Source: Zymomonas mobilis
GTDB lineage: Bacteria > Pseudomonadota > Alphaproteobacteria > Sphingomonadales > Sphingomonadaceae
Direction of reading: 5' to 3'
Assembly: GCF_006715975.1 (NCBI RefSeq)
Contig: NZ_VFOF01000001.1
Coordinates: forward strand, 940,001-1,004,000
DNA length: 64,000 nucleotides
Made by a program: the position numbers and the translations under genes. How positions within the stretch are numbered: the stretch's first letter is position 1; every line of letters starts with the position of its first letter. This document shows, one piece after another, positions 1 through 64,000 of the stretch. The notes under the pieces were generated by a model. That model was not told the DNA's origin. It made no database searches and worked only from the letters and a program-made list of their open reading frames with translations.

Positions 1-1505
1 CAATTTTTATTCAAGAAGAAAAGCCGCAACAGGCGCTGAAATATTTTCACGATGCCATTGTGAATGGCATACCGGCCTCCGTTGTCGCCAGTGACAGCGG
101 GTTAGCCTATGATTTGCTAGGCAATAAAGCCAAAGCCGAAGCCGCCTATACCATGGCGTTATCTTCCCATCCTGATGATGAAACAGAAAGACGTTTTGCG
201 CTTTCTCAAGCCATTGCGGGACGGGGGAGCAATGCGCTTGCTTTGATTGATCGCCAGTTAAGACAGCAAAACCGTGCCGCATGGCGCACCCGTGCCATGA
301 TTTTGGCATTAACGGGGGATGTTGCCGGTGCCAATGCCATTATTAAAACGACGATGCCCGCGGGTTCAGCCGATGCGATGGCCTCTTTTTTAAGTCGTTT
401 ACCGCATTTATCCGCGTCAGAAAAAGCCGCCGCTGTCCATTTCGGTGACATGAAAGTCAAAGGTAGCCCTTCGACCTCCATTTGGGCTGGGAATGATAAA
501 TCAGGGCCTGCCGATACCAAAGAGCCAGTTTCAGATTTTAATATTGATAGCGTATCGACAGCGAATGATGATTACACGGCAGCGGCGCAACCTATGCCGA
601 TGGCACCGCAGACGCCAAGACCTGAAGTAGGTGAAGACCCAATCCGGTCTTTAACCGTTAAAGATGATGAGAATGATAGCGCAACGCCTAAGGTCTTGTT
701 AAAGCCAAGAAAAACGGTGGTTGCTGATAACAAGCCTGCCACGGTGCCGCCCGTTGCAGCCGTATTGTCGAAAACAAAAGACAAAGGAAAAACGTTACCA
801 TCTTCTGTAGCGGAGAAGGCTCCGGAAAAAGCGCTTCTTGGCATCAAGAAAACGTCTATCAGAAGTGATGCTGAAATAAAGGCCTATTGTAAGCTCACCG
901 TTGAAAATGGTCTTAAGTTACCGGCTAAAAAGACAACAAAGGGTAAAGCTGCACCGAAAAAGACGGTTATTGTTTCTAAAACGCCCAGCAGAATAGAACT
1001 TTTGAAGATCAATCAATGTATTTCAACCCAGAAAGCCTTGGATCAGAAGGCTGAAAAAAGCCCAAATAAAAAGACCAGCAATCTGGCTGTAGAGCCAGTT
1101 GAGAAAAATCCTAAAAATATCATTGGCAAAAAAGAGGTAGTCACCAATACGCCTGCTGCTCACATCGCGGAAAAGCCTGCCGCCCATAATGTTGCAGAGG
1201 CCAAAGTCACTGCAAAATCTGCCCATGAAGCTATAAATGAGCGCTATTGGGTTCAGGTTGCAAGCGGTGAGAATAAAGCCAATCTTTTGGCGGTCTGGCA
1301 GAAATTATTGATTCGGTATCCATTGCTGAAAACAACGCAGCCTTGGACAACACCATGGCATAAGTCGCATCGTTTGTTGGCGGGGCCTTTTACCTCGGAT
1401 GAGCAGGCACAGGATTTTGTCAACAAACTGAAAAAGCATGGTTTTTCCACGATACAGTTTACTTCCCGTAAAGGCATAACGGTAGAAAGACTGACCGCGA
1501 AATGA
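1..1505 (+). CDS. TPR and SPOR domain protein, 5' end outside window
   Basis: The reading frame is open from the first bases (frame of position 3), so the gene begins upstream and only its C-terminal ~500 residues are seen. The first ~130 residues look like TPR helices (AYTMAL, FALSQAIAGRG, ALIDRQLRQQ). A long low-complexity Lys/Ala/Pro/Thr linker follows. The last ~80 residues (from RYWVQVASGENKANL to the end, with RLLAGPFTSDEQAQDFV) form a SPOR domain, which in this family binds denuded septal peptidoglycan. The likely role is a cell-envelope or division-associated protein. The stop overlaps the next start (ATGA at 1502). GTG at 60 is an internal codon, not a start. Confidence 0.75.
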   Translation, partial: IFIQEEKPQQALKYFHDAIVNGIPASVVASDSGLAYDLLGNKAKAEAAYTMALSSHPDDETERRFALSQAIAGRGSNALALIDRQLRQQNRAAWRTRAMILALTGDVAGANAIIKTTMPAGSADAMASFLSRLPHLSASEKAAAVHFGDMKVKGSPSTSIWAGNDKSGPADTKEPVSDFNIDSVSTANDDYTAAAQPMPMAPQTPRPEVGEDPIRSLTVKDDENDSATPKVLLKPRKTVVADNKPATVPPVAAVLSKTKDKGKTLPSSVAEKAPEKALLGIKKTSIRSDAEIKAYCKLTVENGLKLPAKKTTKGKAAPKKTVIVSKTPSRIELLKINQCISTQKALDQKAEKSPNKKTSNLAVEPVEKNPKNIIGKKEVVTNTPAAHIAEKPAAHNVAEAKVTAKSAHEAINERYWVQVASGENKANLLAVWQKLLIRYPLLKTTQPWTTPWHKSHRLLAGPFTSDEQAQDFVNKLKKHGFSTIQFTSRKGITVERLTAK

Positions 1506-2785
1506 AGATACGCTACATTCTAGCTTGCCTTGCGGTGGGCTGTCTAACCGGTTTGGGAGGCATGGCGCTCTCATGGATACTGCATGCTGTTCAGCATATC
1601 GCTTATGGCTATAGCTTGCAGCATGTCATTAGCGAAGAAAGCTTCTTGAGGGGCAGTATCGCCGCAGCGCCTTTAAGACGGTTATCTGTGCTTGTTTTTT
1701 GTGGTGCTGTGGTCGGAATCGGTTGGGGCTTACTCCGTCATTTCGGTTCGCGTTTGGTCTCGATACCGCAAGCGGTAGCGGCCAATAAAAGTGTGATGCC
1801 TTTTTGGACGACTTTAATCCATGTCCTGTTGCAGATTGTGACGGTTGGCTTGGGTTCCCCTTTGGGACGGGAAGTAGCGCCTCGTGAATTGGGTAGCCTT
1901 ATCGGTGAGAAATTCGCTTTTTTAGGCCATTTATCTGAAAATCAACGGCGGATTTTAGTAGCCTGCGGGGCAGGAGCAGGCTTGGCATCCGTCTATAATG
2001 TGCCTTTAAGTGGGGCATTATTTGCTTTGGAAGCGCTGCTAGTCACATGGGCAAGTCCGGTTGTTATCGTGGCGTTACTTACTTCAGCCTTGGCTGCCCG
2101 AATGGCATGGATCGTTTTGGGAAACAGCATGGTTTACCACGTACCGTCGTGGCCTGTTGATACCCATCTAATGATATTAGCATTGCTCGCAGGTCCAGTT
2201 TTCGGCTTTGCGGCTAATAATTTTCGTGTCTGGTCGCAGAAAATAACAGCGGGCAGAATAAAGGATAACCGCCGACTGGCTTGGGTTGCTATCCTTTGTT
2301 TTGCCGTGATCGGCCTATTGTCGATGTGGTTTCCTGAAATACTTGGCAATGGGAAGGGGCCAGTCAGTCTGGCCTTTAACAACAGTTTATCTGGTATGCA
2401 GGCCGGACAATTATTCTTGCTGAAAATAGTCGCTATTTTCCTTGCGCTTTGGGCTGGTGCCTATGGTGGGGTATTGACACCGGGGATTAGTTTAGGAGCT
2501 TTATTAGCGGTTGTTATTGGGCAGATATGGAATATCTGGCTGCCACCTGTGGCAATTGGTGCCTTTGCTATTGTAGGGGGTGCTGCTTTTCTAGCGAGTT
2601 CGATGAAAATGCCGATTACAGCGATGGCATTGGTTATTGAATTTGCCCGAACCGGTCATGATTTTTTAATCCCAATCGCTTTGGCCGTGGCTGGATCTGT
2701 TGCGGTAAGCTCTCTTCTTGATAAAAAACGGCGGGAGGCGACGGTTTCAACGCCGCAGAATAGTGTCATTAGTCGTTTAGGATGA
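1502..2785 (+). CDS. ClC-family chloride channel/transporter
   Basis: This 427-residue polytopic membrane protein belongs to the ClC anion channel/antiporter family. GSPLGREVAPRE near residues 118-130 occupies the place of the canonical GREGP selectivity loop and keeps the gating glutamate. GAGAGLASVYNVPLSGALFA corresponds to the conserved helix with the N-x-P-L-x-G motif, and GAYGGVLTPGISLGALL matches the later GxFxPxLxxGA segment. Expected role: Cl-/H+ exchange or anion conductance in the inner membrane. It is translationally coupled to the upstream TPR/SPOR gene by a 4-bp overlap. Whether it is a channel or an exchanger cannot be told from the motifs. Confidence 0.88.
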   Translation: MKIRYILACLAVGCLTGLGGMALSWILHAVQHIAYGYSLQHVISEESFLRGSIAAAPLRRLSVLVFCGAVVGIGWGLLRHFGSRLVSIPQAVAANKSVMPFWTTLIHVLLQIVTVGLGSPLGREVAPRELGSLIGEKFAFLGHLSENQRRILVACGAGAGLASVYNVPLSGALFALEALLVTWASPVVIVALLTSALAARMAWIVLGNSMVYHVPSWPVDTHLMILALLAGPVFGFAANNFRVWSQKITAGRIKDNRRLAWVAILCFAVIGLLSMWFPEILGNGKGPVSLAFNNSLSGMQAGQLFLLKIVAIFLALWAGAYGGVLTPGISLGALLAVVIGQIWNIWLPPVAIGAFAIVGGAAFLASSMKMPITAMALVIEFARTGHDFLIPIALAVAGSVAVSSLLDKKRREATVSTPQNSVISRLG

Positions 2786-2913
2786 TGGCAAGATTGCGAG
2801 TAACTTCATCTCCGAAACGGCTACTTGTTTTTGAAAATCATTTTCTATTTTTGGCTGTGGTCTTTATGCTTTATCGCTGACCGCTCGCTTTTGCGGATAT
2901 TGGCCATGGTAGA

Positions 2914-4077
2914 ATGATGAAGACACAATTTGCACCTTATGCTGCTGATCCGGATTTTTCCCGTGGCAGATTATATGATGAAGGCAACGGAGCGGTAAGA
3001 GGCCCCCGCAATCCGTTTCAGCGTGACCGTGACCGGATTATCCATTCCATGGCATTTCGGCGGTTACGGTATAAAACACAGGTTTTTATCGCCCCAGAAA
3101 GCGATCATTTTCGCGTTAGGCTGACTCATAGTTTGGAAGTCGCCCAGATTGGCCGAACTATTGCACGGGTGCTTCGGTTGAATGAAGATCTGACAGAAGC
3201 GCTGTGTTTGGCACATGATTTAGGACATCCGCCTTTTGGCCATATGGGCGAAAATGTTTTGAAAAAGGCGTTGAAAGATGCCGGTGGTTTTGACCACAAT
3301 GCCCATAGTCTTCGTATTCTAACTTCCCTTGAATCGCCTTACCCCCGTTGGCCAGGGCTTAATTTGACATGGGAAATGCAAGAAGGCTTGGCCAAGCATA
3401 ATGGCCCAGTGCGCTCCCCGAATTGGGCATTATCCGCCATTGATGATTCTTTTCCGTTGGAGCTGGCGAACTGGCCATCATTAGAAGCACAGGTTGCGGC
3501 CTTATCCGATGATATTGCCTATGATAACCACGATCTGGATGACGGATTGCGAGCGGGACTCATTAATTTTGATGAAGTTGTAACCCAGCCATTGATTGCC
3601 CCTACTTGGGAAGCCGTCAGAAAGCGTTATCCTAATCTGACAAAAAAACGGCTGATTGCGGAATTGATCCGTGAACAAATCGGTCGAATGGTGAATGATT
3701 CGTTGGATGAAACCCGTCGTCGGATTGCCAATTTTCAGCCCGAAACGATTGCCGATATCCGCAGTCATAGCCAAGCGACGGTCAGCTTTTCAGAAGAAAT
3801 GGCTAAAAATGAGCGCCGTTTCAAAAAATTTATGTATGAAAAGCTCTATCACCATCCCGATCTTCTCCCGATAGCGGATAGGGCTTCTCATGTGGTTTCG
3901 GGATTGGTTGCCCTTTATAATGATAACCCGCAATTATTGCCGGAAGATTGGCAAGAAAATCTGCCTGATAATGCGGTAGAACGGCAACGGCATATTGTCG
4001 ATTATGTGGCCGGTATGACGGATCGTTATGCCTTGAAACGGTATCAACAGGATATTGGTGCTTTCGATTTAACCTGA
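2914..4077 (+). CDS. dgt: Deoxyguanosinetriphosphate triphosphohydrolase-like protein
   Basis: A 387-residue HD-domain protein of the dGTPase family, which hydrolyses dNTPs to nucleoside plus triphosphate. The N-terminus has the family signature SRGRLYDE and [17 protein letters not shown]. The metal-binding HD motif is seen in [14 protein letters not shown] and [15 protein letters not shown], and a later metal-binding Asp lies in [18 protein letters not shown]. Length is typical of the type-2 subfamily. Two tandem ATGs (2914 and 2917) follow a weak ribosome site, so the exact start is uncertain by one codon. It is a monocistronic-looking gene, with 128 bp upstream and 201 bp downstream. Confidence 0.92.
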
Positions 4078-4278
4078 GCAAGGGGAGCGATCCTGCTTTT
4101 TTAAATCGATTTATTTCTTGAAAGATTGATAATAACGCCCCCGAATAGCTCTAGTCAGCATTTGATTGTTCCGAAAAATAGATTAGAGCATTTTGGCAAC
4201 AACAGGTTAAGGCTCGGGATAGTAGCCTTGGCTGTTTTTTCAGCTTTTTCATTATTTGTCTGATGGATTATTTTAACT

Positions 4279-6003
4279 GTGACCCTTTATCGCCACTTTG
4301 CCGCGCAGCTTTCTTCTATTCTTGATGCCTTTGAAGCCGAAGGCCAGCTACCGGCCGGTCTCGATCGCAGTCGGGTTGCTGTCGAACCGCCGCGCGACCC
4401 GTCTCACGGGGATCTCGCCATCAATGCCGCTATGGTATTGGCAAAAGTCGCCAAGACGGCTCCCCGTGCTTTGGCCGAAAAACTGGTTGAACCTTTATCC
4501 CAATTGGAAGGGGTTGATACGGTTGAAATCGCAGGCCCTGGTTTCATCAATATGCGGCTGACCGATGATTGCTGGCGGAAAGAGTTAACTCATATTTTGG
4601 AGCAGGGTCAGAATTATGGCCGCTCGGATATCGGTCAGAATTTGCGGGTGAATGTTGAATATGTTTCCGCCAACCCAACGGGCCCGATGCATATGGGCCA
4701 TTGCCGCGGTGCCGTGGTGGGTGATGCATTAGCCTCTTTGCTGGATTTTGCCGGTTACAAGGTAACCCGTGAATATTACGTCAATGACGCCGGACAGCAG
4801 GTTCAGACTTTGGCACGTTCTGCCCATCTTCGCTATCGGGAAGCTTTAGGTGAGCAGATTACGATCCCCGAAGGGCTGTATCCCGGTGACTATCTGGTGC
4901 CGGTTGGAAAATTGCTAGCTGAAAAATATGGCGACCGTTATGTCAATGCGCCGGAATCTGAATGGTTGACGCTATTCCGTGAAACGACGGTTGCAGCGAT
5001 GATGGATATGATCCGCGCCGATTTGGCTTTGCTGGGCATCCATCATGATAAATTCACCTCTGAAGCCGCGCTGCATAAGGCGGGTATTGTTCAAAAGGCT
5101 ATTGATAAGCTGGAAAAAGACGGCTTGATTTACAAAGGCGTTTTGGAAGCACCAAAAGGCGAAACCCCCGATGATTGGGAACCGGTTGAATTGACGCTGT
5201 TCCGTGCCACCAAATTTGGTGACGACAGCGATCGGCCTGTTCAAAAATCAGATGGTAGCTATACCTATTTTGGTGCCGATCTCGCTTATCATGCTGAAAA
5301 AGCAGCTGATGCCGATCAGTTGGTTGATATTTGGGGTGCCGACCATGCGGGCACGGTTAAACGGATCAAGGCCGCCGTTGCCGCATTGACCCAAAATAAA
5401 GTCCCTTTGGATGTCAAACTGGTGCAGATGGTGCATCTGTTGCGTGGTGGCGAACCCGTCAAAATGTCAAAGCGCTCCGGCAATTTCGTGACCTTAGCCG
5501 ATGTGGTGTCAGAAGTTGGTCGTGACGTTGTTCGTTTTTCCATGCTGACCCGCAAAGCCGATGCCCAGATGGATTTCGATTTTGAAAAAGTGATCGAAGC
5601 ATCCAAAGACAATCCAGTTTTCTACGTCCAATATGCTCATGCACGGGTGCATTCTCTGCATCGTCGGGTGTTGGCCGAGAAGATGACGCTGCCTGAAAAA
5701 GCTGATCTTACTTTATTAGATAAAGAAGAATTGGCTTTGATGCAGCAGGCTGCCCAGTTCCCGCGCTTGATTGAAGCGGCGGCTGTCGCGCATGAACCAC
5801 ATCGTATCGTTTTTTATCTGTTCACCTTGGCTGCGGATTTTCATAGCTTATGGAATAAAGGTAATGATAATCCTGATCGGCGTTTTCTGTTGCCGGATGA
5901 TCCGGCAAAAACAGCAGCCAGATTGGCGCTGGCTGATGCGATTGGGCAGGTTATCAGAAATGGGCTTGGCGTAGTCGGCGTCAATGCCGCGGAGGAGATG
6001 TAA
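4279..6003 (+). CDS. argS: Arginyl-tRNA synthetase
   Basis: A class I aminoacyl-tRNA synthetase of 574 residues that charges tRNA-Arg. It has the N-terminal Add1 domain (PRDPSHGDLAINAAMVLAK), the HIGH-type ATP site HMGH in NPTGPMHMGHCRGAVVGD, the KMSKRSGNFVTL signature loop near residue 395, and a C-terminal DALR anticodon-binding domain (FYVQYAHARVHSL to the end). Start is GTG at 4279, the first in-frame start that gives a normal Add1 domain; its ribosome site is weak. The next gene begins 4 bp after the stop, so the two are probably co-transcribed, an argS/SPOR pairing common in alphaproteobacteria. Confidence 0.96.
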   Translation: MTLYRHFAAQLSSILDAFEAEGQLPAGLDRSRVAVEPPRDPSHGDLAINAAMVLAKVAKTAPRALAEKLVEPLSQLEGVDTVEIAGPGFINMRLTDDCWRKELTHILEQGQNYGRSDIGQNLRVNVEYVSANPTGPMHMGHCRGAVVGDALASLLDFAGYKVTREYYVNDAGQQVQTLARSAHLRYREALGEQITIPEGLYPGDYLVPVGKLLAEKYGDRYVNAPESEWLTLFRETTVAAMMDMIRADLALLGIHHDKFTSEAALHKAGIVQKAIDKLEKDGLIYKGVLEAPKGETPDDWEPVELTLFRATKFGDDSDRPVQKSDGSYTYFGADLAYHAEKAADADQLVDIWGADHAGTVKRIKAAVAALTQNKVPLDVKLVQMVHLLRGGEPVKMSKRSGNFVTLADVVSEVGRDVVRFSMLTRKADAQMDFDFEKVIEASKDNPVFYVQYAHARVHSLHRRVLAEKMTLPEKADLTLLDKEELALMQQAAQFPRLIEAAAVAHEPHRIVFYLFTLAADFHSLWNKGNDNPDRRFLLPDDPAKTAARLALADAIGQVIRNGLGVVGVNAAEEM

Positions 6004-6007
6004 GGGA

Positions 6008-7117
6008 ATGGATGATAAAGATCAGGAGCATGATGCCATGAATTCCCATGGCCGGCCTCAAGATAATAATACCTATAACCGACCATTTGGCCGGTCCAAT
6101 GCTCATGGTTCATCACATGATGATACCAATGATTTTTATGATCATCACTCGGATGAAGAAGAGGGCGAAGATGATGACAGCTTGCCATGGCTTGAACCTG
6201 TAGAAGATGACGAAGGTGGTCATGGTGGTAATCTGTTCCAGATCATCATCGTTGCCTTGGTCGCCTTGTTGACTTTAACTCTATTCGGTGTTGGTCTTTA
6301 TTGGTGGTTCCATCGTCCTCCGACGGTCAGCGGCAATGCGTCTTTGATTACGGCTGAACCTGGGCCCTATAAGACCAAGCCGCGCGAACCGGGTGGGATG
6401 AAGATCGAAGGTGAAGGTGAATCTGCTTATGCCGCCAGCGAAGGGCGGGATATCAATTCGTCTATTGATACATCGGCACAACCGGAACAGCCGATGACCA
6501 TTACCCCGAAGCAAACCGAGCAACCGATCACGACGCCTGCGCCTGTTGCAAAAGCACGGCCGGATACAGCCGATAACGAAGTTGAAATGTCAGATATGAC
6601 AGGGGATACCCGTCATTCGGCAACAGCGCGTCCGGCTCCGGTAAAACATGAGAAGGAAGCCGCTGCTAAAGCGGTCGATCGTCCGGCAAAGGTTGTCGAA
6701 CATGAAAAACCGGCGGTTGCTCCCGCAAAGCCGGTTGTCGCCAAAGCTGAAAAGAATGAAATCATTCATTCGGCAGAAGTCGCTAAACCCAAAGCTAAGG
6801 AAGAAACTTCTTTAGCGGGTGTGATGAACAACCTGCATAACGATACCCATCCAGCCGATGAAGCCAAGAAAGCGCCAGCCTCTGGTGCGGGTGTTATCCA
6901 GTTGGGTGCGTTTGGTAGTGAAGCCAAAGCCAATGAAGTTTGGGCGCATCTGACGCAGCATTATGGCTGGTTGAAACCTTTGCCGCATCAGGTTGTATCG
7001 GTAAAGATTGGTGAAAAAACCTTCTATCGTTTACGGGCGACCGCAGGCGGTCAAGCCAATAGCTTCTGCAGCCAATTGCAGACAGCGGGTGAGACCTGTG
7101 CTCATATCGGAAAATAA
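6008..7117 (+). CDS. SPOR domain membrane protein
   Basis: About 369 residues if it starts at ATG 6008, which has AAGGGA and GGAGGAG just upstream; an in-frame ATG at 5984 lies inside argS and is less likely. Order of parts: an acidic, Asp/His-rich cytoplasmic segment, one transmembrane helix (IIIVALVALLTLTLFGVGL), a long Pro/Ala/Lys periplasmic linker, and a C-terminal SPOR domain (VIQLGAFGSEAKANEVWAHL to the end). This is the layout of FtsN-like septal peptidoglycan binders. The gene follows argS by 4 bp and ends at a strong terminator. The division role is inferred from the domain, not proven. Confidence 0.85.
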   Translation: MDDKDQEHDAMNSHGRPQDNNTYNRPFGRSNAHGSSHDDTNDFYDHHSDEEEGEDDDSLPWLEPVEDDEGGHGGNLFQIIIVALVALLTLTLFGVGLYWWFHRPPTVSGNASLITAEPGPYKTKPREPGGMKIEGEGESAYAASEGRDINSSIDTSAQPEQPMTITPKQTEQPITTPAPVAKARPDTADNEVEMSDMTGDTRHSATARPAPVKHEKEAAAKAVDRPAKVVEHEKPAVAPAKPVVAKAEKNEIIHSAEVAKPKAKEETSLAGVMNNLHNDTHPADEAKKAPASGAGVIQLGAFGSEAKANEVWAHLTQHYGWLKPLPHQVVSVKIGEKTFYRLRATAGGQANSFCSQLQTAGETCAHIGK

Positions 7118-7127
7118 TATCTGAATA

Positions 7128-7167
7128 GGGGTATGCGCATCTATTTCGCGCATACCCTTTATTTTTC
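7128..7167 (+). terminator. Rho-independent terminator after the SPOR gene
   Basis: A perfect 10-bp stem, GGGTATGCGC (7129-7138) against GCGCATACCC (7148-7157), has a 9-nt loop and is followed by TTTATTTTTC. It lies 11 bp after the SPOR gene stop. Confidence 0.85.
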
Positions 7168-7252
7168 GACTGTTTATACTGTTTTTATGCCCATCGGGTG
7201 CTATGGCTGCTGGCAATAAAATCTTCCGGTCAGCAGTGTTGGGGGCCTCATT

Positions 7253-9922
7253 ATGATAACAACGAATGAAATCCGCCGTTCTTTTCTCGAGTATTTTGAA
7301 AAAAATGGCCATCGGATAGTACCATCAGCACCCTTGGTGCCTCAAAATGATCCGACGTTGATGTTTGTTAATGCGGGGATGGTGCCTTTCAAAAATACGT
7401 TTACCGGTCTTGAAAGCCGTCCTTATAAAACCGCAACCTCTTCACAAAAATGTGTGCGTGCCGGTGGTAAGCATAACGACCTTGATAATGTCGGTTATAC
7501 TGCCCGCCATCATACGTTTTTTGAAATGCTGGGTAACTTTTCTTTCGGTGATTATTTCAAAGAACGGGTTATCACGCTCGCATGGGGATTGCTTACCAAA
7601 GAATGGGGATTAGATCCCGAACGTCTTTGTGTGACGGTTTACCATACCGATGATGAAGCCTTTCAGTTATGGCAGAAAATCGCAGGCCTTCCCGAAGAAA
7701 AAATTATCCGGATCGCGACTTCTGATAATTTCTGGTCAATGGGCGATACGGGGCCTTGTGGTCCTTGCTCTGAAATCTTTTATGATCATGGCCCTGAAAT
7801 TCCAGGTGGCCCTCCAGGATCGCCTGACGAAGATGGTGATCGCTTCGTCGAAATCTGGAATTTGGTGTTCATGCAATATGAACAAGTCGATGCCGAAACC
7901 CGTTTAGATTTGCCGCGTCCCTCAATTGATACTGGTATGGGGTTGGAACGTATCGCTTCTGTTTTGCAGGGTGTGCATGACAACTATGATACGGATACCT
8001 TCAAAGCATTGATTGCAGCATCGGGTGAATTGACCCACACCCCAACCGATGGCCAGTTTAAAGCTTCACATCGGGTTATTGCTGATCATTTACGGGCTGC
8101 TGGATTCTTGGTTGCGGATGGCGTTTTGCCTGCCAATGAAGGTCGTGGTTACGTTCTGCGTCGCATTATGCGCCGCGCTATGCGTCATGTCCATCTTATC
8201 GGGGCAAAAGAGCCTTTGATGTATCGGCTGGTTCCAGCATTACTTTCTGAAATGGGCGTTGCTTTCCCTGAATTGGTCAGAGCGAAAGCCCTGATCGAAG
8301 AGACCTTGCGTTTGGAAGAAACACGCTTCCGTCAGACGTTGGCAAATGGTCTGAAAATTCTGGAAGAAGAAACCCAGCATCTGAAAAGCGGTGATACCTT
8401 GCCGGGTGAGGTCGCTTTCAGACTCTATGACACCTATGGCTTCCCTTATGATTTGACGGCTGATGCTTTGCGGGCGCGAAATCTTATGGTCGATCAGGCT
8501 GGTTTTGATGCGGCGATGGCTGAACAGCGGAAAGCTGCGCGGGCAGCTTGGAAGGGTTCTGGCGAAAAAGCATCAGATGAAATTTGGTTCGATATTGCCG
8601 ATCAGCAGGGCGGCACTGAATTCACGGGCTATACCGCTGAAAAAGGTAGCGGTCAGATTGTTGCTTTGGTCAAAGACGGTAAGCGGGTTGAAAGCGCTGC
8701 TCAAGGTGATGAAGTAACCATTATCACCAACCAAACGCCTTTCTATGGCGAAAGTGGTGGTCAAAAAGGCGATGTTGGCACCATTACGGGCAGCCATGGT
8801 TTGAAAATTAATGTGACCGATACGCAAAAGCCTTTAGGCCGGATTCATGCCCATATCGGTAAAATCGAAAATGGTCAGATCAAGGTGGGCGATGATGTCG
8901 ATCTGTTGGTTGATATCAATCATCGCAATCGGTTACGTGCCAATCACTCGGCAACCCATTTGCTGCATGCGGCATTGCGCGACCAGTTAGGCCAGCATGT
9001 TTCCCAAAAAGGCAGCATGGTTTCGGCTGAACGTTTGCGCTTTGACTTTTCCCATCAGAAGGCTTTGAGCGATCAGGAATTGGCGGCGATTGAAGCTGAA
9101 GTTAACCAACAGATTTTGGGTAACTCGGCGGTCACAACGCGCTTGATGACGCCGGAATCTGCAGTTGAAGCAGGGGCTATGGCCTTGTTCGGTGAAAAAT
9201 ACGGCAACGAAGTCCGCGTTTTGTCGATGGGTATTCGTCATGACGATGAAGAAGAAGGCGCATGGTCGGTTGAGCTTTGCGGTGGAACGCATGTTCCGTC
9301 CTTAGGTCAGATCGGTTTATTCCACATCATCAGCGAAACGGCTGTTTCTTCCGGTATTCGTCGTATTGAAGCCGTAACGGGTGAAGAAGCCAGATTATGG
9401 TTGGTTGGTCGCGATCGTTTGCTGCGTGAAACAGCTTCTGTCTTGAAAGCCGTTCCAGAAGAAGTCCCGACACGGACAGCCGCGCTTCTTGAAGAGCGTC
9501 GGAAGTCAGAACGTGTTCTGGCGGATGCTCAGAAAGCTTTGGCCTTGGCAAATGCCAATGGCGGGCAGGGCGGCAATAGCGCAGAGCCTGAAAAAGTGGG
9601 TGCTTACCAGTTCATCGGTCAGGTTATCGAAGGGCTTGATCCTAAAGCTTTACGGGGTCTGATTGACGATAATAAAAAGATTGTCGAATCTGGGGCGATT
9701 GCCTTTATTACGGTCAACGAAGGCCGCGCTTCTGTTGCGGTTGGCGTTAGTGACGATCTGAAAGATAAATTAAGCGCTGTCGACCTCGTCCGTAAGGCGG
9801 TTGAAACCTTGGGTGGCAAAGGCGGCGGTGGCCGTCCTGATATGGCTCAAGGTGGCGGCCCGAATGGGGCTGATGCAGCGAAAGCATTGGATGCGGTAAA
9901 GCAGCTTTTGCAGAACGCCTAA
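7253..9922 (+). CDS. alaS: Alanyl-tRNA synthetase
   Basis: A class II synthetase of 889 residues that charges tRNA-Ala and clears mischarged Ser/Gly. The catalytic core begins with [10 protein letters not shown] and the motif 1/2 region [13 protein letters not shown], and [10 protein letters not shown] lies in the tRNA-recognition part. The editing domain carries the zinc-type motif HSATHLLH near residue 563 and CGGTH near 672. The C-terminal oligomerisation/DHHA1 region ends with [13 protein letters not shown], as usual. Length is normal. It stands alone between two terminators. Confidence 0.97.
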
Positions 9923-9942
9923 GCACTTACCCATTAAGTATA

Positions 9943-9975
9943 AAAAAAGCCCTGAATTTTTTCAGGGCTTTTTTT
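9943..9975. terminator. Bidirectional terminator between alaS and the antiporter
   Basis: AAAAAAAGCCCTGAA / TTTTCAGGGCTTTTTTT forms a GC-rich stem with A and T runs on both flanks. It therefore serves both the plus-strand alaS transcript and the convergent minus-strand antiporter transcript, which ends at 9995. Confidence 0.9.
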
Positions 9976-9994
9976 GTGTCAACAAAAGAGGTTC

Positions 9995-11773
9995 TTAGGC
10001 TTCTGGCATAATACTCGGTGTATGTCGGACAGCGTGCATATTGCCTTCTTCTGCAGCCTTGAGAACAATTTCACGCATCGAAGCGCGCTTGTCATGAATA
10101 GCCGCAACTGCATGACCAGTAGAGACACCCAAGGATATCAATGTAGCTTCTGCTAAGCGTAAAGAGCTTTCCAGCGTTTCTGCAACGATATCGGTTGCGC
10201 CCGCTTTAAATAGTTGAGCGGCATGACGGGAATCGCTGGCACGAGCAATGATAATCAGATCAGGGTAAATGGTGTGAAGACGATGAACGACATTCACCAT
10301 GGAAACTGGATCATTGATGGCCAGAACAACCGCGTTGATCTTGTTACCGAGTTGCTGAACGAAAACCGGATTGCTGATATCGCCAAAAGTCGCTTGATAG
10401 CCGTCTCTTTTGGCATTGATGACCAGATCAATATCGGAATCTATCGCAAGATAAGGCTTCTTTTCTGAAGTGAGCACATCGGCAATAACCCTTCCGACGC
10501 GTCCGATTCCTGCGATAATGGTGTGGTTATCAATATCTTCGATGGGTTCTTCATTGGAAGGCAAGGTCAAATTATGCTCGCGCAAGGTGAGTTTGAGCGA
10601 AATTCTATGACCAATTTTGGCGAGAAGCGGCGTAATTGTCAGACCAATGGCAGTGACAATTTCCCAGAAAGCCGCAGTTGAAGGCATAATAAGCTGTGCC
10701 TGTCTGGCTGTCGCCAGAATAACCAAGGTCGTTTCCGAAGGTGCTGACATCAATAAGCCAGATTCGATTGCGGTTGCCAATCTGACATGGCTAAGGCGAA
10801 GCATACCGCTGGTCACAATGGTTTTAACAATAACAACCCCAGCAACACCCAAAGCCAAGGCCTGCCAATTGGCCATGATAAGCCGGAAATCGAGGCTCAT
10901 ACCGACTGTGAGCAAGAAGACCCCCAAAGCCAGCCTTTGGAAGGGCAAGATCACCATTTCAACTTCGACATGATAGTCGGTTTCAGCGATCAAAAGACCT
11001 GCGGTTAAAGCCCCAACAATGGGAGAGAGCCCCATCGCGCTGGTTGCAACAGAGGCCAAAATAACAACAAGCAGACTGATAGAAAGAAAGACTTCTGAGC
11101 TTTTGGTTCTCGCGGCCTGTGCAAAAAGGGTAGGAAGAGCAAAGCGCCCCAAAACTAGAATGGCAATGACCGTTGCGCCACCCTGCCATAAAGTAGCGAT
11201 CAATCCGTCCCAACGATTATCCTGCCCATAAGGCGCCATGGCACCTAACGCAAAGATGATCGGAACCAAGGCTAAATCTTCGAAAAGGAGGATAGCAAAA
11301 GCGTTTTTACCAACAGGCCCTGTCGTTCCTACCATAGGTAGCACCAAGGCGGTTGATGAAACACTTAACGCCAAGCCCATACCGATGGAGCCCGCCCAGT
11401 TTTCACCAAGACAGTAAAGTCCGGTACCAATAAGGAGGCCGCATCCCAAAAGCTTTCCCGTTCCCAATCCGAAAACAGCCCTTCGCATCGCCCATAGGCG
11501 TTTGAAGGATAATTCGATGCCGATAGAAAAAAGCATCAGGACGATACCGAAATCCGCAAAAGGTTCGATACCGTCCGGATCGGAAATGGTGACGTGTTTT
11601 AACCATGGATATTCTGTGACGAGAGAACCCAGACATTTAGGCCCCAAAACTGCACCCGCCAGAATAAAACCGATGACCGGAGATATCCGAAAACGGGCGA
11701 AGGCTGGAATAATTAGCCCTGCAGCTCCCAAAATGACGAGGGAATCGCTGAAAAGAGACGAGTTCATCTGCAT
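9995..11773 (-). CDS. CPA2-family monovalent cation:proton antiporter with RCK domain
   Basis: A 592-residue inner-membrane transporter of the KefB/KefC/YbaL type. About 12 transmembrane helices fill residues 1-385 (PVIGFILAGAVLGP, LLFEDLALVPIIFALGAM, which carries the ion-binding Asp). They are followed by a cytosolic TrkA-N/RCK Rossmann domain, GIGRVGRVIADVL with the nucleotide-binding acidic residue in LAIDSDIDLV, and a short C-terminal tail. Expected role: K+ or Na+ / H+ exchange gated by NAD(H) or a thiol ligand. It is closest in layout to YbaL. Two in-frame ATGs (11773, 11767) are possible starts. Confidence 0.88.
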   Translation of the reverse strand: MQMNSSLFSDSLVILGAAGLIIPAFARFRISPVIGFILAGAVLGPKCLGSLVTEYPWLKHVTISDPDGIEPFADFGIVLMLFSIGIELSFKRLWAMRRAVFGLGTGKLLGCGLLIGTGLYCLGENWAGSIGMGLALSVSSTALVLPMVGTTGPVGKNAFAILLFEDLALVPIIFALGAMAPYGQDNRWDGLIATLWQGGATVIAILVLGRFALPTLFAQAARTKSSEVFLSISLLVVILASVATSAMGLSPIVGALTAGLLIAETDYHVEVEMVILPFQRLALGVFLLTVGMSLDFRLIMANWQALALGVAGVVIVKTIVTSGMLRLSHVRLATAIESGLLMSAPSETTLVILATARQAQLIMPSTAAFWEIVTAIGLTITPLLAKIGHRISLKLTLREHNLTLPSNEEPIEDIDNHTIIAGIGRVGRVIADVLTSEKKPYLAIDSDIDLVINAKRDGYQATFGDISNPVFVQQLGNKINAVVLAINDPVSMVNVVHRLHTIYPDLIIIARASDSRHAAQLFKAGATDIVAETLESSLRLAEATLISLGVSTGHAVAAIHDKRASMREIVLKAAEEGNMHAVRHTPSIMPEA

Positions 11774-12468
11774 GAGGATGCATTATCCATAAATTAAGAG
11801 CTATGCCTCACTTTTTTAATTAAATTAAAGAATTGTTTTTGCAATGAAAACTGCAAAAAATATATTGAGATATTATTATATGAGATAATAAATAATATTC
11901 AATTTATAGAAACTTAACATCAAAATCATTTTTATAAATGAGATCAATTGGTTTTTTATTAAAAAAATCGAATCCGCATCTGATTCATTAAATTTTTTTT
12001 AGAATATCCCGCTATGGGTATTTTTTTCTCACGGCATTTTGATGCAAAAATACCATGAATAAGGGTTATTATCCGCTGCCTTTATAAATAATGTTGGGAC
12101 AGAGAGGATAAGACGTTAAATATTTTTAAACAAGATTAGAGCATATACAAAACAGATAGAGAAATAGCTGACAAATCCCTTTTAGTCAGATAAGAGCCAT
12201 TTTAATTTTAATGGCTTAAATGATGGGGCTTTGATATACTGAATGGAGGATAAAAGTCGTCTTGTTTCAAACCTTTTCTGATAGACCATTTCTTGTGTCT
12301 TCTGCTTGTGAATCGACCGCTTTTCGGCCAGATAAGAAAACTGAAAATTGGGTATAAACGATTCTGTAGAAGTGGTTTTTTGTATGAAAAATCACGTTAG
12401 AACAGGTCTCTTGATCACATTATAATATTATAAAATAAAAATATAAAAATCCTTACGGAGAGGATAAT
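11774..12468. other. AT-rich intergenic region with porin promoter
   Basis: About 695 bp without a convincing ORF, lying between two divergent genes, so it should hold both promoters. A TATAAT lies at 12421-12426, 43 bp ahead of the porin start, and the porin has a good ribosome site (GGAGAGG at 12457-12463). No clear -35 hexamer accompanies that -10. The long AT tract at 11810-12010 shows no tRNA, repeat array or protein-like frame. Confidence 0.5.
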
Positions 12469-14346
12469 ATGAAAAATAATTTTAAGATAGCGAAAGTGGC
12501 GCAGTGGGTGTTAGCCTTATCCATTGCGACTTCATCTGCCGAAGCGTGGGCTGATCCGTTGGGTAACTGGCTTTCTAAAGTCAATAACCATCACAAACAT
12601 AAAGATGCCGCCAGCGAACCGGCAACAGAGCAAGAAGATCAGGCTGATACCGATACCACGGCAGCGCCGTCTTCTGTTGCGGCTCAGCCACAAAGCCAGC
12701 AAACTATTCAGCAGCCCGCTCGCGTTGCCCCGTCAGCAAGATCGGTCGATAACGGACAAAGTCAGTCAGCCGCGCAGATTTCGCAGCAGAATGACAGTGA
12801 CGATTCTGTTAGAATGTCTAGCAATGACAATCAGGATAATGGCGCTTCTGATGCGCCTGAAATGGTCCCCGTTTCGCATCAGCATGTTTCTCCCGCGCCA
12901 TTCCCTTACGCATCCCTGACCGTCGGAAGCAGCGAATTACAGCCGGAACCCAATCCGCGCATGCCCGTCAGCAAAGGCGGTGTCGTTGAAGAGAATATCG
13001 AAAACAAAGGTTTGGTTGATAGTATCGTTCAATCCACCCGTGGCCGTCATAATGCTTTTGGATGGATCGGTGTCGGCGATAACAGCGTTATGTTGGCTCG
13101 TGATCCTAAAGATCGCGGTATTTTCGGTACATGGTTAGGTATCAAGCCGTGGTTGCGCGATAAAGGTATCGATATTCAGTCTTCTATGGGGGGTGTTGAA
13201 ACGGCCTTTAATGCGCGTGGTGGTGATCGCCATGCATTGAGAACCGCTTACCAATGGTTAGTTCAGGCCAGTTTTGACATGGAACGCTTAGGCGTTGTCA
13301 AAGGTGGTAAATTCAACTTCATGATGACAAAGCGTGGTGGTGGACAGATTGAACAAGCCATCAACGCAACGACCCTGACCGAAATGCAAGAAGTCTATGG
13401 TCGTGGTAATATTTGGCGTTTGATTGAAGGTTCTTATGAACAGCAGCTCGGTCGGTTTAACATCAAGGTCGGCCGTTTAACCGAAAACAACGAATTCGGT
13501 ATGGCCAGTACCGGATGTTCCTTCATGAGCTTGGGCTTCTGCGGTAACCAAGCAGGTAACCTTGTTGGTGACTACTGGTATAACTGGCCAGTTTCGAACT
13601 GGGCAGGTCGTGTGACCTATCAGGTGTCGAAAGAAGTGACCATCGGTGCCGGTGTATTCGACGTTAACCGTAAGAATATTCAGGGCAAAGTTCTTCACGA
13701 AAACTTTTACATGGATAACCCATTCCATCCAGAAGCCGGTTTGTATATCGGTGAAGTTAAATGGGCCCCGAAATTCGGTAGAGAAAAAAATCTCGAAGGT
13801 ATGTTCAAATTTGACGGTTGGTATACTGACGATAAGTCTTATAATCTCCGTTATTATCAAGATGTTGCGATGCAGACCGGATATTCATCGCAGGGCCCCG
13901 AAGTACGTGGTCGCTATGGTGCTTATGTAACGGCTGAACAGCAGGTTTTACGTTTTGATGACCACCGGCAATTGACGGTTGCTTTCCGCGCTTTGAAGAA
14001 TGACGGAAGAACTAATAAATCAACGGCTGAAGTTTCTGCCTATGCCATCCTGTTCGGCGTTTCCAAAGAACGTCCCGATGACTGGGTCGGTATTGGTAGC
14101 GGAACAACTTGGTTGAGTAACGCCTTCCTGAAAAGTGATGCTTTGTCCGCTCAGCATCGTCATCAGGAATATTATTCAGAACTTTTCTATAATATCCAAA
14201 TTTCTCCGGCCGTGTTCTTGCGTCCGAATATTCAATATGTGGTTCATCCGGGCGGCTATTATGCCCGTGGCCCTGTTGATACGCCTTACAACTATAATTC
14301 GAAGAATATTATTCTGCTTGGTCTCAAAAGCGGTTGGGTATTCTAA
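12469..14346 (+). CDS. OprB-family carbohydrate-selective porin
   Basis: A 625-residue outer-membrane protein. It has an N-terminal signal peptide (basic start, hydrophobic ALSIATSS, cleavage near EAWA/DP) and then a long Gln/Asp/Ser-rich linker up to residue ~190. The C-terminal two thirds form an OprB-type beta barrel: GIFGTWLGIKPWLRDKGI, GGKFNFMMTKRGGG, FNIKVGRLTENNEFG, and a C-terminus ending in aromatic Phe (LGLKSGWVF) as expected for barrel insertion. Likely role: uptake of glucose or related sugars across the outer membrane, which fits a sugar-fermenting organism. The 150-residue linker before the barrel is unusually long. Confidence 0.85.
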   Translation: MKNNFKIAKVAQWVLALSIATSSAEAWADPLGNWLSKVNNHHKHKDAASEPATEQEDQADTDTTAAPSSVAAQPQSQQTIQQPARVAPSARSVDNGQSQSAAQISQQNDSDDSVRMSSNDNQDNGASDAPEMVPVSHQHVSPAPFPYASLTVGSSELQPEPNPRMPVSKGGVVEENIENKGLVDSIVQSTRGRHNAFGWIGVGDNSVMLARDPKDRGIFGTWLGIKPWLRDKGIDIQSSMGGVETAFNARGGDRHALRTAYQWLVQASFDMERLGVVKGGKFNFMMTKRGGGQIEQAINATTLTEMQEVYGRGNIWRLIEGSYEQQLGRFNIKVGRLTENNEFGMASTGCSFMSLGFCGNQAGNLVGDYWYNWPVSNWAGRVTYQVSKEVTIGAGVFDVNRKNIQGKVLHENFYMDNPFHPEAGLYIGEVKWAPKFGREKNLEGMFKFDGWYTDDKSYNLRYYQDVAMQTGYSSQGPEVRGRYGAYVTAEQQVLRFDDHRQLTVAFRALKNDGRTNKSTAEVSAYAILFGVSKERPDDWVGIGSGTTWLSNAFLKSDALSAQHRHQEYYSELFYNIQISPAVFLRPNIQYVVHPGGYYARGPVDTPYNYNSKNIILLGLKSGWVF

Positions 14347-14360
14347 TATAGTATAATGAT

Positions 14361-14402
14361 TATCCGGTTATTGAAGAGGGGTACTTCTTCAATAACCGGA
14401 TA
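14361..14402. terminator. Hairpin terminator between porin and GT22 gene
   Basis: A 16-bp inverted repeat, TATCCGGTTATTGAAG against CTTCAATAACCGGATA, with a short loop sits between two convergent genes (stops at 14346 and 14414). It lacks a long T run but is a strong stem and is probably bidirectional. Confidence 0.75.
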
Positions 14403-14413
14403 TGAATTGAAGA

Positions 14414-15943
14414 TTATTGATCTATATTCTTTAGAACTTTGTTGATCTCAAAATTATCTGCGGTTTCTTTTTTGAAACAGGAACCTGCACGCAAAAACAA
14501 ACAGATATCTTCGGTCTTTTCCCCATTTTTTTGTTGGTAGCAGCCCATCGGGCGATATTCTTTGGGTAGATTTTTGCCTGAAGAATAAGCTGTAATGACC
14601 GCATTTGACGCTAAAAATAGCGAAGATGACAAGGTTGCTGTATCTGGATATCGAGTGCCATAGCTATTGGTCGGTAATACGCTGTAAATCGGAATTCGAC
14701 GATGAAGAAGGCTGTATCCGCCGCTTTGCCAATAATCGATCTGATATAAAACCAATCCACATAATTCAGAGAATGAACGGGCTTTCATTTCAGCCTGTAA
14801 AACGCCACGATATTGATACCAGTGTCCGCTATTACCATTGCTGCAAAAGAGTGATGCGGCTGCCCATATAGCAAAGACGGCTGTTCTTGATAAATATTTC
14901 AATGGATTGGAAAGGCGACCTGTCCATTTCTCAACTAGCAGGCCGCTGCCTATAGCGCCGAGAATAATAAAAATACCGCTCGATAAGAAAATAAAGCGAT
15001 ATTCTTTATGAGAAATCAGCATATGGAAGGCGAGGTTCGTCAGCGCTGCCCCAAATAGCGCTGGATACCGATAAGCGGCGACACAAATAGGAAAGGGCAA
15101 AAGAAGCGCAAGCCATTTCCAATTCGTCCCTATGTCCAGAAAATAGCCGTATAAAGGCGCTATGCCGTAATCATTAGCGCGATGATAAAGTAAATTTTGT
15201 TGTATGTTTTTAAGAAGCCATAAAAGCGGATATTCGCCGATAAAGATATCGGATAATGAGCTAATCAAAATCGCGAATAGTCCGCCAAAAATAAAATAAA
15301 CCCAGTGTTTGAAGTTGAATTTTAAAGTAAATAACGAAATAAAAATAATTGATGGGATATATTGAAACCTCAATAAGGCTGATAATCCCATTAAAAAGCC
15401 CGCAGCGATAAGAGTGTTGACGGATTTTTTGGTAGAGCAAAGATAAAAAGCAGCAGGCATAAAAGCTGAAAAAGAAAGCGATTCACTCAAAGGATGCGCT
15501 GCAAAAAGGACTATTTCATACCAAGTCGCGGCTACAAACATAGCCAGACAAGCAACAAAAAGCGAATATGGGCGGCCTAGACGGTAGGCGCTCCAGACGA
15601 CGCCCATTGATAGGATTGCTGTTATCGCATGGGGAAAAACCCAATATAAATAACTCTGGTTATTGATTATGTCGCCAGCCTTCATTGCCATGGCTAATAG
15701 CACCGGAACAAGGCCGCCTCGCATACCGTAGCGATATTCCCAAGGGATAACCGAATAGCCAAAAGCTAAGCGATGAGCTTGTTCAAGATATTGGAAGATT
15801 TCATCAGGGTGATAATAGCCGATAGGAAGAACGGCGATGATGCGTAATGCCAGCGCCAAAAGAGCGATCAAAGTAAAGGCAAGATAAGATTTTGGTATTG
15901 ATTTCAGGGAAAGGGATGAGGCAGATTTATCTTTATTTGCCAT
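14414..15943 (-). CDS. GT22 (Alg9/PIG-B-like) mannosyltransferase, membrane protein
   Basis: About 509 residues with 10-12 hydrophobic helices. The luminal-loop signature of GT22/GT-C enzymes is present near the N-terminus (YYHPDEIFQYLEQAH, followed by WEYRYGMRGGL), and HKEYRF, the second GT22 hallmark, lies near residue 320. Family members transfer mannose from a polyprenyl-linked donor; a bacterial member would act on a glycolipid or exopolysaccharide. No sugar-polymer genes lie next to it, so the acceptor is unknown. Start: ATG at 15943 has GGA at a suitable distance; an ATG at 15955 and a TTG at 15961 are alternatives. Confidence 0.75.
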   Translation of the reverse strand: MANKDKSASSLSLKSIPKSYLAFTLIALLALALRIIAVLPIGYYHPDEIFQYLEQAHRLAFGYSVIPWEYRYGMRGGLVPVLLAMAMKAGDIINNQSYLYWVFPHAITAILSMGVVWSAYRLGRPYSLFVACLAMFVAATWYEIVLFAAHPLSESLSFSAFMPAAFYLCSTKKSVNTLIAAGFLMGLSALLRFQYIPSIIFISLFTLKFNFKHWVYFIFGGLFAILISSLSDIFIGEYPLLWLLKNIQQNLLYHRANDYGIAPLYGYFLDIGTNWKWLALLLPFPICVAAYRYPALFGAALTNLAFHMLISHKEYRFIFLSSGIFIILGAIGSGLLVEKWTGRLSNPLKYLSRTAVFAIWAAASLFCSNGNSGHWYQYRGVLQAEMKARSFSELCGLVLYQIDYWQSGGYSLLHRRIPIYSVLPTNSYGTRYPDTATLSSSLFLASNAVITAYSSGKNLPKEYRPMGCYQQKNGEKTEDICLFLRAGSCFKKETADNFEINKVLKNIDQ

Positions 15944-16277
15944 TATTTTTTCCATTTCCAACCAGAATTCTATCGTCCAGATTTTGATAAAGATACTTGC
16001 TTGATTAATAGGCGTTTAGCTTATGAAAGAAACAAAATATTTACCGCTTTGGCCTCATTAAAAAATAAATTTATATCCCTTATAGTTTCTATATTTTTTT
16101 CAATAATATCTAAATATAAATAACATTTATTATATTATGCGATGTGTCATCTTCTTTGGAATGCTTGTTACTTTTATAAAAATATGTGGTTTTTTGTTTA
16201 AAAATTACGAAATGATTTTATGTGACGCATTTTAAGTTTATATGAAATTGTTAAAAATATATATTAATTTTCTTTAC

Positions 16278-16305
16278 TTGTCAGTATGTTACACCCTGCT
16301 ATAAC
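16278..16305 (+). promoter_or_regulatory. Sigma-70-type promoter candidate
   Basis: TTGTCA (16278-16283), a 16-nt spacer and TATAAC (16300-16305) each match consensus at five of six positions. It points into intergenic DNA with no ORF, towards the candidate small RNA. The match was made by eye, and promoter-like matches occur by chance in AT-rich DNA. Confidence 0.45.
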
Positions 16306-16311
16306 CATTAG

Positions 16312-16477
16312 GATAATTTTTACTTTTTAAGGAGTAATATCCCAAAGACAGTCAGAAGAACTGTCTATCTATTATATTATAATCAGCAATGGTTGTAATA
16401 TTGATTTAAAGAGTAAAAATTTATTTTGCAGGGTTGCTTGTTGTTTGATCGGACAGATTATTAGGGTCTGTCCTTTT
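16312..16477 (+). ncRNA. Candidate small RNA
   Basis: A possible ~165-nt transcript from the promoter candidate at 16278. It would contain a first hairpin, AGACAGT/ACTGTCT (16346-16366, 7-nt loop). It would end at a second, GGACAGA/TCTGTCC (16451-16473), followed by TTTTAG, which looks like a weak rho-independent terminator. No start codon in the interval opens more than seven codons. This is inference from sequence features only. Confidence 0.35.
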
Positions 16478-16798
16478 AGAATGGAGATGCCATAGCAAAA
16501 ATACACTTTATATTTTTTATAAAATAAAAACATAATTATATTATAATGTAAGGTGTTTTATAAATTGTTTATTCAATATTTCTATATTTCTGATTAAAGT
16601 ATTTATTTAAAAATAAAACAATTCAGTATAGATATTGTCTCGAATTTATGTTTTTTACAGTGGGGCGCTGTAAATAATATTTTGCTTTTTGTATATAAAA
16701 AATGATAAAAACTACAAAAAGCATTAAAACTAGGGGATGGTTTTTGAGATATGAATAATTTTATTATATTTTTTCAAAGTAATAATTTTTAACGTATT

Positions 16799-17917
16799 AT
16801 GGCTTCGATTTCTTCGTTCAGGAGTGCTTCTGTCGTAGAAAACACAGCGCTTATCGGCGAAAGCCCGGCTATGCGTGAAATACGGTATCTGATTAAGCAG
16901 GTTGCCCCTACCTCTGCATCAGTATTGATTACCGGCCCGTCAGGGAGCGGTAAGGAGATGGTTGCGTCTTCCATTCATGCTTCAAGCCCACGGTCTGGAT
17001 CCAGATTTATTCCTGTCAATTGTGGTGCAATTCCGCGCGATTTATTAGAATCCGAATTATTTGGTCATGAAAAAGGCGCCTTTACCGGAGCGGTTGGGCA
17101 GACCTATGGCCGTTTTGAAGAGGCGGATGGTGGAACTCTTTTCTTAGATGAAATTGGTGACATGCCCTTTGATATGCAGGTCAAACTGCTGCGGGTTCTA
17201 GAGGATAATATTATCACCCGTGTGGGTGGGCGACAGCCTATCCATGTCGATACCCGTATCATATCGGCAACCCATCGTGATATTCACAGCGCAATCCAAA
17301 GTAAGCATTTCCGTGAGGATTTGTTTTATCGCTTAGCCGTGTTTCCGATCCATCTGCCTTCCTTGGCCGAGCGTGACGATGATATTCCTTTATTGGCAGA
17401 ATATTTTTGCGATCGTCTTCCTGCCGGTCGGAAATTTTGTTTTTCGTCAGAATCGTTGCAATATTTGGCAAAATACAACTGGCCGGGAAATATTCGGGAA
17501 TTGCGCAATCTGGTTGAGCGCACCTCGATATTATACCCCGATCAAACGGTCGGTATTGAGCAGACCCAGAAATTATTAAATCTGGCTGTCAGCAGTCAAC
17601 CGGTAGAACGTGAAGCTTTATGGGATCTGAGTAGCCCGTCGCCATCCACATCGTCAGCCAGTCATTTTTCATTATCGGAAGATGATTTCGGTGGCGTTCA
17701 AGATAATGACGAGGGCAATCAGGATGTCTTTTCAGATTTTCCTGTTCCCGGCGATTCCGTGAAACTGAAAGATTTGGTTTCAGAGCTTGAATGCCGCTAT
17801 ATTACGGCGGCTTTAGCTTCTGCCAATAATATCGTTTCTGATGCGGCGCGCCTGTTAGGGTTGCATAGGACAACCCTGATCGAGAAGATGAACAAATATA
17901 AGATCAGCCGATCTTAA
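16799..17917 (+). CDS. Sigma-54-dependent activator without receiver domain (FleQ/FlbD-like)
   Basis: A 372-residue AAA+ activator that would remodel sigma-54 RNA polymerase. Walker A is GPSGSGK (46-52), the sigma-54-contacting loop GAFTGA is at 93-98, Walker B LFLDEIG is at 114-120, and an arginine-finger region is REDLFYRLAVFPI. The C-terminal Fis-type HTH (AARLLGLHRTTLIEKMNKY) closely resembles that of flagellar regulators such as FleQ/FlrA. The N-terminus has only ~20 residues before the AAA+ domain, so no receiver or REC-like input is present. There is no recognisable ribosome site before ATG 16799, and an in-frame TAA lies at 16790. No flagellar genes adjoin. Confidence 0.85.
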   Translation: MASISSFRSASVVENTALIGESPAMREIRYLIKQVAPTSASVLITGPSGSGKEMVASSIHASSPRSGSRFIPVNCGAIPRDLLESELFGHEKGAFTGAVGQTYGRFEEADGGTLFLDEIGDMPFDMQVKLLRVLEDNIITRVGGRQPIHVDTRIISATHRDIHSAIQSKHFREDLFYRLAVFPIHLPSLAERDDDIPLLAEYFCDRLPAGRKFCFSSESLQYLAKYNWPGNIRELRNLVERTSILYPDQTVGIEQTQKLLNLAVSSQPVEREALWDLSSPSPSTSSASHFSLSEDDFGGVQDNDEGNQDVFSDFPVPGDSVKLKDLVSELECRYITAALASANNIVSDAARLLGLHRTTLIEKMNKYKISRS

Positions 17918-17955
17918 TCCGGCAGGCCTTTTTTTATACCCAAGCCCTGCCGGAT
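17917..17955. terminator. Terminator between the sigma-54 activator and pdxH
   Basis: ATCCGGCAGG (17917-17926) pairs with CCTGCCGGAT (17946-17955), and the loop contains a run of seven T. It sits between convergent genes and overlaps the last base of the activator stop codon. Confidence 0.7.
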
Positions 17956-17962
17956 AGTCAGG

Positions 17963-18541
17963 TTACGGATATAAAAATTCGCTCTGCCAGCGACCATCAT
18001 TCAAGCTGAATAATTCGCGTTCATGTAATCTGAATTCGCGATCATTCCAGAATTCCATGCGGATCGGTTTTACACGGAATCCCGTCCAGTAAGATGGACG
18101 CGGCACAGCTTTGCCTTCATAGCGCGCTTCGATATCGGCAATGCGCTTTTCGAAAACATCACGTGCTGGTAATGGACGGGATTGTTCCGATGCCCATGCA
18201 CCAAGCTGTGATTTGCGGGCACGAGAGGCGAAATAAGCATCGGCTTCTGCGTCAGAAATCAGCTCGACAGGGCCTTCAATCCGAACCTGCCGCCGTAACT
18301 TTTTCCAATGGAAAAGCAAGGTTGCAACCGGATTTTCCAAAAGCTCGTGACCTTTGCGGCTGCCTAAATTCGTATAAAAGACAAAGCCGTCTTCATTATG
18401 CCCTTTTAACAGCATCATACGCACACAGGGGAATGCCTGTTTGCTGGCTGTTGCAAGCGCCATAGCCGTTGGATCATCGGTTTCGGCTTTTTTAGCCTCA
18501 TCCATCCAGTCGTCGAACATTTTATGAGGATCTTGAGTCAT
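17963..18541 (-). CDS. pdxH: Pyridoxine/pyridoxamine 5'-phosphate oxidase
   Basis: A flavoprotein of ~192 residues that oxidises PNP/PMP to pyridoxal 5'-phosphate, the last step of B6 synthesis and salvage. Visible family features are AFPCVRMMLLKGHNEDGFVF, YTNLGSRKGHEL, the FMN-binding FHWKKLRRQVRIEG, and the C-terminal signature FWNDREFRLHER. Length is typical when translation begins at ATG 18541; a GTG at 18565 would add eight residues of no clear family similarity. Supplies cofactor for enzymes such as the cysteine desulfurase further along. Confidence 0.95.
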   Translation of the reverse strand: MTQDPHKMFDDWMDEAKKAETDDPTAMALATASKQAFPCVRMMLLKGHNEDGFVFYTNLGSRKGHELLENPVATLLFHWKKLRRQVRIEGPVELISDAEADAYFASRARKSQLGAWASEQSRPLPARDVFEKRIADIEARYEGKAVPRPSYWTGFRVKPIRMEFWNDREFRLHERELFSLNDGRWQSEFLYP

Positions 18542-18604
18542 AATCACAGATCTAACCTTATCCACCCGCCAAGAAAAGCGACTTATCCAATATTTCTATA
18601 ACTG

Positions 18605-19636
18605 TTATTGGTTTGGCAGGAGAAGGCTGGAATCTCCATAGGAATAAAAACGGTAGCCTGTTTCGATTGCATGGTTATAGGCTGCCAGCATTTTTTCTCG
18701 TCCCATCAGTGCCGAAACAAGCATAAATAAAGTAGATTTTGGCAAATGGAAGTTAGTCATCAGGCCGTCAATTGCCCGAAAACGATAGCCGGGGGTAATG
18801 AAAATATCGGTCTCGCCAGAGAAGGGATGCACGACACCTTTTTCATCAGCAGCGCTTTCAACGAGACGAAGGCTAGTTGTGCCTGTCGCAATGATGCGGC
18901 CACCTTGTTTTTTGGTTTCGTTAATGGCCTCGGCAGTTTCAGCCGAAATCGCGCCCCATTCGCTATGCATGACATGATCGGCGCTATCTTCGACCTTCAT
19001 CGGCAAAAATGTACCGGCCCCCACATGCAGAGTAACCTTTGTATGTGTGACGCCTTTTTGCTCTAACCGGCTTAATAAGGCTTCTGTAAAATGAAGGGAC
19101 GCCGTTGGAGCGGCGACTGCACCTTCTTTTTCAGCAAATATAGTCTGATAATCTTTACGATCCTGCTGATCTGCTGGTCTTTTATGGGCGATATAAGGGG
19201 GCAGGGGCATGTTACCTGCCCGTTCTAGTAATAATTCGACGGGTTCTTCACCCAAAAATTCAAAAATGACCGAACCGTCTTCGTCCCGCCGGACAACCTG
19301 TCCGAAAACTTCTTGGCCAAAGTCAACGACATCATCGGCTTTTAGCCTTTTGGCATTACGGACGAAAGCGCGCCATTGGCGTAAGCCTTCCCGTTTCACC
19401 ATATTGGCGCTGATACGAGCCTGATTTTTTTTACCTTCAAGATAAGCCGGAATGACGCGGGTATCATTGAAAATAAGCAGATCGCCTTCTTTCAGAAGGT
19501 CAGGCAAATCCGCGACATGATAATCATCCATCCCTTGGGAAGTGACTTGTAACAAACGGGCAGATTCCCGTGGGATAGCCGGTCTTAAGGCAATAGATTC
19601 AGATGGAAGTTCAAAGTCAAAAAGATCAACCCGCAT
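18605..19636 (-). CDS. queA: tRNA preQ1(34) S-adenosylmethionine ribosyltransferase-isomerase
   Basis: A 343-residue enzyme that transfers and isomerises the ribosyl group of SAM onto preQ1 in tRNA, giving epoxyqueuosine. It begins with the family start VDLFDFELPSESIALRP. DLLIFNDTRVIPA, LHVGAGTFLPMKVED, GTTSLRLVESAA and the C-terminal NFHLPKSTLFMLVSALMG are all QueA signatures. A good ribosome site (AGGGATG) precedes ATG 19636. It lies 45 bp downstream of the cyclophilin gene on the same strand, so co-transcription is likely. Confidence 0.96.
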   Translation of the reverse strand: MRVDLFDFELPSESIALRPAIPRESARLLQVTSQGMDDYHVADLPDLLKEGDLLIFNDTRVIPAYLEGKKNQARISANMVKREGLRQWRAFVRNAKRLKADDVVDFGQEVFGQVVRRDEDGSVIFEFLGEEPVELLLERAGNMPLPPYIAHKRPADQQDRKDYQTIFAEKEGAVAAPTASLHFTEALLSRLEQKGVTHTKVTLHVGAGTFLPMKVEDSADHVMHSEWGAISAETAEAINETKKQGGRIIATGTTSLRLVESAADEKGVVHPFSGETDIFITPGYRFRAIDGLMTNFHLPKSTLFMLVSALMGREKMLAAYNHAIETGYRFYSYGDSSLLLPNQ

Positions 19637-19681
19637 AGAAATACATCCCTGTTTTAAGCAGCCATTATTTTTTTTATTATT

Positions 19682-20506
19682 TTATTGGGGCTGCTGGGCT
19701 TCAGGTTGTTCCCCACCAGAAGCATGTGATTTGGCGATCAGTTTCCGCATTGCATTTCGTTGCAATTCTTCTTCTTGCTTTTGCTGTTCTATGCGGTTGG
19801 CAGCTTCTTGTTTTTCAATAGCGGCTTTGACTTCTTCTTCTTTAGGAGGCCGAATTTTGTCAGCACCAATAGAGGCTCGCACAATGAGGGATGGATGCGC
19901 AGGTGGTTCGCCTTTTTCTACTGCATCGACATATTCCATACCGGAAACCACGCGGCCGATCGGCGTATATTCGCCATCAAGAGAGAAGTTTGGCTGATAA
20001 ACAATGAAAAATTGGCTGTTGGCGCTGTCTTTATCTTGCGCTCTTGCCATGGAGACTTCGCCTCTGACATGCGGCATGTCGTTAAATTCGGCCTGAACAT
20101 TCGGCAAGGAAGATCCGCCGCTGCCATCGCCCTTGGGATCACCAGTTTGCGCCATAAAACCGTCGATAACTCGATGGAATTTTAAGCCGTTATAAAAGCC
20201 TTTTCGAACCAATGTTTTAATGCGCTCAACACTTTTGGGCGCTTTATCCGGACGCAATTGAATAACCACGCGGCCGCCAGTTGAAAGGTCGAGGTTAAGG
20301 GTATTTTCGGGTATCATTTCCGGAATAGGGGGCAGATCAGGCAGAGCTTGCCGTTGTGTTTTTTGAACGACTTTTCTGATTTCCTGAGGCGTTGCGGTTA
20401 AATCCGGATCTTTTTCTTTTCCGTGTTTCTGTGCAAGAAGGGGAGCGGCCAGTAAAAAAAACACAAAAATAGCGCTAGTGCTTTTTAAAATACCCTTACG
20501 GCGCAT
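19682..20506 (-). CDS. Periplasmic cyclophilin-type peptidyl-prolyl isomerase
   Basis: A 274-residue protein. A signal peptide (basic MRRKGILK, hydrophobic AIFVFFLLAAPLLA) predicts export. The cyclophilin fold covers residues ~65-225: FHRVIDGFMAQTGDPKGDGSG with the catalytic Arg, VSMARAQDKDSANSQFFI, and the later YTPIGRVVSGMEYVD. The last 50 residues are a charged Gln/Glu coiled-coil tail. It would speed folding of exported proteins. A ribosome site AAGGA precedes ATG 20506. Confidence 0.9.
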   Translation of the reverse strand: MRRKGILKSTSAIFVFFLLAAPLLAQKHGKEKDPDLTATPQEIRKVVQKTQRQALPDLPPIPEMIPENTLNLDLSTGGRVVIQLRPDKAPKSVERIKTLVRKGFYNGLKFHRVIDGFMAQTGDPKGDGSGGSSLPNVQAEFNDMPHVRGEVSMARAQDKDSANSQFFIVYQPNFSLDGEYTPIGRVVSGMEYVDAVEKGEPPAHPSLIVRASIGADKIRPPKEEEVKAAIEKQEAANRIEQQKQEEELQRNAMRKLIAKSHASGGEQPEAQQPQ

Positions 20507-20782
20507 ACTATAAATATCCTTCTCGACGGTTCACGGCTAACTGAAACAATCACCACCCGCGTTATAGACGGACAAGGCTGCTTTTCAAAAGCCTTGTTGG
20601 CACGGTGATCGCGGGTAATCTGCTATAAAAAAAGACAATATGAAAGTGAGTGATTTTGGAATTATGCAAGAGTTGAGATGAAGACAATATTTATAGAAAC
20701 ACCCAACTATCTTTTATTAACTGTTCTGTCTGGGGTTTCTATTATAATTCCAAATATGGCTTCATTCTATAAATCGGGTATT

Positions 20783-21331
20783 TTATGCTTTGGCCAAAAG
20801 CGAAGCCTTCCGTTTTTGCTCCATGGCTTCTTGTAATTTTTCGGCGACATGGGGCGAGACAAAAGGTTTGATATTGCCGTTATAGAAAGCAATTTCTTTC
20901 ACCAAACGTGAAGCAACAGGCTGTAAAACACAGTCAGCCATAAGAAAAACGGTTTCTATTTTATTGTTTATTTGCTGGTTCATGCCAGCCATTTGATATT
21001 CATATTCGAAATCGGCGACCGCCCGTAATCCCCGCAGAATAACCGATGCACTATGGCTTTCGACACAATCCATCAGCAAGGAATTATAAGTAATAACCTC
21101 GATTTTGCAGCGGGAAGGGTTTTCGAGAATGTCTATCTCATGAAGAATCATGGATGCCCGCTCTTCGGCTGAAAAAAGCGGCGATTTCCCCGGATTTTCT
21201 GCGACAGCAACGATGAGATGATCAAAAATGCGAGCGCCACGCCGGATAATATCGAGATGCCCCAAGGTTACGGGATCAAAGGTACCCGGATAGAGTGCGA
21301 CCGGCTGTTTTTTCGAAGATTGGGCGTCCAT
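20783..21331 (-). CDS. coaD: Phosphopantetheine adenylyltransferase
   Basis: Catalyses the fourth step of coenzyme A synthesis, 4'-phosphopantetheine + ATP to dephospho-CoA. About 182 residues from ATG 21331, which has AAAGGA upstream. The nucleotidyltransferase motif YPGTFDPVTLGHLDII lies near the N-terminus and RGLRAVADFEYEYQMAGMN in the middle. An upstream in-frame start at 21394 would run the coding region through a 14-bp terminator-like stem, so it is not used. It is slightly longer than the usual ~160 residues because of an N-terminal tag and a basic C-terminal tail. Confidence 0.94.
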   Translation of the reverse strand: MDAQSSKKQPVALYPGTFDPVTLGHLDIIRRGARIFDHLIVAVAENPGKSPLFSAEERASMILHEIDILENPSRCKIEVITYNSLLMDCVESHSASVILRGLRAVADFEYEYQMAGMNQQINNKIETVFLMADCVLQPVASRLVKEIAFYNGNIKPFVSPHVAEKLQEAMEQKRKASLLAKA

Positions 21332-21357
21332 ATCACAAAATTTCCTTTCACGGTCCT

Positions 21358-21392
21358 GACAGCAAAAAAGTGTTAGAAACTTTTTTGCTGTC
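21358..21392 (-). terminator. Terminator after xseB-ispA
   Basis: GACAGCAAAAAAGT (21358-21371) and ACTTTTTTGCTGTC (21379-21392) form a perfect 14-bp stem with a 7-nt loop, 23 bp past the ispA stop. Both arms carry a six-base A or T run, and the structure is symmetric. Confidence 0.75.
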
Positions 21393-21414
21393 AAAAGAGG
21401 CTAATACGTAAAAT

Positions 21415-22317
21415 TTAGTGATCGCGCGCTACAATATAGCGGGCAATGCTGCGCAGATAGTCGGCTTCTGACCCAAAAACAGAAAGATGGGCAATAGCCT
21501 GATCTACCAACGCTTTTGCCTGCGAGCGGGCTTTTTCAAGACCCAATAAGGAAAGGAATGTTGCTTTGCCAGCAGCGGCATCTTTACCGACGGCTTTACC
21601 GGCAACGGCTTCATCACCTTCGGCGTCAATCAGATCATCGGCAATCTGGAAAGCAAGACCGATATCACGTGCATAGGCTTTTAAGCGGTCACGGATATCT
21701 TTATTCTGCCGTCCCATGATAGCGCCCGCTTCAAGGCAGAAGCCAAACAGAGCACCTGTTTTGAGCTGTTGCAAGCGAGTGATCGTTGGAAGATCAAAAG
21801 GTACAGTTGAGGTTTCAGCGGCAAGATCAATTGCCTGTCCACCGACCATACCGTCTTTACCAGAAGCAATTGCCAGAGCCTGAATCAGTTCAAGCCGGAC
21901 ATGGGGATCGCTATGAATTCTTTCTTCTGAAAGAATTTCAAAGGCCAAAGCCTGAAGCGCATCGCCGGAAAGAACCGCAGAGGCATCGTCAAAAGCTTTA
22001 TGGACGGTTGGTTTACCACGCCGTAAATCATCATTATCCATGCAAGGCATGTCATCATGAATTAAAGAATAAACGTGGATACATTCAATCGCCATACCGA
22101 CCCGTAAGGCGGCTTCGCGATCAACGTTGAACAAAGCGCAAGTGGCGACCACCAAAAGCGGGCGGAGTCTTTTTCCGCCACCGATCGCCGCATAGCGCAT
22201 GGCTTCAACCAAGCGACGACGAGGATCTTCAGGAAGAGACAATTGTTCAGCAAAGAGCCGGTCAATATCCTGAGCGACCTGTTCCATCATGGTCTTAAGA
22301 TTAAGTGCCATATCCAT
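21415..22317 (-). CDS. ispA: Farnesyl diphosphate synthase (polyprenyl synthetase)
   Basis: A 300-residue trans-prenyltransferase that condenses IPP with DMAPP/GPP to farnesyl diphosphate. The first Asp-rich motif is HDDMPCMDNDDLRRGKPT (with DDxxxxD) and the second is ADDLIDAEGDE; GGKRLRPLLVVATC lies in helix B. FPP made here is the direct precursor of squalene and therefore feeds the hopanoid genes at 32-40 kb. It starts 3 bp after the xseB stop, an xseB-ispA pair common in proteobacteria. Confidence 0.94.
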   Translation of the reverse strand: MDMALNLKTMMEQVAQDIDRLFAEQLSLPEDPRRRLVEAMRYAAIGGGKRLRPLLVVATCALFNVDREAALRVGMAIECIHVYSLIHDDMPCMDNDDLRRGKPTVHKAFDDASAVLSGDALQALAFEILSEERIHSDPHVRLELIQALAIASGKDGMVGGQAIDLAAETSTVPFDLPTITRLQQLKTGALFGFCLEAGAIMGRQNKDIRDRLKAYARDIGLAFQIADDLIDAEGDEAVAGKAVGKDAAAGKATFLSLLGLEKARSQAKALVDQAIAHLSVFGSEADYLRSIARYIVARDH

Positions 22318-22320
22318 TAT

Positions 22321-22566
22321 TTACTCCGCATCGAAAGGACGAGCGCCTGTTGCCCGTCCGTCCTGATCGAAACTGATCTGTTCGATTTTTGTCTGTGCCG
22401 CTTTCAGCCGTGCTTCGCATTGTTTTTTCAATGCATCGCCCTGACTATACATTCGAATAGAATCTTCGAGGGTTGTATCGCCGCTTTCAAGACGACGGAC
22501 AATTTCTTCGAGCTTTTTTAAAGCTTCCTCGAAACTCAATTCCGATATGGTTTTTTCTTGGCTCAT
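22321..22566 (-). CDS. xseB: Exodeoxyribonuclease VII small subunit
   Basis: An 81-residue helical protein with the XseB signature [20 protein letters not shown] followed by [20 protein letters not shown]. It partners XseA in degrading single-stranded DNA. It is immediately upstream of ispA on the same strand. The C-terminal tail ([15 protein letters not shown]) is typical of sphingomonad homologues. Confidence 0.93.
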
Positions 22567-22646
22567 CTTGTTACGATCAGACTTGCTTTTTGACAGATAA
22601 AGGCGGTTTTACACCGCCTATTTCTGCTTAAAAGCGGGTCTTTCCC

Positions 22647-23330
22647 TTATTTCTTGGTAAAAGGATCAACAAAGCCTTTATACTGGCTTTCACCTTCGCT
22701 GGCATGAATTTCTTCTGCTGTCCGTTCCTGATTTTCACGTTTACGGTGCAGATAGCGGATCATGGCTTCGCGTTCACCCGCCAAGGTTGCGTCAAAGGGA
22801 GAGGTTTCCTCTTCCTTGTCCTTTTCGACCTTAGCCACAATCGCGTTTAATTCGCGCTGCGTCGTTAAACCCAAGGTGACCGGATCTTTGGGAACAATAT
22901 TGATCATATTGTAATGGGTGCGATTGCGGATTTTGGCAATCGTTTCACGGGTCGTGCCGATCAGTTTTGAAATCTGTCCGTCAGTGACCTTCGGGTGATT
23001 GGCAATAATCCATGCAATACCATCAGGTTTGTTCTGGCGCCGTGAAATCGGTGTGTAGCGCGGTCCTTTCGGACGACGATGCTGTTCAGGGGCAACCTGT
23101 ATAACCAGACGGTAATCAGGGTCTTTTTGACCTTTTTCGATTTCCTCTAGCGTGAGTTCACCGGCACGAACTGGATCACGACCGGCTAGTTTCGTCGCAG
23201 CGGTATCATCTGCAATGGCCTGAACTTCAAGGATATGAAGACCACAAAAAATAGCAATCTGTTCAAAACTAAGTGAGGTATTATCGACAAGCCAGGAGGC
23301 TGTCGCATGAGGCATAAGCGGCTGGGCCAC
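22647..23330 (-). CDS. DUF1013 family regulator (TrcR-type)
   Basis: A 227-residue protein of the alphaproteobacterial DUF1013 family, whose members include the cell-cycle regulator TrcR. Recognisable parts are the N-terminal MPHATASWLVDNTSLSFEQI, an HTH-like segment (TDGQISKLIGTTRETIAKIR) near residues 115-135, and a charged C-terminal region. Start is GTG 23330 with a good CAGGAGA ribosome site. Functional detail in this organism is unknown. Confidence 0.85.
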   Translation of the reverse strand: MAQPLMPHATASWLVDNTSLSFEQIAIFCGLHILEVQAIADDTAATKLAGRDPVRAGELTLEEIEKGQKDPDYRLVIQVAPEQHRRPKGPRYTPISRRQNKPDGIAWIIANHPKVTDGQISKLIGTTRETIAKIRNRTHYNMINIVPKDPVTLGLTTQRELNAIVAKVEKDKEEETSPFDATLAGEREAMIRYLHRKRENQERTAEEIHASEGESQYKGFVDPFTKK

Positions 23331-23736
23331 AGCAAGATTCTCCTGAATATTGCACCCCGTTACGGCGAGGCCTACATAAGAAAAGGGCCACCCGTTGAAG
23401 GATGGCCTTGCGTATTTTTTATCCTTACTCTGTCATAGAGTTAAGGGCAAGGCAGATATCAACCTGATCTCTGCCATAGTGTATTTTTTCTATTCACGTG
23501 ATTATAATTATACTGTTATTGGCAACGATCTTATTGAGATAGCGTAAAATAAAATCTAATTTTAAAGAAATAATATTTTCTATGGAAGTGATTTTTTAAT
23601 CACTGTGATTTCATTAAAATGAAGAAACTATTCGGTTTTTTCTTTTTTCAAAAAGATTGTTTTTTGTCGATTTTAATTGGATAAATAGCGCCTTGTAATA
23701 AGACTGCCTTTCCTAGATTTTTTAAAGACAAGTTAG
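23331..23736. other. Divergent intergenic region with stem-loop
   Basis: A 406-bp gap between DUF1013 (minus) and the cysteine desulfurase (plus). It holds an 8-bp stem with one mismatch at 23386-23407 (GGCCACCC / GGATGGCC) in the predicted 5' leader of the DUF1013 mRNA. On the minus strand the stem is followed by CTTTTCTT and on the plus strand by a T-rich stretch. A CACGTG palindrome lies at 23495-23500. The rest is AT-rich with no ORF. Confidence 0.45.
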
Positions 23737-24858
23737 ATGATTTACCTAGACTATCAAGCCACGACCCCGATGGCACCAGAAGCCAAGGCGGCGATGATGC
23801 CTTGGTTAGATGGGGGCGCTAATCCGCATTCTTCCCATCGGATAGGGCGAAAGGCGGCGGCGGCGGTTGCCATTGCAGAAGAGCAGATAGCCGCTTTATT
23901 GCCTAATGCGGAAGCGGGGCATCTAATCTTTACGTCTGGTGCAACAGAATCCCTTAATTGGGCCATAAAAGGCTTGTGGCTTTCCGATAGGAATAAACGC
24001 CGCAAGGTAGTTACGCTCGCGACAGAACATGCCGCAACTTTGGATAGCGTTCGTTATTTAGAGAAATTGGGTGCCGAGGTCATTTTTCTACCAGTCCATA
24101 AAAATGGGTTGGTTGATATGGAAAGGGCCGCCGCAGAAATTGATACCGATACTGCCCTTGTGACAGCCATGCTGGTGAATAACGAGATTGGCGTTATTCA
24201 GCCCATCACTGAATTGGCCGCTTTGGCGCATAATGTTGGTGCGTATTTTTTATTGGATGCAGTGCAAGGTTACGGTCGCGTAGCGATGCCAGAAACCTGT
24301 GATATGATTGCCTTGTCAGCGCATAAAATCCATGGACCTATCGGGGTGGGTGCGCTTTGGTTCAAAAAAGATATCGCTTTACAGCCTCTTTTCCATGGCG
24401 GTCATCAGCAAGGCGGGTTGCGGTCAGGGACGCTTAGTCCCGCATTATGTGCCGGTTTCGGGGCGGCGGCTTTTTTGGCAAGGCAAAAACAGGCCGAAGA
24501 TTTTGCCTATATTTCAGAGCTTTTCGCTGTAGCCAAAGCTGAAATGCCGGATTGGATTATAAATGGTTCTGAGGATATTCGCTGGCCGGGTAATTTCAAT
24601 ATCCACCAAGAAGGTATCGATTCAAGCCGTTTGATCAGTGATACCCGCCAAGTGGCCTTTTCCGCAGGCTCTGCTTGTTCCAGTGGGAATGGTCGTCCCA
24701 GCCATGTTTTAAAAGCCTTAGATCTGTCGCAAAAAGCAGTTCGTGGCAGTATCCGCATCGGTTTTGGTCGATATACCACTATAGAAGATTTGGTTACTGG
24801 CTTGGGATATATTCGGGAAGCCGCCGAAAAACAGCGCAAGAGTCCTTTTTTCAGTTAG
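23737..24858 (+). CDS. Cysteine desulfurase (class V aminotransferase)
   Basis: A 373-residue PLP enzyme of the NifS/IscS family that moves sulfur from cysteine for Fe-S clusters or thiolation. The N-terminus YLDYQATTPMAPEA is typical. His98 (ATEHAA) would stack on PLP, Asp174/Gln177 (LLDAVQ) contact it, and Lys197 (SAHKIHG) forms the Schiff base. Cys314 in SAGSACSSGN is the persulfide carrier in the group I position. The gene is followed 10 bp later by a ferredoxin, so the pair probably serves Fe-S assembly. The other isc/suf scaffold genes are not in this window. Confidence 0.92.
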   Translation: MIYLDYQATTPMAPEAKAAMMPWLDGGANPHSSHRIGRKAAAAVAIAEEQIAALLPNAEAGHLIFTSGATESLNWAIKGLWLSDRNKRRKVVTLATEHAATLDSVRYLEKLGAEVIFLPVHKNGLVDMERAAAEIDTDTALVTAMLVNNEIGVIQPITELAALAHNVGAYFLLDAVQGYGRVAMPETCDMIALSAHKIHGPIGVGALWFKKDIALQPLFHGGHQQGGLRSGTLSPALCAGFGAAAFLARQKQAEDFAYISELFAVAKAEMPDWIINGSEDIRWPGNFNIHQEGIDSSRLISDTRQVAFSAGSACSSGNGRPSHVLKALDLSQKAVRGSIRIGFGRYTTIEDLVTGLGYIREAAEKQRKSPFFS

Positions 24859-24868
24859 AGAAGATTTT

Positions 24869-25183
24869 ATGTCCGTCACTGTTTTTTTTATTGACCAGAC
24901 GCAGCACAAAGTCACTTACCAAGCCGAAAAAGGCGATAAGTTATTGGATGTGATCCATAAAGCCGGCTTGCCGGTAGAAGGCACATGTGACGGCGCGTTA
25001 ACCTGTGCCACTTGTCATGTGATTATTGATGTCGATAATTTTTCTCAACTGGAGGCTGCTTCTGATGTTGAGGAAGATATGCTGGATTTAGCCTTTGATG
25101 TAGCACCAACTTCCCGATTGGCCTGTCAGGTCTATTTGCCAGATTGTGAGCATTTTACGGTTTATTTTCCCCAAGATTTTTAA
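24869..25183 (+). CDS. [2Fe-2S] ferredoxin
   Basis: A 104-residue adrenodoxin-type ferredoxin. Cluster ligands are Cys40, Cys46, Cys49 (GTCDGALTCATCHV) and Cys86 (LACQVYL). The C-x5-C-x2-C-x36-C spacing matches the ISC ferredoxin/adrenodoxin group. Placed 10 bp after a cysteine desulfurase, it probably supplies electrons for cluster assembly, although a partner reductase is not visible here. Confidence 0.92.
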   Translation: MSVTVFFIDQTQHKVTYQAEKGDKLLDVIHKAGLPVEGTCDGALTCATCHVIIDVDNFSQLEAASDVEEDMLDLAFDVAPTSRLACQVYLPDCEHFTVYFPQDF

Positions 25184-25547
25184 GGGGAATGACGAAAGTC
25201 ATCCGGCTAAATTTTTAAGTAACACGGTAAATTGACAATTTTTTCGCGGTTACAGTCTTGCCAAGTGGTTCTGAATGTTTCATAGGCGATATTGGAAGTC
25301 GGGCGGACGGTGCTGTCGCCAACCCGGTCAGGTCCGGAAGGAAGCAGCCGTAACGAATTTGTATCGGGTCGTTCCGGCTTCCACGTCTTACTATTTTCCT
25401 AAAATTTAAATACTTTCATTTGTCGGTTGCGACAACATCTTTCTGTATGGTTTCAGATAGAGATATTCTGGAAGCCTGATGCGGAATTTTCTGTTAAAAA
25501 ATATTTAAGTCGCTTTATCGTCTTACATTATGCATTAACTTCATCTT
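25184..25547. other. Intergenic region carrying the SRP RNA gene
   Basis: A 364-bp gap between the ferredoxin gene and dnaX. It contains ffs (25294-25382). TTGCCA at 25258-25263 with a weak CATAGG 17 bp later is placed correctly to start it, and a perfect TTGACA at 25232-25237 lacks a good -10. The 165 bp between ffs and dnaX hold no recognised element. Confidence 0.5.
25294..25382 (+). ncRNA. ffs: Signal recognition particle RNA, small bacterial type
   Basis: The invariant SRP hairpin is present at 25327-25348 (GGTCAGGTCCGGAAGGAAGC, continuing CAGCC). The ends pair: GGAAGTCGG at 25294 with CCGGCTTCC ending at 25382, giving an ~89-nt hairpin RNA. It binds Ffh and targets membrane proteins. 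The ffs-dnaX-ybaB order is conserved in many alphaproteobacteria. Confidence 0.95.
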
Positions 25548-27395
25548 ATGGTTGATTCTTCCTCTCCGGCAATGCTCTATCGAGTTCTCGCTCGCAAATA
25601 TCGCCCGCAAAAATTTTCTGATCTGATTGGTCAGGATGCGATGGTGCGAACTTTGGGAAATGCTATCGCCCGAGACCGGTTAGCGCATGCCTTTTTGTTG
25701 ACTGGTGTTCGGGGTGTCGGGAAAACCTCTACTGCCAGATTGATCGCAAAAGCCCTTAATTGTGTCGGTAGAGACGGCAAAGGCGGGATGACGATCGACC
25801 CTTGTGGTGAATGTGAAGCTTGCCGTGCGATTGCCGAAGGTCGCCATATTGATGTGGTCGAGATGGATGCTGCATCCCATACGGGCGTCGATGATATTCG
25901 TGATATTGTTGAATCCGTGCGCTATGCTTCGGTATCCGCCCGCTTTAAAGTCTATATTATCGACGAAGTACACATGCTTTCAAAAAGCGCTTTCAATGCG
26001 CTGTTGAAGACCTTGGAAGAGCCGCCCGCGCATGTAAAATTCCTATTTGCCACGACGGAAATCAATAAAGTTCCGATTACGGTTTTATCGCGCTGCCAAC
26101 GTTTTGATTTAAGGCGGATATCGACCGCTACCCTGACCGAATATTTTACTAAAGTTGTCCAGCTGGAACAGGTGGAAGCCGAAGAAGAAGCTTTGGCCAT
26201 GATTGCCAAAGCCGCCGAAGGTTCGGTGCGTGATGGTCTGTCGATTCTCGATCAGGCAATTGCCCACAGTTCTGGCAGTATTCTGGCCGCTGATGTTCGT
26301 GAGATGTTGGGGCTTTCCGATCGTGGAGTTATCAAATCTCTGTTATTGGCCTTGCTGGAAGGGCGCGGGGATAGTGTTTTAGATCATGTTAAAGCCCAAT
26401 ATGATTTGGGTGTAGAACCGGAAGCTTTGCTGCATGGATTGTTGCAGTTAATCCATGCCATCACCCGCAGTAAAATGGGGCGACCCGATAATTTAACGAT
26501 ACATCCCACCGAAGAAGAAAGCTGGTTAGCCGAATTAGGAAAGAAGCTGTCTTTTCCAACCCTTCATCGTTTGTGGCAGCTATTGTTAAAAGGGCATCAA
26601 GAAGTTCAAAATGCAGTTTTGCTTTTGGAAGCGGCTGAAATGGCATTGCTTCGGGTGCTTCATGCGAGCCAATTGCCTGATCCTGCGGCGATTATAGCCC
26701 AGTTAAAAAAGCAAGAAGCTTTATCTTCTTCACAAAATTCACCGCCATCATCTGAAGATAATCGTTTTCCGTCGCTACCTTCTTTGGTTCGAGGTGATGC
26801 GGAAGTCGAAGACGTAAAAAAAAAATCCTTTGAATACGGAAATTTAAATACTCAAAGTGCAAACTCTCCTTCACGGTCTAACGATGATAGCCATCCGTTC
26901 ATAAGCGCAGACCAGAAAGACAATTCTTCTTCTCGAGAAAGATCAGGCGAATGCACAAGCCAAGAGGAAATGGCGTCTGAAACCGTCCAATTTTTAGAAA
27001 AAGAACAGCAAACATCAGACGAAAAGCTACGACTTTATTTTCCGTCGGATTTCGAATCACTGACGGCGATGATTTTCGACAATGGCAATGCGCTGATCAG
27101 CCATGGCTTGGGAGATTATGGGCGGTTGATTGAATATGCTCCGCCGAAATTGGCATTGGAAGAAGATAAACACTTTACCCCCGAATTCAGGCAAGAATTA
27201 TCTTACGCTTTGAAAAATTTGACAGGCCAAGCTTGGACAGTTGATTTTATTCGCGATAGAAAAGGTAAACCCAGTTTTCGAGAGCAGGAAATAGCCCGAG
27301 AAGAGGCACGTCAGAGAGCGATTTTGAATGCACCGATTGTTCAAGCGGTTTTAAAAACATTTCCAAATGCCGAACTGGTTCAGCCTGCCAAATAA
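25548..27395 (+). CDS. dnaX: DNA polymerase III subunit tau (gamma/tau)
   Basis: A 615-residue clamp-loader ATPase that loads the beta clamp and tethers polymerase cores. Walker A is GVRGVGKT (53-60), the zinc cysteines are Cys72, 86, 89, 92, the DExx box is IIDEVHM, and the SRC sensor region is VLSRCQRFDLRR. Domain III ends near residue 380; a Ser/Gln-rich linker and a C-terminal domain V follow (TAMIFDNGNALISHGL to the end). A run of ten A at 26816-26825 lies in the linker, with stop codons close behind in both other frames; a gamma-like ~428-residue product is therefore possible. Confidence 0.95.
   Translation: MVDSSSPAMLYRVLARKYRPQKFSDLIGQDAMVRTLGNAIARDRLAHAFLLTGVRGVGKTSTARLIAKALNCVGRDGKGGMTIDPCGECEACRAIAEGRHIDVVEMDAASHTGVDDIRDIVESVRYASVSARFKVYIIDEVHMLSKSAFNALLKTLEEPPAHVKFLFATTEINKVPITVLSRCQRFDLRRISTATLTEYFTKVVQLEQVEAEEEALAMIAKAAEGSVRDGLSILDQAIAHSSGSILAADVREMLGLSDRGVIKSLLLALLEGRGDSVLDHVKAQYDLGVEPEALLHGLLQLIHAITRSKMGRPDNLTIHPTEEESWLAELGKKLSFPTLHRLWQLLLKGHQEVQNAVLLLEAAEMALLRVLHASQLPDPAAIIAQLKKQEALSSSQNSPPSSEDNRFPSLPSLVRGDAEVEDVKKKSFEYGNLNTQSANSPSRSNDDSHPFISADQKDNSSSRERSGECTSQEEMASETVQFLEKEQQTSDEKLRLYFPSDFESLTAMIFDNGNALISHGLGDYGRLIEYAPPKLALEEDKHFTPEFRQELSYALKNLTGQAWTVDFIRDRKGKPSFREQEIAREEARQRAILNAPIVQAVLKTFPNAELVQPAK
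26816..26847 (+). promoter_or_regulatory. Candidate slippage/frameshift site in dnaX
   Basis: Ten adenines (26816-26825) encode Lys424-426. A -1 shift, or one extra A in the mRNA, gives Ile-Leu-stop (TGA 26831-26833). A +1 shift, or one missing A, stops at TAA 26845-26847. GAGGTG at 26791-26796 could act as an upstream Shine-Dalgarno-like stimulator. The truncated product would resemble E. coli gamma (431 residues). Confidence 0.5.
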
Positions 27396-27487
27396 TTTTT
27401 CTGAAATTTTTTTTGCATCAGATAAGGGCTCTTTCTAAAGCGAAGAGCACAAGCTAAAATGAAATTTCATAATATAAAGGCTTTGCA

Positions 27488-27820
27488 ATGGATCTCGAAC
27501 AAATGATGAAGGCAGCTCAAGAAGCTGCCCAGCAAATACAGACCCAGATGGGAGAAGCTCAGGCCAAGCTGGACACGATTGATGTCGAAGGTGCATCCGG
27601 CGGCGGTCTGGTCAAAATCAAAGCTACGGCAAAAGGTCGTATTACCGGCGTTGAAATTGATGACAGTTTGTTGGTGCCAGCTGAAAAACAAATGCTGGAA
27701 GATTTGATTGTTGCGGCTTGCAATGATGTGAAAGCCAAAGCCGAAGAAGTAAGCAATGGTGAAATGGCAAAAATGACCCAAGGGATGCCTTTGCCGCCGG
27801 GTATGAACTTGCCTCTTTAA
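27488..27820 (+). CDS. YbaB/EbfC nucleoid-associated protein
   Basis: A 110-residue DNA-binding protein. It has the family pattern LEQMMKAAQEAAQQIQTQM at the N-terminus, then GGGLVKIKATAKGRITGVEID, and a C-terminal KAKAEEVSNGEMAKMTQGM. It lies 92 bp after dnaX in the usual dnaX-ybaB order, but the expected recR does not follow; the convergent dcd comes next. Confidence 0.92.
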   Translation: MDLEQMMKAAQEAAQQIQTQMGEAQAKLDTIDVEGASGGGLVKIKATAKGRITGVEIDDSLLVPAEKQMLEDLIVAACNDVKAKAEEVSNGEMAKMTQGMPLPPGMNLPL

Positions 27821-27837
27821 GCTCAAAAGCGAGATAG

Positions 27838-27860
27838 GGAAGGGGCATTGCGCCCCTTCC
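27838..27860. terminator. Hairpin between ybaB and dcd
   Basis: GGAAGGGGC (27838-27846) and GCCCCTTCC (27852-27860) form a perfect 9-bp GC-rich stem with a 5-nt loop between two convergent genes. There is no T tract on either side, so it is a stem-type barrier and probably a bidirectional terminator. Confidence 0.6.
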
Positions 27861-27872
27861 AATTGAAAGAAA

Positions 27873-28427
27873 TTAAAGGCGAGGTAACGTTACGCCTTTT
27901 TGTCCCATATATTTGCCTGAACGATCAGAATAGCTGACTTCGCAGGGTTCATTGCCTTGCAAGAACAAGAATTGGCAAGCGCCTTCGCCTGCATAGATTT
28001 TGGCTGGAAGCGGTGTGGTGTTCGAAAATTCCAGCGTCACATGACCTTCCCAACCCGGTTCCAAAGGCGTGACGTTGACGATGATGCCGCAACGGGCATA
28101 GGTCGATTTACCAAGACAGATAACCAAGACATCTTTGGGAATGCGGAAATATTCAACCGTCCGTGCCAAGGCAAAGCTGTTTGGCGGAATGATGCATACA
28201 TCGGTTTTTCTATCGACGAAGCTGGTTGAATCGAAATTTTTGGGATCAACGGTGGCTGAATCGACATTGGTGAAAATTTTGAATTCGTCAGCAACACGGG
28301 CATCATAACCATAAGAGGATAATCCATAGCTGATACAGCCGTCTCTACGCTGGCTTTCAACAAATGGTTCGATCATTCCCTGTTTTTGAGCCTGCTCGCG
28401 TATCCAGCGGTCAGCCATGATCGACAT
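27873..28427 (-). CDS. dcd: dCTP deaminase
   Basis: A 184-residue trimeric enzyme that converts dCTP to dUTP for dTMP synthesis. Motifs seen: [16 protein letters not shown] near residue 29, [20 protein letters not shown] with the nucleotide-binding Ser/Arg, and [19 protein letters not shown] containing the catalytic Glu. Length and ends match the family. It is followed upstream by cdd on the same strand, 40 bp away, so the two pyrimidine deaminases probably form an operon. Confidence 0.95.
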
Positions 28428-28467
28428 CGTTAATTCCTTTTCTGAAGTCTGCTTAAATGAGATAATT

Positions 28468-28956
28468 TTATTTTCGGGATGGGATATTCAGATTTTCGGG
28501 CCCAAAGCTATGGGGCAGTAGCGTAGATAGTCGATAAGATTCAACCTTTGAGCCTGCTGCAGAAGTGCAATAGACCATCATATCGTAATGACCCATTTGT
28601 GCGGCTTCATTTAAAACCTGACGACAACGTCCACAAGGATAAATGATCTCTTCACCAAGAAATTGGCCTTTTCCATCAAATTGGCCTCCACAAATCGCGA
28701 TCGCTTTGATATTTCCGAGTTGCCCATTGGCATTGGCCGTTGCAACTGCGACCGTTTCAGCACATAGGGTGAGGCCATAGCTGGCATTTTCAAAATTCGT
28801 ACCGGTAATCACGCTGCCATCTTGTAATAAGAGCGCAGCGCCTACGGCAAAACCCGAATAAGGGGAATGAGATTGTCTGGCGGCTTGGCGAGCTTTATCC
28901 ACCAGTGATTTCACGGTAGTGTTGTCAGCTTCAATGGCATTTATAGATTCGGACAT
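28468..28956 (-). CDS. cdd: Cytidine deaminase
   Basis: About 162 residues from ATG 28956. Deaminates (deoxy)cytidine in pyrimidine salvage. The zinc site is complete: [10 protein letters not shown] with the catalytic Glu, and [13 protein letters not shown] with two more Cys ligands; the N-terminal [14 protein letters not shown] is also typical. A longer frame to 29082 crosses the dnaB start and adds residues unlike the family, so it is rejected. Its start lies 94 bp from the divergent dnaB start. Confidence 0.93.
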
Positions 28957-29050
28957 GAATATGGTATTCTCTTTTTTGAGGGGAGTACTATCCCGAAAAT
29001 GGCGCATTGATATTACAAAAGATTGAAAAAAGAAGAAGGGCGAATTCTGC

Positions 29051-30574
29051 ATGGTTGCAAATTTAAAAACAGTACCTGCCATGTCAGAAGAGGGCGCTTC
29101 TCTTCCTGCTAACCTTGAGGCCGAAGCGGCACTGTTGGGTGCGCTGTTGGTTGATAACCGTTTGGCCGAAGATGTTCAGGTCAAATTGCGGGAAGAGCAT
29201 TTTTTTGATCCAACGCATCGTCTAATTTACCAGATTATCATGCGTCAGTTAGACCGGAATCAGTTAGCCAATCCGGTCACGATACAGCCTCTGATAGAAA
29301 AAGACCCCAGCTTACAAGCCAAGGGGGGAATGAAATATATCTATAATCTCGTCCGAAATCAGACATCCTTGCTGGGTGTTCGTGATTTTGCGACACAGAT
29401 TTATGAACTGGCCTTGTTGCGGGAATTGGTCAGTGTTGGGCGTGACATGGTTGATAACGCCTTGAATACGCAAGGTGTGATTGACCCCCGATCCCAGATT
29501 GAAGAGGCGGAAGCTGCGCTTTATCGTGTGGCGGAATCCGGTATTTCAGAAGGGGGCGTTAAAAGCTTTGCACAGGCGGCGCTGGTCGCGGTGAAAGCGG
29601 CTGAAATGGCCTTAAATTCAGGTGCGCATTTATCCGGTGTGACCACGGGATTGGATTCAGTGAATGCCAAAATTGGTGGATTGCATCGTTCCGATCTTCT
29701 GATCTTAGCAGGACGTCCAGGGATGGGAAAAACGGCCTTTGCAACGAATGTCGCCTTTAATGCTGCCCGTCGTTTTATGTATGATACGGGCAATGGTATC
29801 CCGCCAGAAGAAACGCCTGGCGCGCCGGTCGCCTTTTTCAGCCTTGAAATGTCGGCCGATCAGTTGGCTACCCGTCTTTTGGCAGAACAGTCCGGTTTGT
29901 CTTCGGAATCGCTCCGTATGGGGCGCGTCAGTAAGGAAGAATTTCGTAATCTTGCGAGAGCCGCTGCCGAGTTAGAAGAGCTGCCGCTTTATATTGATGA
30001 TACCCCCGGTCTGACGATTGCCAGTTTGCGGACTAGAGCCCGTCGGTTGAAGCGACGTTTTGGTATCGGCTTATTGGTGGTCGATTACCTGCAATTGTTG
30101 CATGGATCGGGTAAAGCCAATGATAATCGTGTTAACGAAATTTCCGAGATTAGCCGAGGTTTGAAAACGTTAGCTAAAGAGCTGGATATTCCGGTGTTGG
30201 CGCTTTCACAGCTTTCCCGTGCAGTTGAACAACGCGACGATAAACGGCCTCAGCTGTCTGATCTTCGTGAATCTGGATCAATCGAACAGGATGCCGATAT
30301 CGTGTTATTTGTTTATCGCGAGGAATATTATCTTCAATCGCGTGAACCGAAACGCCCCGCAGAAGGCAGCGATGCCCTTATTGATGCCCAGGTTGATGAA
30401 GAACATCGCAAATGGCAGCAATCCATGGAGCAGGTCTATAACCGCGCGGAATTGATTGTTGCCAAGCAACGTCATGGTGCCACGGGCAAGGTGCGTTTGC
30501 GTTTTGAAAGTCAGATCACCCGCTTTTCTGATCCTGTTGACGATTTTAATTCCGAAGATGAATTCAGCTCTTAG
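29051..30574 (+). CDS. dnaB: Replicative DNA helicase
   Basis: A 507-residue hexameric 5'-3' helicase of the replisome. The N-terminal domain begins PANLEAEAALLGALLVDNR. The C-terminal RecA fold has Walker A GRPGMGKTAF near residue 221, Walker B LLVVDYLQLL, and the DnaB arginine-finger/signature region ALSQLSRAVEQRDDKRPQLSD with ESGSIEQDAD. ATG 29051 is used here; ATG 29081 is possible. The nucleotide-binding part is complete with no intein. Confidence 0.96.
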   Translation: MVANLKTVPAMSEEGASLPANLEAEAALLGALLVDNRLAEDVQVKLREEHFFDPTHRLIYQIIMRQLDRNQLANPVTIQPLIEKDPSLQAKGGMKYIYNLVRNQTSLLGVRDFATQIYELALLRELVSVGRDMVDNALNTQGVIDPRSQIEEAEAALYRVAESGISEGGVKSFAQAALVAVKAAEMALNSGAHLSGVTTGLDSVNAKIGGLHRSDLLILAGRPGMGKTAFATNVAFNAARRFMYDTGNGIPPEETPGAPVAFFSLEMSADQLATRLLAEQSGLSSESLRMGRVSKEEFRNLARAAAELEELPLYIDDTPGLTIASLRTRARRLKRRFGIGLLVVDYLQLLHGSGKANDNRVNEISEISRGLKTLAKELDIPVLALSQLSRAVEQRDDKRPQLSDLRESGSIEQDADIVLFVYREEYYLQSREPKRPAEGSDALIDAQVDEEHRKWQQSMEQVYNRAELIVAKQRHGATGKVRLRFESQITRFSDPVDDFNSEDEFSS

Positions 30575-30641
30575 TAAAATAAAGTTGATATAATCAAAAA
30601 TTAAAATAAAACATGGGTAATTGAATGAATAACTATGTAAT

Positions 30642-30654
30642 GTGATATTATAAC
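30642..30654. promoter_or_regulatory. Possible metal-regulator operator
   Basis: GTGATATTATAAC is a near-palindrome (one mismatched arm pair plus the centre) of the kind bound by alphaproteobacterial Fur/Zur regulators. It lies 36 bp before the CDF transporter start. Weak evidence, made by eye. Confidence 0.25.
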
Positions 30655-30689
30655 TTTTGCGGTTTTAACCGTAAAGTGAATGAGAAGCT

Positions 30690-31658
30690 ATGGTCAGCAC
30701 AATAAAAAATCAGAATGTTAATCCCCATGATGGTCATAATTACACGCATGACCATGCTCATCATGAGCATAATCATGGGCATTCGCATGCGAATGAGATT
30801 AATGCCAACAATAGCCGTGGTTTCGGCATAGGTATTATTATCAATCTGGCCTTTATTCTGATTGAAATAGGCTACGGCATTTCTTCGGGATCACTTTCCC
30901 TTATTGCGGATGCAGGGCATAATCTTTCTGATGTGCTTGGTTTAGCACTTTCTCTTGCCGCTTTTATGGCTGAAAAATTTAAGCCGACATCCCGCTTTAC
31001 CTATGGCTATCGATCTTCTTCTATTTTAGCGGCTCTCTTTAATTCGCTATTTCTGGTTATTGCTTGCGGGGCGATTGGATGGGAAGCTATCCTCCGCTTT
31101 TCTGAGCCTGTGGATGTGCCAGGTGGCACCATTATGATTATCGCCGGTATCGGCATTATCATTAATTTTGCTACAGCGCTTTTGTTTAGAGATGGCCATG
31201 AAGAACTGAACCGCCACGCAGCCTTCCTGCATATGCTTTTGGATGCTTTGGTTTCGGCTGTTGTTGTTCTGTCAGGGCTGGTCATTAAATTGACCGGATG
31301 GCATTGGATTGATCCGACCCTTAGCCTTGCGATTGTGGTTGTTTTGTTATGGAGCAGCTGGAGCCTTATCAGACGATCCGTGGCCATGGCGTTGAATGCG
31401 GTTCCGCCGTCGATAGATGTCAGTGCGGTTGTTGAACGGCTTGATCAATTGCCGGATGTCGTCAATGTCCATCATCTTCATATCTGGCCGGTAAGCACCA
31501 GCGAAACAGCCATGACGGCGCATATTGTTCGTTCTAAAATTCAAAATAATGACGAATTTATCGGGCAGGTGGGCGATATCATGAAAAAAGAATTCGATAT
31601 CGGTCATGTGACGATACAAATCGAGCATAATGGTTGCGATAACGAAGACGATTGTTAA
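30690..31658 (+). CDS. Cation diffusion facilitator (zinc-type) transporter
   Basis: A 322-residue CDF protein that exports Zn2+ or a similar metal in exchange for protons. It has a His-rich N-terminus (11 His in ~25 residues, e.g. HDHAHHEHNHGHSH), six membrane helices, and the metal-site motifs LIADAGHNLSD (HxxxD) in TM2 and HMLLDALVSA (HxxxD) in TM5. A C-terminal cytoplasmic ferredoxin-like domain follows (VVNVHHLHIWPVS). It is closest to the CzcD/ZitB subgroup. A possible metal-regulator operator lies upstream. Confidence 0.92.
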   Translation: MVSTIKNQNVNPHDGHNYTHDHAHHEHNHGHSHANEINANNSRGFGIGIIINLAFILIEIGYGISSGSLSLIADAGHNLSDVLGLALSLAAFMAEKFKPTSRFTYGYRSSSILAALFNSLFLVIACGAIGWEAILRFSEPVDVPGGTIMIIAGIGIIINFATALLFRDGHEELNRHAAFLHMLLDALVSAVVVLSGLVIKLTGWHWIDPTLSLAIVVVLLWSSWSLIRRSVAMALNAVPPSIDVSAVVERLDQLPDVVNVHHLHIWPVSTSETAMTAHIVRSKIQNNDEFIGQVGDIMKKEFDIGHVTIQIEHNGCDNEDDC

Positions 31659-31936
31659 TCGTAACATCTTGATATTTAAACTATAATTGACCTGCTGTCT
31701 TATGGTCGGTGAAGGGGCATATAACGTAACAATCGTGCCAATTTTATCACAGTCGGAATAACTACGCCTCGCTATTATTTATTCCGGTTGTGGTGAAAGC
31801 GCCTTACCTTTACCGGACGTATTATCCGGCCATTATATGCTTAAAAGGGCTTAACGACCCTGTCTTTCTGGTAATTGAGATCAATTGAGTATAGTGCCGT
31901 TATTTCCGCTTATTGGAGGCATATAAGGGGTATATC

Positions 31937-32950
31937 GTGCAAGATCATAATCAGGTGAATAAAGATAAGCCTGTATTAGTTACCGGTGTTTCCGGATTTG
32001 TTGGTTCAGCCGTTGCGCGTTCCTTGGCGCAGCAAGGCTATACAGTGCGGGGTATGGTGCGTTCATCTAGCCCGAAGACCAATATCCGTGACTTTCCCGG
32101 CGAAATTGTTTTCGGTGATCTGGATGACCCGCCGTCTTTGAGAGAACCCCTTTCAGGTTGTAGCGCCCTTATCCATGTTGCCGCTGATTATCGGCTGTGG
32201 GCGGCTGATCCCAATGAAATTATTCGCCATAATCGTCTGCATACGCAGGCCATTATGACTGCGGCTTTATACCTAGGTATCGAGCGTGTTATTTATACCA
32301 GTAGTGTGTCTACTTTGGCACCGGGACATGGAAAGCCCAGCGACGAGAATGCGCCGCTGACGCCTGAAAATGCGATTGGTGCCTATAAACGCTCCAAAGT
32401 GGAAGCTGAACGGTTAGTGGAAAAGATGATAAAAGAGCAGGGATTGCCTGCTGTTATTGTCAATCCCTCAACACCGATCGGCCCAAGGGATGTAAAGCCC
32501 ACGCCCACCGGACGGATTATTATCGAAGCCGCCACGGGCAAGATGCCTGCTTACGTTAATACCGGCCTTAACCTTGCCCATGTTGATGATGTGGCCGATG
32601 GTCATGTCAAAGCGCTTGAAAAAGGCGTTATTGGCGAAAGATATATTCTAGGCGGTTATGATGTGCCGCTGGGTATCATGTTGGCTGAAATCGCAAGACA
32701 AGTCGGTCGCAAGCCACCTAAAATTGCATTGCCACGCTGGCCACTTTTCCCCTTAGCTTGGGGTGCCGAAGCAGTAGCAAAACTGACCAAGATAGAGCCA
32801 TTTATTACCAAAGATGCGTTGCGTATGGCTGGATACCATATGTATTTTTCATCGGAAAAAGCCAAACGTGATCTCGGTTATAAAGCGCGTCCTTGGCAGC
32901 ATGCCATCTCTGATGCCATAGAATGGTTTCGGGCAGAAGGTATGTTGTGA
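31937..32950 (+). CDS. hpnA: Hopanoid-associated sugar epimerase HpnA
   Basis: A 337-residue extended short-chain dehydrogenase. The NAD(P) site is VLVTGVSGFVGSAVARSL, and the catalytic Tyr-x3-Lys is in AYKRSKVEAERLV after the Ser in YTSSVST. HpnA is a sugar epimerase/reductase tied to hopanoid head-group formation. GTG 31937 with AAGGGG six bases upstream is the likely start; a TTG at 31913 overlaps another Shine-Dalgarno-like GGAGG. First gene of the hpnA-F run; its stop overlaps the next start (TGATG). Confidence 0.92.
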   Translation: MQDHNQVNKDKPVLVTGVSGFVGSAVARSLAQQGYTVRGMVRSSSPKTNIRDFPGEIVFGDLDDPPSLREPLSGCSALIHVAADYRLWAADPNEIIRHNRLHTQAIMTAALYLGIERVIYTSSVSTLAPGHGKPSDENAPLTPENAIGAYKRSKVEAERLVEKMIKEQGLPAVIVNPSTPIGPRDVKPTPTGRIIIEAATGKMPAYVNTGLNLAHVDDVADGHVKALEKGVIGERYILGGYDVPLGIMLAEIARQVGRKPPKIALPRWPLFPLAWGAEAVAKLTKIEPFITKDALRMAGYHMYFSSEKAKRDLGYKARPWQHAISDAIEWFRAEGML

Positions 32951-34089
32951 TGTTTGCCACGATTCTAGGATTATTATCCCTTAGTATCTGGATTGGTCTT
33001 CTGTTTTTTCACGGTGGCTTTTGGTTATGTCGCGAACGGGACGATCGTCCCGTTCCTTCTTTGGATATATGGCCAGATGTTGTCGCCGTTGTGCCTGCGC
33101 GTAATGAAGCGGATGTTATTGAGAAAACTATCCGTTCATTATTAATGCAAGAATATCCCGGTAATTTTAAAGTTATTCTGGTTGATGATAATTCCGAGGA
33201 TAATACGGCCGAAGTCGCAAGAAAAGCCGCGGGGGATTATCCTGAAGGCAAGCTCACTATTTTAAATGGCGAAACCCTCCCAAAAGGTTGGGCAGGGAAA
33301 TTATGGGCGATTGACCAAGGCATTAAAGCCGCCGGACAGGTGAAATGGTTATGGCTTACGGATGCGGATATCGCACATAGAACCGACACATTAAAAATGT
33401 TGGTCGCCCATTCTGAAAAAGAAGGGCTGATTTTTCATTCTTTGATGGCGCGTTTAAGCTGTAATAATTTTGCAGAATGGGCGTTAATTCCGGCTTTCGT
33501 CTTTTTCTTTCAGATGCTTTATCCGTTTCGCCACATCAATAATCCGAAGCACAAAACTGCTGGGGCTGCGGGTGGATGCATGTTGGCCGATCGGGTTAGC
33601 CTTGAAAAAGCTGGCAGTATTGAGGCTATTCGTCATGCAATCATCGACGATTGCAGCCTTGGTATGATTATGAAAAAGCAGGGTAAGATCCGGCTGTCTT
33701 TGACGAACCGTTCTCTTAGCGTTCGGCCATATCTGAGTTTTCGGGAAATTGGCCATATGATTTCCCGTTCCGCTTATGCGCAATTACAATATTCTTCTTT
33801 GCTTTTAGCATTAACATTGGCAGGGATGAGCCTTGTCTATCTGGTACCGCCTATTCTGTTTTTTTTGACACATGGTCTGTCTGCATGGGTAGGGCTTACC
33901 GGATGGGTAATGATGGCGCTTGCCTTTCAACCGATTTTACATTTTTATCACCGCTCCCCTCTTTGGGGCATAGCACTTCCCTTAATCGCGATCTTTTATA
34001 GCTGTGCGACATTTTTTTCTGCCGTACATGTCTGGCAGGGGCGAGGTGGAATGTGGAAGGGGCGTGCGCAAGCACGTATAGGTCTGTGA
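32950..34089 (+). CDS. hpnB: Hopanoid glycosyltransferase HpnB
   Basis: About 379 residues. An N-terminal membrane helix (FATILGLLSLSIWIGLLFFH) precedes a GT2-type catalytic domain: DVVAVVPARNEADVIEKTIR, VILVDDNSEDNTA, the DxD-like WLTDADIAH, and a QxxRW-like region replaced by KIRLSLTNRSLSVR. Two to three further membrane helices close the protein. Believed to add a sugar to hopanoid side chains. ATG 32950 overlaps the hpnA stop by one base. Confidence 0.9.
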   Translation: MFATILGLLSLSIWIGLLFFHGGFWLCRERDDRPVPSLDIWPDVVAVVPARNEADVIEKTIRSLLMQEYPGNFKVILVDDNSEDNTAEVARKAAGDYPEGKLTILNGETLPKGWAGKLWAIDQGIKAAGQVKWLWLTDADIAHRTDTLKMLVAHSEKEGLIFHSLMARLSCNNFAEWALIPAFVFFFQMLYPFRHINNPKHKTAGAAGGCMLADRVSLEKAGSIEAIRHAIIDDCSLGMIMKKQGKIRLSLTNRSLSVRPYLSFREIGHMISRSAYAQLQYSSLLLALTLAGMSLVYLVPPILFFLTHGLSAWVGLTGWVMMALAFQPILHFYHRSPLWGIALPLIAIFYSCATFFSAVHVWQGRGGMWKGRAQARIGL

Positions 34090-34946
34090 GTATCAAAACA
34101 CAAAATAAGCTAAATGCGGCCGCTTTGGTCTCTGGCAAAGGGCATCAGGATGAAAATTTTCCGGTGGCCTCTTTTCTAATCAGTCCGGAATATCGGCCTA
34201 TTATTATGGCTTTCTATCAGTTTGCCCGCCAAGCTGATGATGTTGCCGATAATGTGACAGCCAGCAAAAAAGACCGTCTGTCTGTCCTTGAGGATATGCG
34301 CAGCAGTTTAACTGGTGAAAGCCAGAGCGAACCCGATGCTGTTATCTTGCGCCAGACTTTGTTAACGCATGATCTGGAGCATACGATTACGCATGGTTTG
34401 GATCTGTTGGAAGCGTTCCGTCGTGATGTATCTGTAAATCGCTACGAAAACTGGGACGCCTTAATGGATTATTGCCGTTATTCGGCATCTCCGGTCGGGC
34501 GTTTTGTTTTGGATGTGCATAAAGAATCCCGCAATCTTTGGCCTTTGAATGATGCGTTGTGCACGGCATTACAGGTTATCAATCATCTTCAGGATTGCGG
34601 TAAAGACTATCGCATGATGAACCGGATTTATATCCCGAACGATATCATGGAAGCCGTCGGAGCGACAGCTGCTGATTTAGGTTGTTTCCATGCGTCTTTG
34701 GCTTTGCGTCAGGCAATTGAAACAACAGCTTTAAAAACGCAATCGCTTTTGAAACGGTCTTCCGGTTTTTCGGCGGCTATTCATGATCGGCGTTTGGGTG
34801 TTGAAGTTGCGGTTATTCAGCGTTTGGCAGAAAGCCTAACGGCATGCTTGATTAAGCATGATCCGTTATCGGAACGGGTTCATCATAACAAAGTAGAAAC
34901 CTTGGGCTTAGCTTTTGTCGCAGCAGCAGGGAGACTATTTTCTTAA
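34086..34946 (+). CDS. hpnC: Hydroxysqualene synthase HpnC
   Basis: A 286-residue squalene/phytoene synthase-like enzyme that converts presqualene diphosphate to hydroxysqualene in the HpnCDE route. It carries the first Asp-rich motif FARQADDVADN near residue 48 and the second as HLQDCGKDYRMMNRIYIP. GTG 34086 overlaps the hpnB stop (GTGA), giving tight translational coupling; the GTG at 34053 is internal to hpnB. Its stop overlaps the hpnD start (TAATG). Confidence 0.92.
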   Translation: MSIKTQNKLNAAALVSGKGHQDENFPVASFLISPEYRPIIMAFYQFARQADDVADNVTASKKDRLSVLEDMRSSLTGESQSEPDAVILRQTLLTHDLEHTITHGLDLLEAFRRDVSVNRYENWDALMDYCRYSASPVGRFVLDVHKESRNLWPLNDALCTALQVINHLQDCGKDYRMMNRIYIPNDIMEAVGATAADLGCFHASLALRQAIETTALKTQSLLKRSSGFSAAIHDRRLGVEVAVIQRLAESLTACLIKHDPLSERVHHNKVETLGLAFVAAAGRLFS

Positions 34947-35821
34947 TGACTTCGGCCACTAAAGAGATTCTGCCCGCAAATGTTTCCGAGACTTCATCGG
35001 AAATGCAAGCTTCGAGTAGCGGTGCAAAAAGTAGCAGCTTTTACATCGGCATGCGGGTTTTACCCCCCGCCGAACGGGAAGCTATGTATGCTATTTATAG
35101 CTTCTGCCGGCAGGTAGATGATATTGCTGACGATTTGGAAGGCAGTCAGGACGAAAGAAAGCAAGCGCTTGAGCAATGGCGTCATGATATCAATGCGCTT
35201 TATGCCGGAGAGCCTTGTGGACAGGCTGCTTTTCTAAAGGAGCCGGTTGCACATTTTCATTTGAAGCAGGATGATTTTATTGCCGTTATTGACGGCATGG
35301 CCATGGATTTAAATGGCCCGATCGTCTTTCCGGACGAAGCCACGCTTGATCTTTATTGTGATCGGGTTGCGTCAGCGGTCGGTCGCCTGTCTGTTTATGT
35401 TTTTGGCATGAATCCTGATATAGGTGAGACCTTGGCCTATCATCTGGGTCGGGCATTACAGTTAACCAATATCTTGCGTGATATTGATGAAGATGCCGAA
35501 ATTGGTCGCTGTTATTTGCCACGGGAACCGCTTGAGAAAGCAGGTATTCCGCTTGATGTCAGTAAAGTCTTGTCTGATCCCAGACTGGATAAGGTCTGCC
35601 GTGATATTGCTTGGCAGGCCGAGGGACATTACGCGGCATCGGATCATATTATTCATGGCCGCCCGAAAGGCCATTTGATAGCGCCACGTTTGATGGCGGC
35701 GGCTTATTCAGCGCTTTTGCGTAAAATGTTGGCACAAGGGTGGAAAAGCCCCCGCAAGAAGGTCAAACACAACAAACTTGCCCTATTGTGGACTTTGCTC
35801 AGATTGAAGGTGACTTCATGA
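34946..35821 (+). CDS. hpnD: Presqualene diphosphate synthase HpnD
   Basis: A 291-residue prenyl synthase that condenses two farnesyl diphosphates to presqualene diphosphate. Motifs: FYIGMRVLPPAEREAMYAIY, the first Asp-rich FCRQVDDIADD and the second NILRDIDEDAEIGRCYLP, both matching phytoene/squalene synthases. Substrate would come from ispA at 21-22 kb. One-base overlap with hpnC before it and ATGA overlap with hpnE after it. Confidence 0.94.
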   Translation: MTSATKEILPANVSETSSEMQASSSGAKSSSFYIGMRVLPPAEREAMYAIYSFCRQVDDIADDLEGSQDERKQALEQWRHDINALYAGEPCGQAAFLKEPVAHFHLKQDDFIAVIDGMAMDLNGPIVFPDEATLDLYCDRVASAVGRLSVYVFGMNPDIGETLAYHLGRALQLTNILRDIDEDAEIGRCYLPREPLEKAGIPLDVSKVLSDPRLDKVCRDIAWQAEGHYAASDHIIHGRPKGHLIAPRLMAAAYSALLRKMLAQGWKSPRKKVKHNKLALLWTLLRLKVTS

Positions 35822-37059
35822 GTGTAACGCATATTGTCGGTGCTGGTTTAGCCGGACTAGCCGCCGCCGTGGCTATTACCCATGCAGGGGGGCGCGTCAA
35901 AATATACGAAGCCTCCTCAATGGCAGGCGGACGGGCGCGTTCCTATCATGATAAAAAGCTGGATATCGAAATTGACAATGGCAATCATATGCTGTTGTCA
36001 GGCAATCATTCAGCGGCAACCTATCTGAAAAGGATAGGGGCAGAACATAACTTTAAAAGCCCAAAACAGGCGGCGTTTTCTTTTTGTGACCTGAGTGACA
36101 AAGAACGCTTTACGATTAAGTTAAGCGATGGCTTGCTGCCATGGTGGGTTTTACGCCCGAATAGCCGTGTGCCGCATAGCAAGATTAAAGAATATTTTGG
36201 ATTGTTGTCTTTATTATTGGCCGATCATGACGCCAAAATAGGCGACATTATTCCCGACAATACGGCCTTGTGGCATAAGCTTCTGGATCCCTTTTTTGTT
36301 TCGGTTCTCAATACACCGGCAAAAGAAGGTGCGGCTTGTCTGGCGGCAGCCGTTATTCGGGAAACGCTGATAAAAGGGGGCAAAGCCTGTATTCCCCGTA
36401 TCGCTTATCCGAATTTGGCCAGTAGTTTTATTGATCCTGCGCTTCTCTATCTGAAAGGGAAGGGTGTTGAGGTCGATTTTCATCATCGCTTACGTCAGAT
36501 CCATTTTTCGGGTCAGGATGTTGAAGCACTGGAATTTGCCCATCAGGAAATAAAGCTGGAAAAAGGGGATAAGGTTATTATCGCCTTGCCCGCATGGGTT
36601 GTTCAGTCTTTGTTACCGGATATTGAGACACCTGATAAATATCAGGCCATTATTAATGCCCATTTCCTGATGACGCCTACGGCCGCGATGCCGCATATTA
36701 TGGGTGTCGTTGGCGGCACGGCCGATTGGATTTTCACTTTTGAAAACCGGATATCGGTCACGATTAGTGCAGCCAATCACTTGCTCGGTCTTGAAAAAGA
36801 AGAGCTGGTAAAGCGTATTTGGGATGATATTCAGGAAGTCCATGCATTCAAGAAAGAAATGCCTGCATGGCAAGTTGTAACCGAAAAAAGAGCGACATTT
36901 GAGGCTACGGTTGAACAAAATAACCGTAGACCTCCAGCCGTTACGCCATGGAACAATCTGTTTCTGGCTGGAAATTGGGTGAGAACTGGTCTGCCCGCGA
37001 CCATCGAAGGTGCCATTCGTTCTGGCCAGACTGCGGCTGACTTAATTTTATCCAATTGA
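35818..37059 (+). CDS. hpnE: Hydroxysqualene dehydroxylase HpnE
   Basis: A 413-residue FAD amine-oxidase/desaturase-like protein that reduces hydroxysqualene to squalene. The N-terminal dinucleotide fold HIVGAGLAGLAAAVAI is followed by YEASSMAGGRARSY and IDNGNHMLLSGN. The C-terminal flavin motif is LFLAGNWVRTGLPATIEGAI. Start is ATG 35818, inside the hpnD stop; upstream in-frame codons to 35740 lie within hpnD and lack family similarity. It completes squalene synthesis for the adjacent cyclase. Confidence 0.93.
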   Translation: MSVTHIVGAGLAGLAAAVAITHAGGRVKIYEASSMAGGRARSYHDKKLDIEIDNGNHMLLSGNHSAATYLKRIGAEHNFKSPKQAAFSFCDLSDKERFTIKLSDGLLPWWVLRPNSRVPHSKIKEYFGLLSLLLADHDAKIGDIIPDNTALWHKLLDPFFVSVLNTPAKEGAACLAAAVIRETLIKGGKACIPRIAYPNLASSFIDPALLYLKGKGVEVDFHHRLRQIHFSGQDVEALEFAHQEIKLEKGDKVIIALPAWVVQSLLPDIETPDKYQAIINAHFLMTPTAAMPHIMGVVGGTADWIFTFENRISVTISAANHLLGLEKEELVKRIWDDIQEVHAFKKEMPAWQVVTEKRATFEATVEQNNRRPPAVTPWNNLFLAGNWVRTGLPATIEGAIRSGQTAADLILSN

Positions 37060-37080
37060 ATTTCAGTAGAGAGCTAAGAC

Positions 37081-39057
37081 ATGACTGTATCGACTTCTTC
37101 TGTTCCCCCTCTTAGCAATTTATCTGATGAGGTTGAGCCGATTATCCAAAAGGCTGCCGATGCCCTTCTTAAAAACCAGCAGAAGGATGGTCATTGGGTT
37201 TTTGAACTGGAAGCCGATGCAACTATTCCCGCCGAATATATCCTTTTAAGGCATTATTTGGGTGAAGCCGAAGATTTGGAGATGGAAGCGAAAATAGCCC
37301 GCTATTTACGCCGTATCCAAGGTGATCATGGCGGGTGGCCGTTATTTTATGGTGGTGAATTCGATTTAAGTGCCACGATTAAAGCCTATTTTGCGTTGAA
37401 GATGATCGGTGATTCTCCCGATGAGCCGCATATGCTCAGGGCAAGAACCGAGATTCTGTCACGCGGTGGCGCGATCCGAGCCAATGTCTTTACTCGCATC
37501 CAATTAGCCCTTTTTGGGGCATTATCATGGGAACATGTTCCCCAAATGCCAGTGGAATTGATGTTGATGCCGGATTGGTTTCCGGTTCACATCAACAAGA
37601 TGGCTTACTGGGCAAGAACGGTTTTAGTACCTTTATTGGTGTTGCAAGCGTTAAAGCCAGTTGCCCGGAACCCTCGTGGTATTCTGGTGGATGAATTATT
37701 TATTCCGGGATTGAAGACAGCGCTTCAGGAAACGGGCGACCCGATGTGGCGGCGCTTTTTCTATACGCTGGATAAGGTTTTACATAAGGTCGAACGTTAT
37801 TGGCCGAAAAACATGCGTGCCAAGGCTATTCATAGCTGCGTCCATTTTGTCACCGAGCGGTTGAATGGTGAAGACGGCTTAGGGGCTATTTACCCTGCGA
37901 TTGCCAATAGCGTCATGATGTATGATGCCTTGGGATATCCCGAAAACCATCCTGAAAGAGCGATTGCCCGTAAAGCCGTCGAGAAATTGATGGTGCTTGA
38001 TGGCACTGAAGATCAAGGCAAAGAAGAAGTTTATTGCCAGCCTTGCTTATCCCCGATTTGGGATACCGCATTAGTCGCCCATACGATGTTGGAAGTCGGA
38101 GGCGATGAGGCTGAAAAATCAGCCGTTGCCGCACTTAACTGGTTAAAACCGCAACAGATTTTGGACGTCAAAGGCGATTGGGCATGGCGTCGTCCTGATA
38201 TCCGACCGGGTGGATGGGCATTCCAATATAGCAATGATTACTATCCCGATGTTGATGATACTGCGGTTGTTACCATGGCGATGGATCGCGCTGCAAAATT
38301 ACCCGATGTCAATGACAGCTTTGAAGAAGCCAAAGCCCGCGCCATGGAATGGACGATCGGGATGCAAAGCGATAACGGCGGATGGGGGGCCTTTGATGCC
38401 AATAACAGTTATACTTATCTGAATAACATCCCCTTTGCTGACCATGGGGCTTTGTTGGATCCTCCAACGGTCGATGTTTCTGCTCGTTGCATTTCAATGA
38501 TGGCACAGGCTGGTATGACGCTTGAAGATGCCAAAATGAAGGCCGCCGTTGATTACATGCTGAAAGAGCAGGAAGAAGATGGCAGCTGGTTTGGGCGTTG
38601 GGGTGTTAATTATATCTATGGCACATGGTCAGCGCTTTGTGCTTTGAATGTGGCCGCAGTGCCTTACGATCATGTTTCTATCCGCAAGGCTGTCGGTTGG
38701 TTGAAGGCCATTCAGAATGAAGATGGTGGCTGGGGCGAAAATTGCGACAGCTATGCCTTGGATTATAGCGGATATGAGCCGATGGCTTCGACTGCTTCGC
38801 AAACGGCTTGGGCATTATTGGGACTAATGGCGGTTGGTGAGGCCAATTCCGAAGCCGTGGCTAAGGGCATAAAATGGCTTGCCGAAAATCAGGATGATAA
38901 AGGCCTGTGGAACGAAGACTATTATAGCGGCGGTGGTTTCCCCCGTGTTTTCTATCTTCGTTATCATGGATATTCTAAATATTTCCCGCTTTGGGCTTTG
39001 GCGCGTTATCGTAATTTAAAGAAAGCCAACCAGCCTATCGTGCATTACGGTATGTAA
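37081..39057 (+). CDS. hpnF (shc): Squalene-hopene cyclase
   Basis: A 658-residue membrane-associated terpene cyclase that turns squalene into hopene and hopanol. The catalytic acid motif is DVDD at residues 390-393. QW repeats are visible (e.g. GDHGGWPLFYGG, QSDNGGWGAFDA, QEEDGSWFGRWG, NEDGGWGENCDSY), along with the aromatic-rich active-site wall WAWRRPDIRPGGWAFQYS. Length is normal. It starts 21 bp after hpnE and is followed by a strong terminator, so it closes the hpnA-F operon. Zymomonas is known to carry a second cyclase, not in this window. Confidence 0.97.
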   Translation: MTVSTSSVPPLSNLSDEVEPIIQKAADALLKNQQKDGHWVFELEADATIPAEYILLRHYLGEAEDLEMEAKIARYLRRIQGDHGGWPLFYGGEFDLSATIKAYFALKMIGDSPDEPHMLRARTEILSRGGAIRANVFTRIQLALFGALSWEHVPQMPVELMLMPDWFPVHINKMAYWARTVLVPLLVLQALKPVARNPRGILVDELFIPGLKTALQETGDPMWRRFFYTLDKVLHKVERYWPKNMRAKAIHSCVHFVTERLNGEDGLGAIYPAIANSVMMYDALGYPENHPERAIARKAVEKLMVLDGTEDQGKEEVYCQPCLSPIWDTALVAHTMLEVGGDEAEKSAVAALNWLKPQQILDVKGDWAWRRPDIRPGGWAFQYSNDYYPDVDDTAVVTMAMDRAAKLPDVNDSFEEAKARAMEWTIGMQSDNGGWGAFDANNSYTYLNNIPFADHGALLDPPTVDVSARCISMMAQAGMTLEDAKMKAAVDYMLKEQEEDGSWFGRWGVNYIYGTWSALCALNVAAVPYDHVSIRKAVGWLKAIQNEDGGWGENCDSYALDYSGYEPMASTASQTAWALLGLMAVGEANSEAVAKGIKWLAENQDDKGLWNEDYYSGGGFPRVFYLRYHGYSKYFPLWALARYRNLKKANQPIVHYGM

Positions 39058-39100
39058 ATATTCTTTTTATAACTTATTAGTAATGAAATAAGGGTAAAGC

Positions 39101-39136
39101 AAAATGCGGCTGATTTTTTCAGCCGTATTTTTTTAT
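39101..39136 (+). terminator. Rho-independent terminator after squalene-hopene cyclase
   Basis: ATGCGGCTGA and TCAGCCGTAT pair with one wobble, a short T loop, and are followed by TTTTTTTAT. This separates hpnA-F from hpnG, so hpnG probably depends on read-through or its own promoter. Confidence 0.8.
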
Positions 39137-39198
39137 ATCATCATTTTATCTGAATAAAATATTCTGATAGTTATTTGGAATATTATTAAGGAAAAAAT

Positions 39199-39876
39199 AT
39201 GCTGAACCACATACTTGCTGTGACCGGAATAGATCGTGAAGCACGGGCAGCAGCGCAATGTGAGAAAGTATTATCATTGGCAGGCGGTGGAAATAGCATC
39301 CGTCTGGAAGATTCTCTGCGTCGGATTATGCAGGGCAATACGATTTCTGGCCTTGTCAGTTTTGGGTTGGCTGGTGCCTTGGATCCCGATTTAAAAGTTG
39401 GTGATTGGGTGGTTGGCACCCATTTAACCGGTAGTTTTGAGGCCGATTGTAATTCTGAATGGCAAGCTTCGCTTGAGAAAGCATTTCCTAATCTGAAAAA
39501 AGGCATATTTTATTCAGATGGTAGTTTGGTTTCTGATATCGGGCAGAAAAAGCAGATACAGGAAAAAGAAAAGGCTATTGCGGTTGATATGGAATCCCAT
39601 ATCGTTGCCCGAATAGCCGAAGAATATCATTGTCCATTTATTATTTTAAGAGTGATTTCAGATCAGGCCGATCACATGTTACCTCCGGCCTTTTCGGTCG
39701 CGATGCAACCCGATGGAAGTATTGCTATTCCGGCCTTACTGAAATCACTGTTATGCAGACCAAGTCAATTGCCTGCTTTCGTCACTACCGCACGGGCAGC
39801 AACGAAAGCATTAAAGGAATTAGGCCGCGTCGCTTTCATCTTTGGAGGTAGCCTCGGCTTCCCTGATTTCAGCTAA
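39199..39876 (+). CDS. hpnG: Hopanoid nucleosidase/phosphorylase HpnG
   Basis: A 225-residue member of the nucleoside phosphorylase family. In the hopanoid pathway it removes adenine from adenosylhopane to give (phospho)ribosylhopane. Family motifs: SFGLAGALDPDLKVGDWVV, the active-site AVDMESHIVARIAE, and LRVISDQADH. ATG 39199 has AAGGAAA upstream. Its last 57 bases overlap the 3' end of the oppositely oriented hpnH, the gene for the preceding step. Confidence 0.9.
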   Translation: MLNHILAVTGIDREARAAAQCEKVLSLAGGGNSIRLEDSLRRIMQGNTISGLVSFGLAGALDPDLKVGDWVVGTHLTGSFEADCNSEWQASLEKAFPNLKKGIFYSDGSLVSDIGQKKQIQEKEKAIAVDMESHIVARIAEEYHCPFIILRVISDQADHMLPPAFSVAMQPDGSIAIPALLKSLLCRPSQLPAFVTTARAATKALKELGRVAFIFGGSLGFPDFS

Positions 39877-40965
39877 ACGCTGCTGAACATGGTCAGAGAA
39901 CACGTCTTTTGCACGACGCTGATGAGCAAGGCTGATTTCCGGTGCCATAGCGCCTTCAGTTTTAACACCCTTTAACGCAACCATAGCGGCTTTCAGCGGA
40001 TGACGAATGGTGTCGATAACAGCCGTGGCCTCGAAGCCGGAATGCACCATGCAATCCTGACATTTTTCATAATTGCCGACGCCATAATCATCCCAAGCGG
40101 TGTTTTCCATCAGCTCTTTAAAGCTTTTGGCGTAGTCTTCACCCAAGAGATAGCAAGGACGCTGCCAACCGAAGACGGTGCGGGTCGGGTTACCCCAAGG
40201 GGTGCATTTATAGGTTTCGTTACCAGCCAAGAAGTTCAGGAACTGAATGGACTGGTTGAACGGCCATTTATGCCCTTTACCCAAACGGAAGATGTTACGG
40301 AATAATTTCTTCGTGGTCGTCCGGCTCAGGAATTCATCCTGATTGGCGGCGCGTTCGTAAGCATAGCCCGGAGAAACCGTGATACCGTCGATACCGATAG
40401 CCTTCATACGGTCAAAGAATTTAGCCGTCCGTTCCGGATCTGCATCATTGAAGAGGGTGCAATTGATCGAAACCTGAAAGCCTCTTGATTTCGCAAGACG
40501 GATCGCAGCTTCGGCCGTTTCATAAACACCATCTAAGGAAACCGAGCGGTCGTGCATTTCTTTGTCGCCATCGAGATGGATCGACCAAGTGAAATTCGGA
40601 CGGGGTTCATACTGATCAATCTTCTTTGCGAAAAGCAAAGCGTTGGTGCAGCAAATAACGAATTTGCCTTTATCGAGCGCGCCTTTAACGATTTTCGGCA
40701 TGTCACGATGAAGCAAAGGTTCGCCACCAGCGATAGAAACCACGGGAGCGCCACATTCATCAATGGCTTCCATGCATTCGTCATAAGACAAACGCTGGTT
40801 CAGGATTTCTTTCGGATAATCAATCTTTCCGCAGCCCTGACAAGCAAGGTTACAGCGGAAAAGAGGTTCAAGCATTAAAACCAAAGGATAACGCGTTGTC
40901 CCTTTGATATGATTACCTACAATATAGGAACCAATCCGTAAAACTTGACTTAAAGGAATACCCAA
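39820..40965 (-). CDS. hpnH: Adenosyl-hopene transferase HpnH (radical SAM)
   Basis: A 381-residue radical SAM enzyme that joins the 5'-deoxyadenosyl radical to hopene, making adenosylhopane, the first step of C35 hopanoid side chains. The Fe-S motif is Cys38-x3-Cys42-x2-Cys45 (CNLACQGC), followed by the SAM-binding ISIAGGEPLLH-like segment VVSIAGGEPLLH. A C-terminal Cys group (CTPWGNP, CQDCMVHSGFE) could hold an auxiliary site. Faces hpnG tail to tail with a 57-bp overlap and lies 3 bp downstream of ispH. Confidence 0.94.
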   Translation of the reverse strand: MGIPLSQVLRIGSYIVGNHIKGTTRYPLVLMLEPLFRCNLACQGCGKIDYPKEILNQRLSYDECMEAIDECGAPVVSIAGGEPLLHRDMPKIVKGALDKGKFVICCTNALLFAKKIDQYEPRPNFTWSIHLDGDKEMHDRSVSLDGVYETAEAAIRLAKSRGFQVSINCTLFNDADPERTAKFFDRMKAIGIDGITVSPGYAYERAANQDEFLSRTTTKKLFRNIFRLGKGHKWPFNQSIQFLNFLAGNETYKCTPWGNPTRTVFGWQRPCYLLGEDYAKSFKELMENTAWDDYGVGNYEKCQDCMVHSGFEATAVIDTIRHPLKAAMVALKGVKTEGAMAPEISLAHQRRAKDVFSDHVQQRLAEIREAEATSKDESDAA

Positions 40966-40968
40966 GGC

Positions 40969-41991
40969 TCAAGCCTCCTGTTCTGTATCGTTAGAAAGAC
41001 TGTCCGCTTCTTTTGAAGCAGCAGTTTTATTGTCCAAATTATTATGTGCCGCGTTGCGGGCTTTCAAATGGCGCAGCGTTGGCGGCAAACGGAAAGCGAT
41101 TTTTTCTTCAACACCAGCAAGCTGTTCTACGGTCACAGGCCCCAAGGCACGAATAGCGGTGATAACGCTTTGCACCAGCTCTTCCGGTGCAGAAGCACCA
41201 GCCGTTAATCCGACGGTATTGATACCTTCAAACCAGACAGGATCAATTTCACTGCCGTCAGCGATCAGATAGCTGGGAAGGCCTTCTTCCAATCCGATTT
41301 CACGCAAACGGTTGGAATTCGAGCTATTGGGCGAACCCACAACCAGAATAAGGTCGGATTTTTTGCAAAGGTCTCTGACCGCTGCCTGACGATTCTGCGT
41401 TGCATAGCAGATATCAGACGTGTCAGGTCCGATGACATCCGTGAATTTCTGGCGCAATGCAGCGATAACCGAACGGGTATCATCTACAGAAAGCGTCGTT
41501 TGGGTAATGAAGGCGACGGGCGTATCTGCCGGAATATCAAGGCTGGCAACCTGTTCGGCTGAACCGACGAGATGCACCGGCCCATCTATTTGGCCTAAAG
41601 TCCCTTCAATTTCAGGATGACCGGCATGACCAATCAAAATCAAAGTGCGTCCATGTGATAGATAACGCCGTCCCTGTGCGTGAACCTTGTTCACGAGAGG
41701 GCAGGTTGCATCGACCACAGGCAAGCCTCGCTGTTCGGCTTCTTCCTGAACGGTACGGGCAACACCATGTGCGCTGAAGACGGTGACTTCGCCAGAAGGG
41801 ACTTCGGAAAGTTCTTCGACGAAAACAGCGCCTTTTGCCTTCAGGGTATCGACAACATGGCGATTATGGACGATTTCGTGGCGGACATACACGGGTGCTC
41901 CGACACGGTCTAATGCCTGATCGACAATTTCGATAGCACGGATCACGCCTGCACAGAAGCCGCGCGGTTGAGCCAGTATGATTTTTATCAC
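40969..41991 (-). CDS. ispH: 4-hydroxy-3-methylbut-2-enyl diphosphate reductase
   Basis: A 340-residue iron-sulfur enzyme that makes IPP and DMAPP, the last step of the MEP pathway. The three cluster cysteines are Cys13 (PRGFCAGV), Cys97 (DATCPLVNK) and Cys195 ([10 protein letters not shown]). Substrate residues [15 protein letters not shown] and IGHAGHPE are also seen. The stop is 3 bp before the hpnH start, so the isoprenoid precursor enzyme and the hopanoid radical SAM enzyme share an operon. The C-terminal tail of ~25 residues is acidic and variable. Confidence 0.96.
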
Positions 41992-42485
41992 AAACAGTCC
42001 CGATTTTGGATGTTCTTAATTCTAGACATTTAAGTCTAATCTGTCAGAGCGCTGTAACTATTTTATAGATAATTCTAAAGCAGATAACGCATAATGTAGC
42101 ACAAAGACGGCATATTTCGTGTGAATTATGTATAAAAAACACAGTATTTTCTGTGGTCGTGGCCAAAAATGGAAACTCAACCTTTTTTTTGACGTTTTTT
42201 TTCATCAAGGCATAACGAAGCATTTTTTGTGAAGGATTAGATAAAAAGTTCTAAACCGTCGATGAGTGATAGAAAGAGAGCTTTTAAAGGCGTTATTGTT
42301 CTTTCTCCATTCATTAGATGCTTCTTAAAAAAGACATATCAAACCAGGGAAGAAAGCCGACGGGAAAATCAGGATATTACATTTTCATTATTTCTCCCAT
42401 GTTTATAAATGGGGAATAGTTTTAAAATGTGGAATCGTATTTTGCCTCTTTCCATATTCATTTGAATTGAAGAGTAGGATTTTTT
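41992..42485. other. Divergent intergenic region before hpnM
   Basis: A 494-bp gap between ispH (minus) and hpnM (plus). It is AT-rich, with a small CCCAT/ATGGG stem near 42396-42415 and no ORF or RNA gene recognised. Both promoters should lie here, but no pair of hexamers stands out. Confidence 0.4.
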
Positions 42486-43076
42486 ATGGCTTTAAAATTA
42501 AAGAATATATTACCCGCTATTTTGGTGACGGTAGCGCCGGTTGCAGCCTTTGCCCAAGCGAGCGATCCTGCCGCCACCCAAATTGACGCCTATCACAATG
42601 CTATTATCGAAATCATGAAACAGGGTAAGACCCTTGGTATCACGGGCCGGATAACGCGCTTTGAAACCTTGGTGCATGATTATTACGATATGTCGACCAT
42701 GACTTCTTTGGTTGTTGGATCAGGCTGGGCTTCGGCTTCTCAGGCCGATCGGGCGCAGGCTATTGCCGCCTTGGAACATCACAGTGCCGTCATGTTAGCC
42801 AGCAATTTTGTCAGCTATGGTGGTGAGCAGTTTAAAACCGAATTGCCGGTAACCAGCCGTGGATCAGATAAATTGGTACGGGCAAGCATCACGAGCGATA
42901 AGCTTATTTACCGGATGCGCTTTAGTCAGGGAAAATGGAGAATCGTTGATATTATTTCGGATGGTGTCAGCCAGTTGGCTGTTCAACGTGTCGATTTCTC
43001 TTCAACGGTTGCGTCTAATGGTATTCCGGGGCTGGTTCATAAATTGGCAACGATTGATGCCAAAACAATGAAATAA
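42486..43076 (+). CDS. hpnM: MlaC/HpnM-family periplasmic protein
   Basis: A 196-residue exported protein of the toluene-tolerance Ttg2/MlaC family. It has a signal peptide (MALKLKNILPAILVTVAPVAAFA, cleaved near AFA/QA) and the fold-typical RFETLVHDYYDMSTMTSLVVG and FVSYGGEQFKTE. HpnM homologues accompany hopanoid loci and are thought to carry lipids across the periplasm. Here it is ~500 bp from ispH-hpnH, so the symbol is based on context. No Mla ABC or MCE partners are visible here. Confidence 0.8.
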   Translation: MALKLKNILPAILVTVAPVAAFAQASDPAATQIDAYHNAIIEIMKQGKTLGITGRITRFETLVHDYYDMSTMTSLVVGSGWASASQADRAQAIAALEHHSAVMLASNFVSYGGEQFKTELPVTSRGSDKLVRASITSDKLIYRMRFSQGKWRIVDIISDGVSQLAVQRVDFSSTVASNGIPGLVHKLATIDAKTMK

Positions 43077-43092
43077 CTTTTATGAAACTTTT

Positions 43093-43131
43093 AGGCCGGA
43101 ACTTTTTTAAAGATCCGGCTTATTTTTTTTA
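43093..43131. terminator. Terminator after hpnM
   Basis: GCCGGA (43095-43100) and TCCGGC (43114-43119), with extra AAGTT-like pairing inside, form a hairpin followed by a run of eight T. The stop codon of the minus-strand 118-residue gene lies in its loop, so the convergent genes share this site. Confidence 0.75.
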
Positions 43132-43463
43132 GTATCCGCACTTAATCGGGCAGCCAAGACTTCAAGTGGAATATGCTTGACGGCTTCTAGGCGATCATCA
43201 GCCTGTAAAATATCGGCGATAATCGCAAGTCTTTGCGTGATATGGTCGAAATTCTGTAAAACTGAGACGTGGTTTTCGACGACATAGCTATCGCCGCATA
43301 ATACCACGGAAAGATTTTCGACATCATGCCGAACCAAAGCAACTTCCGCCGCCAGTTTTTTGAATAAAAGGGTCGTTGCCCGATTATTTCGGCACATGTC
43401 TCCGGAACAGGGACGAGCCTGTTCCGGATTGAGAAAATTTTTGTCCAATTTTACTTCTGACAT
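43107..43463 (-). CDS. Small helical protein next to cheB-like gene
   Basis: A 118-residue protein with no family I can name. It is predicted mostly helical, with two cysteines in a CSGDMC pair near the N-terminus. LQNFDHITQRLAIIADIL resembles the LQ-x2-D-x3-Q-R-L stretch seen in CheZ-like and other chemotaxis-associated helical proteins, but this is weak. Its ATG overlaps the end of the cheB-like gene by 13 bp, so the two are translationally coupled and probably functionally linked. Confidence 0.7.
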   Translation of the reverse strand: MSEVKLDKNFLNPEQARPCSGDMCRNNRATTLLFKKLAAEVALVRHDVENLSVVLCGDSYVVENHVSVLQNFDHITQRLAIIADILQADDRLEAVKHIPLEVLAARLSADTKKNKPDL

Positions 43464-44476
43464 TTAGCAAGAACCAAAGAGGCGATATCGCCGATAGCGA
43501 CCTCCTGATCGATTACTTTTGCATCACGAGCAGCGCGCGGAGCATCGCCCGCAATGGCGGTTTCTTGATCCTGTGCAAAGGTGAAGGCACCGCTTGCTTT
43601 CAATGGCTTCATACCTGCGACACCGTCATCACCAACGCCGGTCAAGATCCCTGCGACCACATCATCTTTGGCCGTTTTAGATAAAGCCGCAAATAACAGG
43701 CTTGCGCTGGGACGATGACCCTGAACAGGTTCTTTCGGCAACAGGCGGATCGTTGGATCTGGCCAGCGGTCAATAACCACATGGTTTTTCGTGTCGCTGG
43801 CGATATAGATTATGCCTTGCTTTAATTTGGCACCATCTTTGGCCAGTTTTACCTGAGGTTTGATCGCAGAGCCCAAACGAGTCAGATAAATTTCGGTGAA
43901 GCTTTCGTCCAAAGGCTGGACAATAATAGTCGGGGGACAGTTAGCCGGAAATTCTGGCAAAATATCAAGCATAGCATCAACACCGCCCGTTGAGGTGGTG
44001 AGCGCGATCATTTTACCGTTCCATTCCAGCGCTTCTTTTGCAACTTTACGCTGTCTGGTTTTTTTCCGGATTTTACCGCCAGCGGCTGCAACAATCAGCT
44101 CGGCAAGTTTCGGCCCCAGCTTTTTAAAAACTTCCAGAGTGACGTTCTGTGGTTTTGGGAAACATTCAAAAGCGCCCAATTCCAAGGCGCGCAGTGAAAT
44201 TTCTGCACCACGTTGGGTCAGCGTGGAAAGCATGATGACCGGCATTGGCCGTTCTTTCATGATTTCCTCTAGAAATTCGATACCGCTCATTCCAGGCATT
44301 TCGACATCAAGCGTAATGACCTGGGGTGATAATTCCGTAATACGTTCCCGTGCTTCATCCGCATTCGCCGCGACGCCGACAACCTGAATATTATCAAAGC
44401 TGTCCAACACCTCGGAAAACAGGGTGCGCATGGTGAGAGAATCATCAACAATTAAAACGCGAACAGGATCGCTCAT
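43451..44476 (-). CDS. cheB-like: CheB-like response regulator with altered catalytic site
   Basis: A 341-residue protein with the two CheB domains: a receiver (Asp11/Asp12, phospho-acceptor Asp57 in TLDVEMPG, Lys108 in FPKPQ) and a C-terminal methylesterase fold. Ser162 (TTSTGG) and Asp284 (LTGVGDDG) of the Ser-His-Asp triad are present. The catalytic His of the QHMP motif is Pro188 (IVQPLDESFT). The codon read from the DNA is CCT, one base from His (CAT is CCT with C to A). The receiver looks intact. It probably cannot demethylate receptors in the standard way. A good ribosome site (AAAGGGA) precedes ATG 44476. Confidence 0.88.
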   Translation of the reverse strand: MSDPVRVLIVDDSLTMRTLFSEVLDSFDNIQVVGVAANADEARERITELSPQVITLDVEMPGMSGIEFLEEIMKERPMPVIMLSTLTQRGAEISLRALELGAFECFPKPQNVTLEVFKKLGPKLAELIVAAAGGKIRKKTRQRKVAKEALEWNGKMIALTTSTGGVDAMLDILPEFPANCPPTIIVQPLDESFTEIYLTRLGSAIKPQVKLAKDGAKLKQGIIYIASDTKNHVVIDRWPDPTIRLLPKEPVQGHRPSASLLFAALSKTAKDDVVAGILTGVGDDGVAGMKPLKASGAFTFAQDQETAIAGDAPRAARDAKVIDQEVAIGDIASLVLAKCQK

Positions 44477-44832
44477 TCCGTATCCCTTTTACTGATTTTA
44501 AAACGCTCGTTACATGAAAAAATCTGGTTCAATTTGAAGCAGTTATTCAAAATCGATATTTTAAAATCCTAGTTTAATGCCTATCGTTTGATAGTGAGTT
44601 TAATATCATAAAGTCTAAAATATGCTTAACAAAATCGGTTTTTGCCCTTTAGTTTCAAAACTATGCCGCTATGTTTTTTGTGAAAAAAGCGAGTAATTTT
44701 TATAAAAAATCATATGGTTTTTTAAAATTTAAAATAGCCACATGAATAAAAAACCGATTTCTCCAAAACGGACTTTTAAAGTAAAATATTTTTTATAATA
44801 ATAAAAATATATTCTTTTAAAATAATGTAAAA
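44477..44832. other. AT-rich gap with long-range inverted repeat
   Basis: A 356-bp gap between two minus-strand genes of the chemosensory group. AAATCGGTTTTT (44632-44643) and AAAAACCGATTT (44749-44760) form a perfect 12-bp inverted repeat 105 bp apart. The rest is AT-rich without ORFs. The size suggests a separate promoter for the cheB-like gene. Confidence 0.45.
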
Positions 44833-46500
44833 TTAACTGTATTTTTGAGGATTAAGAAGAGAATCTACATCAACGACTAAAGCGGTTTTCCCTTCTTGTA
44901 AAAAAGCGACTCCACTAATACCATGCACCGGCTGGAAATTTTTTTCGAGACTTTGTACCAAAACTTGCCGCTGACTATCCAAAGCATCGACAATAATCAT
45001 GACTTCGGGCTGATGAATCGCCTGATCAATCCGGATCAGGATTTTTCGACCTTCCTTAAAAGAGTCTTGGGTGAAAGTTTCTTCGCCCAACAAAGCGGAT
45101 AACGCAATCGCAGGAAACCATTGATCCCGTAATTGGATCATGGATTGTCGTTCATCGACCCAATGGATGTCTTCCGCATGGACGGCGATGCTTTCGACAA
45201 TATCGGAAATCGGCAGAATATAGCGTTGTTCTTTGACTTTGACGATTAAACCTTCAACCATGGTTTGGTTGAGCGGTAAAAGCAGAGTGACACGCGTACC
45301 TGAATGAGGTGCGGCATAGATGCGAATTTCGCCTTTTAATGACTGAATAATGTGTTTTACGGTAGAAAAACCACTTTTTTCTTTATGCTGATAGTCACTG
45401 TCGAAATTCTGCGCTTCTGTTTCGGCAGAAGCATCCTTATCTGCAATTATCCCGTATTTTTCGGCAATTTTAATGAGTTTTTCCCACAAAATACCACGCC
45501 CGTCATCAGAAATGACGATTTTTAAACGGCTGGCATGATAGCGAGCTTCCAATCGGATGTGGCCTTCACGGGCTTTGCCGATTTCCTGTCGCTCTTTTGC
45601 GTCTTCAATACCGTGAAAGGCGGCGTTATCGACGAGTTCCAGCAGGGCTTTTCCAAGCTGGATAACAATGCGTTTATCTATTTTTGTTTCTGAACCGATC
45701 ATCGAAAAGGCAATGAATTTACCGCTGTCGGTAAAACGTTGTTCAATAATTGAAATGATCTGCGAAAAAAGTGGCTCAACTGTTTGGGTTTGAAGCGCCA
45801 TCGCATAATTATTAGCGGCTTGAATCAGTTGATCCAGCTTTTCAAGCGCGTTGACCCGACCAGCATTTTCAGAAGAAAGCGAGCTAAGACTTAATTCTGA
45901 GCGGACACTCAACATTTCGTGGAATATGTCGAAAAGATTATCCAGCTTTTCGGGATTAACCGGAATATGGGGAGCGAGACTACCTTCGACATGAAGGCTA
46001 TCATCTGTAAAATTGGGTTGCAGCCGTGTTAAAGGATCATCGGCTATTAAAGCTGAATTTGCATGGGATGTTATTTTTTGGTTATCGGTGGTCGGTTCAT
46101 CACCAATTGTCTTAATCGCATATTGAGAGGAATGAGCAGTTGCGTTCTTTAATTCCTCTTCAAGTTGGATATGGTCTAGCGGTGTCTGTCCAGAGGCAAC
46201 GGCTAGAATATAACGCTCAATCGTATCAAAACTACGTTGGACTAGGTCGATTAAAAACAGATTTAAGGCGAGGCGATCATTACGGATGGCTTCGATCAGT
46301 TGTGCCAGTAAAAAAGTAAGCTGCACCAAAGGCTTTTCGCCATCACCTGCCGCTTGGTTATTGAGTTCCTTTATCGCCATTTCCAGACGCAACAGACATT
46401 TGCTGTCATAAACGCCAGCCTGACAGGCTCTTAGGTCATTCTCGATAGTTTTTTTTTGGCCTTGCCATAAAGTAAACAGTTTTTTTTCGGGCTGCGTCAT
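44833..46500 (-). CDS. cheA-like: CheA-like protein lacking key kinase residues
   Basis: A 555-residue protein with CheA layout: a helical P1/HPt-like part (1-100), a linker, P3 dimerisation (~175-250), P4 ATP-binding (~260-410) and P5 CheW-like (~412-550). The phospho-accepting His of the AHSIKG motif is Met41 (RLEMAIKE). P4 keeps the N box (LVDNAAFHGIE, Asn292) and the G1 box SDDGRGI. The F/ATP-lid/G2 stretch that normally reads GFST...SGRGVGMDVVK is collapsed to SGFSTVK, losing the glycine-rich loop. It probably cannot autophosphorylate, although ATP binding may remain. P5 should still couple to a receptor. Confidence 0.85.
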   Translation of the reverse strand: MTQPEKKLFTLWQGQKKTIENDLRACQAGVYDSKCLLRLEMAIKELNNQAAGDGEKPLVQLTFLLAQLIEAIRNDRLALNLFLIDLVQRSFDTIERYILAVASGQTPLDHIQLEEELKNATAHSSQYAIKTIGDEPTTDNQKITSHANSALIADDPLTRLQPNFTDDSLHVEGSLAPHIPVNPEKLDNLFDIFHEMLSVRSELSLSSLSSENAGRVNALEKLDQLIQAANNYAMALQTQTVEPLFSQIISIIEQRFTDSGKFIAFSMIGSETKIDKRIVIQLGKALLELVDNAAFHGIEDAKERQEIGKAREGHIRLEARYHASRLKIVISDDGRGILWEKLIKIAEKYGIIADKDASAETEAQNFDSDYQHKEKSGFSTVKHIIQSLKGEIRIYAAPHSGTRVTLLLPLNQTMVEGLIVKVKEQRYILPISDIVESIAVHAEDIHWVDERQSMIQLRDQWFPAIALSALLGEETFTQDSFKEGRKILIRIDQAIHQPEVMIIVDALDSQRQVLVQSLEKNFQPVHGISGVAFLQEGKTALVVDVDSLLNPQKYS

Positions 46501-46647
46501 AAAATAGTATATTCCCCGAAAGAACGTCTGATGGTTCCTGTTACTCTGGAACCCTATAGAATCGATATCCAGAAAATAGCTAGAGTTAGTGCATCTATAT
46601 TATTGAATTATACATCAAAATCGGAAGGCACGCTGGTAAATTTTATC

Positions 46648-46665
46648 CATCCAGTCAAGGATGGA
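46648..46665 (-). terminator. Hairpin downstream of chemoreceptor gene
   Basis: A perfect TCCATCC / GGATGGA stem with a 6-nt loop lies ~70 bp past the receptor stop on the minus strand. No T tract follows, so a terminator role is uncertain. Confidence 0.35.
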
Positions 46666-46734
46666 ATAGTAATGCCGGATTATATTTGACGTTTTTTATT
46701 TATGTTTTGATCTCGTTATAAAATCCGGCAAGAT

Positions 46735-48138
46735 TTAATTTGTCTTTGCATCGGCCCCTAGATGGAAGCGTTCCAAAGCGGTTCCCAGCAAATCAATGGC
46801 ATCGACAATATTGCGAGAGGCTTCGGTTGATTGTTCGACAATAACACCGCCTTGCTGGGTGATTTTTTCAGTATCTTTGACCATAGCCGCGGCATTATGC
46901 AGATCTTGCGATTGGGATACCGCCGATAGTGAAATATCATGCGCTTGTTGATTAACGGTTTCGATACTCTGAATAATTTCTTCGAATGTTTTTCCAGTAT
47001 TTTCGACATGGTTTTTAGTGGTGCTAAGCTGTTTTAGGCTCCCTTCAATAAGGGTTTTTATGCCTGCAGCCGCTTCAGCAGAACGTTGTGCCAATGCCCG
47101 CACTTCATTTGCCACAACGGTAAAGCCTCGTCCGGCTTCGCTGGCTTTCGCGGCTTCGATGCTAGCATTCAAAGCTAAAAGATTGGTTTGAAAGGCGATA
47201 TCATCAATCAAGATGACGATATTGGAAATCTTCTTTGAAGAGGCGGATAAAATTTCCATGCTTTCGATAGCTTCAGAAGCAATACGACCGCCTTCACCGG
47301 CCTTCACCCGTGTTTGTTCAATCGATTTGCTCACATCCCTTGCGCGGGATGCGGTTTTTTCTGCGGCATCTGCGATCTGACTCATCGTCGAAGTCGCATC
47401 CCCCAGCGCTTGAATCTGATGCTGGCTGGAATCTGTCAGAGATCGCGTAAAACGCCCAATATTATGTGCTTCCGAACGCGCATTATTGGCGATTGTAACG
47501 ACTTTGGCGATGGTGCCGGCTAGACTGGAGCGCATATTAGCAAAGTCATTGGCAATGGCGGCGTAATTTTTCGGGATATGTTCAAGAACAACATCGAAAT
47601 TTTGTTCAGCCATCTGATTAAGCGCTTTACTGAGGCTTGTCAGAATGGTGTTCCGTTCTTGGCGTTCATAGTCGAGGTAATTCGACAGAACGATTTCAAT
47701 ATCAAGTAATGTTAATTTGACTAAAGAGCCTATTGTTTTGGCTAGTTTTTGATGCAGCAAAAAGCCACCCGGTGCGCCCTTTATCGCCCGCGTAATCAGT
47801 TGTTCCAAATTGATCGCATAAGCACTGATATAATAGGTGGGGGTAACCCCTATCTGTGCATGGATCGCGCCAATTTTTTTAGAATTTTCTGCGCTTTGTT
47901 GATTTAAGGGTAAAGAAAACCAAGCCGTCCAATGGGCGAGCTGTTTCTTTTTAGCCTTATCAATTCCAGCTTTGCTTTTAAAAAAAGAGTGTGCTGATGT
48001 TCGGTTCAGATGGTCATAAAGATAATCGAGGGTTTTTAGCCCATAACGCCCAATTATTTTTTTAAGCGCAGGAAAATTTTTGTAGTCATTTTCAGTGACG
48101 TTGAATAATTTTAAACGTTCCTTGAAATCTTCAGCCAC
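46735..48138 (-). CDS. Globin-coupled methyl-accepting chemoreceptor (HemAT-like)
   Basis: A 467-residue soluble receptor with no membrane helix. Residues ~1-165 form a sensor-globin domain; His93 in AIHAQIGVTPTYYISAY aligns with the proximal haem ligand of HemAT. The C-terminal part is a cytoplasmic MCP signalling hairpin, with the tip IAFQTNLLALNASIEAAK and EVRALAQRSAEAA. There is no CheR-tethering pentapeptide at the C-terminus. It presumably senses O2 (or NO/CO) through haem. Start is GTG 48138 with AAGGAT upstream. It is transcribed in the same direction as the CheA- and CheB-like genes. Confidence 0.9.
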   Translation of the reverse strand: MAEDFKERLKLFNVTENDYKNFPALKKIIGRYGLKTLDYLYDHLNRTSAHSFFKSKAGIDKAKKKQLAHWTAWFSLPLNQQSAENSKKIGAIHAQIGVTPTYYISAYAINLEQLITRAIKGAPGGFLLHQKLAKTIGSLVKLTLLDIEIVLSNYLDYERQERNTILTSLSKALNQMAEQNFDVVLEHIPKNYAAIANDFANMRSSLAGTIAKVVTIANNARSEAHNIGRFTRSLTDSSQHQIQALGDATSTMSQIADAAEKTASRARDVSKSIEQTRVKAGEGGRIASEAIESMEILSASSKKISNIVILIDDIAFQTNLLALNASIEAAKASEAGRGFTVVANEVRALAQRSAEAAAGIKTLIEGSLKQLSTTKNHVENTGKTFEEIIQSIETVNQQAHDISLSAVSQSQDLHNAAAMVKDTEKITQQGGVIVEQSTEASRNIVDAIDLLGTALERFHLGADAKTN

Positions 48139-48271
48139 GCATAATCCTTAAATTGGAAATTATTCCGTCTGCCGAACAGCATGTCGTGAGGCATTTGATG
48201 CGTCATTCGGACATGAACATACAGCGTCTATATTCCTACGGCATATATTGAAAAATTTACATTCATTTTGA

Positions 48272-48303
48272 AACAAAAAGGGTGCCAAAATGGCACCCTT
48301 CTT
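48272..48303 (-). terminator. Rho-independent terminator after rpsI
   Basis: On the minus strand AAGGGTGCCA and TGGCACCCTT form a 10-bp stem followed by TTTTTGTTT. It lies ~45 bp after the rpsI stop. Confidence 0.88.
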
Positions 48304-48344
48304 TATCTTTTACTTTATAAATTGTTTTATAAAGTAAAAAGGTT

Positions 48345-48896
48345 TTAACGTTTGGAGAACTGGAAGCTACGACGTGCTTTTGCACGGCCGTATTTCTTAC
48401 GTTCAACCGCACGGCTATCACGCGTTAAGAAGCCTGCTGCCTTCACAGTAGAACGCAGGGTCGGTTCGTAACGGGTCAAAGCCTGTGAAATGCCATGCTT
48501 TACAGCACCGGCCTGACCGGAAAGGCCACCACCGGTGACAGTTGCGACGACATCATACTGGCCACGACGTTCGGTAACGTCGAAAGGCTGGTTGATAACC
48601 AGACGCAGGGTCGGACGAGCGAAGTAAACTTCCTGATCACGACCATTAACGACGATCTTGCCGCTGCCTGGCTTGATCCAAACGCGGGCGACGGCGTCTT
48701 TACGACGACCGGTTGCATAGGCGCGACCCTGAGCGTCTAAAATCTGCTCACGCAGGGGAGCTGGTTCGACAACGTCTGCTTTTTTCTCAACAACAGCTTC
48801 GGTTACTTCAACAGAAGGGGTTGCTGCACCAGCATTCGCTGCGCCGGCTGCTGCCAGATCAGCGAGGTCAGAAAGAGATTGACGATGATCAGCCAT
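48345..48896 (-). CDS. rpsI: 30S ribosomal protein S9
   Basis: A 183-residue S9. The conserved body starts at [21 protein letters not shown] and ends with the invariant [10 protein letters not shown]-terminus that reaches the decoding centre. A ~50-residue Ala/Glu-rich N-terminal extension precedes it, longer than the usual ~130-residue protein; similar extensions occur in sphingomonads. Its ATG overlaps the rplM stop by one base (TGATG). Confidence 0.97.
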
Positions 48897-49375
48897 CAGG
48901 CACCCACCTTATTTTTACGGTTCATAGCCGCAACATCAAGAACTTCAGGATTCTGAGCCGCATGCGAATGTTCCACACCGGCGAAGATACGGAGGTTACG
49001 CATTTGCTGGCGACCTAAGGGGCCACGAGGAATCATGCGTTCAACCGCTTTTTCCAATACACGTTCAGGAAAACGTCCACCCAATACTTTGGCAGGGGTG
49101 GTTTCCTTGATACCACCAGCATAACCGGTATGCTTGTAGTATACTTTTTTCTGCATTTTACGGCCGGTAAAACGCACTTTATCCGCATTGATAACAACGA
49201 CATTGTCGCCGCAATCAATATAAGGGGTAAAGCTCGGTTTGTGCTTGCCGCGCAGGATATTAGCGATAATCGTTGCGACACGACCAACAACTAATCCTTC
49301 AGCATCAATCAGATGCCATTTTTTTTCGACGGTTGCAGGCGTTGCCGGCTTCGTCGTTTTCATGAGCGCCTTCAT
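48896..49375 (-). CDS. rplM: 50S ribosomal protein L13
   Basis: A 159-residue L13 with [20 protein letters not shown], the [16 protein letters not shown] segment and [33 protein letters not shown] near the end is diagnostic. ATG 49375 or ATG 49366 may be the start. Forms the classic rplM-rpsI operon, with a promoter candidate ~85 bp upstream. Confidence 0.97.
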
Positions 49376-49699
49376 GGGCTCTTGTTCCTCATATGGCTAA
49401 AAATTCGTAAAATTGCGGAGATTCCTGTGTTCAGCAGGAAAACCGACTATTGAAGGCAGGTGAATACAGTCTAGGCCGTAATAGTCAAGAAGAATAAGGG
49501 TTTTTAGAGTGGTACTATAATACCACGGCAAATATTTCTGGCCTTTTTACCCCGAAAGCTATTCATTTCCGATCATACTCAAGCGGTAAAATAACCCACG
49601 TTATGTTGTAACATATATAATAAAGTCCCATATAGCGCACAGACCAGAGCATCTTCCGCAAAAGTTAAGGGATGCCTTATAAAACTTTAGGACAAAGAG
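49376..49699. other. Divergent promoter region of rplM and MerC genes
   Basis: A 324-bp gap. It holds the rplM promoter candidate (49461-49488). No other structure or ORF was recognised. Confidence 0.4.
49461..49488 (-). promoter_or_regulatory. Promoter candidate for rplM-rpsI
   Basis: On the minus strand TTGACT (49488-49483), a 16-bp spacer and TATTCA (49466-49461) match sigma-70 consensus at five and four positions. It implies an ~80-nt 5' leader on the ribosomal protein mRNA. Confidence 0.5.
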
Positions 49700-50083
49700 A
49701 TGATAAAGCGAATTTTCCGATCACATTGGTTAGATCGTATCGCTGTTGTGCTTTCGGGTTTATGCGCTATCCACTGTTTTGGTGGATTATTTCTTTTGCT
49801 CTTTTTATCCGAGGTATCCGATCGGCTGAGCGACCCGCGCATTCATGAAATCGGTTTGGGGTTGGCCGTTCTTTTCGCTGTATTAGGTTTAGGCGGCGGC
49901 TTTATATCGCATCATAAATGGCGTCCCGTCATTATCGGCTCTATTGGTATTGCCTTTATGTCGGTAGGTCTCTTTATCGGCCACAGCGTTTGGGAAGATG
50001 TCTGTACGGTTATTGGCGTTTGTTTAGTGGCTTGCGCCCATTTACTTAATCATCGTGTCAGAAGGCATAGTTGCCTTCATTAA
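49700..50083 (+). CDS. MerC-domain membrane protein
   Basis: A 127-residue protein with four membrane helices. LSGLCAIHCFGGLFLLLFL carries the paired cysteines of the MerC mercury-uptake family, and VCTVIGVCLVACAH adds more Cys in the last helix. No merR, merA or merT adjoins, so the family name says little about substrate; many stand-alone MerC proteins have unknown roles. ATG 49700 has AGGACAAAGAG upstream. Confidence 0.8.
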   Translation: MIKRIFRSHWLDRIAVVLSGLCAIHCFGGLFLLLFLSEVSDRLSDPRIHEIGLGLAVLFAVLGLGGGFISHHKWRPVIIGSIGIAFMSVGLFIGHSVWEDVCTVIGVCLVACAHLLNHRVRRHSCLH

Positions 50084-50098
50084 AGGCGGATAAGCGGT

Positions 50099-50146
50099 AA
50101 CGATATATTTTTACTTTTTCCCAAGAGCAAAAATATATCGCTCCCT
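50099..50146. terminator. Bidirectional terminator
   Basis: CGATATATTTTT (50101-50112) and AAAAATATATCG (50129-50140) form a 12-bp AT-rich stem between the convergent MerC and DUF192 genes. Confidence 0.6.
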
Positions 50147-50151
50147 TTTTG

Positions 50152-50685
50152 CTATTTTTTCTCTTGAAAGAATTTTTCAGGGAAAGGCAGGGTGGCAGAA
50201 CACTGTTTGATCGTGATTCTGGAACCGGTTATGATGTTACGGTTACTTAAAACGCCTTTACCGACTTCCAAGGCAACGCGCACCGCTTTATCCGAGACGT
50301 GAAGCTCTGTCGTATTCGGCTTCATATTTTCTATCTGGGTAATTTCGCCTTTGTCATTGATAAAGGCAACCGACATCGGACGCAGCACTGACCGCATAGT
50401 GAAGGCGTAACGACGTGGACTGTCCCATAAGAAAAGCATGATCGGGGTGCCGCTATTCAGATTGGCAACGCCCTGATTGATCTGTTCTTTGGTATGGGCA
50501 ACCGGAATGGTCGTGAAGGGAATTTTTGTTCCAAAACTTGCTGTTTTGATTTCGAAATCACAGCTTGCCCATGGGTCATTGGTAGGCGGCACCGCTTCGG
50601 TGGAGGGGGGTGTTTGTCTATAATCTGGGGTGTCGTTATTGGCAGATAAAATAAAAACGGCTGCCAACATAAAAATCTTACGCAT
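50152..50685 (-). CDS. DUF192 family exported protein
   Basis: A 177-residue protein. The start (MRKIFMLAAVFILSA) is a signal peptide. After a Pro/Thr linker, the DUF192 fold runs from FTTIPVAHTKEQINQG through LFLWDSPRRYAFTMRSVLRPMS to VLSNRNIITGSRI. The function of the family is unknown; it is widespread in proteobacteria and often near small housekeeping genes. Confidence 0.85.
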   Translation of the reverse strand: MRKIFMLAAVFILSANNDTPDYRQTPPSTEAVPPTNDPWASCDFEIKTASFGTKIPFTTIPVAHTKEQINQGVANLNSGTPIMLFLWDSPRRYAFTMRSVLRPMSVAFINDKGEITQIENMKPNTTELHVSDKAVRVALEVGKGVLSNRNIITGSRITIKQCSATLPFPEKFFQEKK

Positions 50686-50930
50686 GGGATATGCCTTTTT
50701 CTACTCTGGTTTAGATGCCATTTATCAGGATATCGATTTAATGAACATCTAAGAGTATTACTCAAGGAATATAAAGAAAGTTGTCATTTTTAAAGGCGGT
50801 TTTCTAAAAAATATCTCAGGTAAATAGCTGACGCTTTTTTCGTTAATTAGACAAAATACTTAAATCCTGTCTGGATTGATAATGATCACCTCTCATCCTA
50901 AAAATAATATAACGATAGCTGATGCATATT

Positions 50931-51485
50931 TTATTTTTTGGCCTTTAAATAACGATAGAGCGTTGCACGGCTGACACCGGAAGCTTGGCAAATATCGGCA
51001 ATCGGCATATCGGGATTGTTATGATAAAGCGTGATAGCGGTTTTGATTTTGTTTTCTGGCATATGGGGACGTCCGCCTAACCGACCTCTTGCACGCGCAG
51101 CCTTTAAACCGGCTTGGGTGCGTTCACGGATAAGATTACGTTCGAATTCAGCCATTGCCCCGAAAAGATGAAAGATCAGACCACCATTAGAGGAATCTGT
51201 ATCAATTTTTTCAGACAGGCTCTCAAACAGAACCGACCGTTTTTTCAGATTGTCGACCAAGGTAATCAGTTCTTTTAACGATCTTGCCAGACGGTCAAGT
51301 CGCCATACGATGAATTTATCCCCTTCACGCATGTAGTTTAAAGCTTCATCCAGACCAGGTCTTTCGGCTTTGATACTGCTGACCTTATCCGTGAAGATTT
51401 CTTCACAGCCCGCGTCTTTCAAAGCCTGAATCTGATCGTCCAGATTCTCTTCATGGGTTGAAACCCGTGCATATCCAATTTTCAT
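50931..51485 (-). CDS. Serine recombinase (resolvase/invertase family)
   Basis: A 184-residue site-specific recombinase with the catalytic domain MKIGYARVSTHEENLDDQ (nucleophile Ser9), the arginine-bearing VWRLDRLARSLKEL and AEFERNLIRERTQAGLKAAR, and a C-terminal HTH_7 domain (MPIADICQASGVSRATLYRYL). It is of the Pin/Hin/Tn3-resolvase size. It is an orphan: no transposase, tail-fibre or cointegrate genes adjoin. The 14-bp inverted repeat 175 bp upstream is its only nearby candidate site. It looks complete. Confidence 0.9.
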   Translation of the reverse strand: MKIGYARVSTHEENLDDQIQALKDAGCEEIFTDKVSSIKAERPGLDEALNYMREGDKFIVWRLDRLARSLKELITLVDNLKKRSVLFESLSEKIDTDSSNGGLIFHLFGAMAEFERNLIRERTQAGLKAARARGRLGGRPHMPENKIKTAITLYHNNPDMPIADICQASGVSRATLYRYLKAKK

Positions 51486-51658
51486 AATATTCTTTTATTC
51501 CGAAATTCGATTTTGATATAGTGATTATAAGATGTGTTTTAAGATTAAATAATAATAAATACAATAATACTTATAGAACAATAGCTTATATTGCTCAACA
51601 TTGTATGTTTTTATCTCATATTCCTAAGATTGCAACAATTAGAAATATATTAGGCAGA

Positions 51659-51692
51659 GATAGTAGCAAGTATCGGTTTACTTACTACTATC
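51659..51692. repeat. 14-bp inverted repeat near recombinase and galM
   Basis: GATAGTAGCAAGTA (51659-51672) and TACTTACTACTATC (51679-51692) pair with one mismatch around a 6-nt loop. It sits 26 bp past the galM stop and 175 bp before the recombinase start. It could be the galM terminator (though no T tract follows) or a recombinase half-site pair. Confidence 0.6.
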
Positions 51693-51717
51693 CTGATGAC
51701 GGCATTATAGGCCTATT

Positions 51718-52896
51718 TTAGCGACGTGTTCCAAAACGGAAAATGGTCGTGTAATCAAATGCCTGTCCCGGCTTAAGTTCAGTCGTCGGGAAGGTTTTAT
51801 GATTAGGTGAATCGGGGAAATGCTCGGCTTCAAAGGCAATCGCGTCCGTCTGGCGGTATTGCTGATTGCTTTTGCCGTAATAGGTGCCATCCAGTGAATT
51901 GGATGTATAAACTTGCATGCCCGGTTGCGAGGTTAAGACCTCCATCGTCCGGCCTGTTTTCGGATCAAAAATTTGCGCAGCAAGACGCGGTTGTTTGCCA
52001 TATTCGCCGTTAATGACCCAGTTTTGATCATATCCGCGCGCATAGCGAAGCTGGACATCATTATCCCGCAAATGGTCACCAATGCGCATCGGATTACGGA
52101 AATCAAGAACCGTACCTTGAACAGGGGCGATTTCTCCCGTTGGAATAGAAGTCGCATCTGTTGGGGTGTAGTTATCGGCATTGATTTTCAAAATCTGATT
52201 TTCGATCGAACCGGAGCCTTCCCCTGAAAGGTTGAAATAGCTGTGGTTCGTCAGATTCAAGACCGTGGGTTTATCGGTTTTTGCCTGATAGTGAAGACGC
52301 AATTCGTTTTTGTCGTTCAAGCTATAGGTGACATGAACTGTTAAATTCCCCGGGAAACCTTGATCGTTATCGGGACTGACCAATGTCAGTTCTGCACCGG
52401 CTTCATGTTCGGTCGCGGGCAGGGGACGGACAGTCCAGACATATTTATCAAAGCCTTTGGTGCCCCCATGCAAAGAATTAGGGGCTGCCGTTACCGGAAC
52501 ATGGTAGGTTTTTCCACCGAGGCTGTAGGTGCCGTTGGCAATACGGTTAGCATAGCGACCGATAAGCGCGCCAAAGAAAAGGCCGCCCTTAGCCGAATCT
52601 TCCGTGTAGCCTTTCAGATCGGAGAAACCGAGAACGATGTCTCCGGCTTTTCCGTCTTTATCTGGCGTTTCGATGGATTGGATAATACCACCATAGGAAA
52701 TGAAGCGAACCGTAATGCCATTCGTATTTTTTAAGGTATAAATCTGAACAGGTTGGCCTTCAGGAGTGGTGCCAAAGGGCGCACTACTTAAACTGACCGA
52801 AGACGCAGCGCTATGGGCAGCAGTCGGCATGATGACTGCGCCGGGCACAGATAAACCAAGGCATAAATATATTATCTGTTTTGATAGATAGCGCAT
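51718..52896 (-). CDS. galM: Aldose 1-epimerase (mutarotase), exported
   Basis: About 392 residues. A signal peptide (hydrophobic IIYLCLGLSVPGAVIMPTAA, cleavage near AHSA) predicts a periplasmic enzyme that interconverts alpha and beta sugars. The galactose-mutarotase core is clear: RFISYGGIIQSI, NSLHGGTKGFDK and LNLTNHSYFNLSG (catalytic His), and a late Glu in AIAFEAEHFPDSPNH. This suits a sugar fermenter handling glucose before uptake. ATG 52896 is preferred; a TTG at 52914 would extend it by six residues. Confidence 0.92.
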   Translation of the reverse strand: MRYLSKQIIYLCLGLSVPGAVIMPTAAHSAASSVSLSSAPFGTTPEGQPVQIYTLKNTNGITVRFISYGGIIQSIETPDKDGKAGDIVLGFSDLKGYTEDSAKGGLFFGALIGRYANRIANGTYSLGGKTYHVPVTAAPNSLHGGTKGFDKYVWTVRPLPATEHEAGAELTLVSPDNDQGFPGNLTVHVTYSLNDKNELRLHYQAKTDKPTVLNLTNHSYFNLSGEGSGSIENQILKINADNYTPTDATSIPTGEIAPVQGTVLDFRNPMRIGDHLRDNDVQLRYARGYDQNWVINGEYGKQPRLAAQIFDPKTGRTMEVLTSQPGMQVYTSNSLDGTYYGKSNQQYRQTDAIAFEAEHFPDSPNHKTFPTTELKPGQAFDYTTIFRFGTRR

Positions 52897-52914
52897 GTGA
52901 CAATCTTTCTTCAA

Positions 52915-53399
52915 TTTTTAAAGACTAAATCAATAAAAATTATTATTTATTCTTGAATAATTAGATGAATTAAATAAGATATGCGAAGAAAGATATGACA
53001 TTTTCTCTTAAAATCAATAATAATGGCGAATATTTAGTAATTATTATTTTAGATTATCCGTAAATTAAAAATAATATTGTTATTTATAGTAATGTAATAC
53101 TAATATTTTTCGAAGTCAATTTTGACAACGCAAGTCAAAGCACAATGGATTTATTACTTTTTCTTAAAATAGAAGTTGCTATGGGGCTTTTTGGATTGCC
53201 TTGATCAAGGCTTCATAAGTTTGATTTTTATGATTTAATTTATTTCAATAGATATATGAAATTTTATTTTTTATTTTTAAAATTATATAACTTCAATAAA
53301 TAGAAATTTCAAAATTATCTTTAATTAATCTTACTAATGAGGAAAATCTCTCGGAGAGAAAACTTGATCCGTTTTCCCTCCGAAAAGAATAAAGTTTCT
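52915..53399. other. AT-rich intergenic region, galM to lysS
   Basis: A 485-bp AT-rich stretch with no ORF. Its last part carries the lysS terminator (53351-53383). The remainder should hold the galM promoter; no clear hexamer pair was recognised. Confidence 0.45.
53351..53383 (-). terminator. Terminator after lysS
   Basis: TCGGAGAGAAAAC and GTTTTCCCTCCGA form a 13-bp stem with one mismatch and a 7-nt loop, 17 bp after the lysS stop on the minus strand. Confidence 0.65.
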
Positions 53400-54977
53400 T
53401 TATTTCGCCAGAGCTTCGGCAATGAGCTTTCTGGTGTTTTCCAGTCCATAAAGCTTAATAAAGCTTCCCATGCGAGGCCCTTGGCTAGAACCTAAGAGGG
53501 TTTCGTAGAGAACGCCGAACCAATCTCTTAACTGATTCTCATAATAAGCCTTACCGACTTCATAGACTTCGGTCTGCAAAGCTTCGGCCGGACTGTCGGC
53601 AGGAAGTTTGGCCAAACGGTCATCGAGATCTTTCAACGCCTGCTTTTCCTGTTCAGTCGGTGCGCGGCGATGCAAGGTCGGTGCGATATGATCTTTGTGA
53701 TAGGCGAGGGCAAAGCCAATCAGACGATCAAGATCAGGATATTTTTCAGCATTCGCATCCGGCAGGAGTTGTCCAAGGTAGCCCCAAACCATGGTTTTGT
53801 CGGCACCATCGCCTAAGACGCCGACCAAGTTCAGAAGAAGGCTGAAAGGCACGGGCATTTCTGTAGTCGGTACTGCGCCATTATGAATGTGATGAACCGG
53901 ATTACCCAATTTTTTATCGGCATCCTGATCATGCCAATTTTTTCTGAACTGCCAATATTCATCAATCGCGCGCGGGATGACCCCAAGATGTAAAGATTTA
54001 GCTTTTTTCGGTTCGCGATAAGCAAAGAAAGCCAGACTTTCTTCAGGGCCATAACGGAACCATTCTTCCAATCCGATGCCGTTTCCTTTGGATTTGGAAA
54101 TCTTTTCACCGTTTTCGTCCAGAAACATTTCATAGTTAAAACCTTCTGGCGGACGGCCACCGAGAACACGGGTGATTTTTGAAGACTGAGTCACAGAATC
54201 GATAAGATCTTTTCCGGCCATTTCATAATCAACGCCCAGCGCCTTCCAGCGCATTGCCCAATCGACTTTCCATTGCAATTTGGCTTTGCCGTCAAAGACT
54301 GACTGTTCGACCATTTCGCCTTCATCTTCGAAGCGAATCAAGCCGGTTTCGGCATCGACGACTTCGACAGGGACCTGCAAGACGATACCGCTTTTGTCGC
54401 TGATCGGAAGGATTGGAGAATAGGTTGCACGACGTTCTTCGCGGAGGGTCGGCAACATAATATTCATGATTTTTTTGTAGTTGCGTAAAATCTCTTTCAG
54501 GGTTTCGTTAAATGCCCCTGAATTATATTGTTCGCTGGCTGAATAGAAATCATATTCAAAGCCGAAACGATCAAGAAATTCCCGCAGCATGGCATTATTA
54601 TGATGGGCAAAGCTTTCATATTTGCCGAAGGGATCGGGAATACGAGATAACGGCTTGCCTAAATGTTCAGCGAGCATTTCGTGATTAGGGACGTTTTCCG
54701 GTATTTTTCGCAAACCATCCATATCATCTGAAAAAGCGATCAAACGAGTCGGGGTATCCGATAAAATCTCATAGGCGCGGCGCACCATCGTTGTTCTGAG
54801 AACTTCGTTGAAAGTCCCGATATGGGGCAAACCCGATGGGCCATAGCCGGTTTCAAAAAGGATATATCCTTTTTCAGGAGCCGCTTTAGCATAGCGTTTC
54901 AGCAGTTTTCGCGCCTCTTCAAAAGGCCATGCTTTGGATTTTTGGGCTGCAATGCGAAGAGCGTTTTCCTGTGTCAT
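53400..54977 (-). CDS. lysS (lysK): Lysyl-tRNA synthetase, class I
   Basis: About 525 residues. This is the archaeal-type class I LysRS found in many alphaproteobacteria in place of the usual class II enzyme. The HIGH motif is GPSGLPHIGTFNE, the KMSKS loop is EKISKSKGNGIGLEEW, and KAWPFEEARKLLKRY is a typical N-terminus. The C-terminal helical anticodon domain is complete. ATG 54977 with AGGA just upstream is used; ATG 54995 is possible. Confidence 0.95.
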   Translation of the reverse strand: MTQENALRIAAQKSKAWPFEEARKLLKRYAKAAPEKGYILFETGYGPSGLPHIGTFNEVLRTTMVRRAYEILSDTPTRLIAFSDDMDGLRKIPENVPNHEMLAEHLGKPLSRIPDPFGKYESFAHHNNAMLREFLDRFGFEYDFYSASEQYNSGAFNETLKEILRNYKKIMNIMLPTLREERRATYSPILPISDKSGIVLQVPVEVVDAETGLIRFEDEGEMVEQSVFDGKAKLQWKVDWAMRWKALGVDYEMAGKDLIDSVTQSSKITRVLGGRPPEGFNYEMFLDENGEKISKSKGNGIGLEEWFRYGPEESLAFFAYREPKKAKSLHLGVIPRAIDEYWQFRKNWHDQDADKKLGNPVHHIHNGAVPTTEMPVPFSLLLNLVGVLGDGADKTMVWGYLGQLLPDANAEKYPDLDRLIGFALAYHKDHIAPTLHRRAPTEQEKQALKDLDDRLAKLPADSPAEALQTEVYEVGKAYYENQLRDWFGVLYETLLGSSQGPRMGSFIKLYGLENTRKLIAEALAK

Positions 54978-54995
54978 ATGATCCTGTGTTATCAT

Positions 54996-55351
54996 AAAAG
55001 AAGACCGATCAAGGATGCCGGTCTGGAATAAAAATTATCCGGTTTCTTCCTATATACAGGGATATCAAAAATCAAAGTATCCCTTTCGCCTTAATTTTGA
55101 TTATCGGGAATATCGGAAAATTTTAATAGCCTGATTGGTAGGAATCTATGTCGGTGAAATAATTTTATTTCTGTCATCCTAATGGAATGACTTTTCCAGC
55201 CGACGACCCTATTCTGACTTTTAATGTATCTTATTTATTAAGGGTTAGGCTGTTTTTAAATGGCCAATCCGTCTTCCTGTCCATCAAAGTTAGGAAAGCA
55301 TTCAGCTATTGTCTGTTCTGGTAAAGTCGCCTTCTAATACGGGAATAATGC
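54996..55351. other. Divergent intergenic region, lysS to helicase
   Basis: A 356-bp gap holding promoters for both divergent genes. No repeat, RNA or ORF was recognised. Confidence 0.35.
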
Positions 55352-58072
55352 GTGACAGATAGTCTTTTTTCCGAAGATCGTATTCCTCCGGCACTGCATG
55401 TTACCCATGCCGGTATATGGATGGCTTTTGCCAATGGCAATATCCAGTCTTTGGATCGCTCAACGGCGCTGGATCTTTTGCAAAAAACGCCTCTTATTAT
55501 CCTGAACACACCGATGGTAGCGAGCCGCTTGAAAGTGGAAGACATCAGCGGTCTTGATATCCTCGAATTATTTGCCTTTGTGCATCCGGCACGTTTTGCA
55601 GTTCCAACGCCAGCAGGTTTGGCGCGTTATTTGAATTTGGACTTGCCTTCTGATGATATGTCGGCAGCGCAGGCGTTGCATCAGATTACATTAAAGCTTC
55701 TGAATGTGATGGCTGATCCGACTTGGGTAGAGCGAAGCGGTGCATGGGATAGTGCCGCCGCTTTATTTCGACGCCAATGGAGTTGGAGCCCTTTTCTTGA
55801 ACCTTATTTGAAAAAGCCGTCTCATCCAGAGCCATGGCTTTTTTCTCGCTTGCCGGAATGGGAAGAAATGCCCCCAAGATCACCAATGCGGCCGGTGGCT
55901 TTGTCACCAGAAGAAGGCGCAGAAAGTTTAGAAAAAATTCTGGGACAAACAGCCGAGGCAAGACCTGAACAGCGCCGTTATGCCAGCCATGTTAGCCAAA
56001 TTTTTAATCCAAGAGAGAATGAAGAAGAACCACATTTTCTTCTCGCTCAGGCGGGAACAGGTATTGGCAAAACTTTGGGCTATCTGGCACCGGCTTCGAA
56101 ATGGGCTGAAAAATCAGACGGGACGGTCTGGATATCGACCTATACCAAGGCATTACAACGCCAATTAGGACGCGAGGCAGAGCGTATATTTCCCGATGCG
56201 CAGCAATATCGGAATTTGGTTGCGATCAGAAAGGGGCGTGAAAATTATCTCTGTCTGCTGAATCTAGAAGAGGCGCTGCAAAACAATTTTAAATATCGCA
56301 CCAACATTCTTGTTCAGTTAATTGCCCGATGGGCGGCCTATAGCCGTGATGGTGATATGATTGGTGGGGATTTGCCCGGATGGTTGATTAGTCTATTTCG
56401 TCGCAATGGGGCTTTGTCTCTGACTGATCGGCGGGGCGAATGTATCTATTCGGCTTGTCCGCATTTTCGGCGCTGTTTTATTGAACGGGCTATCCGTGCA
56501 ACCAAAACGGCTCGCATTGTTATTGCCAACCATGCCTTGGTAATGCTTTTGGCAACAGGCGATAAAAGTGAAGAAAGCAATTTGGGTCGGTTGATCTTTG
56601 ACGAAGGGCATCATGTTTTTGAATCTGCTGATGCGACTTTTGCTTCTGCTTTGACCGGAAGAGAAGCCTGCGAATTAAGACGATGGTTAACCGGTTCAGG
56701 TAATCGGCGGCGGCGAAAAGGTTTGTCCGAGATAACCGGATATGATGAGAATATTGCCTCGGCCGTTGAAGAACTGAAAGAGGCAGCCAGTCTGTTACCT
56801 TCGGACAATTGGTTGAAAAATTTGTCGGAAGATAGACCGCTGAATGCGATTGAAAAGTTGTTGCTGGCTATTCGTAATATGGTCAGGGCAAGAGCGAATA
56901 AACCAGCGCAAGGTTATAGCCTTGAGAGCGAAATCATTGATGTCGATGAAGCCGTAGCTGAAGCGGGAGGCGAGAGCCAAATCGCTATCCATTCGCTTTT
57001 GGATCCAATTAAGCAGATCGGCAAACGGCTTGAAATCTTGCTTATGGAGTCACCGGACTGGCTAAACTCGGCTTTGCGAGGGAAAATAGAAGGTTTGATG
57101 AACGGTTTAAAGCGCCGCGAGATGATGCTTTCTAATTGGTTGGTTTTGATTGGGCGGTTAACCGGAAAATCCGAAGTCGATTTTATTGATTGGTTGGCCA
57201 TCGATCGGATTGATGGGCGGGAATATGATATCGGTATTCATCGCCATTGGATTGATCCGACCTATCCCCTTGCTCAAGAGGTTTTTAAACCATCGCATGG
57301 GCTACTGGTTACTTCGGCAACATTAGGTGTCAGCCGACAGACAAGTCCCGATGATGATGCTGAAAATTCGGAAGCTGTCCTTTCATGGGAGGCTGCTGAA
57401 AAAAGGAGCGGAGCCAAGCATCTTGGTATTCCGCTTTTGCATTTCGAAGCCAAAAGCCCCTTTGATTACAGCCACGCTGCAGAAGTATTTATTGTTAACG
57501 ATATTCCGAAAAACAATCTTGCTGCGTTAAGCAATGGCTATGTCCGTTTATTGGAGGCCGCGAAGGGGGGCGCTCTTGGGCTTTTTTCTTCAATCCAACG
57601 GTTGAGAAGAGTGTACGCGATGATTGTCGATCATTTGGCTCGGCAGGGGTTGCCGCTTTATGCCCAGCATGTTGACCCGATGGATACCGGCACATTGGTC
57701 GATATTTTTCGGGATGATCCCCATGCTTCATTATTGGGAACCGATGCTTTGAGAGACGGAATTGATGTCCCAGGGCAATCTTTGCGGTTGGTTATTATGG
57801 AAGGCTTGCCATGGCCGCGTCCAACGGTTGCTCATGCCGCCCGCAGGCGGGCGTGGGGCGGGTGGGCTTATGACGACCAGATTATCCGCGCCAAGCTGGC
57901 ACAGGGTTTCGGGCGACTTATCCGTAGTCAGGATGATAAGGGCGCTTTTGTGCTATTATCTTCGGCCGTGCCTTCGAGATTGCTGGATGCGTTCCCGAAA
58001 GGCGTAAAAATCAATCGGCTTTCGCTTGAAGAAACAACCGCGATGATTGCCGAAAGATGCCAGCTGCAATAA
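55352..58072 (+). CDS. DinG/XPD-like ATP-dependent DNA helicase
   Basis: A 906-residue superfamily 2 helicase. Walker A is AQAGTGIGKTLGYLAP near residue 230. Four candidate Fe-S cysteines follow (ENYLCLLN, RGECIYSACPHFRRC), then Walker B LIFDEGHHVF (DEGH box) and the late motif LAQGFGRLIRSQDD. The first ~200 residues (DILELFAFVHPARFAVPTPA) resemble a decayed DnaQ-type exonuclease domain, as in related alphaproteobacterial helicases. Start is GTG 55352. Likely role in DNA repair or R-loop resolution. Its stop abuts the stop of the next gene. Confidence 0.88.
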   Translation: MTDSLFSEDRIPPALHVTHAGIWMAFANGNIQSLDRSTALDLLQKTPLIILNTPMVASRLKVEDISGLDILELFAFVHPARFAVPTPAGLARYLNLDLPSDDMSAAQALHQITLKLLNVMADPTWVERSGAWDSAAALFRRQWSWSPFLEPYLKKPSHPEPWLFSRLPEWEEMPPRSPMRPVALSPEEGAESLEKILGQTAEARPEQRRYASHVSQIFNPRENEEEPHFLLAQAGTGIGKTLGYLAPASKWAEKSDGTVWISTYTKALQRQLGREAERIFPDAQQYRNLVAIRKGRENYLCLLNLEEALQNNFKYRTNILVQLIARWAAYSRDGDMIGGDLPGWLISLFRRNGALSLTDRRGECIYSACPHFRRCFIERAIRATKTARIVIANHALVMLLATGDKSEESNLGRLIFDEGHHVFESADATFASALTGREACELRRWLTGSGNRRRRKGLSEITGYDENIASAVEELKEAASLLPSDNWLKNLSEDRPLNAIEKLLLAIRNMVRARANKPAQGYSLESEIIDVDEAVAEAGGESQIAIHSLLDPIKQIGKRLEILLMESPDWLNSALRGKIEGLMNGLKRREMMLSNWLVLIGRLTGKSEVDFIDWLAIDRIDGREYDIGIHRHWIDPTYPLAQEVFKPSHGLLVTSATLGVSRQTSPDDDAENSEAVLSWEAAEKRSGAKHLGIPLLHFEAKSPFDYSHAAEVFIVNDIPKNNLAALSNGYVRLLEAAKGGALGLFSSIQRLRRVYAMIVDHLARQGLPLYAQHVDPMDTGTLVDIFRDDPHASLLGTDALRDGIDVPGQSLRLVIMEGLPWPRPTVAHAARRRAWGGWAYDDQIIRAKLAQGFGRLIRSQDDKGAFVLLSSAVPSRLLDAFPKGVKINRLSLEETTAMIAERCQLQ

Positions 58073-59122
58073 TTATCCCGTCTGAATTTTATCCCATTCG
58101 TTGATAATGGCATCACCCGTTTGTCGCCGGATATTTTGTATTGGCACATGAGAAAAACGGGTCGGATGGACGCGATTGGTTAATAACGTCCACGCAATTT
58201 CGCGTTCAAAATCAATCCATAATCCGGTGCCAGTAAAGCCCGTATGACCAATGGTTTGATCAGAACAGGCCTGCCCACCCGCCCAATTATCAAATTTACA
58301 TTCCCAGCCAATCGTTCTTTTGGGATTGGAAGAAATGCTGCGAATAGCGTTGAGAGACTCTTTGGAAGCGGCACTTCCATCCATCAGGGATTGTGCGAAA
58401 TCAAGCACAGCATCCACCGTGCCGAATAAACCGGCATGACCGGCGGCGCCGCCCAATGCCCATGCATTTTCGTCATGCACTTCGCCTTTTAATATGCGAT
58501 GACGGAAAGCGCAGTTTTCTGTTGCAACGGCCAGATGGGCAGGGGGATGATAAGATAAACCATCTGCTTGGGGTAATTCGGTTAGGGGGCAAGCATAAAG
58601 CCGTTCAAGCGCAATCCCCAGTAATATGAAGTTGATATCGGAATAGACCGGCGTTTTGATGGTTTCCCATTTACGCTGTAGAATAAAATGCCGAAGAATA
58701 TTGGGATCGCTGCCATAGGTATAAATAGGTTCGACCGCAGGCAGCCGAGTATTATGGGTCAGGCAATCCCGAAAAGTGAGCGTCCGCTCATAGGCCGTGC
58801 TGACCTCATATTGCCTTAAGTCAGGAATGGCATGGGTCAAAGGTTGATCAAGATCGATAACCCTTTTTTCGACCAGTTTTAAAATAGCGGGTGTAGTCGC
58901 CAAAACTTTGGTTAAAGAGGCCAGATCAAACCAATGTTGACGGGTCAGCTTTTCTTTTTTCGGTATGATTTGGGCAAATCCGTCAAGATGACATGCCCGT
59001 TTGCCATCGCGGGTAACGATGCCCAAAACCGCGCCTGATATTTTTCTTTCTGAAACAACGGTGCCGACAGGCTGAAAGGCCTCTTTCACAAGACTTTCTA
59101 GATTTATCGGAAATGAGGTCAT
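58073..59122 (-). CDS. Serine hydrolase of beta-lactamase/PBP fold
   Basis: A 349-residue protein of the class C beta-lactamase/penicillin-binding family. Catalytic S-x-x-K is Ser69-Leu-Thr-Lys72 (DLASLTKV), and the Tyr-x-Asn motif is seen as YSDINF near residue 174. There is no signal peptide or lipobox, so it is probably cytoplasmic, possibly an esterase or peptidase rather than a true beta-lactamase. It lies tail to tail with the helicase gene with zero bases between the stops. A good ribosome site precedes ATG 59122. Confidence 0.85.
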   Translation of the reverse strand: MTSFPINLESLVKEAFQPVGTVVSERKISGAVLGIVTRDGKRACHLDGFAQIIPKKEKLTRQHWFDLASLTKVLATTPAILKLVEKRVIDLDQPLTHAIPDLRQYEVSTAYERTLTFRDCLTHNTRLPAVEPIYTYGSDPNILRHFILQRKWETIKTPVYSDINFILLGIALERLYACPLTELPQADGLSYHPPAHLAVATENCAFRHRILKGEVHDENAWALGGAAGHAGLFGTVDAVLDFAQSLMDGSAASKESLNAIRSISSNPKRTIGWECKFDNWAGGQACSDQTIGHTGFTGTGLWIDFEREIAWTLLTNRVHPTRFSHVPIQNIRRQTGDAIINEWDKIQTG

Positions 59123-59183
59123 TTCGCCTGCCTTCTATCTGCGTTTGATATCACTCAATTTAATCAGATAATTAAGTTAATGA

Positions 59184-60101
59184 TTATCGTTTCAAAAGGG
59201 CTTTATAAAAAGGTTCTTTTTGTGGATTTTTCGCGATTTCTTCCAAGGCCGCTTGAATACGATTGAGCACCTCGGATGATTTAATCATGACTCTGAGATT
59301 TTTCAGGCGGCGGCAATTCTTAGGATTAAGAACCAGAACCTCGACCTCCATATCCGAAATGCTGGATTCAATGCGCCAGCCGGGTAAAGAAACAACCGGC
59401 CTTACCGGAACGAAACGTCCCAGCTTGCCTTTTAGATATTTTGAAAGTTCGGTGCTGACGGCTTTGGCTTGTTGCAACGGTAGTTCTTCTTGCCGTCGGC
59501 CGCTGAAAATAATGCTGTGGCCGTCATATTCCGCCAAAGCACTTTGGCTGCCTTTCATATCGGCATATTTTGAACGATATTTTGTTTCGATTGCGAATAT
59601 ACCTGTCGGCCCAACGAGCACATGATCGATATTTCCACGAGGAAAAGATAAATCATGAAATATTAGCCAGCCTTCTCTAACTAAGGGCGTGAAATATTGT
59701 GCGCTAGCCACTTCGCCGACCAATCCGGCGGTTAAACGTTTCCGCTTGGCCATTATTTTTTTTGTCGCGAAAACGGAGGCTGTCATTGAGGCCAGACAGA
59801 TAACCCCCAATAACAGGTCAATAAAGTGAAACTGTATTTGCGCTGGATTGATCCATTGTCCCATTAAGATAACAACAACGATAGAGGGAATGATTGCTGA
59901 AATTGAGCAAATCGCCATCAGTTTGTTATTTTCAAAATGAAGATTTTTTTGGAGCGTTTCTCCCGGTAGCGCCAAAAGGGGTTCTGAAACGGGATTACGG
60001 CGTTTGAGTTGATAGTCTTTAAAAGCACAAAAGCCCATTGTAGCGATCGGGATTATGAGACAAAAAATGATAAAAAAGACAGCGGATACGCTACTAAACA
60101 A
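59184..60101 (-). CDS. NERD-domain membrane protein
   Basis: A 305-residue protein. Three N-terminal hydrophobic segments (e.g. FFIIFCLIIPIATMGF, AICSISAIIPSIVVVILMG) are followed by a nuclease-related NERD domain at ~125-235. That domain contains GNIDHVLVGPTGIFAIETKY, with the Asp and Glu-x-Lys of the restriction-like fold, and LPLQQAK. Substrate and role are unknown. Start appears to be TTG 60101 with GAGG upstream. Neighbouring a plasmid-like remnant and a tRNA suggests, weakly, an acquired segment. Confidence 0.8.
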   Translation of the reverse strand: MFSSVSAVFFIIFCLIIPIATMGFCAFKDYQLKRRNPVSEPLLALPGETLQKNLHFENNKLMAICSISAIIPSIVVVILMGQWINPAQIQFHFIDLLLGVICLASMTASVFATKKIMAKRKRLTAGLVGEVASAQYFTPLVREGWLIFHDLSFPRGNIDHVLVGPTGIFAIETKYRSKYADMKGSQSALAEYDGHSIIFSGRRQEELPLQQAKAVSTELSKYLKGKLGRFVPVRPVVSLPGWRIESSISDMEVEVLVLNPKNCRRLKNLRVMIKSSEVLNRIQAALEEIAKNPQKEPFYKALLKR

Positions 60102-60286
60102 GAGAACCTCGGATAATCAGAACAGAATATAAAGAATAACCAAGGTCATAGATCAATTTTTAACAATATCTACTTAAAATCGTGTTTCTAAAACACAGAA
60201 TTTTCAAATGCGATTGAGGAGTTGTTATTTTATTAAGTGAATTTAATATTTTTTATAATTAATTATTAGTAAAAATTTGATGTTCG

Positions 60287-60532
60287 TCAGGTAGGGTGAC
60301 AATAAACGGTCATAACAATCAAGGACATGATGTATCCGTTGTTACTATATATGCCGTTTTCTTTAAAAAAATCGACGATTTCATCGGGGCTGTAGCCTTT
60401 TTTATGGAGCGTTTGGATAGATGAAACCATTTCATTCAGAATATCTTTTTTTGTAATTAATTTTTCTTTTTGAGGTAAACTATCTACCTTATCCCTTAAT
60501 TCGTTTATTATACTATGATTGAAGTTATGCAC
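60287..60532 (-). CDS. Small plasmid/mobilisation-like protein, possibly truncated
   Basis: An 81-residue frame from GTG 60532 (GGGGAT upstream). INELRDKVDSLP, KKDILNEMVSSIQTLHKKGY and SPDEIVDFFKENGI resemble small helical proteins common on mobilisable plasmids, but I cannot name the family with confidence. The expected C-terminal part after ENGI is replaced by an unrelated hydrophobic tail, so the gene may be truncated or frameshifted. Upstream residues of the longer frame (to 60634) look non-coding. Confidence 0.45.
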   Translation of the reverse strand: MHNFNHSIINELRDKVDSLPQKEKLITKKDILNEMVSSIQTLHKKGYSPDEIVDFFKENGIYSNNGYIMSLIVMTVYCHPT

Positions 60533-60897
60533 GACCGTTATCCCCAATACATATAATGGGAACGATCTAACACTTTTTCTAAAGAAAGAGAATGAAAGAG
60601 ATAATGACCGATAGGGGCATTTAAAAGATAACAATGGTCAATATTAGAATCAACTTGTTGATTTAATTGTTTAAAGATGCTTTTTATTTATCGGAGTAGA
60701 TTGTGATTACAATCTATCATCAAGGCTTATTCATAAGTTGATTTTCATATTCGACAAATTTTGTCGACAGCCGAATCTGTATGGCGCAGAATAGAATAGC
60801 CAAGCGAATTATCGTTTAAAAATTGGAAGGGAGGGTGGCGATCTTGATTTTTCAAAATCACAATAGCCGATAAGGTAGAAGATTAAGCATAAAACTA

Positions 60898-60973
60898 TGG
60901 TGCCGCTTGCAGGACTCGAACCTGCGGCCCTCGCATTACGAATGCGATGCTCTACCAGCTGAGCTAAAGCGGC
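60898..60973 (-). tRNA. tRNA-Thr (anticodon CGU)
   Basis: On the minus strand a 76-nt cloverleaf runs from GCCGCTTTAGCTC (60973) to an encoded CCA (60898). The anticodon stem GCATT/AATGC encloses the loop TTCGTAA, giving anticodon CGT for ACG codons. The T arm GCAGGTTCGAGTCCTGC and the acceptor stem GCCGCTT/AAGCGGC pair fully. Confidence 0.95.
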
Positions 60974-61166
60974 GCAACAGAGTTGTGGCTCTTAGCAACC
61001 CTTGAGGATAAGCTCAAGAGTAATTTTGCAATTAGAGAGAAATAATTTTCTGTTAGCTATATTTTAAGCTTATTGGCTTTACGCTTCCGCCTTGAAAGTG
61101 GATAAAGCGTATCCGCAAATACTTGACGTAATTACCGAAAATTCACGAAGGCAAAGACCCAAAAAT

Positions 61167-61985
61167 ATGACGGAAAGTCAGAAAAAAGAGATGGAGGCTC
61201 CGGTTTTCCAGAGAAGCGGAGGCGAAGGTGTCATGAAGGCGATTGGTTCTGATGATCGCCGGATGCATGTACGAGCCTATAATTTTTGGCTGTCAGTGTT
61301 GAACGGGCATAAGATTCCTTTGGTGAGCGATTTTGATCCGTCCGCCATCGTTGATTTCGGTCGGCACAGCTTTTTACTGGATTTTCGCGAAAATCCCCAT
61401 AATCCTAAAATTGCGTTTTTGGGATATGCCCTGCGCGAGCTGGATAAGCTGACCTATCATGTCAATCATATCTCGGATGCCCATGAAGGCAGCCTGATTG
61501 CCCATATGGCGACCGCTTCGCATTTTTCTGAAGTGATTGAGCAGAAGGGCCCCATCGGCTTTGAGGCCGATTTTAAAAATCATTCAGGCCAAGCCTTGGT
61601 TTATCGCGGTATCTTTATGCCATTTTCATCCGATGGCGAACATATCGATCATCTTTATGGTGTGGTGAACTGGAAGATTCTGTCTGAAGCTGATTCAGCG
61701 TCAACCTCTCCGCTGCTGCAAGCGATTTCTACCGAATTACCGGCCGTCGATATCGGTGACCCTGACGACAGCAAAACCGTTCGTCCGGTTCTCCCGATGA
61801 TAAAGGCTGGCGATAGCTTGGCAGCTTTGAAAAAAGCACCGGCGCAAGCCATCGTTGATTTAGGGCCCATCACAAAAGACTTCGTCTTGTTGTTAGGCCG
61901 TCGTGAAAAAGACGATCAGCTTAGTATTGTCGCAATGGTCGAAAAAGATAACGAAGGGCTAAATCAGCTTTTAAAAAATTTATAA
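61167..61985 (+). CDS. PAS-like domain protein
   Basis: About 272 residues from ATG 61167. The central part from DDRRMHVRAYNFWLSVLNG through DPSAIVDFGRHSFLLDF, GPIGFEADFKNHSGQALVYRG and MPFSSDGEHIDHLYGVVNW matches a PAS-like sensory domain found singly in many alphaproteobacteria, of unknown ligand. The C-terminal ~75 residues form a Pro/Asp linker and a second small domain. ATG 61233 has a strong GGAGGCGAAGG ribosome site and may be the true start; a TTG at 61092 is less likely. Confidence 0.75.
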   Translation: MTESQKKEMEAPVFQRSGGEGVMKAIGSDDRRMHVRAYNFWLSVLNGHKIPLVSDFDPSAIVDFGRHSFLLDFRENPHNPKIAFLGYALRELDKLTYHVNHISDAHEGSLIAHMATASHFSEVIEQKGPIGFEADFKNHSGQALVYRGIFMPFSSDGEHIDHLYGVVNWKILSEADSASTSPLLQAISTELPAVDIGDPDDSKTVRPVLPMIKAGDSLAALKKAPAQAIVDLGPITKDFVLLLGRREKDDQLSIVAMVEKDNEGLNQLLKNL

Positions 61986-62055
61986 AGGCAAGTCATCAAG
62001 AGATAAAACCGAATTGGAAGCTTTACCTTTATTATAAGGTGGAGGAGCGGTTTTG

Positions 62056-62124
62056 ATGAACGAAAATTTGGAAGGGATATCTCTTTTCATTTGTTACCCT
62101 TTGGGGCAAAGGGAACAAACGTAA
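62056..62124 (+). CDS. Candidate 22-codon leader ORF upstream of nadE
   Basis: ATG 62056 with GGAGGAG about ten bases upstream opens a 22-residue frame (MNENLEGISLFICYPLGQRE, then QT, stop TAA 62122). The frame runs through the hairpin at 62090-62119. The ribosome site is good, but so short a frame can arise by chance. Confidence 0.3.
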   Translation: MNENLEGISLFICYPLGQREQT

Positions 62125-62133
62125 AAATTTTCG
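62061..62133 (+). terminator. Nested hairpin between PAS gene and nadE
   Basis: An outer 9-bp stem, CGAAAATTT/AAATTTTCG (62061-62069, 62125-62133), encloses a 13-bp stem with a one-base bulge (62090-62103 with 62107-62119, loop GGG). TTTTG follows. It may end the PAS transcript or regulate nadE. Confidence 0.55.
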
Positions 62134-62174
62134 TTTTGTCTTGTACAGGCTGTTCTAAAATCTGCCTGAATTTT

Positions 62175-62223
62175 AAGGAGGAAAGCACCGAAAGCTGCTT
62201 TCATGATAGATAGAGCTTTCGGT
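62175..62223 (+). promoter_or_regulatory. Competing hairpins around the nadE start
   Basis: AAGGAGG (62175-62181) lies 21 nt before ATG 62203, too far for normal initiation. Stem A (GAAAGC 62181-62186 with GCTTTC 62197-62202) would put it beside ATG 62203. Stem B (ACCGAAAGCT 62187-62196 with AGCTTTCGGT 62214-62223, perfect 10 bp) traps ATG 62203 in the loop and leaves ATG 62233 about 14 nt from the ribosome site. A and B share bases and exclude each other. Confidence 0.5.
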
Positions 62224-63903
62224 CTGAAGAGCATGACTGACCGATTGACAATAATGTTAGCCCAAATTCCACAAACTGTTGGTAATTGCCGCAGTAATGC
62301 GGATGCTATACTGAAAATCAGAAAAGAAGCAGGGGGTGTTGACCTTATCCTGTTTCCAGAATTGCAATTGATCGGTTATCCTCCGGAAGATTTGGTTTTA
62401 AAGCCTTCTTTGTTGGCCGCAGCCAAAGAAGAGTTGCTGCGTTTAGCACAGGCAACCGCCGATGGGGGTTCCGCTTTGCTGGTGGGTACCGCATGGCAGG
62501 ATGAAGGCCGCATTTTTAATGCGGTTGCCCTTTTGGATCAGGGCAAGATTGCCGCAATCCGCTATAAACATGACCTGCCCAATTACGGCACCTTTGACGA
62601 AAAACGGATTTTTTCAGCAGGGCCACTGCCTGAACCTGTGCTGTTTAAGGGCGTGTCTCTCGGTATCCCTATTTGTGAAGATATTTGGACAGAAAAACTT
62701 TGCGCCCATTTGAAAAAAAGAGGCGCAGAGATACTGCTTGTCCCGAATGGTAGCCCCTTTGAAAGTGGGAAATATGCTATTCGCCGCGATATTGTTACCA
62801 AGCGCGTTAAGGAAACGGGATTACCCTGTCTCTATCTGAATAGAGTCGGCGGACAAGACGAGATCGTTTTTGACGGCGGTTCATTTGTTATGAATCGTGA
62901 CGGCGAAATTGCTGTTTCTCTACCCCAATGGCAATCTGATCATTCTGTGACGCATTGGCATAACGCAGCGGGTGAGTGGTCTTGTGAGACTGGCGCGCAG
63001 GTTGAAATTCCGACGGGTGAAGACGGAAAATTCAGCGACATCTATCAGGCAATGATGATGGGGCTTGGCGATTATGTGCGCCAAAATGGCTTCTCTGGCG
63101 TCTTGCTTGGCTTGTCGGGCGGCATTGACAGCGCCCTTTCCGCGGCTGTGGCCGTGGATGCTTTGGGCGCGGATAAAGTCTGGTGCGTTATGCTGCCTTC
63201 CCGTTACACCAGTCAGGAAAGCCTTGACGATGCGCAGGCTTGTGCCGAGATGTTGGGATGTCGTCTAGATTCCGTTCCGATCAATCCAGCGGTTGAAGCG
63301 ATTGATCACATGCTTGCCCCACTTTTCGCTGGTAAAAAGCCGGATTTAACCGAAGAAAATATTCAGTCCCGTTTGCGCGGCGTTGTTTTGATGGCGATTT
63401 CGAATAAATTTTCTCCGATGGTGTTAACCACGGGAAATAAAAGCGAAATGGCGGTCGGCTATGCCACCCTTTATGGCGACATGAATGGCGGTTATTCCGT
63501 TTTAAAAGATCTTTATAAAACAGACGTCTTTAAAATATCCTTGTGGCGGAACAAACATAAACCCGCCAATGCATTGGGACCGGATGGTTATGTCATGCCA
63601 GAACGGGTTATTACCAAGCCGCCTTCCGCAGAATTGCGGGAGGACCAAAAAGACAGCGATTCACTGCCGCCTTATGATATATTGGATGCGATTTTGCATG
63701 GATTGATCGAAGAGGATTTATCCTGTTCCGATCTAGTCAGCCGAGGCTATGATCCGGCTTTGGTTGCGCAGATTGAAAATCTGTTGCATCGATCCGAATA
63801 TAAAAGAAAGCAGTCACCTTTGGGTGTCAAACTTGGCAGCCGCAATTTCGGTCGGGATCGCCGTTATCCGCTTTCCCATCAATTTCGTTCTTCTCATTCC
63901 TGA
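62203..63903 (+). CDS. nadE: Glutamine-dependent NAD+ synthetase
   Basis: A 566-residue two-domain enzyme that amidates deamido-NAD to NAD+. The N-terminal nitrilase-like glutaminase has Glu in LFPELQLIGY, Lys in RYKHDLPNYG and Cys in GIPICEDIW. The C-terminal ATP-pyrophosphatase synthetase has LLGLSGGIDSALSAAV and TTGNKSEMAVGYATLYGDM. It may begin at ATG 62203 or at ATG 62233 (MTDRLTIMLAQIP), the latter matching the usual family N-terminus. Structured leader elements surround the start. gltX begins 12 bp after the stop. Confidence 0.95.
   Translation: MIDRAFGLKSMTDRLTIMLAQIPQTVGNCRSNADAILKIRKEAGGVDLILFPELQLIGYPPEDLVLKPSLLAAAKEELLRLAQATADGGSALLVGTAWQDEGRIFNAVALLDQGKIAAIRYKHDLPNYGTFDEKRIFSAGPLPEPVLFKGVSLGIPICEDIWTEKLCAHLKKRGAEILLVPNGSPFESGKYAIRRDIVTKRVKETGLPCLYLNRVGGQDEIVFDGGSFVMNRDGEIAVSLPQWQSDHSVTHWHNAAGEWSCETGAQVEIPTGEDGKFSDIYQAMMMGLGDYVRQNGFSGVLLGLSGGIDSALSAAVAVDALGADKVWCVMLPSRYTSQESLDDAQACAEMLGCRLDSVPINPAVEAIDHMLAPLFAGKKPDLTEENIQSRLRGVVLMAISNKFSPMVLTTGNKSEMAVGYATLYGDMNGGYSVLKDLYKTDVFKISLWRNKHKPANALGPDGYVMPERVITKPPSAELREDQKDSDSLPPYDILDAILHGLIEEDLSCSDLVSRGYDPALVAQIENLLHRSEYKRKQSPLGVKLGSRNFGRDRRYPLSHQFRSSHS

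Positions 63904-64000
<97 letters not shown>

Follow-up and report, generated by a model that had tools for sequence, protein, structure and literature searches.

What does a chemosensory gene group do when both its CheA and its CheB lack residues on which these enzymes are recognized? The question is raised by four genes in the window, the 64,000-nucleotide stretch of Zymomonas mobilis DNA analysed here, where they share the minus strand with every feature located below: hemAT (46735..48138; 467 aa, GTG start), cheA2 (44833..46500; 555 aa), cheB2 (43451..44476; 341 aa) and the gene of a small CheT/CheZ-like DxxxQ protein (43107..43463; 118 aa), which overlaps cheB2 by 13 nt. The four open reading frames proposed in the first-pass annotation were found at these coordinates and on one strand, and all four genes, with their order kept, are present in 4/4 genomes of the genus searched. 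The spacing between cheA2 and cheB2 is 356 bp, which makes a single transcript a candidate only and is counted against a joint module; remnants of lost genes were sought in this gap and none were found. A promoter scan gave 12 matches versus 10.9 expected, and no decisive signal emerged from alignments of the sequences upstream of cheB2 or of hemAT. No study of the locus was found among the top-ranked matches of a literature search on Zymomonas chemotaxis.

The locus does not stand as a pathway of its own, as might have been supposed. The contig also carries a complete mcp-cheA-cheR-cheB-cheD-cheY-cheW set, about 800 kb from the locus, and genome searches returned one complete canonical che operon, three MCPs and one CheR (C1:182567-183139). 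It is correct that the window holds no cheY, cheW or cheR: its sole CheW domain is that of CheA2, and no cheY-like ORF beyond the CheB2 receiver was found there against the genome's cheY at E 1e-3. The canonical kinase, CheA1, appears complete.

The receptor has Pfam matches to Protoglobin (1.2e-23) and MCPsignal (1.7e-37), matches the HemAT sensor structure 1or4, and is 73-85% identical within the genus. His93 (codon 47860..47862) falls opposite the SIHLRIG His of 1or4, the proximal haem ligand. With its Protoglobin and MCP signalling domains and this aligned His, the protein belongs to the HemAT class of cytoplasmic globin-coupled receptors and is a predicted oxygen-type globin receptor, with haem and O2 binding likewise predicted. 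Methylation sites were sought in it by a simple pattern, a weak test, and none fitted.

CheA2 matches HATPase_c and the CheW domain in Pfam, with no Hpt match and H-kinase_dim at E 0.086 only. A relic of P1 was recovered by hhalign (92.5%, E 4.9e-7). The claim that the P1 phospho-His is lost was borne out, while the position given for it, Met41, was not: two alignments place the site at Lys44 (46369..46371). The genus orthologues have K, K, K and T there (His in 0/4), compared with His in 28 of 29 other CheA rows, the exception being L084_A_16456, a remote match at 27%. Only cheA ORFs longer than 600 aa entered this alignment, which left out the split cheA of L124. The reported lack of the ATP-lid G2 glycines was likewise confirmed, as an 8-column deletion across the lid and the F/G2 stretch in 4/4 genus orthologues (approximately 45352..45429 in the window, from residue numbers). 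The N box and G1 are retained in 4/4, so that some ATP binding is possible, a point counted against the phosphate-sink reading given below. A short glycine run near the lid, GKGG, is kept in two of the four orthologues (G001 and G003), which makes the window CheA2 a more degenerate form. P5 is intact, as had been stated (44851..45255; residues 416-550, Pfam CheW 2.1e-16), and residues 179-548, comprising P3-P5, can be aligned with solved CheA (3ja6/1b3q). Lacking the P1 His and a full N/G1/F/G2 set, CheA2 is probably kinase-dead. A tree meant to trace its origin put it on a very long branch (3.59) with unsure placement and was set aside.

CheB2 has the full methylesterase architecture (Response_reg 2.9e-21, CheB_methylest 1.6e-39), scores 312 bits against NCBIfam PRK00742 (cut-off 293), and its modelled domains each match their CheB counterparts (1chd TMt 0.87, 3t8y TMt 0.86). 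As first observed, Pro188 (43913..43915) replaces the catalytic His, and it does so in 4/4 genus genomes; Ser162 and Asp284 are retained, as is the phospho-acceptor Asp57 (44306..44308) in an intact receiver. The three alignment outcomes that could have overturned the first-pass annotation (a His at the P1 site, a whole G2 loop, a catalytic His in CheB2) were thus looked for in the window proteins and not seen. A quick tree places CheB2 in a single clade (SH-aLRT 100) of 27 CheB from the same family. Asp57 is kept in 27/27 and 20 effector positions are near-invariant across the clade, and in none of the 27 do the catalytic Ser and His occur together, 25 being without the His and the other two without the Ser; Ser is retained in 18/27, which is counted against a pure sink. 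All 42 other CheB read have the complete Ser-His-Asp triad. Exact duplicates were removed from this set (the L120 copies, for example, equal L082), and the search matches read were all 45 of at least 248 bits plus some lower ones (L112-L118, L190). Judged from these sequences, the degeneracy of cheB2 is not a local matter: catalytic loss is the rule across its clade and no oddity of Zymomonas. CheB2 is predicted to be a pseudo-methylesterase without esterase activity. A literature search by title and abstract start, with most subscription journals outside its coverage, reported no such CheB clade among its top-ranked matches.

Loss of standard residues had been taken as a sign of selection for a non-canonical role, and this view holds, the genes being kept by purifying selection. 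Between the window and G001, cheA2 has a dN/dS (NG86) of about 0.08 and cheB2 one of about 0.025; G003 was excluded from the pairs for its closeness to G001 and a hemAT cut by the contig end. Between the window and G002 the dN values are 0.034 (cheB2), 0.089 (cheY1), 0.092 (cheB1), 0.160 (cheA1) and 0.349 (cheA2), cheB2 thus being the lowest and cheA2 the highest of the che genes compared. Since only 53 of 156 fourfold sites in cheB2 are identical in the latter pair, the low dN does not derive from recent transfer, and cheB2 as a pseudogene was ruled out by its dN/dS and lowest dN. The frames are open in the genus despite near-saturated fourfold sites, which takes the observation beyond chance.

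The two halves of CheB2 have evolved unequally. In 105 pairs from 15 loci (near-duplicates ZymG001, ZymG003 and L129 left out) mean identity across species is 0.641 for the receiver versus 0.430 for the esterase half of CheB2, compared with a nearly even 0.596 versus 0.565 for CheB1; CheB2 shows the wider difference between halves in 101 of the 105 pairs, which are not independent of one another. Within the genus, window and G002 share 174/189 positions in the esterase half and 121/125 in the receiver. This conservation of the esterase half exceeds the need of a pure sink and is counted against that role.

The small protein carries the motif D73-x-x-x-Q77 (43233..43247), the D and Q of which are invariant in 17/17 (A1), 10/10 (A4) and 16/16 (A6) rows of overlapping family alignments; the family HMM was built without L064, a frame-extended ORF. 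It found nothing above cut-off in Pfam, and a profile search of the PDB with the family gave a best E of 0.19 and no CheZ. CheZ is about twice as large. Its predicted structure (pLDDT 69) is a simple helical hairpin without a significant match, and fold searches (Foldseek and a second look) returned, within the best 50 matches listed each, generic helical hairpins and no CheZ. Gene place and motif are what liken the protein to CheT and CheZ, and a phosphatase activity of that type is putative.

In 24 of the 27 cases cheB2 directly precedes a small DxxxQ gene, the remaining three being non-adjacent, and groups of cheY-cheB2-small exist without a che operon in the stretch read; by gene order, CheB2 and the small protein are an old pair in related bacteria. 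The family also occurs after cheD in cheY-cheA-cheW-cheR-cheB-cheY-cheD operons, the place of rhizobial CheT: a homologue directly follows cheD in two-cheY operons at L071, L122, L125, L126, L128, L137 and L138, and lies within a longer ORF at L132. The window gene follows cheB2, not cheD. None of the eight two-cheY operons has a cheB2 in the stretch read, and the twelve operons ending in cheW-cheB2-small have one cheY each. This pattern tracks operon lineages and may reflect history rather than function; one genome (G073) has a B2 operon plus, elsewhere, a CheB of the two-cheY branch.

The A1 profile of the small family matched 3/289 genomes class-wide, and the A6 profile matched 10/385 at E 0.01, seven of which were rejected as chance: one unrelated-looking ORF and six proteins of about 500 aa, presumably RpoN-like as judged by eye. 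With the G455 homologue as query, tblastn found no match in plasmids and matches in 2/10 genomes of its own order. In a search for rhizobial CheT cheD was present in 29/240 genomes of the class; among the 30 cheD loci read the next ORF was CheB by eye in 17, and a clear small homologue occurred only at L152 (G335) and L154 (G455), with a weak match at L179.

The clade-wide loss in CheB2, paired as it is with a DxxxQ gene, moves the likely role from titration of receptors or CheW to the handling of phosphoryl groups. Our favoured reading, to which we give a probability of roughly 0.45, is that the locus is an accessory module for signal termination, in which a phosphate-sink pseudo-CheB and a CheT-like phosphatase are joined to HemAT and CheA2, working alongside the single canonical chemotaxis pathway of the genome and damping signals instead of resetting receptors. 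The CheB2 receiver would take phosphoryl groups from CheA1, because CheA2 has no P1 His, and would compete as a sink with CheY and CheB1; the small protein would drain CheB2~P and/or CheY~P in the manner of CheT or CheZ. P5 of CheA2 would still dock into receptor-CheW arrays, so that in Zymomonas the damping may sit at HemAT complexes or be gated by them. A wider proposal is rather doubtful: that sphingomonads recruited an inactivated CheB as phosphate sink, with its coupled CheT-like phosphatase, in replacement of the second CheY of rhizobial-type operons, and that in Zymomonas a globin receptor, together with a kinase-dead CheA, came to control the pair, giving ligand-gated termination.

Other readings give different weight to the same observations. 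The preserved domain folds of CheB2, its near-identical esterase half within the genus and the near-invariant effector positions would all suit a binding pseudoenzyme, the dead esterase domain shielding receptor methylation regions from CheB1 and CheR while the receiver switches access. The effector half, however, diverges faster across species in CheB2 than in CheB1, and the pattern search, weak as it is, gave no fitting HemAT site; we consider this unlikely. CheA2 could instead be the functional part, as a kinase-dead array component that acts as a scaffold or titrates CheW or receptors, with the CheB2 pair a mere genomic neighbour. Its lost P1 His and cut lid in all four orthologues, intact P5, alignable P3-P5, and a dN that is the fastest yet still under purifying selection agree with this, but the four-gene order conserved in the genus argues for a joint role; this reading is less likely still. 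The O2-dependent switch of the first-pass annotation is, like the scaffold or titrator, a candidate role.

The two remaining explanations are both improbable. In R. sphaeroides CheA3 and CheA4 act by trans-phosphorylation, and CheA2 might similarly bind ATP through P4 and phosphorylate P1 of CheA1. The intact N box and G1, the GKGG of G001 and G003, and the available text of PMC10782961, according to which CheA3 and its partner jointly serve as one CheA, speak for such a split kinase, while the F box and G2 region are cut in all four CheA2 and an apparently complete CheA1 makes a partner unnecessary. Alternatively, the locus could be a drifting relic of a second full operon, hemAT-cheA-R-B1-D-Y-W-B2-small, from which the middle genes were lost. 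At L072 a hemAT homologue stands immediately before cheA, and since cheB2-small ends such operons the Zymomonas locus equals their two ends; moreover, the primary Zymomonas operon is without the B2-small end. Open frames at near-saturated silent sites, dN/dS well below 1 (lowest in cheB2) and a 356-bp gap free of remnants stand against drift. As history the relic is plausible; as an argument for absence of function it is not.

Should signal termination be the role of the locus, the adaptation arm of chemotaxis would include a conserved pseudoenzyme, and there would be another way to end a signal besides a spare CheY or CheZ. Genes that, like cheB2, exceed the CheB family-model cut-off need not be methylesterases, a prediction which extends to a whole bacterial group.

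Among known systems, HemAT resembles B. subtilis HemAT (1or4) as a cytoplasmic globin-coupled MCP with the aligned His93, and differs in its linkage to cheA2-cheB2-small. O2 is its putative ligand; for B. subtilis HemAT, binding of ethanol is also reported (PMC7542364). CheB2 shares with the methylesterase CheB (6ymz, 1a2o) its architecture, receiver Asp, Ser162, Asp284 and predicted domain folds, but has Pro188 for the catalytic His and belongs to a separate clade. R. sphaeroides CheA3 and other CheA have Hpt domains without the His or a non-functional kinase domain, as far as the accessible part of PMC10782961 describes them; CheA2 is also CheA-like with defective domains, whereas it combines a single His-less P1 with a cut ATP lid in one protein. 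Rhizobial CheY1 is a phosphate sink (PMC8429497, in excerpt), and the CheB2 receiver would similarly compete for CheA phosphoryl groups, although it is fused to an esterase-type domain without the catalytic His. The small protein is helical and has the DxxxQ motif of the CheZ phosphatase (PMC7750401, in excerpt), while its family gives no profile match or significant fold match to CheZ. CheT of Sinorhizobium meliloti and Agrobacterium fabrum is described in PMC12654446 as carrying a DXXXQ motif, resembling CheZ in its predicted structure and dephosphorylating one of two CheYs. The small protein has the motif and a predicted helical fold, and its relatives follow cheD, whereas in Zymomonas, as in the B2 operons, the gene comes after cheB2, with CheR binding and phosphatase activity putative.

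The four genes on the minus strand, hemAT (46735-48138), cheA2 (44833-46500), cheB2 (43451-44476) and a small gene specifying a DxxxQ protein (43107-43463), were recovered as ORFs at the positions reported in the first-pass annotation, and a domain search found in their products the domains it had named. The residue losses it described are also present: in CheB2 the catalytic His position is occupied by Pro188, while in CheA2 the P1 relic (recognised by hhalign, 92.5%) lacks any His, and the F/G2 stretch of the ATP lid is shortened by 8 alignment columns, both in all four genus genomes. The observation at the locus is sound. CheA2 retains the N and G1 boxes in the genus alignment, CheB2 retains Ser162, Asp284 and the receiver Asp57, and an alignment of HemAT with HemAT 1or4 pairs His93 with its counterpart His. 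The order of the four genes is identical across the four genus genomes searched, with hemAT of one relative (G003) meeting a contig end.

The genome holding the window (C1:940001-1004000) comprises 2.1 Mb in 7 contigs. A complete operon, mcp-cheA-cheR-cheB-cheD-cheY-cheW, is located at about 180 kb on the same contig, and family searches of the genome revealed three MCPs, three CheW-domain proteins (CheA2 among them) and one CheR.

The sequences point to something wider than a single unusual locus: a lineage-wide CheB without esterase residues, accompanied by a CheT-like partner. We searched 119 family genomes with a CheB2 profile and inspected the residues of all 45 matches of at least 248 bits; of these, 18 are CheB2 (three from Zymomonas) and 27 are not. 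Addition of G003 and further fetched loci gave 27 distinct CheB2 and 42 other CheB proteins. A quick tree separates all 27 CheB2 from the rest at a branch supported at 100, though the program warns of long branches meeting, including L132 with the whole CheB2 group. Catalytic Ser and His never occur together in CheB2 (0/27): the His is missing in 25, replaced by Q, P, R, A, D, E or G, and the Ser is kept in 18. The receiver Asp and triad Asp are retained in 27/27; the other CheB proteins retain all of these residues (42/42). These data indicate that CheB2 is an old clade. Only L121 and L123 keep the catalytic His, and in both the catalytic Ser is replaced by Asp.

A search of 195 family genomes outside the genus found relatives of the small protein in 26. 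Its Q-x-x-D-x-x-x-Q motif is invariant in three overlapping alignments (17/17, 10/10 and 16/16 rows), and AlphaFold predicts a two-helix hairpin for the window protein (pLDDT 69). The small gene directly follows cheB2 in 24/27 cases, a count biased by the many loci fetched via the small protein; the fairer count, from the CheB2 profile search, is 12 of 15 non-genus CheB2. In L124 and L130 the two genes lie apart on opposite strands of the same locus, and no small gene was found inside the stretch fetched around CheB2 of G017 (L105).

With T for the small gene, the plan A-R-B-D-Y-W-B2-T occurs at 12 loci (L072, L073, L075, L076, L078, L080, L082, L085, L121, L123, L127 and L129, the last two nearly identical), each with one cheY; L075 adds a receiver-like ORF beyond T. 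A-R-B-D-Y-W-T without an adjoining B2 occurs at L079, L124, L130 and L134. The plan Y-A-W-R-B-Y-D-T is found at eight loci (L071, L122, L125, L126, L128, L132, L137 and L138; in L125, L128 and L132 one gene sits inside a long ORF), and cheB2 is absent from all eight fetched stretches. At seven further loci (L081, L083, L084, L086, L087, L088 and L131) cheY, cheB2 and the small gene are grouped, and the stretch fetched shows no cheA-R-B-D-W operon; a distant cheA-like ORF lies roughly 6 kb from the L084 group. At 4300-8327, L077 (G004:C5:195000-212000) groups a HemAT-like mcp, cheD, cheY, cheW, the small gene and a 228 aa CheB-type ORF matching the esterase part; no cheA was found in this stretch.

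Homologues of hemAT spanning its full length are also present elsewhere in the family: one immediately precedes cheA in L072, and those of G017 and G172 adjoin the small gene. Given the first arrangement and the operons ending in B2-T, the Zymomonas locus therefore corresponds to the two ends of a hemAT-cheA-R-B1-D-Y-W-B2-T operon. A duplicated operon whose copies underwent reciprocal loss would account for this locus and also for the primary Zymomonas operon, which lacks the B2-T end. This history is only inferred, because the tree gave CheA2 no safe place and no che-gene remnant was found in the 356-bp gap between cheA2 and cheB2 (window 44477-44832). The gap has a G+C content of 0.24. A short dyad, CTATC-AAAC-GATAG, lies upstream of cheB2 (window 44581-44594, minus strand); G001 and G003 retain it with one spacer base changed, and G002 does not.

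Between the window and G002, CheB2 is 94.4% identical as protein, with 53/156 fourfold sites identical. Its dN (0.034) is the lowest among the che genes compared, a set leaving out cheR, cheD and cheW (cheY1 0.089, cheB1 0.092, cheA1 0.160, hemAT 0.179, small gene 0.215, cheA2 0.349); CheB2, without its catalytic His, is therefore the most constrained of these. Despite evolving fastest, cheA2 is under purifying selection (window-G001 dN 0.132, dS 1.72). No cheA2 orthologue was found in 294 other family genomes, the best matches listed being at most 34% identical, the level of canonical CheA.

Across 15 loci or genomes with both CheB proteins, mean identity in CheB2 is 0.641 for the receiver and 0.430 for the esterase half; the CheB1 values are 0.596 and 0.565. 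The gap is wider in CheB2 for 101 of 105 (non-independent) pairs, and residues 1-125 hold 43 of the 64 positions conserved in at least 26/27 CheB2. Across species, constraint has moved towards the receiver. The predicted CheB2 model (pLDDT 83) matches CheB domain by domain (TMt 0.87 and 0.86) but at full length only with TM about 0.6 and rmsd 9, so the two-domain packing is either different or unsure.

Phosphoryl-group handling is the best explanation for a CheB that lacks its esterase His, has a strongly constrained receiver and neighbours a DxxxQ protein. CheB2 may serve as a phosphoryl sink and the small protein as a phosphatase; since the P1 of CheA2 cannot donate phosphoryl groups, CheA1 of the canonical operon would be the donor. 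We infer these sink, phosphatase and donor activities from sequence. HemAT and the P5 domain of CheA2 could link the module to receptor arrays. Counter to the receiver shift, the window and G002 are identical at 121/125 receiver and 174/189 esterase-half positions; because conservation inside the genus extends to the esterase half, the strongest alternative is that CheB2 binds receptor sites and shields them.

The likeness of the Y-A-W-R-B-Y-D-T plan to the Agrobacterium fabrum locus presumes the identity of the genes lying there between CheS, CheY1, CheY2 and CheT. CheT is described as a DXXXQ protein of CheZ-like predicted structure which targets one of two CheYs, and the plan fits the locus numbers of CheS, CheY1, CheY2 and CheT (PMC12654446).
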